Shown one piece after another: positions 1 through 32,198 of a stretch of 32,198 nt of DNA. Origin of the DNA: a virus. Positions within the stretch are counted from its first letter, which is position 1, and every line of letters starts with the position of its first letter. The notes beneath the pieces are model-generated. The model saw only the letters and a program-made list of their open reading frames with translations. It did no database searches and was not told where the DNA came from. The stretch lies in IMG/VR virus record IMGVR_UViG_3300013093_000162, positions 1 through 32,198 of that record. One strand, given 5' to 3'. The translations under genes and the position numbers were made by a program.

Positions 1-20
1 CCTTTTCTATATCTTAAGCC

Positions 21-104
21 ATAATATTTTAACCCCGTTTGTTTATGTTTTAAAAAATATGTGAAAGGAATTGTCATTATGGAGTGTCCTGGTTAAAATA
101 TTAT
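21..104. repeat. 14-bp perfect inverted repeat flanking a promoter
   Basis: ATAATATTTTAACC at 21-34 is the exact reverse complement of the sequence at 91-104, with 56 bases between. The right arm covers the -10 box of the putative promoter at 71-99. It could be a paired operator or the two arms of an RNA stem. The rest of 1-140 shows no gene I can support. One frame is open from the window edge to a TAA at 22-24 and might be the tail of an upstream gene, but it is too short to judge. Confidence 0.6.
71..99 (+). promoter_or_regulatory. Putative sigma70-type promoter for phoH block
   Basis: TTGTCA (71-76) and TAAAAT (94-99) are separated by 17 bases, each one mismatch from the bacterial sigma70 consensus. 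The start would fall near 106, about 35 bases before the PhoH-like gene. It lies inside the 14-bp inverted repeat. AT-rich DNA yields such matches by chance, so this rests on sequence fit and position only. Confidence 0.45.
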
Positions 105-140
105 TTATCTCAACACTTGGTAAATTAACAAGAGGCCCTC

Positions 141-947
141 ATGGAAAGAATATCTCGCGCTGAAAAAAGAATCAATAAACAACTTAAGCGTCAAGAACAA
201 CAGAAACAAAGAAATAGCCTCGAACTAAAAAATATACAACCAAAAACTAAAAACCAGGAGTTAATTTTTAAAGAATTTATTAACGGTAAGAATCTTCTCG
301 TTCACGGATTACCTGGTACTGGCAAATCATTCTTGTCATTGTATTTGGCTTTATCTGAAGTAGAAGACTATCGTGATTATCATAATGTAATGATCATTAG
401 ATCTGTTGTTCCTTCCAGAGATATGGGATTCCTTCCAGGTTCCATTGCTGAAAAATCTAAAATATATGAAGCACCCTATAAATCAATATGCGCCGAACTA
501 TACGGCCGAGGAGATGCTTACGAAATCCTAAAACAAAAAGGTATTATCAATTTTGAGACCTCATCCTTCCTTAGAGGTATGACATTAGATAATTCTATTA
601 TCATAGTTGATGAGTGTCAGAATATGACATACCAAGAGCTTTGCACAATCATTACAAGAGCTGGTAATAATACTAAAATAGTTTTCTGTGGTGATTATAG
701 ACAAACTGATTTAAAATGGGATGATGAGAAATCAGGTATTTTCCAATTCATGAAAATTCTTAATAGAATGACAAAATATTTTTCATGTATCGAAATGGAA
801 CAAGATGATATTGTAAGATCCGGTCTTGTTAAAGACTTTATTATAAAGAAGACACAAATTGAAAACAATTCCAGAGTCCCCATCCATGCTGCAGCGAGTT
901 ATAGCCCAGCGCAAGCACTTCACGCACCTCCCTCAAGAGATCCTTGA
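141..947 (+). CDS. phoH: PhoH-like P-loop ATPase
   Basis: PhoH-family ATPase or helicase-like protein, common in marine T4-like phages; its role in infection is not established. The basic, coiled N-terminus (residues 1-40) leads into a Walker A GLPGTGKS (56-63), a Walker B IIIVDECQ (152-159) and a conserved GDYRQTDL (184-191), all typical of the family. AAGAGG at 129-134 is a good ribosome site for the ATG. Family members usually end shortly after the equivalent of VKDFIIKK (230-237); here about 30 further residues, Ala/Pro/Ser-rich at the very end, run through the start of the next gene in another frame. That tail is probably not a conserved domain. It is the first gene after the candidate promoter, followed by a nuclease, so a nucleic-acid role is reasonable but inferred. 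Confidence 0.9.
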   Translation: MERISRAEKRINKQLKRQEQQKQRNSLELKNIQPKTKNQELIFKEFINGKNLLVHGLPGTGKSFLSLYLALSEVEDYRDYHNVMIIRSVVPSRDMGFLPGSIAEKSKIYEAPYKSICAELYGRGDAYEILKQKGIINFETSSFLRGMTLDNSIIIVDECQNMTYQELCTIITRAGNNTKIVFCGDYRQTDLKWDDEKSGIFQFMKILNRMTKYFSCIEMEQDDIVRSGLVKDFIIKKTQIENNSRVPIHAAASYSPAQALHAPPSRDP

Positions 948-1605
948 GAGTGAAACCCTTGAACAAGTAAATGACTATAAAATAGGAACTGCAGACCCCG
1001 GTAGGTATTATAAAACCCCTGCCGGGGCTCTCTATCCATCAGTGACAACCGTAACAGGATTAATGAGTCTTGATGCAATTAAAAAATGGCGAGCTATAGT
1101 TGGTAATGAAGAAGCAAATCGAATTAGCAGCAAAGCAGCAACTAGAGGTACACGCATACATCAACTCTGTGAAGACTATCTTAATAATGATGACATTGAT
1201 GCCAGTAAATATAGCTTTAATGATGCCATTAATTTTGAACAGCTCAAGCCAGAGTTGGATAGAAACATTGACAACATCCGTCTACAAGAAAAAAGACTCT
1301 ACTCCGACTACCTAAAGATGGCAGGTACAGTAGACTGTGTAGCTGAATGGAAAGGCAAGCTTGCTATCATTGATTTTAAAACAGCAAAGAAAGCAAAGAA
1401 CAGAGAATATATTTTAAATTACTTTTGTCAAGCAGCAGCATATGCTATCATGTATGAAGAAAGATTTAATATTCCTGTTGGTAGAATAGTTATTCTTATT
1501 TCTGTTGATGATGAACCTCCTCAGATCTTTGAAGAATATAGAAACAATTTTGTAAAACCTTTAATGGATATTAGAGAACAATATAGAGTAAAATACGGTG
1601 TTTAA
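886..1605 (+). CDS. MGME1/RecB-like PD-(D/E)XK exonuclease
   Basis: Predicted DNA exonuclease of the PD-(D/E)XK superfamily, of the kind in T4-like cyanophages resembling mitochondrial exonuclease MGME1. Counting from the upstream TTG at 859, the marks are an N-terminal RYYKTP...YPSVTTVTG block (49-67), RGTRIH (96-101), AGTVD (155-159), IDFKT (171-175) and QAAAY (191-195), matching the RecB-type GxxD / DxKT / QxxxY active-site series. I chose the ATG at 886 (239 aa), which overlaps the PhoH-like frame by 62 bases; the TTG at 859 (248 aa) has AAGAAG upstream and is possible. Neither start has a strong ribosome site, so translational coupling to the upstream gene is likely. It probably trims or recycles DNA during replication or recombination. 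Confidence 0.85.
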   Translation: MLQRVIAQRKHFTHLPQEILESETLEQVNDYKIGTADPGRYYKTPAGALYPSVTTVTGLMSLDAIKKWRAIVGNEEANRISSKAATRGTRIHQLCEDYLNNDDIDASKYSFNDAINFEQLKPELDRNIDNIRLQEKRLYSDYLKMAGTVDCVAEWKGKLAIIDFKTAKKAKNREYILNYFCQAAAYAIMYEERFNIPVGRIVILISVDDEPPQIFEEYRNNFVKPLMDIREQYRVKYGV

Positions 1606-1631
1606 TAGTTGCTTTTTACTTTATAATATAG

Positions 1632-1639
1632 TATAAATA
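1632..1639 (+). promoter_or_regulatory. T4-type late promoter box upstream of tmRNA
   Basis: An exact TATAAATA, the T4 late consensus recognised with gp55, gp33 and gp45, would start RNA near 1645, just before the tmRNA acceptor piece. The same bases also fit a sigma70 promoter (TTGCTT at 1609-1614, 17 bases, TATAAA at 1632), and a TATAAT sits at 1638-1643, so early or host-driven expression cannot be excluded. Confidence 0.6.
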
Positions 1640-1711
1640 TAATGCTGATGTTGTTGACATCTAATGGAATAGGCATGCTGGACGGGGGTTCGAAACCCCC
1701 CACCTCCACCA

Positions 1712-1806
1712 TGGATACACGAACATCCTGCGAGATCGTTGCTTTAGGGTAGGGTGACAAGAAATAGAACAGCAACTAATACTTGTTTTATTTGTGTATC
1801 TTTGAT
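1712..1806 (+). other. tmRNA intervening segment (removed on maturation)
   Basis: This 95-base spacer joins the 3' end of the acceptor piece to the 5' end of the coding piece. Its ends pair with each other: 1714-1723 with 1791-1800 (10 pairs, one G-U), nearly stacking on the acceptor stem. Inside, GTTGCT (1738-1743) pairs with AGCAAC (1771-1776). Such a closed loop fits a precursor cut by RNase P before 1807 and by 3' processing after 1711; the cutting itself is inferred from known two-piece tmRNAs. Confidence 0.75.
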
Positions 1807-1881
1807 GGGGGTGAATTGGGATCGACGGGTGCAATAAAGATAAGATTGAGACTGAAGCAAAAAAAACTAAATGCAAAAACT

Positions 1882-1929
1882 GCATCTAACGACAATGTTC
1901 CTTATTCCGCAATGAAAGTTGCTGCTTAA
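1882..1929 (+). other. tmRNA tag reading frame (15 aa)
   Basis: From a GCA resume codon the frame reads ASNDNVPYSAMKVAA followed by TAA (1927-1929). The terminal VAA matches the hydrophobic end that ClpXP-type proteases recognise in ssrA tags. The inner NDN resembles alphaproteobacterial tags (ANDN...), while V-P-Y and the VAA end also recall cyanobacterial ones. The GCA start is chosen by analogy; a resume codon one or two triplets later cannot be excluded. Confidence 0.8.
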
Positions 1930-2015
1930 GAATTGAGTCTGGGGTATGAGCTCCACCCTATTAAATAACGGGCTCACTACACTTTAAACACAAACACAAC
2001 ACATAGGAGACTAAA

Positions 2016-2231
2016 ATGACAAAAACACCTTTTGAAATTAGATTTGATTTAATTCAGTATGCTCGTGGCCAATTAAGCGATACTTATTTTGCTGCCATGG
2101 AACGCATTAGAGAAACAACAGCAGAACATTCAGCTGAACGTACAGCTGCTATTAATGTACTATCTTACCCTACTAATGAACAAATTATGGCTTTAGCAAG
2201 TGAACTTAAAGAGTTCGTTGATAGCAAATAA
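2016..2231 (+). CDS. Small conserved phage protein, unknown function
   Basis: A 71-residue protein with a strong ribosome site (AGGAGA, 2006-2011) before its ATG. It is mostly helical by composition, with an N-terminal TPFEIRFDL stretch and a C-terminal NEQIMALASELKEF helix. Proteins that begin with TPFEIR are, as I recall, widespread in T4-like marine phages, where they stay uncharacterised. There are no catalytic motifs, cysteines or membrane segments. It is the first protein gene after the tmRNA and precedes the gp33-gp59-gp32 block, so it may be made from the same transcripts. I assign no function. Confidence 0.75.
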   Translation: MTKTPFEIRFDLIQYARGQLSDTYFAAMERIRETTAEHSAERTAAINVLSYPTNEQIMALASELKEFVDSK

Positions 2232-2239
2232 TTATTAAA

Positions 2240-2261
2240 ATGGAGGGAGAAATCCCTCCAT
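2240..2261 (+). promoter_or_regulatory. Strong intercistronic hairpin with GAAA tetraloop
   Basis: Bases 2240-2248 (ATGGAGGGA) pair perfectly with 2253-2261 (TCCCTCCAT) around a GAAA loop of the stable GNRA class. No T-run follows, so it is not a standard terminator. The ribosome site AAGGA for the next gene begins only a few bases later (2267-2271). It more likely protects or processes the mRNA, or tunes translation of gp33. Confidence 0.75.
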
Positions 2262-2277
2262 CCCTTAAGGAATAATA

Positions 2278-2511
2278 ATGAAAATTACTAATGTAAAAAG
2301 CTCATCTGATTTCGTTAAAGAAATCGAAAGATTAGTTACAACTAAAAATATTGATTTTTTTGAAGCGGTAATGCATTATTGTGAAGTAAATAATGTTGAA
2401 GTTGAGACAGCAGCTGCTTTAATTAAACAAAGTACTGTTTTAAAATTAAAAATACAATATGAAGCTGAGACCCTTAATCTATTAAAGAGAACTCCAAGAT
2501 TGCCAATATGA
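2278..2511 (+). CDS. 33: Late transcription coactivator gp33
   Basis: By family knowledge, T4 gp33 bridges RNA polymerase (beta flap) and the sliding clamp gp45 to activate late promoters together with gp55. This 77-residue protein (T4: 112) sits exactly where gp33 lies in T4, before gp59 and gp32. Its central EVETAAALIK stretch and Leu/Lys-rich C-terminal half resemble short gp33 versions I recall from cyanophages. AAGGA at 2267-2271 serves its ATG, and its stop overlaps the next start (ATGA). Exact TATAAATA boxes in this window make a coactivator expected. The call rests on synteny plus a moderate sequence likeness. Confidence 0.72.
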   Translation: MKITNVKSSSDFVKEIERLVTTKNIDFFEAVMHYCEVNNVEVETAAALIKQSTVLKLKIQYEAETLNLLKRTPRLPI

Positions 2512-3083
2512 CACCATTTGAGGCTTACAAATTATATAATGCAATCAGCATGCACTTTACTACCGAAAGCTATGACTACTTTAAGTATAACGGAAAAGTC
2601 AGAGCAGATGAGATTACATTTGAATCTCGAAAAGACAAGTACATGTTCTATAAACTTTCTAAACATCAAGACCCAATTACATTCCTTGTTGCTAATTTTG
2701 CTGAGGGTAAAAAAGTATGGGTTGGAGATTTGTTTGGGTTAGATAAGGATGTTGCCTACAATGAGTTTCTTAGAAGAAAACAATCCTTAACTTACATCTT
2801 TGAAAATGATATTGATAATCTATTAGAGAATTTTGATAAGAACTTTGAAGTGCCCGATGATGGTGATTATCCTCATCTCCTTAGACTTCTTACCAGAAAA
2901 AAGATAACCAAAGAATCATTTATTATTATTAATGACTGCGTGAGATTCTTTGGTTCCTGGAATAAGAAAATTACAGATCCAGTGCTATGGCCACAAATAG
3001 CATTGAATTGTAAGAAGTTATATCCTTTCCTTCAGTATGAAAAGGATAAATACTGTACAATACTTCGTAATAAATTTAGTTGA
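2508..3083 (+). CDS. 59: Replicative helicase loader gp59
   Basis: gp59 loads the gp41 helicase onto gp32-coated forked DNA. The 191 residues (T4: 217) align by eye with T4 gp59: an N-terminal helix with Y-K-LY, the RKDKYMFYKLS block (residues 41-51; T4 RRDKYFFQKLS), a WVGDL segment (71-75; T4 WIGDI), the FEND helix and a C-terminal KSY-like half rich in aromatic and basic residues. The ATGA overlap with gp33 implies coupled translation, and gp32, its partner, follows after 63 bases. Codon use and composition match the neighbours. I see nothing broken. Confidence 0.9.
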   Translation: MTPFEAYKLYNAISMHFTTESYDYFKYNGKVRADEITFESRKDKYMFYKLSKHQDPITFLVANFAEGKKVWVGDLFGLDKDVAYNEFLRRKQSLTYIFENDIDNLLENFDKNFEVPDDGDYPHLLRLLTRKKITKESFIIINDCVRFFGSWNKKITDPVLWPQIALNCKKLYPFLQYEKDKYCTILRNKFS

Positions 3084-3093
3084 AGTATTATAC

Positions 3094-3129
3094 ATCGTAG
3101 ACTACAATTAATATATCGTACACATCGTA
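3094..3129 (+). promoter_or_regulatory. gp32 leader with three ATCGTA repeats
   Basis: The 63-base gap before gp32 holds ATCGTA at 3094-3099, 3115-3120 and 3124-3129, followed by GGAG (3137-3140) and the ATG at 3147. T4 gp32 represses its own translation by binding its mRNA leader; these repeats could be a local equivalent, but this is inference. Confidence 0.35.
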
Positions 3130-3146
3130 ACACAACGGAGAATACA

Positions 3147-4070
3147 ATGACTACTAATTTTGATGCTCTTAAGCAGAATCGCAAGTCCAATTTCGATAAG
3201 CTAACCTCAGAACTTAACAAGCTTAATTCAGGTTCAGCCAACAATCAGGACAATCCAAACAATGATGATAGGTACTGGAAACCAGACGTTGACAAAGCAG
3301 GCAACGGTTATGCGATCATTCGTTTCCTTCCCGCTCCAATTGGAGAAGACGTTCCTTTCGTACGCATTTGGGACCATGGGTTTCAAGGTACTGGAGGTTG
3401 GTATATCGAAAAGAACCTCAACTCTCTTGGCAAGCCAGATCCAGTCTCGGAATACAACTCCAAGCTCTGGAACTCCGGTATTGAGTCTAATAAAGAGTTA
3501 GTTCGTAAGCAGAAGCGTCGTCTTTCTTACTTCTCAAACATCTATGTTGTTAAGGATCCTACTCGTCCTGATAACGAAGGTAAGGTGTTCTTGTATAAGT
3601 ATGGCAAGAAGATCTTTGATAAGCTTAATGAAGCTATGCATCCTCAATTTGCTGATGAGAAGGCTATCAACCCATTTGATCTTTGGGATGGTGCTAACTT
3701 CAAGTTGAAGATTCGTCAGGTTGAAGGTTATCGTAACTATGACAAGTCTGAATTGGATTCAGCTGGTCCATTGTTAACTGATGATGATGCTATGGAAACC
3801 ATCTGGAAGAGCGAACACTCTTTGCAGGAACTTCTCGATCCTAAGCACTTTAAATCTTATGATGAATTGAAGATGCGTTTGGAAAAGGCTATTGGTATTT
3901 CTACTGGTAATACTGGTGGATCACAGTCCAATTCAATGGATGAAGAAGATGAAGCTTTCCCTGTTCCTCAGAAGGCCACTCCCGCTAAGGAAGCACCTAA
4001 AGCATCTGCACCTTGGGATGATGATGCAGATGATGATCTCAGCTTCTTTAAGAAGTTAGCTGCTGATTAA
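3147..4070 (+). CDS. 32: Single-stranded DNA-binding protein gp32
   Basis: Coats single-stranded DNA in replication, recombination and repair and recruits gp59. The 307 residues (T4: 301) keep the whole layout: a basic N-terminal segment with NRKSNF (11-16) for cooperative binding, the core with DHGFQGTGGWYIE (76-88) and a YVVKDP...NEGKVF block (133-148), and an acidic tail rich in Asp near residues 288-297 that in T4 contacts partner proteins. Odd: T4 uses one His and three Cys to hold zinc; only the His (77) remains and the protein has no cysteine at all, so it must fold without that zinc. Cyanophage gp32s look similar. The coding sequence is visibly less AT-rich than its neighbours, which suits high expression. 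Its stop shares TTAA with the convergent gene. Confidence 0.95.
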   Translation: MTTNFDALKQNRKSNFDKLTSELNKLNSGSANNQDNPNNDDRYWKPDVDKAGNGYAIIRFLPAPIGEDVPFVRIWDHGFQGTGGWYIEKNLNSLGKPDPVSEYNSKLWNSGIESNKELVRKQKRRLSYFSNIYVVKDPTRPDNEGKVFLYKYGKKIFDKLNEAMHPQFADEKAINPFDLWDGANFKLKIRQVEGYRNYDKSELDSAGPLLTDDDAMETIWKSEHSLQELLDPKHFKSYDELKMRLEKAIGISTGNTGGSQSNSMDEEDEAFPVPQKATPAKEAPKASAPWDDDADDDLSFFKKLAAD

Positions 4071-6280
4071 GGACCAGCAAGGTCAAAGTTACCAAAGGTA
4101 GCTCTATCCATATGCGACATAACAGGAGCTGTGATGACAGCTCCTGAACTTGTTCTAGGGGTAGAAGGAGCACCACCACCACCTCCAGCAGCACCACCCA
4201 CAGTAACGATGACTGGAGCAGGTGCAGCATTAGCATTAATAGCAGCATCAGTAGAACTTTGTGCAACAGTAGCGCCTGATTGATTTTGAGCTGGAGTAAT
4301 GGCTCCCACACCTCCTTTATCTTCACCTGAAAAAGGATCTCCACCTGTAGTGTCTTTCGACACATCCATCCACATTTTAGCTAACTTTATGTTACCTTGC
4401 TTCAAAGCTGCAATTGCTTCTTTAGCATTACCAGGTGGTATGGTACCATCATTTTTACCAAGACGAATCTGTTCTAACAAATCTACTATGTTATCTGATG
4501 ATGTGTCAAAAGCGCTAAGTGGTTGTGTTTCAGGTTGAGCTGTTGTAACCTCTCCACCTGCGTTTCTATCTGTAGCTACTTTAGCTAATTGTTCTTCACT
4601 TATACTACCAGCTTTCATAGCTATTTGAGCTTCTTTGAAAGACATGTGAGGTGCTGTTGGTTCTTGAGCAGGTGGCTCAGACGGTGTACCACCCATTGAC
4701 GTTGGTAACCATTTCTTAGCCCAATCAGGTATTAATGAAGTTACCCAACCAGTAATGGCTTTACCCATATCAGTAAATGCACCTGAGATTCTATTACCAA
4801 CACTTGCAAAATAATTAGTAACCATATCCTGAACTTTTTGGAAAGTATCAGTTATGGTAGTAACAATATCAAAATTTTTCCACCAAGTAGTTATATCATC
4901 AGAGAATCCAGTAAATAGAGCTACTGTATCATCTTTTAATTTACTAAACCAACCTATAATATTATCAGCTAATTTGAAAGTAGAATCTATCCAACTCTTG
5001 ACAACATCGGTTGCATCATTAAATGCACCAACAATATCATCTTTTAAATCTACAAACCATTGAATAATATCATCCGCTATTTTAAATGCCGTATTTATCC
5101 ATTTTTTAACGGTATTAACAGCATCATCAAAAGCACCAACTATATAATCTTTAGTATCTGTGAACCATTGAATAATATCATCATATATTTTAAATGATGC
5201 ATCTATCCATTTCTTTACGGTATCCACAGTAGTATTAAAAGCGTCTTTTATAAACTGCCATGCATTGTGAACAAAATCAATATACATTTGTCCAATATCA
5301 TGACTATCAAGCCAATCATTTAATGATTTCGCAGTGTCTGTAAATCCAATAGAATCTAATATAATGGCTACTAGTCTTCCTAGACCAGTTAAAAGAGTGC
5401 CACCAATTGATGCAATACCTTCAAGCAAAGCATCGAACCATTTACCTTGTGCCAAATCATCAAACAACTTAGTTAAATGACCAAACATTTTAGCCCAGTC
5501 AGCTGCTTTTAATGATGCTAAAACACCAACTAATAATAATAATGGTGCATTAATAAATTCTAAGAAACCCATTAAGCCTTCAAATACACTGCCTAGACTA
5601 CCTAGTATACCACCGGTTTTTTTACCATCACCGCCAGCTTTACCACCTTCAACACCACCACCTTCTGGTGCAGCTGCTTTTACTTTTCGTCGATCAAATT
5701 TAGATAATCGAAATTGTGTACCAAGAGCATTAAGAATTTCTGATAATGTTTCATCAATATTTTTTACTATCCCTATAAGGCTACCTGGTCCACCACCAGT
5801 ACGCCCACCACCTACTTGAGTATCTGGTTTACCAGCCTTGACTATTTTATTTAATCCCAAGGTAGATAGTGTAGACGATATAATAGCTTTAGGGCTAAAA
5901 TTACCAACTGTTTGGCGTTTTATATCAGCACCAATAAGACTAGCCACATTTTTTACAGGGGATGCCGCAGCTGAGGCAACGCTCTTACCAAGCTTTTGAA
6001 TAGTACTATCTAAGCTGCCTGGACCTTTGGCTTGTTGTCTATCTACCTGTTCACCACTACCATTTATTGTTCCACCTGAAGTGGGTGTCTTTATTTTTTT
6101 AGGTGCACCTGTTGCTGGTTTATTGGGGGCTGGAATATCTTCAATGCCAGCTAAGAAAGCACGTACAACTGAGGCACTGGCTGGTTTGCCCTTACTATCT
6201 ACTATGTTGCCTTTTTCATCATAATAAAATTTCTCAGTACCAACTCGGCCAGCCACAACCTTCTTTTTATTATCAGCCAT
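4067..6280 (-). CDS. 29: Tail tape-measure / hub protein (gp29-like)
   Basis: Likely sets tail length and sits inside the tail tube. At 737 residues it would span roughly 110 nm at 1.5 angstrom per residue, a T4-sized tail (T4 gp29: 590). It has a Gly/Pro/Lys-rich N-terminal third, hydrophobic segments at about 232-260 and 285-315 as often seen in tape measures, three 36-residue repeats (about 347-456) with Trp and Asp pairs, and an Ala/Gly/Pro-rich low-complexity C-terminus. It is the last gene of the minus-strand tail block after gp26 and the gp51-like gene, the same neighbourhood as T4 29. Sequence likeness to T4 gp29 is not evident, so the name rests on length, composition and position. 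Its start overlaps the gp51-like stop. Confidence 0.7.
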   Translation of the reverse strand: MADNKKKVVAGRVGTEKFYYDEKGNIVDSKGKPASASVVRAFLAGIEDIPAPNKPATGAPKKIKTPTSGGTINGSGEQVDRQQAKGPGSLDSTIQKLGKSVASAAASPVKNVASLIGADIKRQTVGNFSPKAIISSTLSTLGLNKIVKAGKPDTQVGGGRTGGGPGSLIGIVKNIDETLSEILNALGTQFRLSKFDRRKVKAAAPEGGGVEGGKAGGDGKKTGGILGSLGSVFEGLMGFLEFINAPLLLLVGVLASLKAADWAKMFGHLTKLFDDLAQGKWFDALLEGIASIGGTLLTGLGRLVAIILDSIGFTDTAKSLNDWLDSHDIGQMYIDFVHNAWQFIKDAFNTTVDTVKKWIDASFKIYDDIIQWFTDTKDYIVGAFDDAVNTVKKWINTAFKIADDIIQWFVDLKDDIVGAFNDATDVVKSWIDSTFKLADNIIGWFSKLKDDTVALFTGFSDDITTWWKNFDIVTTITDTFQKVQDMVTNYFASVGNRISGAFTDMGKAITGWVTSLIPDWAKKWLPTSMGGTPSEPPAQEPTAPHMSFKEAQIAMKAGSISEEQLAKVATDRNAGGEVTTAQPETQPLSAFDTSSDNIVDLLEQIRLGKNDGTIPPGNAKEAIAALKQGNIKLAKMWMDVSKDTTGGDPFSGEDKGGVGAITPAQNQSGATVAQSSTDAAINANAAPAPVIVTVGGAAGGGGGAPSTPRTSSGAVITAPVMSHMDRATFGNFDLAGP
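4913..5242 (-). repeat. Three tandem 108-bp repeats in tape-measure gene
   Basis: On the minus strand three units of 36 codons follow one another, anchored by VKKWI at residues 355, 391 and 427 (VKSWI in the last) and by DDIIQWF or a variant. The DNA is also repetitive: CCATTGAATAATATCATC appears twice, 113 bases apart. The regular register suggests tail length could change by whole units. Confidence 0.8.
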
Positions 6281-6452
6281 TACGCTTCTTGCTCTCTTCT
6301 TCTAACTGCTTTAAATAGTTAATAAGCAGTTCAACGAATAAATCTCTTTCATAAGGATACATATCGTACACTTCTGTTAGACTATATTTATGGTGTTGGA
6401 CCAAAGTAAAGAGCGTGTTGTAATAAACCCCTATATTACTGTAGCCCGTCAT
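6273..6452 (-). CDS. 51: Short gp51-like baseplate hub assembly protein
   Basis: A 59-residue reading frame packed between gp26 and the tape-measure gene: its ATG overlaps the gp26 stop (TAATG) and its TGA lies inside the start of the next gene. The sequence includes YSLTEVYDMYPYERDLFVEL (residues 23-42) and a Lys/Glu-rich helical end. In T4 the gene next to 26 is 51, which helps assemble the baseplate hub; T4 gp51 is 249 residues, but I recall short versions with a similar W/Y-S-hydrophobic-E-D-M-x-P-x-E-R core in cyanophages. The tight overlaps at both ends are strong evidence that it is a gene; the gp51 name is less sure. It could equally be called a tail assembly chaperone. Confidence 0.7.
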   Translation of the reverse strand: MTGYSNIGVYYNTLFTLVQHHKYSLTEVYDMYPYERDLFVELLINYLKQLEEESKKRNG

Positions 6453-7144
6453 TACGTAAAAAAATTACTTAGACCTTTTATCTTTACCTCCCTGACTTTA
6501 CCCTCTTTATTTTTCAATTTAATCTCATGTTCAACAGAGGGCATAGTATCAAAAAAGGTTTTAATATTTTGCATGCTATCCATAGGAAGATTATTAATAA
6601 AATCTTCTAGTTCTTCGGATGTAAAATCTGTGTATACTGTTTCATTATCATATACTTTATCAATACATTTAAATAAAATCTGTAGGGTTGTCTTTTCATC
6701 TTCTGAAGATTCAATAACTTTAATTTCATTCAATGTTGGATAACGCATAGTAACACCAATATCATCATGAATATTAAAGCTAGATTTATGGTCTAAATTA
6801 TAAACCACTTCTACATCATCAAGATTTAATTTAAATTTGATAACTTCACTGGTGTCAGGATCTTTATATTCAAGATCAATCAATTCACCAATAGACTTTG
6901 ATCTTAATTTAATAAACAAATACTCAACATCAAAAGTAGTTAATTTATCAACTTCAATAGGTTCAATGACACAATTTTTAATAATCTGTTTAATGGCTGT
7001 TATGACATCATCAGTTGATTCAGATTGTTTAGCCATAAGAAGAAGCTTTTCTTCTTGAACAGTAAATGGTCTAATATTAACTTGTTTCTTTATTGAAGGG
7101 ATAACAATAGTATATGTTGGGTGTTTAATTTTAGGTAGTGCCAT
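6452..7144 (-). CDS. 26: Baseplate hub protein gp26
   Basis: Hub-assembly protein of the T4 baseplate family. It is 230 residues (T4: 208) and opens with LPKIKHPTYTIVIPS (3-17) and NIRPFTVQEEKLLLMAK (23-39), the conserved N-terminal signature of gp26 proteins, followed by an IKQIIKNC helix (51-58). The C-terminal half is charged and helical. AAGGA lies about 9 bases before its ATG on the minus strand. It sits between a tube-fold gene and the gp51-like gene, as the family order predicts. Confidence 0.85.
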   Translation of the reverse strand: MALPKIKHPTYTIVIPSIKKQVNIRPFTVQEEKLLLMAKQSESTDDVITAIKQIIKNCVIEPIEVDKLTTFDVEYLFIKLRSKSIGELIDLEYKDPDTSEVIKFKLNLDDVEVVYNLDHKSSFNIHDDIGVTMRYPTLNEIKVIESSEDEKTTLQILFKCIDKVYDNETVYTDFTSEELEDFINNLPMDSMQNIKTFFDTMPSVEHEIKLKNKEGKVREVKIKGLSNFFT

Positions 7145-7161
7145 ATCAAAATGTCCTTATA

Positions 7162-7890
7162 TTATATAAATGATAAAAGTGCCGCCAGTTGATTTGTTCT
7201 ATTTCTAATAATAACAGGTGAGGTTACATTTAATAATTCTCTAATAAAAGCTACTTCATTATTGATACCATATTGCTGGTTCATTATAGTATTTTCTAGA
7301 GAATCGGTTATGTCATCCATAGTTCCTTCATCTAATGTGTCGGCAGTCCATGAAGTGTATGTAAAAGTAATTGGTAACTTGACAAGATGATCTGTTGCAC
7401 CCCAATCTAATTGAACATCACCGACAATAATCGGATATGCTTCATTTAAAGTATAGGTGACAATATCAGATCCTGTATCATCAAAATGGACGATCTCAAC
7501 TGTTCCATAATAATCTGATGGATATTGGAATGTATTATAAGAAAGACCTTGTGCTGTTGCATTAGGATTTGTTTGTTGATTGAAATTAAATATAGACTGC
7601 ATCCAAGTATGAAAGTATTTTAATACTCTACCTTCTGCATCGTTAAAGAATGATAGATTAACATCCTGAAATATGACACCAATTGGTCTCTTCTGAACAA
7701 TACCATATCCTGAAGGTTTAATTTCATCAGTCTGCCAGCCAATACCTGGTAGGCTAGCTGAATCACAATAGAAGCTGATTCTACTATTAGGATTAAATGG
7801 TGAAGATATATTAACAAGGAATTTAGAAGACTTAGAAAGTCCACCAACCGAATTAACTGCACCAAGAATTTCGTTTACATTAAAGGCCAT
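7162..7890 (-). CDS. 54: Tail-tube-fold protein, probable tube initiator gp54-like
   Basis: A 242-residue protein with the look of the tail-tube superfamily (gp19, gp48, gp54): an N-terminal helix, then FYCDSASLPGIG (40-51), alternating beta strands, DVNLSFFNDAEGRVLKYF (76-93) and a late beta segment KLPITFTYTSW. In T4 the tube is nucleated on gp48 and gp54; a gp48-like gene lies across the divergent promoter at 9009, so this is the best gp54 candidate. It is larger than T4 gp19 (163) and smaller than gp54 (320). It overlaps the upstream gene by 11 bases. It could instead be another tube or hub-ring protein. Confidence 0.6.
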   Translation of the reverse strand: MAFNVNEILGAVNSVGGLSKSSKFLVNISSPFNPNSRISFYCDSASLPGIGWQTDEIKPSGYGIVQKRPIGVIFQDVNLSFFNDAEGRVLKYFHTWMQSIFNFNQQTNPNATAQGLSYNTFQYPSDYYGTVEIVHFDDTGSDIVTYTLNEAYPIIVGDVQLDWGATDHLVKLPITFTYTSWTADTLDEGTMDDITDSLENTIMNQQYGINNEVAFIRELLNVTSPVIIRNRTNQLAALLSFI

Positions 7891-8521
7891 TTATTGTTGC
7901 TCTCGAATCTTTGTATACAAAATTAGCACCTTTTTTAGCAAATCTTTGTAATGGTAGGAATAAAGCTATATCCCATTCATTAGCAGGTATTAATAAAAAT
8001 CTACTTCTCACATGTGACGTCAAGTATTTTTTAATACAAGGTGTAAAATATTTATACTTGGCTGCTGAATTTAAAAAACTATAAGAAGCTCTTATTCTAG
8101 TTGTCTCATCATACTTTTCATTAGTAATAAGACCATATAGATTATCCATTAATCTAGCTCTATAGATTGGCGGAAGATAATGTAGATTCATACCAAGGAA
8201 TCCATCATCAGAACTACTAAAAGGAAATATCAAAGGCCATCTATCATAATAAGGAAGCTCTTCTTTCATTTTAGGATCATAGTTAAACAGATACATAAAT
8301 CCTGGCTTAACTTGATTTTTAGCATAGTGTTGATTCTGATTGATAAGGGATTCAATCTTTACATTTCTAACTTCAGAAGCTTTATCTCTAAACCAATCAC
8401 GTGTTTCAAAAGAACCAGCATTGAACATGCCACTAACATTATTACTTGTTCTACCCTTAGAAAGGATATCAATAAAAATAGGCTTCGGTGGGTAATTGGC
8501 CGTACCTGGAGTGTTAGGCAT
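7880..8521 (-). CDS. 2: Probable DNA end protector, gp2-like
   Basis: A 213-residue protein with a conserved-looking core: GFMYLFNYDPKMKEELPYYD (residues 74-93), PLIFPF, DGFLGMNLHYLPP (106-118) and a following helix RARLMDNLYGLI. I recall this pattern from proteins labelled DNA end protector in T4-like and other large phages. T4 gp2 (274 residues) shields packaged DNA ends from RecBCD, and in T4 gene 2 neighbours gene 4, as here. The start overlaps the gp4 stop (TAATG). The label is by recalled pattern and position; a general head-completion protein is the alternative. Confidence 0.55.
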   Translation of the reverse strand: MPNTPGTANYPPKPIFIDILSKGRTSNNVSGMFNAGSFETRDWFRDKASEVRNVKIESLINQNQHYAKNQVKPGFMYLFNYDPKMKEELPYYDRWPLIFPFSSSDDGFLGMNLHYLPPIYRARLMDNLYGLITNEKYDETTRIRASYSFLNSAAKYKYFTPCIKKYLTSHVRSRFLLIPANEWDIALFLPLQRFAKKGANFVYKDSRATINGL

Positions 8522-8964
8522 TAAAATTTATCCAATCCTAGATCTTTTTCTGTCATGACTTTGAACTGCCACTTTCTATCCGCACAAAATTCAGTAGCTG
8601 CTTTCCATTTAGCCTGATTAATACCGTAAGTCATTACTTCGTTGATGTATCTTCTAGTAACTTTTTGTTGTCTTACAGGTTCTTTAGCTTGGACTGCTGG
8701 TTTAATTTCTATTATCATAGTATTTATTGTGCCCTCAGTAGTCATCATACGAACCCAAAAATCAGGGAAGTATCTGTGTATTTGATTATCCTTTGGACTT
8801 CTATAAGGAATAATTATTTCCTCTGAAGCCCATTGAAGAACCTTTGGATGACTATCAAGATGACGCATGAACCTCAATTCCCACAAACTTCTATAAGTGA
8901 TATTGGTGGGATTGCCCTTGTATTTTTCAGGGTTCTTAGGGCTAAATTTACCTTTGTATGACAT
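8521..8964 (-). CDS. 4: Head completion protein gp4 (nuclease-like)
   Basis: Joins the filled head before tail attachment in T4 (gp4, also called gp50/65, 150 residues; here 147). The match is clear: GKFSPKNPEKYKGN near the N-terminus, NITYRSLWELRF, WASEEIIIPYRSP, HRYFPDFWV and MIIEIKP. The E...D...E-x-K spacing is that of a PD-(D/E)XK or TnsA-type endonuclease fold, so it may trim DNA or bind it at the portal. It is the first gene of the minus-strand block, reading out of the divergent late promoter 28 bases upstream. Confidence 0.92.
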   Translation of the reverse strand: MSYKGKFSPKNPEKYKGNPTNITYRSLWELRFMRHLDSHPKVLQWASEEIIIPYRSPKDNQIHRYFPDFWVRMMTTEGTINTMIIEIKPAVQAKEPVRQQKVTRRYINEVMTYGINQAKWKAATEFCADRKWQFKVMTEKDLGLDKF

Positions 8965-8976
8965 TTGTTTTCCACG

Positions 8977-8984
8977 TATAAATA
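8977..8984 (+). promoter_or_regulatory. Late promoter for the plus-strand tail block
   Basis: An exact TATAAATA would start transcription near 8990, ahead of an AGGAG ribosome site (8999-9003) and the ATG at 9009. It is interleaved with an oppositely directed copy at 8992-8999. Confidence 0.8.
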
Positions 8985-8991
8985 TATAAGT

Positions 8992-8999
8992 TATTTATA
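8992..8999 (-). promoter_or_regulatory. Late promoter for the minus-strand head/tail block
   Basis: TATTTATA on the plus strand is an exact TATAAATA on the minus strand. Its start would fall near 8986, just before gp4 (ATG at 8964). It sits downstream of, and only 7 bases from, the plus-strand box, so two polymerases could hardly occupy both at once. Confidence 0.8.
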
Positions 9000-9008
9000 G
9001 GAGTAAAA

Positions 9009-9782
9009 ATGGATACTTTCTACTTCCCAAAAGAAGAACCTAAATTCTATACAAGATTAGCATTGAGAAAATACAGCAGACCTAAACCTGGTTCTCCTGT
9101 TACTAACACTCTGCAATCTTCAATCAGATTTCCATTGCCTACTTCTTTACAAGACCAATATAATATTGATGTTACTGGTGTTAACATGGATCTATTAGGC
9201 AATTCACCAAAAGATCTATTAGGTGCTGGTAAATCTATTATGGAAGATTTTCAAAAAGAATCTGCTGGTGGTGGGTTCTCAACATCTAAAATATTAGACA
9301 TCGCAACAAGTGCTGCTGCGTTGGCCCCTGGTGTATCTGATACAGGAGTTGGAAGATTGGCACAATCACAAGCTGGTGTGGTAAGAAACCCACACTTGAC
9401 CACAATCTTTGAGGGTGTTAAGTTAAAGAACTTTCACTTTACTTGGAAAATATCACCACGTTCTCAAGATGAAGCTAACATGTTAAATAAATGTATTAAT
9501 TACATTAAAGCTTATATGCATCCATTAATTGTTGGTGGTGGTTTTGCTCTTGAATACCCATATATTGCTACATTACAGTTTGTAGTTGGTGATAATAATA
9601 CTCTTCCAAATATTAATGATTCATTTATTACGGACATAAGTATTAATAGTTCAGGTGGAGGAACTATAGCATTCTTCAATGACGGTAATCCTGTAGTCAC
9701 AGAAATTTCAATTGGCTTCCAAGAAATTGATATTAGAACAAGATCAGATTTCTTAGGCAGTTCTGCTGGTACGAGTAACTAA
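9009..9782 (+). CDS. 48: Baseplate tail tube cap gp48
   Basis: Caps the baseplate hub and templates the tail tube together with gp54. It is 257 residues against 364 in T4. The N-terminal half is Gly/Ser-rich and poorly conserved, as in T4. The C-terminal half carries VFEG-like KLKNFHFTWKISPRSQDEA (138-156) and later beta strands ending FQEIDIRTRS, resembling the T4 gp48 region VFTWDLTPRSTED and the end TMREIITLNR. It is the first gene after the plus-strand late promoter, with AGGAG at good spacing, and is followed at once by gp53. Confidence 0.8.
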   Translation: MDTFYFPKEEPKFYTRLALRKYSRPKPGSPVTNTLQSSIRFPLPTSLQDQYNIDVTGVNMDLLGNSPKDLLGAGKSIMEDFQKESAGGGFSTSKILDIATSAAALAPGVSDTGVGRLAQSQAGVVRNPHLTTIFEGVKLKNFHFTWKISPRSQDEANMLNKCINYIKAYMHPLIVGGGFALEYPYIATLQFVVGDNNTLPNINDSFITDISINSSGGGTIAFFNDGNPVVTEISIGFQEIDIRTRSDFLGSSAGTSN

Positions 9783-9784
9783 AA

Positions 9785-10345
9785 ATGGCTTTATTTAATT
9801 ACTACCCTTATACCACATATAATAATATTAAAGCTATCAATTTGATGGTTGAATCTCAAGTCATACCTAATTCATTAAATGATTACAGAACTTTTTATAG
9901 TTACGTAATTAAAGATGGTGAAAGAGCAGATATGGTAGCCTATGAGCAGTATGGTGATTCAACATTGGATTGGGTCATATACATAATTAATGATATTGTT
10001 GATCCTTATAAAGATTGGCCTTTATCATATGATCAATTTATCGCCTATCTTGAGGCTAAGTATAATGTAGATGCTGCTAAGCTATCTTCTAATAATTACA
10101 TTTCTTATTATTACTACACTGGAATTAATGGTATTGATGATCAGGCTACGATCAGTTCATATAATTATACCATAACACAGACAACATATGATATGATGAG
10201 TGCTGAAGAAAAGTCAGGGTGGACTCCTAAGACTATTTGGGATTATGAGTCTGATATAAATGAATCTAAACGTAATATTGTATTATTGAGACCTACTTAT
10301 ATTCCAACTTTGAAACAACAAATAAAAGATTTGTTTAATGTCTAA
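9785..10345 (+). CDS. 53: Baseplate wedge protein gp53
   Basis: Clamps neighbouring wedges of the baseplate around the hub. It has 186 residues (T4: 196). The recognisable part is residues 45-90: GERADMVAYEQYGDSTLDWV then IINDIVDPYKDWPL, the LysM-like block that is typical of gp53 proteins in this phage group. The C-terminal third is Tyr-rich and ends in a helix KQQIKDLF. Starts two bases after gp48 and overlaps the next gene by 8 bases, so the three are probably co-translated. Confidence 0.88.
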   Translation: MALFNYYPYTTYNNIKAINLMVESQVIPNSLNDYRTFYSYVIKDGERADMVAYEQYGDSTLDWVIYIINDIVDPYKDWPLSYDQFIAYLEAKYNVDAAKLSSNNYISYYYYTGINGIDDQATISSYNYTITQTTYDMMSAEEKSGWTPKTIWDYESDINESKRNIVLLRPTYIPTLKQQIKDLFNV

Positions 10346-11735
10346 TCTTAATCCATTAGAAATTAAAATTACTGATATTACTATTGAGAAATTTTCAGGG
10401 GCAGACAAAATGAGTCTGCTTCCTCAATTTGTTGAAGTATCCATATTTCAGTCTATATTTGAACCTAGCATTAAAGCTGAAATGCTTTTAAATGATCAAA
10501 TCGGTTTATTTGTTAACTATCCCTTTACAGGTGAAGAAGTAATTACAGTATTATATACACAGGTCTCCAGCTCAGATGATTTTAGATCTAATGATAAGAA
10601 AATAAAATTTATCATTAGAGGTGTTCGTAATATTATCACTGGCGATAGAGCCAGATCATTGATGTATATTGTAGATCTAATTAGTCCATTTTATTTACAA
10701 AATGCCAGAAAGTATGTGTCTCAATCTTATAAAATGGAAATTGAAAAGGCTGCTCAATCTGTATATGATGAATATATTGCAGCTGATACAACTTCTAAAT
10801 TCAATGTTATTAAATCATTTATTACTGAACCTACCATTAAAGTTAGAAGCTTAATTGTTCCTAATTTAAGACCCTTTAACGGTATTCAATGGTTAGCTAA
10901 ACATGCTGTTGCACAAGACCCGGATCATTACACTTATCTCTTCTTCGAGGATAGTTTACAGTTTAATTTTGTAACGGCGCAAAAATTAATTCAAGATGCA
11001 TGGGCTGTTAGATCTGATATTAGGGACAAGAAATATAAGTTCATTTCTGATAATGAAATTAGTAATAAATCACCGACCGGTGATCCAGATCAAGATCTAA
11101 GATTAATTACAAACATTGTAGTTAATAAAAGATTTTCTAGTATGGATAAGATCTTTGGTGGTTATTATCAAAATGAATTAATAGAAATTAGTATGCTTCA
11201 GAAGAGTTATAATAGCACTCCTACTGAATTAGATGCTAATAAAGTTGCTAAGTATGCTTTAGAACCACATCCATTAAATACACCAGAATATATAAGCTAT
11301 GTTAAGAATGCTAACACCAACCAATCTGCTGAATATTCTAACCGCATTAGATATATTATAAACAATTATGAAGATTTTAGCAATGAAGATAGATCACAAC
11401 CTTCCTATAGAGTAAAATTTGGACCATCAACCAAATATCTATACGCGGTAAATCAAATTGATCTGTCTATCACAGTTCCTGCTAATATGACATTAAGAGC
11501 AGGTCAAATTATTTGGTGTGATATTCCAGAAAATCATGGATTCAATATTGTTGATTTTGATATCTACCTTTCTGGATTCTTTATGATATCAGAAGTAAAG
11601 CAAGTTCTCTCTGCCGGCAACAGAGCTGCGACCTCATTAAGAATATACAAAGATGGTTATCTCAGTACATTGCTTGAAACATCTGAATATAACACATCAG
11701 CAACTAAACCTGCTGTAAGATCAGGTGGGGCATAA
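10338..11735 (+). CDS. 27: Baseplate hub protein, gp27-like
   Basis: Probable trimeric hub protein that holds the gp5 spike. It is 465 residues (T4 gp27: 391). It begins with PLEIKITDITIEKF and a strand-rich first domain (FVEVSIFQSIFEPSIKAEMLLND, a tube-like fold by pattern), followed by a second domain, and ends with beta strands (residues 370-445) around MTLRAGQIIWCDIP, typical of hub proteins with a gpD or gp27 fold. The position directly before a gp5-like gene and after gp53 supports this. Direct likeness to T4 gp27 is slight, so the name is by fold pattern and order. Confidence 0.7.
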   Translation: MSNLNPLEIKITDITIEKFSGADKMSLLPQFVEVSIFQSIFEPSIKAEMLLNDQIGLFVNYPFTGEEVITVLYTQVSSSDDFRSNDKKIKFIIRGVRNIITGDRARSLMYIVDLISPFYLQNARKYVSQSYKMEIEKAAQSVYDEYIAADTTSKFNVIKSFITEPTIKVRSLIVPNLRPFNGIQWLAKHAVAQDPDHYTYLFFEDSLQFNFVTAQKLIQDAWAVRSDIRDKKYKFISDNEISNKSPTGDPDQDLRLITNIVVNKRFSSMDKIFGGYYQNELIEISMLQKSYNSTPTELDANKVAKYALEPHPLNTPEYISYVKNANTNQSAEYSNRIRYIINNYEDFSNEDRSQPSYRVKFGPSTKYLYAVNQIDLSITVPANMTLRAGQIIWCDIPENHGFNIVDFDIYLSGFFMISEVKQVLSAGNRAATSLRIYKDGYLSTLLETSEYNTSATKPAVRSGGA

Positions 11736-12736
11736 TGATTAGAGACGATTTCTATGGTGATAATTTTAGATGGTTTACTGGTGTTGTTAAACAAGTAGGC
11801 GACGATAGATCCCGTGTACGAGTTAGAATATTTGGCATTCATCACATGGATGATAATGTTAAAATACCTGACGATGAACTACCATGGGCTTTAGTTCTTT
11901 ACCCAACAACTGGCGGTCAAACATCTGGTGGTACAGCATCCCATGGTCTTGTTGAAGGAACATGGGTAGTTGGCTTCTTTGTTGATGGAGAAGATTCTCA
12001 ACAACCAATAGTTCTAGGTGTTATTAATGGTGGTCAAAATTCTATGAATGCCACAACACCTGGTGTACAAAACAATACTATCATAGGTCCACCTGGTTCA
12101 CAAAGTGCATCACCAACCATCGGACCTCAAGCTCCATCTTCATCCAAACCTTCACAACAACAATCTTCTGATGCCACATCTGATCCTAATATTCAATTAT
12201 CAGGTAGCAGTGGTGCAGCCAAAGTTTATAATTATTTCTGGGAAAGATTAAAAACAGAAGGTGCTTTTTCTGGTGATTTAAAATGTATTGTTTCAGCTTT
12301 AGTTGGTAATTTTCAAGTTGAATCAGCATCTGATAATATCAATCCACAAGCTTTCAATGGAAATGATAAAGGTGAAATGTCTGTTGGCATTGCTCAATGG
12401 AGAGGTGGCAAATATGATAGAATTACGCCAATGTTAAATTTCTGTGGTGGTGGATCAGCATCAAAAGGCAATCTTCCACCTTTAGAAAAACAATTGGATT
12501 ACATTTGGCATGAATTACATACAAGTGAAAAGACAGCTTATAATAAATTGATTACTTCTACTAATATTCAAGATGCTGTGGCTGGTATCATATATTATGA
12601 GAGAGATGATTCATACCAACAAACAACTAAAGGTGGTCCTTGGATAGTAAATAGAGATTCACCTTTTTATCAAAGAAAACTAACTAAAGCAAGAGCTGTT
12701 TTATCTTCGTTATCTTATACAGGAAATGCATCATGA
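11735..12736 (+). CDS. 5: Spike base with OB domain and tail lysozyme, gp5-like
   Basis: Hub protein that digests peptidoglycan during injection. Residues 1-105 form the OB-type domain of gp5/VgrG proteins (FTGVVKQVGDDRSRVRVRIFG, LPWALVLYPT, GTWVVGFFVDG). A Gln/Ser/Pro-rich linker (about 115-157) leads to a phage-tail lysozyme domain (160-330) with GNFQVESASD (191-200), where Glu196 is the likely catalytic acid, and SVGIAQWRGG (216-225). T4 gp5 instead carries a T4-lysozyme-like domain and continues into a beta-helix; here the beta-spike is a separate gene at 13120. Start overlaps the hub stop (TAATG); end overlaps the next start (ATGA). Confidence 0.85.
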   Translation: MIRDDFYGDNFRWFTGVVKQVGDDRSRVRVRIFGIHHMDDNVKIPDDELPWALVLYPTTGGQTSGGTASHGLVEGTWVVGFFVDGEDSQQPIVLGVINGGQNSMNATTPGVQNNTIIGPPGSQSASPTIGPQAPSSSKPSQQQSSDATSDPNIQLSGSSGAAKVYNYFWERLKTEGAFSGDLKCIVSALVGNFQVESASDNINPQAFNGNDKGEMSVGIAQWRGGKYDRITPMLNFCGGGSASKGNLPPLEKQLDYIWHELHTSEKTAYNKLITSTNIQDAVAGIIYYERDDSYQQTTKGGPWIVNRDSPFYQRKLTKARAVLSSLSYTGNAS

Positions 12737-13116
12737 ACAAAGTGGGTGTTGACGCCTTTACGTATTGTAAAAATTTTAATTTTTCTTTTACTAAAACACT
12801 TAGAGGTGAGAATGTTGATTTGAGTAAATATGATTCATCTACCTTTATTATAGATGTTGATGGTATCATATATCAAGGTGCACATACCGATGGGTCAACT
12901 GCCACCGTCAGTATTGTTGGTGGAATAGATAGATTTGTTAATAGTAGAAATACCAATCCTGCTGTTAATTTCTATATAACAGAACCTCAAAAAGTTACCC
13001 TATATAAAATAATGAAAGCTTTATCACAATATGCTGATGATGCTCAAATACAATCCAGTGATAGTGATAAATTAGAACAATCATTGAATGCTTTATACTT
13101 TAACTATTGTGGATAA
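12733..13116 (+). CDS. Small amidase-like protein, probably degenerate
   Basis: 127 residues sitting between two hub/spike genes, started by an ATGA overlap. The order FIIDVDGIIYQG (38-49), VSIVGGIDRF (59-68), FYITEPQKVTLYKIMKAL (80-97) and a C-terminal DSD follows the pattern of amidase_2/PGRP-fold N-acetylmuramoyl-L-alanine amidases. The usual zinc ligands are hard to find: the His before the first strand is missing and no GH precedes the last motif, leaving one His at residue 51. It may bind rather than cut peptidoglycan. I am fairly sure of a real gene and moderately sure of the fold. Confidence 0.5.
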   Translation: MNKVGVDAFTYCKNFNFSFTKTLRGENVDLSKYDSSTFIIDVDGIIYQGAHTDGSTATVSIVGGIDRFVNSRNTNPAVNFYITEPQKVTLYKIMKALSQYADDAQIQSSDSDKLEQSLNALYFNYCG

Positions 13117-13119
13117 CAT

Positions 13120-14928
13120 ATGTCAGTAGATCAATTTTCAGATAACCCAGAATTTGTTAAAAGTGTAACTAACGCTGTAGGTGATGGTGTTGGTAAAACT
13201 ATAGCCCCTCAAAGTCTGGGTACTGGTAGTCCTGCACCTTACTATGAAGTATCTGTTAAAGATAAGCCTGGGATGGGTAGTTCTGGTTTGATAACTCATA
13301 CTGGTCCGGGTGCAGGTACAATGGGTGGTTCTGGACAATCTACTGATATGCAAGGATTTGTTTCAGCCACTGGCAATAAAATTCTCATTGATAATACATT
13401 TGGTTCAGATACCATTACCATTCAACATCATTCAGGCGCTACTATTTTAATTGATGCTGATGGTTCTATTCATATGATATCTACCGGCAAAAAAGGTGTA
13501 GGTATGATATCACCAAAAGGTGATACAACCATATATGCTAAATCCCATATGATCCTTAAAGCAGATGGTAAGATTACTATTGAGACAGAGGGCGATTTAG
13601 ATTTTAACGTTGGTGGTAATCTTGGTATTCATGTTGGTGGTGATTTTGTTACATCTGTAAGAGGTTCAGTTGATGAATCAGTGGATGGAAGTAAATCATT
13701 CGAAGTAGCTAAAGATATGAGCACCATGGTAGCAGGTGATAATAGAGTTACATCTGCAGGTAAGATGAGAATCCAATCATCAAAATCCTTTGCTATTGAT
13801 GCTGCTGATAATATTGATATAAGAACAGATGCTAATTTCCAAGTTGATTCACAAGCTAATTCAACAATATTAGCTGTTGGCGCTATTGATATGGAATCAA
13901 AAGATAAATTTATTGTTAAATCCCAGGGTGACATGACACACCAATCAAAAGGTAATGTCACCTCTATGGCCGATGGTACTAATAAATTATCAGCTCAAGG
14001 GGCAACATCTATTCATTCGAATGCAACACTTGATTTACTTGGTGCTGCTTTAATTCAGATGAAGGGTGCTGCTACAGATATTCAAACAGGTGGTAGTTTA
14101 AATCCTGATAGCACTACTGATATTACAGCAGCTCCACTTGCACAATATGCACCTGCTAATACTATTATTGATAGCATAACATCTATTAGAATTGCTCCAG
14201 ACTTTCCTAAAAATGCTAATAAGATGTCAGCAGAAGAATTTTCTTTATATAAAAATGAAGGCGGTACACCTAATCCTAAAGCAGAAGCTTATGCAGCTCC
14301 TAATAAAGGTGCAGGTGCTACATATGATGCTCAAGACTCTGGTATCACGGCTGAAGCAGCATCAGCTGGTATCTATGATAGACCTACCGGTTCAGTAACA
14401 GGTAATGGTGAAGCTGTTCAAAATCCATTGCCAATGCCATCTTCTGTATTAAACAAGAACGAAAAGATTTCTAGACATCTTACTATTGGTAGTATTATTG
14501 ATGTTCATCTAGTTCCAGCTGATAGACAAAAAGAAGTATTAACAGCTGCTATGAATGTGGCTTGGAATATATTAGATCCATTGATTGAAAAGTTCTCTGG
14601 TCGTGTTTATATTTCAAGTTGGTATAGAGATGCTCCTCGCCAAAATCACGTTACAGGTGGTGCAGTAGATTTAAGATGCGTTAATAAACCCGATTATGCC
14701 TTTACAGCAGAAATGGCGGCTTACATTAGAGATAACTTACCATTCAATAGATTATTCTTAGAAAAGAATGATGAAGGTGGTATCCATTGCCATGTTCAAT
14801 CAGCACAGCCTGGTCAAAAAGGTGGTGGTGAAGTATTTACATGTGCTGATCCAGGATGTCACCAAAAAGTTGACGGCCTACAACTTTCTTATGCCGTTGC
14901 GGCTCTTGAAGGTAGAAAGGTAAGTTAA
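13120..14928 (+). CDS. Membrane-puncturing spike with C-terminal M15-type peptidase domain
   Basis: 602 residues. Residues about 80-330 are a long series of short beta repeats (DGSIHMIS, DGKITIETEGDLDF, VGGNLGIHVGGDF and so on), the pattern of gp5C/VgrG triple-stranded spikes. After an Ala/Asn-rich linker (340-440) comes a domain with SSWYR (500-504), HVTGGAVD (510-517, the HxxGxAxD zinc motif) and IHCHVQ (555-560), matching M15-type D-Ala-D-Ala or L,D/D-endopeptidases with ligands His510, Asp517 and His556 or His558. So it would puncture the outer membrane and cleave peptide cross-links. A Cys pair ends the protein (CADPGC). It starts three bases after the amidase-like gene. Confidence 0.8.
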   Translation: MSVDQFSDNPEFVKSVTNAVGDGVGKTIAPQSLGTGSPAPYYEVSVKDKPGMGSSGLITHTGPGAGTMGGSGQSTDMQGFVSATGNKILIDNTFGSDTITIQHHSGATILIDADGSIHMISTGKKGVGMISPKGDTTIYAKSHMILKADGKITIETEGDLDFNVGGNLGIHVGGDFVTSVRGSVDESVDGSKSFEVAKDMSTMVAGDNRVTSAGKMRIQSSKSFAIDAADNIDIRTDANFQVDSQANSTILAVGAIDMESKDKFIVKSQGDMTHQSKGNVTSMADGTNKLSAQGATSIHSNATLDLLGAALIQMKGAATDIQTGGSLNPDSTTDITAAPLAQYAPANTIIDSITSIRIAPDFPKNANKMSAEEFSLYKNEGGTPNPKAEAYAAPNKGAGATYDAQDSGITAEAASAGIYDRPTGSVTGNGEAVQNPLPMPSSVLNKNEKISRHLTIGSIIDVHLVPADRQKEVLTAAMNVAWNILDPLIEKFSGRVYISSWYRDAPRQNHVTGGAVDLRCVNKPDYAFTAEMAAYIRDNLPFNRLFLEKNDEGGIHCHVQSAQPGQKGGGEVFTCADPGCHQKVDGLQLSYAVAALEGRKVS

Positions 14929-16403
14929 TGAGTACTCCTATTAATAGAGATACAGCAGCACTTATTCAAAGAGGTGTTATTAAACAACCTGGATTTTATG
15001 GAAATCAAGAATTAAAAGATTCTAATGATAATTTCAACAAAGCAGTTGATATTAGTGCAGGACAAGCAGGTGCTGCTGATGTATTAAAAAATACTGTTGC
15101 TCCTCCTAACTATACAAGACCTACAACTACTGGTACATCTTATATTCTAACAACATTGGAAAAACAAGCTATAACAAACAAAGCTAATGAAATGGCTGCT
15201 GTTGGTGTTGTGCCTTATGATGTATTAGAAAATTTCTTTTATATTCTAGCTACTATTTCCAATCAAGATGATTTAACATCTATTGGCAATACAGTTGGTG
15301 TTCCAGAGCTTAGCCAGCCTAGATACTTACAAAACATCAGAGATATAGTTCTTATTCCCAATATATCTAATGTAGGTTATCTAGCTAATGGTGTTGCTAG
15401 TGTTACTCATAGATATGCTAGTCAATATTCAGGTGTTCAACAAATAGATCAACCAAGTCAAAGTAGCATTGGTGATGTATTATCTGCTGCTAGTTTAGGT
15501 TTATCATTAGGAGTTATTGGTTCATCTATTATTGGTAGTGCCTATAACAATGATGGGTACGATGGTGCTTTATCTACTCGACCACCATTATCATCATCTG
15601 CTATAACAAATTCTGTTGGTAGCTATCAATCATTGGCTAATGGTACATTACCTGCATTGCAAATTGCTTCTTTAGTAAATCCTGCTGCTGGAGTTGGTGA
15701 TTTAGCCACTCTTGCAGGTGGTGTTGCTATTGGTAGTTTACTTAGCCAATCACCATTAGGTGGTGCTCTAGGTTCATTTGGACCGTTAGGTGGTATTGTT
15801 GCTGGTCTATTACTTTCAAAGGCGGGCGGGGCAGCCATTGGTGGCTTAATGTCAGAGTTAATAACAGGTAAAAGAATAGATACGTCCAAGAGAGCTAATA
15901 ACCCTATGCTCACTCCTCCTTCATATGCAGGTAAGAGTTTCTTTGGTGAAGGTCCAACAGCATTACCAGCTGTTGATCAGGTATTTTGTAAAAAAGTTGG
16001 TGCTTTTGGTTCTATGAGTGGAGGTAATGGTGTTGTTAGTTTTGGAATGCAAAACTACAATTCATTTGGTGGATCTTTGTCAGTGGCATCAGTTGTTGCT
16101 AAAATGGCTACAGGATCACCAGAAATACCTGATTCAAGTACTTTCTATGGTCAAAGTATTATCACTTTAATTTCTAACGTAAGCAATGTATTAAATGTTC
16201 AATCTGGTTCTTCTATTGAAATGAGAAGATCTGATAATGCTATTCCATTTATGTTAGGTATGAGTGCTGCTATGGCAGGGGAAACATTCTCTCCATTTGG
16301 TTCTAAATCTTTTACGGGTGGTTGGAAATTAGCTGCTTCAGCAGCTAATGATATACAGAAAGTCAACCCACAATTCATGCAAGTTGCTAAAACCGTATTA
16401 TAA
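14928..16403 (+). CDS. Hydrophobic Gly/Ala-rich structural protein, unknown
   Basis: 491 residues, not recognised. The N-terminal 180 residues are soluble-looking. Residues 181-205 and 241-310 are Gly/Ala/Leu-rich with GxxxG-like spacing, such as LGSFGPLGGIVAGLLLS, and read like membrane-inserting helices. The C-terminal third is Ser/Gly/Met-rich. It lies between the spike gene and gp25 with a TAATG overlap to the spike, so a virion role at the hub is probable. A tail-tip protein that opens the inner membrane is one idea; a packed internal protein is another. Confidence 0.6.
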   Translation: MSTPINRDTAALIQRGVIKQPGFYGNQELKDSNDNFNKAVDISAGQAGAADVLKNTVAPPNYTRPTTTGTSYILTTLEKQAITNKANEMAAVGVVPYDVLENFFYILATISNQDDLTSIGNTVGVPELSQPRYLQNIRDIVLIPNISNVGYLANGVASVTHRYASQYSGVQQIDQPSQSSIGDVLSAASLGLSLGVIGSSIIGSAYNNDGYDGALSTRPPLSSSAITNSVGSYQSLANGTLPALQIASLVNPAAGVGDLATLAGGVAIGSLLSQSPLGGALGSFGPLGGIVAGLLLSKAGGAAIGGLMSELITGKRIDTSKRANNPMLTPPSYAGKSFFGEGPTALPAVDQVFCKKVGAFGSMSGGNGVVSFGMQNYNSFGGSLSVASVVAKMATGSPEIPDSSTFYGQSIITLISNVSNVLNVQSGSSIEMRRSDNAIPFMLGMSAAMAGETFSPFGSKSFTGGWKLAASAANDIQKVNPQFMQVAKTVL

Positions 16404-16406
16404 ATA
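16399..16406 (+). promoter_or_regulatory. Late promoter box before gp25
   Basis: An exact TATAAATA overlaps the stop codon of the preceding gene. The start would be near 16412, the first base of the gp25 ATG, so the mRNA would be nearly leaderless; gp25 also shows no clear ribosome site. An upstream transcript may serve instead. Confidence 0.5.
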
Positions 16407-16411
16407 ATTAA

Positions 16412-16804
16412 ATGACAACTACACCAGTAATATTTTCAGACTTACCAGCTAATTTAGACGTGCATCCAGTCAGAGGTGATTTGGTGCTGCTAACTAATGA
16501 TAATTCTGTAAAAAGATCTATAAGAAATTTACTTCTTACAGATCCATTTGAAAGATTCTTTAATCCGGTTATAGGATCTGGTATTAGACAAAGTCTCTTT
16601 GAGAATATGGGTAGAGACATTGAATTTATTATGAAAGAGAAAATTACTGAGACTATATTGAATTTTGAACCAAGAGCTAACCTCTTATCTGTAGATGTTA
16701 AAGGGTTACCTGATGACAATTCATATAGTGCTTCTATAACATTTTCTGTAAATAACAATTTGACACCTATCAATTTAAATCTAATCTTGAGAAGAATAAG
16801 ATAA
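16412..16804 (+). CDS. 25: Baseplate wedge protein gp25
   Basis: Conserved wedge core protein that also templates sheath assembly. It has 130 residues (T4: 132), with a central NLLLTDPFERFFNP block (39-52), an IRQSLFENM helix and the family's EPR motif at 86-88 (NFEPRANLLSV). No Shine-Dalgarno is evident before the ATG, and the gene is only nine bases from the previous stop. It ends with TAATG overlap into gp6, its partner in the wedge core. Confidence 0.92.
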   Translation: MTTTPVIFSDLPANLDVHPVRGDLVLLTNDNSVKRSIRNLLLTDPFERFFNPVIGSGIRQSLFENMGRDIEFIMKEKITETILNFEPRANLLSVDVKGLPDDNSYSASITFSVNNNLTPINLNLILRRIR

Positions 16805-18603
16805 TGGCTAACACAGGATTTCTAGATGTTTCTGAATTAAGTTTTGATGGTATCAAATCCAATCTTAAAACTTATTTGCAAAATCAAGCTGTATTTCAAG
16901 ATTATGATTTTGAAGGTTCCAACCTAAGTGCTTTGTTGGATATCTTATCTTATAATACTTATTACAATGCTTATTATTTAAATATGATAGGTAGTGAAAT
17001 GTTTCTGGACTCAGCTCAGATGAGAAGTTCAGTTATTTCACATGCTAAAGAATTAAATTATATTCCGAAATCAAGAACATCAGCTAAGGCTAAAGTTGTT
17101 TTTACTGTTAATACTGGTAATGATAGACCATCGTATGTTATCATCCCTGCAGGCTTTATTATTAAAACAACAGTAGACGGTGTTAATTTTGATTTTTCCA
17201 CATCATCTGATCTAGTAATTAATTCTACAGGCACTAATCAATATTACAGTGACCCAGTTTACGTATATGAAGGTAAATTAGTAACTGAATATTTCAATGT
17301 TGATGGTGTCTCAAGATATGTTATAAGTTCTGAAAATGTTGATACTAATAGCCTTCAAGTAACAGTAATTAACTCATCAACTAATCCTGCTAATACTGTT
17401 TACAATCAAGCTTATAATCTTTATGGATTAAATGGGGACTCACCAGTATTCTTTGTTCAAGGTTACGGGGATAATCAATACGAAATAGTTTTCGGTGATA
17501 ATATTTTTGGTAAAGGTTTAACTAATGGTAATATCGTTAAGGTAGATTATAGATCTACTAACGGAGTATTAGCCAATAAAGCTTCCTCATTCTCAGTTCC
17601 TAAAAAATTATTAGGTCTTTATTCAGTATCTGCCACAGTAACAACTGGTGGTATTGCTATTGAAGGATCTGAAAGAGAAAGTATTGATTCTGTTAAATTT
17701 AATGCACCTAGACATTATACAACACAAGATCGTGCTGTAACTAAAGATGATTTTATTAATTTAATCTTAGAGAATTTTCCTCAGATTCAAACTATTCAAG
17801 TATATGGTGGCGAAGAAGCAAATCCGCCACAATACGGATCTGTAATTATTAGTATGATTCCTTACGGACCTGCTACTATTGTCTCATCTGAAATCAAAAG
17901 TAATATCATTAATTTTTTAAAAACTAAAACCATCACAACTAAACCAATTATTGTAGATCCTGAATATCTATTTGTTGAAATAGTAACCAATGTATTCTAC
18001 AATCCATCATTAACTCAAAAAAGTACTGCTGATCTCAAATCATTAGTTGTCGCTCAAATTGCTAATTATCAAACTCTGTATTTAAATAATTTTGGCGATG
18101 ATCTACGCAAATCTAAAATTGTAGCTGCTATTGATTCTGCTGATCCGTCAATTGTAAGTAATCAAACATATCTAAGAGCTGAATATAGAATTACTCCTGT
18201 TACTGGAACACCACAAGTAGTAAGCTTTACGTTTGGCAATCCAATATACAGACCATTCTTGAGACCTTATGCTAATGGTGAAGAGGAAGCTGTTCACAGT
18301 ACATATTTCTCTTATGTTCAAAACAATTCAGTTCTTAATGTTACGATGACTGATGATGGTATGGGTAATTTAAGATTATATTACATATCTACTCAAGGTA
18401 TACCAGTTATTGTTGAACCAAATATTGGAACTATTGATTATTCAACAGGAACATTGAACTTCACATTAAATGCATTTGATTATGTTGATAGTATTGATAT
18501 TTTAGCTACATTAAATAGTGATGATATCTTAGTGACTAGTAGCAAATATCTACTCATTGATTACGATAAGCTAAGTGTAACAATTGATGTGTTTAAACAA
18601 TAA
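16804..18603 (+). CDS. 6: Baseplate wedge protein gp6
   Basis: Forms the inner ring of the baseplate with gp25 and gp53 and is the baseplate_J counterpart. It has 599 residues (T4: 660). The N-terminal region LSFDGIKSNLKTYLQNQ..F.DYDFEGSN with LLDILSYNTYYNAYYLNM (46-63) and AKELNYIPKS is the typical gp6 start. A mid-region RHYTTQDRAVTKDDF (near 300) and repeated Asn/Tyr-rich strands follow. It overlaps both neighbours by one base (TAATG). Confidence 0.92.
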   Translation: MANTGFLDVSELSFDGIKSNLKTYLQNQAVFQDYDFEGSNLSALLDILSYNTYYNAYYLNMIGSEMFLDSAQMRSSVISHAKELNYIPKSRTSAKAKVVFTVNTGNDRPSYVIIPAGFIIKTTVDGVNFDFSTSSDLVINSTGTNQYYSDPVYVYEGKLVTEYFNVDGVSRYVISSENVDTNSLQVTVINSSTNPANTVYNQAYNLYGLNGDSPVFFVQGYGDNQYEIVFGDNIFGKGLTNGNIVKVDYRSTNGVLANKASSFSVPKKLLGLYSVSATVTTGGIAIEGSERESIDSVKFNAPRHYTTQDRAVTKDDFINLILENFPQIQTIQVYGGEEANPPQYGSVIISMIPYGPATIVSSEIKSNIINFLKTKTITTKPIIVDPEYLFVEIVTNVFYNPSLTQKSTADLKSLVVAQIANYQTLYLNNFGDDLRKSKIVAAIDSADPSIVSNQTYLRAEYRITPVTGTPQVVSFTFGNPIYRPFLRPYANGEEEAVHSTYFSYVQNNSVLNVTMTDDGMGNLRLYYISTQGIPVIVEPNIGTIDYSTGTLNFTLNAFDYVDSIDILATLNSDDILVTSSKYLLIDYDKLSVTIDVFKQ

Positions 18604-20222
18604 TGTTTACAGAACTTAAAAATATTGCTCCATTCATTAGTAAGCAATTTCCAGCCTTCTATCAAGAAGAGGGTCCTAATTTTATACAATTTGTTCAAGC
18701 CTATTATGAATGGTTAGATCAACAAGGTCCTATCTATAAAACAAGAAATCTTTTTGAAACAAGAGATATTGATACTACTGGACAGGACTATATTAATTAT
18801 TTTATAACAAAATATATGAGAGGTATACCTCAAAATATATTAGCTGATAAAAAATTATTAGAAAAGCATATCTTGGATATCTATAGAGCCAAAGGTTCAA
18901 TAGAAGGATTAAAGTTACTTTTTAAATTACTTTATAATATGGAAATTAATGTCCATCTTCCTGATTCTGATGTATTGAAGGCATCAGATGGTAAATGGGT
19001 TAGAAGTCCATATATTGAAGTTGAAAGTAGAACATCCAATAAAACTTACGAAAAGAAACAAATATATGGCTCAACCTCTGGTGCTGTGGCCACTGTTGTC
19101 AATTATTCAAAAATTAATTTAGCTGATAAAACTTCTGATGTTTTTCATCTTTCTGATGTATCAAAAGGTCCTACAGGTGTCCCTTTTCAAATAGGTGAAT
19201 ATTTATTATACAATGGATTGGATATTAATCAAGCCACAAAGATTAAAGGTTCCGTAGTAAGTGCGAACGTTGTTGGGTCTTCCGAATATAATAATGGCGG
19301 TGATTTGCTCACTACCAATAGCACATCAGGTGACGGGCTTGCTTTTAATGTAAGTACAACGATTGATCCTAATTTTGCTAAAGGTTATATCACTTTTCAA
19401 ATTATTGATGGCGGTTACGGGTTTACAACTAATTCTGTTGTGACAGTAGGGCCTGGTGGCAATTCCACAGGTCAAGGGGCTACCTTTAAAGTAAAACAAA
19501 TAATTGACAATACATCTTTTACTTATAACACCAACCATATAGCACCTGAAAGTTCAAAATTATTAAGAGCTACAAGTTGGGGTGCCAATCTACAACAAGC
19601 AAATATTCAATCAGTTATTTCAAATGCATTAATTGATCAAAATATAACCATTGGTAGAATACTTCAATTGGGTTCAGTTGATCCGGGCGATCATAATTAT
19701 AATGGTTCAGTAACCCCCAATGTTCTAGAACCAAGAATATATGGTTATGGCATACATGATGCTAATGGTAATATATGGGGTAACAATGCTGTAATTACAG
19801 GCACACTTTCATCCGGTATTGGTGTTATTAAAACTGTTGAATTGGTATCTTCAGGTTTAGGATTTAACATACCTGGTGAAAATGTCTTATTTACTAACCA
19901 AAACAATGTAGAATGTACTGCGGTATTATCTCTTAACCTTGGGGCGGTTGGTTATGAAGAAGGTGTTTGGACTGATTCTAGTGGATTTTTAAATTCAGAT
20001 AAGTATATCACAGACAGTTATTATTATCAACAATATGCTTATGAGATACAAATTGAAAAATCTCTAGATAAATATATTGATGTCCTTAAACAAATTATGC
20101 ATCCTGTAGGTAATAGAGTTTTTGGTCAACCTGTAATAACAGATAGTAATACTCTTATTCCTACTATAGATGTAGATACACTTAGTATAAAATATAGCAA
20201 CGGTACTATAATAACACGGTAA
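18603..20222 (+). CDS. 7: Baseplate wedge protein (gp7-position)
   Basis: 539 residues, half the size of T4 gp7 (1032). The start FISKQFPAFYQEEGPNFIQF and AYYEWLDQQG, then RDIDTTGQDYINYF, IYRAKGSIEGLKLLFKLLYN (about 94-113) and SDGKW, is a common opening of wedge-to-fibre proteins in marine T4-like phages. The middle holds beta modules GGYGFTTNSVVTVGPGG and GLGFN. The end has the frequent phage baseplate block YAYEIQIEKSLD...LKQIMHPVGNRVFG. Position between gp6 and gp8 gives the gp7 name; sequence support for T4 gp7 itself is weak. Confidence 0.72.
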   Translation: MFTELKNIAPFISKQFPAFYQEEGPNFIQFVQAYYEWLDQQGPIYKTRNLFETRDIDTTGQDYINYFITKYMRGIPQNILADKKLLEKHILDIYRAKGSIEGLKLLFKLLYNMEINVHLPDSDVLKASDGKWVRSPYIEVESRTSNKTYEKKQIYGSTSGAVATVVNYSKINLADKTSDVFHLSDVSKGPTGVPFQIGEYLLYNGLDINQATKIKGSVVSANVVGSSEYNNGGDLLTTNSTSGDGLAFNVSTTIDPNFAKGYITFQIIDGGYGFTTNSVVTVGPGGNSTGQGATFKVKQIIDNTSFTYNTNHIAPESSKLLRATSWGANLQQANIQSVISNALIDQNITIGRILQLGSVDPGDHNYNGSVTPNVLEPRIYGYGIHDANGNIWGNNAVITGTLSSGIGVIKTVELVSSGLGFNIPGENVLFTNQNNVECTAVLSLNLGAVGYEEGVWTDSSGFLNSDKYITDSYYYQQYAYEIQIEKSLDKYIDVLKQIMHPVGNRVFGQPVITDSNTLIPTIDVDTLSIKYSNGTIITR

Positions 20223-20229
20223 ATAATTT

Positions 20230-21738
20230 ATGTCAGGTATATTTAATTCAAATATTAAAAGTAAAATAATCAATGATATAATTAAAGATGTTTCAAATCC
20301 ATCTTCTAATTATTACATTGGTTTTGGTAAAACTTTAAGTTGGCCAGATGAAAATAATCCTGATCCTGCTAATTCAAGTATCAGTACTTCTTTTTATGAT
20401 GTAAGTAAAAATTTACTTTTTGGTAAAAGATTATCTATGAGTGATTTTGCTTTTGTTACAACAAAACATCAATGGACATCTAGTACTGTTTATGCACAGT
20501 ATGATGATACAGATGCTAACCTATATGATAAAGCTTTCTATGTGATTACTAGTGTCAATCAAGTATATAAGTGCTTGTTTAATAATTATGGGGCTCCTTC
20601 AACAGTTGAGCCACCTAGTTTTGCTACCTATAATAACAGAGATTTTGATACATCAGATGGTTATAAATGGAAGTACATGTATACTGTTGATGATCTACAT
20701 GCTTCTAAATTTATAACTGATACTTATATTCCAATTTTACCTGAAAATCAAGTGACTGTGTATGCTGAAAGAGGCGCTATACATGTCGTTCCTATTAGCA
20801 ATCAAGGTGTTAATTATACAACAGGTACCGGTTCTATTGATGAAGTAATAAATTCAACCAATTTTAAATTGGCTAATAGTGCTGCTACTGCTAATACTGG
20901 TGCTTATAATCAATCAACAATGTACATTTATGAAAATAGTGGAAAGGGTAACTATGCCACCGTTAGTAATTACGTAGTTAATTCTTCCGGCAAATATGTT
21001 TCCACATATACACCAATTGAGGGTGTTGATAGTACTTCACTGTTTGTTATCTCACCACAAGTTGTTATTACAGGTGATGGAACAGGTGCGGCTGCTTATT
21101 CTGTAGTTGATGCTAATACAGGTAATGTTGTCTCTATTAATATGATAACAAGAGGTATCAATTATACAACAGCTAATGTTAGTATTGTTGCCAATTCATA
21201 TTTTGGTTCAGGTGCAACAGCTTATGCTATCATATCACCTAAAGATGGTCATGGTGCCAATTCCTTTACTGAATTAGGATGTAAAACTATTGGTATTTCA
21301 GCAACTACTTCTAGAAATGACAATTTTCCAAGTTGGGGTCAATACCGTCAAGTATCATTCCTTTACAATCCAACCGCGTCATCTAATGGTACTTTATTCC
21401 AAGATGCTTCATTTAACCAAATGACTAATTTTGGTATTCTTGTACCTCCAACCTCTCCTATGACTAAAGGTGAGACAGTTGTTGGTTTTAGTAGCGGGGC
21501 TGAGGCTACCGTGGCTTATATGAATACAACTAGTCTTTACGTAGTATATGATAGCGGTAATTTCCAACCATATGAAACTTTAACGTCTGTTGATACAGGA
21601 AAAACATGTATCATTTCCACAATAAATAATAAAGACTTAATACCATATTCTGCTGAATTATACTATTATAAGAATATTCAGGAAATTAGCAGAACAGGAA
21701 TTAACTCTGAAGAAGTAAAATTATATTTTAATCTCTAA
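20230..21738 (+). CDS. 8: Baseplate wedge protein gp8
   Basis: 502 residues versus 334 in T4. The family marks are at the ends: NYYIGFGKTLSWPDENNP near residue 30, DGYKWKYMYTV near 145-155, and the end LYYYKNIQEISRTGINSEEVKLYF. Between them lie inserted beta modules with G-x-N-Y-T-T (VPISNQGVNYTTG, ITRGINYTTANVSIV) and SPKDGHGANSFTELG, which are common in the marine homologues. It follows the gp7-position gene after seven bases. Confidence 0.85.
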   Translation: MSGIFNSNIKSKIINDIIKDVSNPSSNYYIGFGKTLSWPDENNPDPANSSISTSFYDVSKNLLFGKRLSMSDFAFVTTKHQWTSSTVYAQYDDTDANLYDKAFYVITSVNQVYKCLFNNYGAPSTVEPPSFATYNNRDFDTSDGYKWKYMYTVDDLHASKFITDTYIPILPENQVTVYAERGAIHVVPISNQGVNYTTGTGSIDEVINSTNFKLANSAATANTGAYNQSTMYIYENSGKGNYATVSNYVVNSSGKYVSTYTPIEGVDSTSLFVISPQVVITGDGTGAAAYSVVDANTGNVVSINMITRGINYTTANVSIVANSYFGSGATAYAIISPKDGHGANSFTELGCKTIGISATTSRNDNFPSWGQYRQVSFLYNPTASSNGTLFQDASFNQMTNFGILVPPTSPMTKGETVVGFSSGAEATVAYMNTTSLYVVYDSGNFQPYETLTSVDTGKTCIISTINNKDLIPYSAELYYYKNIQEISRTGINSEEVKLYFNL

Positions 21739-21747
21739 GGAATCCAA

Positions 21748-24700
21748 ATGGCTGATCTACAAACCAATTTGAATGTTGCCCCATTTTTTGATGATTATAA
21801 TGAGGACAAAGAATACTACAGAATTCTTTTCCGTCCAGCCACACCTGTGCAAGCTAGAGAATTAACACAACTTCAAACAATGATACAGAAACAAATCTCA
21901 CGATTTGGTGATAGTATCTATAAAGATGGTTCTATTGTTGAAGGATGTAATTTTACTCAATATCCAAATTTACCACAAGTAAGATTTAAAGATAGTAATT
22001 CTGCTACATTAGATTTTAGTACTATTTGTATCAATAATACTCAAGCCACCATTACAAGTTTTTATTATACAGCTACTGATGGTCAAACTATTATTTCCGG
22101 TCTTGATAATAATCAGAATATATTATCTTATACTGGAAGTACAGATGTATATGTTAATGGTAGACTTTTAACAATCAATATTGATTATACTGCTTTAGAT
22201 GGTTCAACAATTACTCTAAGTAATGCCCTTGTTGCGGGTGATATTGTTAGCGTTATTGCTTATGCAGGTTCAACATCATCCCATTTATCTCAATCTTACT
22301 TACTTGTATCAAATGCAACAGGATTGAGAGCTGCTGTATTCCAAGCAATTCAAGGTTCTGAAGCATCCGCAAATTATGGTAGTTTTAATACTAATAGATC
22401 TTATGTTCTTTATTTAAATTCTGGTAATAGTGCAGGTCAACAAGTATCTGTGTTTAGCTCAAATGCTGAACAGATTGATGTTTATAATTTTGGTCAAGAT
22501 AAACAAGCCCCACTTTCACCTGGCAATTATGTTGGTAGTATTTTCACATTACAAGCTAACAGCTCAGTAAATACTATCAGTGTTGGATATGGTATTCACG
22601 TTGGTCAAGGTGTTATCTATCAAAAAGGATTCTTCCTAAAGACTGATCCAGGTAATTTTGTTATCAAAGAACATTCATCTAATGCTGCTGGCGTAAAAGT
22701 TGGATTTAGTACTGCCGAATATATTATTAAGCCATCAGAAGATCCATCATTATATGATAATTCAATTGGTAGCACAAACTATAGTGCACCCGGTGCTTAT
22801 AGATTAAAATTAATTCCTTCTTTAGTATCATATGATACCACCAATACTGCTATTTCAGTTCCAACCGGGTTCTTGCCTGTTGTTGATTTTAGTGGTGGTA
22901 CTGGTGCTCCAACTACTATTCAAACTGATCAATATAGTGTTCTAGGTGACATGATTGCTCAAAGAACTAAAGAAGAAGCTGGTGATTATATTGTTAAGCC
23001 TTTCCAAGTCAACGTTGAAGCATCAGGTAATCCAAATACATTTTTCTATACTGCATCACCCGGTATTGGTTACATTGATGGATATAGAGTAGAATATAAA
23101 ACAGCAAGAAGAATTGAAGTAGCTAGAGGTGTTTCAACTCAAGATTTGATTGAAGAAAGAGCCACAGTTAATTTTGGCAATTACGTTTTAGTAAATGAAG
23201 TTGCTGGTATATTTGATATAGGTGGATTGCAAACATTGGGTATTTACGATACTCAACAAAATGTTCTTTCACAATCACCTTTTGCTCAAGGTCCAGCTGG
23301 TAATCAAATCGGAACTGCTGTTATAAGAGCATTTATGTTTGATAGTGGTACTAAGGGTACCACCAACGCTCAATACAGACTTTATATATCAAACATTACC
23401 ATGAATTCTGGTCATAGTTTTGCTCAAGCAAGAAGCTTCTATGCTTTTGGTACATATGGCAGAGTATATGCAGATATTGTTCCAGTGAATGGTCAAATAT
23501 CTGTTCAGGGTTCAAAAGGTAATTTAATATTTGATACAGGATTAAATGGTGTTAAAAGATTAACAAGTAATACAGGTGTTAATAATACTTCTTACATTTA
23601 TAGAAGTACATTAAGTCCATCCAATCTTGTTAGAGTATCAAGTAACAATAGTACAGCCTCATTTACTATATCATCAGATCAGTTTAATTATGGTGTGGGT
23701 TATGTTGATGATGTTTCTTCTCAAAATATCAACGTGTTCTTTAACACAGATGTTGTTGCCAATTTAACATCATTCACAGGTACTGTTACAACTTCTAATT
23801 CAACAACAAGTACAATTACAGTTCCTAACGTCAGTGCTGCTTTTGATCAGATATTAAAAATTGGTAATAATCTTAAATTATCATTATCTCCTTACGAAGT
23901 TGCAGTAGCTAATGTCAATTCAGCCAATAGTATTATTGTAACACCTGCAGTTAGTGGTGGAATTTCAACATCTATTAATAGATTCTTTAAGCAAGGTAGT
24001 TTAATTGACTTTACTGGTAGTGGTAATACTATTCAATTTGTTTCAGTAGCAGGTAAAGTTACTCAAATGAATGTTTCATTGGCTCTTGGTCCAGATCCTG
24101 CAGGATCTTACAGTCTACGTGCTCAGGTTCCAATTGTTAGAACAGCTGCTACACCAATAAAAAAAGTAGTCTATAAAAACAATTATGTAAATATTAATTG
24201 CGCTAGCCATGCCGCTAATACAGTTGGTCCATGGACATTAGGCTTCCCTGATGTATATAATATAACAGGTGTATATGTTGGTGCTGGATTTGCTAATACT
24301 AATCCTAACAGAGTAGATTGGTTTGATTTTAATAATGGTCAAACAGATAATTACTATGGTCTATCACAGATTTCTATTAAACCTCAATATAGTTCAGGTT
24401 TAACATCTGCTTCAAGATTGACTGTTCAATTTGATTGTTTCTCACCAAATATTACATCATCACAAGCTACATTCTTCTCAGTTGATTCATATCCAATAGA
24501 TGACGCTAACACTAATAATACTAATGCTATTGTTACTGCTCAAATACCATTGTATATTGATGGAACTGGAAACAAGTATGATTTGAGAAATTATATTGAT
24601 GTAAGACCAGTTGTAACTAATACTGTTGTATTTGCGGTTAATGCTTCATCAGCTGCTATTAATCCATCCAATAGTAATCCGTTAACATTCTATCAACCAA

Positions 24701-24924
24701 CAACACCAATTGTAATTGAACCTGATTCTAATTTTACTTACAATGTTGAATTTTATCTTCCTAGATATGATGCTCTATTAATTACAAAAGATGGAAGTTT
24801 AATTTCAAAATCAGGAACCCCAAGTTTTACTCCTAAGCAACCAACACTAAATAATTCAGGATTAAAAATTGCGGATATTCTTGTTCCACCATATCCATCA
24901 CTAACATTTACAGAAGCAGAATAA
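21748..24924 (+). CDS. Large baseplate / tail-fibre connector protein (DUF4815-like N-part)
   Basis: 1058 residues, the largest gene here. The N-terminus EYYRILFRPATPVQARELTQ, LQTMIQKQISRFGDSIYKDG is the DUF4815-type opening of big phage tail proteins. Beta-rich modules fill the rest, with IDGYRVEYKTARRIEVARG and a C-terminal NYIDVRPV segment. In relatives I recall, the polypeptide runs on into sequence like that of the next two genes; here a TAA (22 bases after AFTFTEAE-type codons) ends it two bases before the next ATG. AAGGA precedes its own start. It probably sits at the baseplate periphery holding fibres. Exact role unknown. Confidence 0.7.
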   Translation: MADLQTNLNVAPFFDDYNEDKEYYRILFRPATPVQARELTQLQTMIQKQISRFGDSIYKDGSIVEGCNFTQYPNLPQVRFKDSNSATLDFSTICINNTQATITSFYYTATDGQTIISGLDNNQNILSYTGSTDVYVNGRLLTINIDYTALDGSTITLSNALVAGDIVSVIAYAGSTSSHLSQSYLLVSNATGLRAAVFQAIQGSEASANYGSFNTNRSYVLYLNSGNSAGQQVSVFSSNAEQIDVYNFGQDKQAPLSPGNYVGSIFTLQANSSVNTISVGYGIHVGQGVIYQKGFFLKTDPGNFVIKEHSSNAAGVKVGFSTAEYIIKPSEDPSLYDNSIGSTNYSAPGAYRLKLIPSLVSYDTTNTAISVPTGFLPVVDFSGGTGAPTTIQTDQYSVLGDMIAQRTKEEAGDYIVKPFQVNVEASGNPNTFFYTASPGIGYIDGYRVEYKTARRIEVARGVSTQDLIEERATVNFGNYVLVNEVAGIFDIGGLQTLGIYDTQQNVLSQSPFAQGPAGNQIGTAVIRAFMFDSGTKGTTNAQYRLYISNITMNSGHSFAQARSFYAFGTYGRVYADIVPVNGQISVQGSKGNLIFDTGLNGVKRLTSNTGVNNTSYIYRSTLSPSNLVRVSSNNSTASFTISSDQFNYGVGYVDDVSSQNINVFFNTDVVANLTSFTGTVTTSNSTTSTITVPNVSAAFDQILKIGNNLKLSLSPYEVAVANVNSANSIIVTPAVSGGISTSINRFFKQGSLIDFTGSGNTIQFVSVAGKVTQMNVSLALGPDPAGSYSLRAQVPIVRTAATPIKKVVYKNNYVNINCASHAANTVGPWTLGFPDVYNITGVYVGAGFANTNPNRVDWFDFNNGQTDNYYGLSQISIKPQYSSGLTSASRLTVQFDCFSPNITSSQATFFSVDSYPIDDANTNNTNAIVTAQIPLYIDGTGNKYDLRNYIDVRPVVTNTVVFAVNASSAAINPSNSNPLTFYQPTTPIVIEPDSNFTYNVEFYLPRYDALLITKDGSLISKSGTPSFTPKQPTLNNSGLKIADILVPPYPSLTFTEAE

Positions 24925-24925
24925 T

Positions 24926-26335
24926 ATGGCCTATAATAGAAAAGACATTGCTGTACAAGTTGGTATTAATACCATCAAGGGTTACACCATGAAAGAAATT
25001 GGTGCCTTGGATGATAGAGTTAAAAAATTAGAATATTACACTGTTCTTAATGCTTTATCACTTGACACTAAAACTACATCTATTACCAATGATAATACTG
25101 GTCTAGAACGTTTTAAGAATGGTGTCTTTGCTGATCCATTCAATGATGATTCTATTATGAATACCCAGTCATCAGAGCTTAATATTGCTATTAGTGCTGT
25201 TAATGGTATTGCCAGACCTAATTATGATGAGAAATATAATAGCTTTGATATAGATCCAACAACAAGTAGTAATATCAAAGTAAGAGGAAGATTATTAACA
25301 CTAGATTATACTAGTGTGGTATTTGGTGGTAATCCTCATGCTACAACTTATAGAAATTGTGCAGAAACATTCTATAGCTTTAAAGGTGCTTTACAAGTAT
25401 ATCCTAGTTATGATAATACCAATATTAATAATCAAGCAGCCCCTCAAACTATTGTTAATGATGCTGCTAAAGGATTCTCAGATGCGGCCAGTGCTGGTGC
25501 TTATAAAAATATTGATACCACACAAGGGGCACCATATGTTGCTGCTAAAAATGGAAGTACAACACAGTGGCAAGCTAATACAACTGTAACTGTTAAAGAC
25601 GTCCAGGTTACCACACAAACAACAACTCAAAATGTTGGTGACTATGTTAAGGATGTTTCAGTCATGCCATACATGATTGGAAGACGTTTAGCTATATACG
25701 CCAGCCATATGAAACCAGATACCAGAATGTATCCATTCTTTGATAAGCAAGATGTTAGTAAATATTGTGTTCCTGCATCTATTGCTCCTGCTTTTGCCAA
25801 TTCTGACGGTACATTAAATCAAGCAGCTTTTAATGCTTCAGCTTTCTCTAGTGATGCATCAGCATTCTTGGTTCAAAATGGTAATTTAGGGGATCCATTA
25901 AAATCTTCAAGTACAGGTAGTCTGTATATGTTATTCTTCTTACCTGCTAATACATTTAGAGCGGGTGAAAGAGTATTTACTTTAATTGATCAACCAGATA
26001 TTACAGCAACATCAGCTATTTTAACTTCTGCTGAAGGTAATTATAACTCTTCATCATTATCAACTACTAAACAAAATCTTTCTTATTCAGTAATTGAACC
26101 TATATTTACACCAACTACTACCCAGACCACTGGTCAACCAGTAACATGGACAACAACTGATCCTCCTCCTGTCTTTATTAATACAGGTGGCGGTGGAGGT
26201 GGTGGTGATCAAGGTCAACACGACAATGGTGGTCAAGAAGGTCATGACAATGAAAATAACGATGGTGGTGATTCTGGTGGTGATTCTGGTGGTGGTGCAT
26301 CATGTGGATGCGGTGGTGGCGGCGGCGGAGATTAA
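24926..26335 (+). CDS. Tail protein, middle module, with Gly-rich Cys tail
   Basis: 469 residues. MKEIGALDDRVKKLEYYTVL (22-41), GLERFKNGVFADPFND and the MKPDTRMYPFFDKQDVSKYC stretch match the middle part of DUF4815-type tail proteins, so this looks like a continuation of the previous gene carried as a separate protein. The last 50 residues (420-469) are almost only Gly, Asp, Asn, His and Gln and end with a CGCGG-type cluster followed by Asp. Such a tail may be exposed, bind metal, or form cross-links; this is a guess. The coding DNA there contains tandem repeats. No ribosome site is needed if it is coupled to the preceding stop. Confidence 0.7.
   Translation: MAYNRKDIAVQVGINTIKGYTMKEIGALDDRVKKLEYYTVLNALSLDTKTTSITNDNTGLERFKNGVFADPFNDDSIMNTQSSELNIAISAVNGIARPNYDEKYNSFDIDPTTSSNIKVRGRLLTLDYTSVVFGGNPHATTYRNCAETFYSFKGALQVYPSYDNTNINNQAAPQTIVNDAAKGFSDAASAGAYKNIDTTQGAPYVAAKNGSTTQWQANTTVTVKDVQVTTQTTTQNVGDYVKDVSVMPYMIGRRLAIYASHMKPDTRMYPFFDKQDVSKYCVPASIAPAFANSDGTLNQAAFNASAFSSDASAFLVQNGNLGDPLKSSSTGSLYMLFFLPANTFRAGERVFTLIDQPDITATSAILTSAEGNYNSSSLSTTKQNLSYSVIEPIFTPTTTQTTGQPVTWTTTDPPPVFINTGGGGGGGDQGQHDNGGQEGHDNENNDGGDSGGDSGGGASCGCGGGGGGD
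26264..26287 (+). repeat. Tandem 12-bp repeat in Gly-rich coding tail
   Basis: GGTGGTGATTCT occurs at 26264-26275 and 26276-26287 and continues into GGTGGTGG. The whole 26186-26332 stretch is GGT/GGC-rich and would be prone to slippage in multiples of three. Confidence 0.85.
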
Positions 26336-26387
26336 TTCTACCGTTACATATTATATCATATTCAACAACAAAAAAGGTATTATTTAA

Positions 26388-28130
26388 ATGAGTTCCATGC
26401 AAAGTATTAATCCAATTGCGCAGACCTTTAATGTGCAAGGTACACTTGCATCTGGTTTGCCTGGTGTATTTTTAACTCAAATTGGGGTTTATTTCCAATC
26501 AAAAAGTGCCACGCAAGGTGTATATTGTGCAGTTGTTGAAACCGTAAATGGTGTTCCTAATTCATCAAGTAGACTTGGTTCATGCTATATGCCTGTAAGC
26601 AAAGTAACAACAAGTCTTGATTCTTCATCAGAGACAATATTCCAATTTATGTATCCACTAATGCTTTCTGCTGATAAAACTTATGCCTTTATGATTCAAC
26701 CTGAGGGCAGTACACCTGATTATGATGTTTGGGTTTCTGATGTTGGCGGTACTGATATTATAACCAAAGAAGCCATTACTCAGAAACCTTATGTTGGTAC
26801 ACTATACATTTCATCTAATGGAAATAGTTGGACTGCTATTCAAAGTCAAGATATTAAATTTAATCTTTATATTGCAAAATTTAATTCAACACAAGGTACA
26901 GTTGTTTTCAGAAATACTCCAACTGAATATATTACTCTTAACCTTTCATTGAATGGTGGTATTTACTTAGCTAACTCTGCCAATCCAATTAATCATGGTG
27001 ATTTAGTTTATGCTGCTAATGCAACTAATTTATCTTCTATCTTGACTACCAATAATACTATCTATCCATATGGAACAGTTAAAGATATTGACCCAATTTC
27101 AGGTGTATTGTATATTGAAAATACTAATGGTAATTTTAGCAACACAGCGTATAAGAATTTAAGATTCTATAGAACACCAGATCCATCAAATACAGCTTAT
27201 ATCAATTCAACTTATCTAATTGGTAATGCAACAATTAGTACTATTGATGATCTGTATTATGAAGCTTTTGTTCCTAAATTTACAATGACTGAGCCATCAG
27301 GTACTTATACAAAAGCCAGTTATTACGGAACAAGTAATAATACCAATTCATCTGCTAAGGATACTGTTCCTGTTACACCTATCAATGAAACAATATATGA
27401 GTTCCATGATTCCCAAAGAGTTATTAGAAGTTATTCTAATGAGAAAAAACAAGGTACTTATGGAACACAAGGTACTTCTACTTATCAGCTTGATTTGATA
27501 ACATCCAGCCCATATCAATCACCTGTTATTGATTTGGCTGCGAAGAATTTCAACTATATTCATAATAGAATTAATGATGCAGTTGATAATTTTGGTAATC
27601 CAATTGGTGAAAATACCAGATATGGTCAAGCCTTAACTAAGTATATCTCCCAGACAATCATTCTTGATACTCTATCAGAAGATTTCAAGGTTTGGGTTAC
27701 AGGATATCGTCCAGTTGGAACTGACATTATTGTCTATGGTAAATTTTTAAATTCTAATGATGATAGTGATTTGTTTGATGTTAAAGAATGGTCAAGATTG
27801 TCTTTCTTAAATAATTGCAATAACATTTATAGTTCACCTAAAGATGGTTCAGACTATAAAGAATATAGCTATGGTTTAATTCAATCAGCTGCTCGTCCAA
27901 CCTCAACTGATGTAACCAATGGTTTATTTGATTCAACCAATGTAGCTTATGGTGATTCAGTTGGCGATGTTGATAATAATATTGCTCCAGGAACACTTAC
28001 ATATTACGGCAATTCAAATGTTCTCCATAGAGGATTTACTACATTTGCTATTAAGATTGTTCTTCTATCTGAAAATAACGCTTTATATCCTAATATGAGA
28101 GATGTTCGTGGAACTGCCTTGATGATGTAA
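26388..28130 (+). CDS. Tail protein, C-terminal module of DUF4815-type family
   Basis: 580 residues. NPIAQTFNVQG, GVFLTQIGVYFQSKS (about 26-40), KPYVGTLYISSNGNSWT and a late VTGYRPVGTDIIVYGKFL block resemble the last third of the large tail proteins that begin like the gene at 21748. The last residues NMRDVRGTALM are also typical of that C-terminus. A 52-base gap separates it from the previous gene, with AAAGG about 13 bases before the ATG; nothing else is seen there. It may form the receptor-facing or fibre-docking part of the complex. Confidence 0.68.
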   Translation: MSSMQSINPIAQTFNVQGTLASGLPGVFLTQIGVYFQSKSATQGVYCAVVETVNGVPNSSSRLGSCYMPVSKVTTSLDSSSETIFQFMYPLMLSADKTYAFMIQPEGSTPDYDVWVSDVGGTDIITKEAITQKPYVGTLYISSNGNSWTAIQSQDIKFNLYIAKFNSTQGTVVFRNTPTEYITLNLSLNGGIYLANSANPINHGDLVYAANATNLSSILTTNNTIYPYGTVKDIDPISGVLYIENTNGNFSNTAYKNLRFYRTPDPSNTAYINSTYLIGNATISTIDDLYYEAFVPKFTMTEPSGTYTKASYYGTSNNTNSSAKDTVPVTPINETIYEFHDSQRVIRSYSNEKKQGTYGTQGTSTYQLDLITSSPYQSPVIDLAAKNFNYIHNRINDAVDNFGNPIGENTRYGQALTKYISQTIILDTLSEDFKVWVTGYRPVGTDIIVYGKFLNSNDDSDLFDVKEWSRLSFLNNCNNIYSSPKDGSDYKEYSYGLIQSAARPTSTDVTNGLFDSTNVAYGDSVGDVDNNIAPGTLTYYGNSNVLHRGFTTFAIKIVLLSENNALYPNMRDVRGTALMM

Positions 28131-28143
28131 TAAGAGATTGAAA

Positions 28144-28416
28144 ATGAAAAGTGATAAATTTTTTACACCTAAAAATAATCCAGGTGCACTAATTAATAAT
28201 GATTTAGAAGCTTTAGTAGCCTATAAAAAAAGAAGACAAATTGTATTAGAAAGTAAACAAAAATTGGATGTGATAGATAAACTTGAAGAGGGAGTTATTT
28301 CATCTGTTGATTCATTATCTGGTGAAATAAATACTCTAAAGGACGAATTCAATTCAATGAAGTCAGATTTAAACGATATTAAAAATCTACTTATAAAGGT
28401 ATTAGAAAGTAAGTAA
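28144..28416 (+). CDS. Small coiled-coil structural protein
   Basis: 90 residues from ATG 28144; a TTG two codons upstream would abut the AAGAGA ribosome site (28132-28137), so the ATG is preferred. After a KFFTPKNNPGALINND opening, residues 25-90 are Lys/Glu/Leu-rich with heptad-like spacing, suggesting a trimeric or dimeric coiled coil. It lies between the last tail module and the tail fibre, and its stop is directly followed by the fibre ATG. It could be a fibre adaptor or chaperone; I do not recognise a family. Confidence 0.7.
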   Translation: MKSDKFFTPKNNPGALINNDLEALVAYKKRRQIVLESKQKLDVIDKLEEGVISSVDSLSGEINTLKDEFNSMKSDLNDIKNLLIKVLESK

Positions 28417-29883
28417 ATGACAATAGCAGTAGCTAACGTAGTTCAATCCACAGATTCATTTGGGCAGTGGTTGGCCAAAACAAATCAATTAATTGATGTT
28501 GTTTCTAATTATGCTGTTACTGTTAATTCTAATACAGCAGTAGGTGACGCTTCTATAACAGGTTCATTTTCTGCTAGTTCATTTACCGTGCCAGATACTG
28601 GTTCTTATAGTATTGGAAATGGTTCTTCTAATTCAACCATTAATGCAATAGCTGTTACCTTTGCTTCCAGTCCAACAGTTAATACCATTATATCAACTTC
28701 TGGTATGATCATTAATGGTACTACGCTTTATACATCTCAATTAGTTGCCATGGGTAATACTACTATTACAGGTGGTAATGTTTCTTCTAATGTTGCTACA
28801 TTTACAGATTCATTATCAGTAGGCAATTCAACATTAACATCAAACACATTATCAGTCAATAATGCTAATTTTACAATATTAGTAACTTCAGGTAGTGCAA
28901 GTATTGGTGATATTGAAGCTAATACATATTCTGATAGAAATGGACTACAGATATTTGCCGATCCATCAGGATATCAAGTTGTTAATAGTAGGATGACAGC
29001 CACTGATCTTTGGATTCAAACTATCCATGCAAATAATATTCAAATAACAGGATCTGCTAATACAGTGTTTCCTGGTAATACAGAATTTATGGGTTCTAAT
29101 AATTACTTTGATAATGGGTTTACTGCTAATGGTGACGTATACTTCTTAGGTAATACTCACTTTAAGGGGCTTAATGATACATTTGGTGGTAGCTTAGTTA
29201 CATTCAATGCCAATACATTATTCAATGGTGTTAATAATACATTTAATAATTTAACAGTATTAAACAACACTGCTGTTAATAACCTATCTGTTACAGGTAT
29301 ATTTAAAACACCGAAGATAATTATTGGTGGAACAAATAACATTACATTTCAACCACCAACACTCGCTGCTTCATATACCCTTACTATGCCTGAGAATACA
29401 GGATTAAATCAACAATATCTAGGTACAAACGGTAGCGGTAATCTTGGTTGGTATAATATTGCCGATACTATTAATGGACATGATATTGAAGTTAATAGTT
29501 TGGGTGCAGGTACTCCAGCATCTGGTGTTACGGGTGAAATTAGAGCTAGAGGTAATATTACTGCCTATTATTCATCAGATAGAACATTAAAAACAAATAT
29601 TGAAAATATACCAGATGCCTTAAACAAGGTGATGGCTATTAATGGTGTTACATTTGATTGGACAGATGCTTACATTGAAGCTGCTGGTGGCTCTGATGAT
29701 TATTTCTTACGCCAACGTGATGCAGGTGTTATTGCTCAAGAAATAGAAGCTGTATTACCAGAAGTAGTAGCCACTAGAGATGATGGAACAAAAGCTGTAA
29801 GATACGAAAAGATTGTAGCTTTGTTAATTGAAGCAATTAAAGATCTTAAAGCAGAAGTAGATAGTTTAAAAAATGGCCATTAA
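28417..29883 (+). CDS. Tail fibre with S74 self-cleaving chaperone domain
   Basis: 488 residues. The body (40-370) is Asn/Thr/Ser/Gly-rich beta repeat such as GNTTITGGN and GNTHFKGLNDTFGG, as in trimeric fibres. Residues 386-488 match a peptidase S74 intramolecular chaperone: SSDRTLKTNI (386-395), GVIAQEIEAVLPEVV and a C-terminal coiled coil EAIKDLKAEVDSLK. The Ser-Lys dyad would be Ser387 and Lys392, with release expected just before Ser387 once the fibre has trimerised. It probably binds the host surface. Overlaps the next gene by 11 bases. Confidence 0.88.
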   Translation: MTIAVANVVQSTDSFGQWLAKTNQLIDVVSNYAVTVNSNTAVGDASITGSFSASSFTVPDTGSYSIGNGSSNSTINAIAVTFASSPTVNTIISTSGMIINGTTLYTSQLVAMGNTTITGGNVSSNVATFTDSLSVGNSTLTSNTLSVNNANFTILVTSGSASIGDIEANTYSDRNGLQIFADPSGYQVVNSRMTATDLWIQTIHANNIQITGSANTVFPGNTEFMGSNNYFDNGFTANGDVYFLGNTHFKGLNDTFGGSLVTFNANTLFNGVNNTFNNLTVLNNTAVNNLSVTGIFKTPKIIIGGTNNITFQPPTLAASYTLTMPENTGLNQQYLGTNGSGNLGWYNIADTINGHDIEVNSLGAGTPASGVTGEIRARGNITAYYSSDRTLKTNIENIPDALNKVMAINGVTFDWTDAYIEAAGGSDDYFLRQRDAGVIAQEIEAVLPEVVATRDDGTKAVRYEKIVALLIEAIKDLKAEVDSLKNGH

Positions 29884-30202
29884 GCAAAACATAATTATAG
29901 ATCAGGGTACTGATTTTATCTATAACATCTATCTAATTGATGGCAATTCAAATGTTGTTAATATATCAACTTATACAGCTAATTCAGAAGTAAGAAAATC
30001 ATTTACTTCTAATACATATACTGCTTTCACAACATCCATTGATGGCAATAATGGTATTATTACATTGACAATGAATGCTGCTACAACAGCCACTTTAACT
30101 TATCCAAGATATTTGTATGATGTAGAATTGACGTCAAACAATAATATAATATCAAGAATCGTTGAAGGATATGTTAACGTCAATCCTAGTGTAACCCATT
30201 AA
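29873..30202 (+). CDS. Small beta-sandwich fibre-associated protein
   Basis: 109 residues with an Ig-like strand pattern: DQGTDFIYNIYLIDGNSNVV near the start, an alternating Thr/Ser-rich middle, YPRYLYDVELTSNN and a RIVEGYVNVNPSVT end. Similar small proteins lie beside tail fibres in marine T4-like phages, and the N-terminal pattern recalls BppU-type baseplate modules. Starts 11 bases inside the fibre gene and ends with the TTAA stop shared with the minus-strand glycosyltransferase. Role inferred from position. Confidence 0.65.
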   Translation: MAIKQNIIIDQGTDFIYNIYLIDGNSNVVNISTYTANSEVRKSFTSNTYTAFTTSIDGNNGIITLTMNAATTATLTYPRYLYDVELTSNNNIISRIVEGYVNVNPSVTH

Positions 30203-32198
30203 GACACTCTGAATACGTATGATCCTGTGTGGTCACATAATATACTAGTATCTGCAAACAATTTAAATCCTTTATTCTGAGCCATCTTTGCAAAGTAAAG
30301 ATCTTCAGAGAAGGTATCACCATGATCTAATGCTGATTTGTATAAGAATTGTGGATATCCAATATCTACCATCACTTGCTTCTTAACTAGAACGCAACCG
30401 AATCCACAAGCCCCAATTTCAACCAGACCTTTACCTTTTATCTTTTCCCAAGGAATATGGGTGTAACCACCTCTTTCATTTCCTTCAAATAATTCAAGGG
30501 TTTGATGATCAGCATTTCTTTGCCTATAAACAGCGGATACTACATCTTTATCATGATCTAGAAGACGAACTAATGTATCTGTTGGAAATGATATATCATA
30601 ATCAACAGCAAAGAGATAATCATAAGGTCCTTTAACAACCCAATCAGCAATTAAATTTCTTACCTGATCAACATTATATCCATAAAAGAATTGAAATACT
30701 GTTTCAAATCCATCGGGAACTATAAGATCGTAAATAGCTTTAAATGTGGTTGGTTCGATATTCTTAGCTGTTGGAATAGCTATCAGAATCTTTTTTTTTG
30801 GCATAATGTTCCTTGCTACTATCTCTTTTGTTTCAACAATCGTTACTTTAGGATCTACTTGTTTTGTAGTTGAATTTACATCAATTTTATTAATAAGTAA
30901 CTTTTTGTCGCCAGCAATCTTATTTGCATTTTTATTTTGAATATCCCCGTTGACCTTATAGTCATTGAGTGGATTCTTATCATTATAAAGCATAACAATA
31001 TCTTGAACAACCTTAATTTTATTAGGATCAGCTTGTTCTAATATGTTATAGAATGTGGCATTATCACCACCAGCCTTAAACCAATTACCATCAGCATCCT
31101 TAAATACTGAATCATCTTTGATATTCTGCATTAATTCATTACGGAATACTCTAAGATGTGGATAAGGCATTCCCCAATTAAATTTATAGTTACGATAATC
31201 CTTAGCATCTCTAATTGCCTTAGGATAAGGTTGTGCAATCAAAGGAATATTATCTACTTCAGACCAGCAACTACCATAAGCATAGTCGGTCTGACCATCT
31301 TTGAATAAGTTATTATAGAAATTAAAGATGTTAGGATTATTAACTAGAGCATCATCACCATCTAGTAGAATAACATTAGTATATCCACTAACATACTTTC
31401 TAATAGTTTTAATTTGATTAGCAACAGCCCCAATATTCTCTGTGTTCTTAATAAAGTTTATCTTGCCCCGATACTCTGGTGGTAAAGAATCAATATATTC
31501 TTGAACTAATTCAGTTGTTCCATCTGTACTACAATCATCAATCAAATACATGGTATAAGCATTATAATCCTGTGCTAATACTGATTCAATGCAACGGATG
31601 ATATAGTCTTTAACATTATAAAATGGAGTTACAATAGCAAACAATTGTTCATTTGAAAGTTTATAAGTACCCCATTCAACAGGATTGCTAAAACGACGAC
31701 CAAAGACTTTATGAACTCTATCATTAATGTAAGATACTTTACGGTATTCTTCAACTGGTAGATATTCTTTAAATTCATTAAAGAATAGTTGCTTCCATTG
31801 AAGTGCAATAGTATCCCAAGTATGGATGTCTTTAATAATATTGCAATAGTATTGTTTCTGTTGATGTAGATAAGTGTTGTTATAAGCCCCAATAACAGTA
31901 GATGCAAATCTACTGCATTGCAAATCGGTATCAATATCTCTAAACAAACTATTAGGTTCAATAGCATAGTTAATGAAGTAACAGGCTTGTTCTACAGCAG
32001 TCTCTTCAAGAGCACCAAAGCGTGTGGCAACAAGTGGTGTGTTATAGGTTAAGGATTCAAGAGTAGAGATACCAAAGGTCTCAGGAAAAGCGCCCGGAAA
32101 CAAAAACATAGAAGCTTCAGAAAGAATTTTAGCAATTTCTTCTTGGCTTATAATACCTGTAAATTCAATGTTAAGATCTTTATACTTTTGATCTTTAG
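30199..32198 (-). CDS. Multidomain glycosyltransferase (partial, runs off window)
   Basis: Open from the window edge (32198) to a stop at 30199-30201, at least 665 residues; the start is outside. Numbering from the internal Met at 32109: the first part is the C-terminal half of a GT4-type domain (FTGIISQEEIAKIL before it, FPETFGISTLESL at 8-20, then FGALEET). A GT2-type domain follows (about 155-400) with TPFYNVKDYI, IDDCSTDG (190-197) and LLDGDDA (248-254). A third GT-A domain (about 438-636) has IPTAKN, AVDYDISFP (501-509, DxD-like), VVSAVYRQR and SEDLYFAKMA. It likely adds sugars to a phage structural protein, phage DNA or a host surface molecule; the target cannot be told. Confidence 0.85.
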   Translation of the reverse strand, partial: KDQKYKDLNIEFTGIISQEEIAKILSEASMFLFPGAFPETFGISTLESLTYNTPLVATRFGALEETAVEQACYFINYAIEPNSLFRDIDTDLQCSRFASTVIGAYNNTYLHQQKQYYCNIIKDIHTWDTIALQWKQLFFNEFKEYLPVEEYRKVSYINDRVHKVFGRRFSNPVEWGTYKLSNEQLFAIVTPFYNVKDYIIRCIESVLAQDYNAYTMYLIDDCSTDGTTELVQEYIDSLPPEYRGKINFIKNTENIGAVANQIKTIRKYVSGYTNVILLDGDDALVNNPNIFNFYNNLFKDGQTDYAYGSCWSEVDNIPLIAQPYPKAIRDAKDYRNYKFNWGMPYPHLRVFRNELMQNIKDDSVFKDADGNWFKAGGDNATFYNILEQADPNKIKVVQDIVMLYNDKNPLNDYKVNGDIQNKNANKIAGDKKLLINKIDVNSTTKQVDPKVTIVETKEIVARNIMPKKKILIAIPTAKNIEPTTFKAIYDLIVPDGFETVFQFFYGYNVDQVRNLIADWVVKGPYDYLFAVDYDISFPTDTLVRLLDHDKDVVSAVYRQRNADHQTLELFEGNERGGYTHIPWEKIKGKGLVEIGACGFGCVLVKKQVMVDIGYPQFLYKSALDHGDTFSEDLYFAKMAQNKGFKLFADTSILCDHTGSYVFRVS
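30802..30814 (-). promoter_or_regulatory. Internal translation start before third glycosyltransferase domain
   Basis: On the minus strand AAGGA (30814-30810) lies five bases before an in-frame ATG (30804-30802) that opens MPKKKILIAIPT, which looks like a natural enzyme N-terminus. A run of nine A (30799-30791) follows at once. A separate third-domain protein of about 200 residues could be made from here. Confidence 0.55.

Follow-up and report, generated by a model that had tools for sequence, protein, structure and literature searches.

A permuted two-piece tmRNA gene in the exonuclease-gp33 locus of T4-like phages, and probable small protein genes in the tmRNA spacers of relatives

The window (the whole stretch of DNA analysed here) is a viral record of 32,198 bases with a G+C content of 34%. 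Its tmRNA gene lies between a PDDEXK exonuclease gene and a gp33-like gene, as in T4-like phages of the Melnitz and Mosig type, and the neighbouring genes follow in the order PhoH, phrog_298 exonuclease, tmRNA, a 71-aa frame, gp33-, gp59- and gp32-like genes, tape-measure, baseplate and tail genes. The gp33-, gp59- and gp32-like genes, together with the T4 baseplate set, confirm the assignment to a T4-type phage that had been made by an earlier, sequence-only reading. The 71-aa frame (nt 2016–2231), situated between the tmRNA and the gp33-like gene, is preceded by AGGAG and is without a PHROG match. The features of the locus are as follows.

859–1605, + strand: exonuclease gene (phrog_298), upstream of the tmRNA, used as synteny anchor
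1609–1614, + strand: degenerate -35 position, TTGCTT (in relatives TTGACA or TTGACT, 17 nt before TATAAATA)
1632–1639, + strand: T4-type late promoter box TATAAATA, position conserved in relatives
1647–1661, + strand: 5' hairpin of the first RNA piece, GAUGU-UGUUG-ACAUC, seen in the sequence and matching the alpha_tmRNA 5' hairpin
1649–1929, + strand: permuted tmRNA core, full RF04321 model, 98.2 bits, E 3.6e-18
1684–1700, + strand: T arm, 5-bp stem with loop UUCGAAA (sequence, Rfam alignment)
1701–1711, + strand: acceptor 3' strand CACCUCC (1701–1707), then discriminator A and encoded CCA (1708–1711), from the sequence
1712–1806, + strand: spacer, 95 nt, non-coding, with paired ends (GGAUACAC with GUGUAUCU); folding z -5.1, helix covariation in relatives
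1807–1813, + strand: acceptor 5' strand GGGGGUG with G3-U70, where the mature message piece begins (sequence, Rfam)
1814–1826, + strand: D-arm-like GAAUUGGGAUCGAC region of the tRNA-like domain, ending UCGAC (Rfam alignment)
1882–1929, + strand: tag frame GCA...UAA, ASNDNVPYSAMKVAA (ARAGORN calls, relatives, sequence)
1942–1976, + strand: H-type pseudoknot, GGGU 1942–1945 with ACCC 1955–1958 and UGAGCUC 1947–1953 with GGGCUCA 1970–1976 (sequence; alpha_tmRNA match to 1978)
2278–2511, + strand: gp33-like late-promoter transcription regulator (phrog_254), downstream of the tmRNA

A single RNA gene was called in the window by ARAGORN, a permuted tmRNA (tmRNA*) at nt 1619–2020. The covariance search that had been proposed was significant, with scores well above threshold for both the full RF04321 (tmRNA_permuted) model listed above (gathering threshold 47) and RF01849 (alpha_tmRNA; nt 1611–1978, 72.4 bits, threshold 50). 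The window tmRNA is alphaproteobacterial in type, and the claim of a complete permuted two-piece tmRNA at nt 1645–1985 in a T4-type phage is confirmed by ARAGORN, Rfam and the sequence. The T arm, acceptor strand and encoded CCA come first and are followed by the spacer, an order seen both in the sequence and in the ARAGORN call, and the CCA end at 1711, the start of the 5' piece at 1807 and the 95-nt spacer between them had been placed correctly. The acceptor strands had been described as perfectly complementary; all seven positions do pair, and one of the pairs is a G-U wobble (G3-U70), which is the alanine identity pair of tmRNA. After the acceptor 5' strand the sequence up to nt 1826 reads GGGAUCGAC. 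The 5' piece also carries the tag frame and pseudoknot that had been predicted for it.

The tag frame encodes ASNDNVPYSAMKVAA followed by UAA, so that a resume codon and a tag frame with small or hydrophobic end residues are present. ARAGORN placed the start of the window tag at AKTASNDN; GCA 1882 is most likely the true start because the tags of the close relatives L009 and L010 were called as ASNDNVPYSAMKVAA. The tag ends in MKVAA rather than the usual ALAA. This type of ending, MK[VI]AA, is found in the window, L004, L009 and L010, while other relatives have ALAA. The whole tmRNA region folds better than 100 of 100 dinucleotide-shuffled sequences (z -2.8). With 98 bits the window scores below most of its relatives, which range from about 90 to 147 bits.

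The ends of the window spacer pair with each other and extend the acceptor stem, and spacer plus acceptor folds better than all of 200 shuffled versions. Pairing between spacer ends was assessed in 102 thinned viral spacers, each of at least 40 nt, by comparing the two ends of the same spacer with ends swapped between spacers. The mean score was 21.7 for own ends versus 11.1 for swapped ends, the highest of 200 swap means being 12.1, and pairing of at least 6 bp was found in 97 of the 102 spacers versus about 46 after swapping. This is strong evidence for compensatory change in the helix that closes the spacer, and for a precursor that would fold as one long helix. Most spacers end in UGAU, which is able to pair with CCA.

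The motif TATA[AG]ATA occurs 75–82 nt before the CCA end in 27 of 31 thinned relatives (window included), where shuffling gives an expectation of about 1% per sequence. Four other copies of TATAAATA are present in the window: one is within a gene, and three are just upstream of structural genes. Since the box is no more frequent in total than expected, the late box is supported by its position and not by its count. In relatives, a sigma70 -35 element (TTGACA or TTGACT, 17 nt before the box) with at least 5 of 6 matching bases is found at 21 of 29 tmRNA promoters, compared with 0 of 12 other TATAAATA sites of the same loci. The natural reading is that the promoter of these relatives combines an early (sigma70) and a late element. 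The window tmRNA promoter matches at 3 of 6 bases. Given the T4 late-promoter box at nt 1632–1639, late expression of the window tmRNA is plausible, and with TTGCTT at the -35 position mainly late expression is predicted.

Relatives were also collected by searching with the exonuclease gene as anchor, that is, without selection for the RNA, which gave 72 loci. Among the 47 of these with at least 2.5 kb of downstream sequence (near-duplicate contigs included), a permuted tmRNA was present within about 2 kb in 39, and for this reason the tmRNA gene is regarded as a standing feature of the exonuclease-gp33 locus in this T4-like phage lineage.

The window is not the first case of a phage-borne two-piece tmRNA, as such genes have already been reported in a few marine phages (Melnitz, Mosig). 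The two-piece tmRNA of the Methylophilales phage Melnitz was described by Buchholz et al. 2022 (PMC9004378). Their survey of phage genomes yielded 53 two-piece tmRNA structures, of which 50 came from marine or aquatic samples, and 47 related contigs gave 17 permuted tmRNAs. When every form is counted, the tmRNA database holds 79 unique tmRNA sequences from phages (PMC11915505). Melnitz (MZ577097; PMC9004378) resembles the window in having a permuted alpha-type tmRNA, in the gene order PhoH, PDDEXK nuclease, ssrA, gp33, gp59, gp32, and in a TATAAATA box at the same distance. It differs in its longer spacer (142 nt versus 95 nt, non-coding, in the window), in an intact -35 box (TTGACA versus TTGCTT), and in a tag and pseudoknot unlike those of the window. 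Melnitz also has a glutamine riboswitch just after the tmRNA (L214, nt 3622–3670), although this is not a defining feature of the Melnitz/Mosig-type group (PMC9004378). A similar riboswitch was considered for the window and rejected, as there was no Rfam match.

Early expression of the Melnitz tmRNA was inferred by its authors from a sigma70 prediction, and that study admitted only intergenic promoters and those that overlapped an ORF end by no more than 10 bp (PMC9004378). The Melnitz TATAAATA box lies, by offset, at locus position 3224, inside the annotated tmRNA span (3208–3660), and may have been overlooked owing to this position.

Pelagibacter phage Mosig EXVC030M (MT647606) likewise has an annotated permuted SsrA between a nuclease and a gp33-like gene; its spacer is short (44 nt) and its tag is GEDNFALAA. 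A TATAAATA box at the usual distance before the Mosig tmRNA was looked for and not found. Motifs of the manA RNA type occur near the tmRNA in Mosig (L213, nt 7400–7607) and in L502 (nt 1813–1987), and no manA match was found in the window. The two-piece tmRNA of alphaproteobacteria (RF01849) shares with the window the gene order, the tRNA-like domain, an ANDN-type tag and the closing pseudoknot. Spacers of the sampled alphaproteobacteria are mostly 10–48 nt long, whereas those of T4-type phages range from 10 to almost 300 nt. More distant examples of phage-borne ssrA are the tRNA-like-domain-only tmRNA of phage DS6A and the one-piece tmRNAs of mycobacteriophages (PMC4131195), which are tagless or in one piece, in contrast to the permuted, tag-bearing RNA of the window.

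The sequence-only reading had taken the gene to imply capture from a bacterial host with a permuted tmRNA. A tree was reconstructed from the tRNA-like and tag regions (225 columns, with modest support at depth and with SAR11 rows not identifiable in the host sample). Of the 72 host-labelled rows in this tree, 69 fall into a single group (99/99) that contains neither the window nor any other T4-type phage copy. The window and L009 group together (100/100) within a cluster of seven related phages (93/93). The remaining three host rows (L391, L407, L412) fall among the phage copies; they come from a bin with eight copies, from a phage-like contig and from a second copy, and look viral, mixed or like second copies. 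The bacterial bin behind L391 (G033) and two further bacterial assemblies (G030, G036) hold two to eight permuted tmRNA copies each; the additional ones may belong to viruses or mobile elements. A recent capture is not seen, given the separation of the 69 host rows and the single synteny kept by the phage gene across divergent phages. These results suggest that the window gene was inherited within the phage lineage and is not visibly a recent host capture. With modest deep support, 225 columns and SAR11 rows not identified, they argue only against recent capture from the sampled hosts, and an old capture from SAR11 is possible.

Judged by the nearest relatives of its segments, the window tmRNA locus is a mosaic. 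The spacer is 98.9% identical to that of L006, with 46% identity in the pseudoknot region, while the comparison with L009 gives 53% for the spacer and 87.5% for the pseudoknot region. L004 (nt 1853–2260) is an apparent chimera, with a window-type tag and pseudoknot, nearly the window's spacer, and a different tRNA-like domain; its match is weak (71.4 bits).

Gene anatomy, conservation, the promoter box, the covarying spacer helix, the phage context and the fixed synteny can all be read from the DNA, and we put the probability at roughly three in four that the window carries a functional phage ssrA gene, permuted and alphaproteobacterial in type, which acts in ordinary trans-translation with host partners. 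For its transcription and timing, processing, charging, use of host SmpB and benefit to the phage, we infer the following course. A single precursor would start near nt 1645 from the TATAAATA promoter, and the acceptor strands (1701–1707 and 1807–1813), continued by the spacer ends, would form one long helix joining both tmRNA parts. Host tRNA-processing enzymes would cut out the spacer (1712–1806), so that the acceptor piece would end in CCA at 1711 and the message piece would start at 1807. The RNA would be charged with alanine by the host alanyl-tRNA synthetase and bound by host SmpB, the likely partner because ten related phage records yielded no SmpB gene in a search that worked in positive controls. 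The control of ribosome rescue, or retagging of proteins, that the sequence-only reading had suggested would likewise need host SmpB. Mainly late in infection, the RNA would free ribosomes that have stalled on broken mRNA and add ASNDNVPYSAMKVAA to the unfinished proteins, most likely for ClpXP-type degradation, a fate that is assumed, since the tag ends in MKVAA and not in the usual ALAA.

The unusual tag end also bears on a different use of the RNA, in which the phage tmRNA would compete with the host tmRNA for SmpB and alanyl-tRNA synthetase and add a tag that proteases read poorly, so that unfinished phage proteins are spared rapid degradation. The shared MK[VI]AA ending of the window, L004, L009 and L010 speaks for this, as does the reported inhibition of tmRNA by a tRNA-like-domain-only molecule of the DS6A type (PMC11915505; PMC4131195), and yet most relatives keep ALAA, and tags ending in VAA are known in hosts, for example in Caulobacter, which counts against competition. 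The whole tag and pseudoknot are conserved as well, which would be needless in a plain decoy. Competition is considered unlikely.

Both the lower score of the window and its mosaic make-up weigh against a working gene, and with the degenerate -35 box they could indicate a decaying or passively carried mosaic that is functionless in the window phage. Such decay seems less likely again than competition, as the acceptor stem, T arm, CCA and tag frame are intact, and so are the pseudoknot, the late box and the spacer helix; L009 and L010, moreover, carry a gene of the same type. Some cellular sequence is present in IMG/VR, and bacterial bins in the host sample hold phage-like copies, so a misassembly or contamination that had linked host and phage DNA was considered too. 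On its contig the gene is flanked by T4-type genes, the tree parts the phage copies from the main host group, and the junction is seen again in many contigs and in two phages that were isolated and sequenced; this explanation was rejected as extremely improbable. A working phage ssrA remains the preferred reading.

The spacer of the window has no conserved small ORF and is non-coding. A short frame does run through this spacer and those of L004 and L006, but the three are almost identical and too alike for the frame to bear on coding. In relatives the spacer is probably gene-bearing, with genes between the tmRNA halves for a membrane protein of about 38 aa (MKNPLVREVSKWMFKAYILWSICADITLLAGIIYLVFF) and for two or more small proteins unrelated to it. 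The transcript would then serve as message and tmRNA precursor at once, with AAAGGAG in the closing helix, and translation and processing would be able to compete. In the membrane-protein loci this Shine-Dalgarno-like AAAGGAG follows directly after CCA, inside the spacer-closing helix, and the stop codon of the gene lies one base before the mature tmRNA 5' end.

The nested pattern was found in at least 120 viral stretches, using a search that required TGA one base before GGGG and TGANGGGG; the flanking tmRNA halves were not required. Among the 130 matches listed (fetched loci, duplicates included), the tRNA-like TCGAC is nevertheless downstream in all 130 and CTCCACCA close upstream in 119, and these matches include 60 distinct translated forms. 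The gene is present in L026, L029, L035, L037, L051, L066 and many of L215–L332, and in the exonuclease-anchored set it occurs in 12 of about 50 tmRNA loci. Some of the contigs that carry it are large (235 and 158 kb, for example), and two others have T4-type neighbours. Across 33 representatives of less than 90% identity, entropy by codon position is 0.67, 0.32 and 1.04 and pN/pS is 0.29, values by which the nested small membrane protein is under purifying selection. Its single hydrophobic segment averages 2.13 on the Kyte-Doolittle scale over 19 residues, and a ribosome-binding-like tetramer is found upstream in 28 of 32 representatives with a start.

The protein gave no match to Pfam (curated cut-off) or PHROG, the nested pattern was not found in 84,980 bacterial and archaeal species (one genome each), and tblastn against 50,697 phage records found none. 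Free-standing copies exist in L500–L505 and support a real gene that is able to sit inside or outside the spacer. For example, in L502 the gene is directly upstream of a tmRNA whose spacer is without it, and in L501 it follows a TATAAATA box, where the fetched sequence showed no tmRNA. L504 and L505 have it just before another gene, which in L504 specifies a three-helix holin (PF11351, E 1.8e-12; phrog_3427). There are hints here of a lysis or membrane role. The viral contig of L501 also carries a full-length elongation factor Tu gene (nt 4301–5491).

Two further nested families are unrelated to the membrane protein. One begins MNWDWHWISWFKG... (7 sequences, pS 0.18, pN 0.03) and the other MWIYKCN... 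(6 sequences, pS 0.42, pN 0.10), and these substitution values show purifying selection in both. The loci of these two families are L340, L346, L348, L353, L359, L364 and L377, and L345, L349, L358, L368, L373 and L382. Other nested candidates have few distinct members (L091/L104; L158/L166/L168/L182/L185; L033/L294/L312/L328; L214/L376; L046/L055), and for families D, E, F, G and H their number is too small for a good test. The largest cluster of spacer ORFs comprises 93 frames, most of which stop 13 nt inside the mature part; it was excluded, being judged mostly a mirror of another frame in the same DNA. In the sampled alphaproteobacterial spacers, a frame in common with the phages was found in only one, on a phage-like contig. 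No report of protein genes nested in a tmRNA gene was found in the part of the literature covered by the search.

A two-piece ribosome-rescue RNA is confirmed as a standing part of a T4-like phage lineage. The promoter layout, with a late box in nearly all members and a sigma70 -35 element in most that is nearly lost in the window, makes the timing of the tmRNA testable and bears on the proposal of early tmRNA use by Melnitz. If the protein genes inside the tmRNA gene are translated, they would represent a compact coupling of a membrane protein to ribosome rescue.
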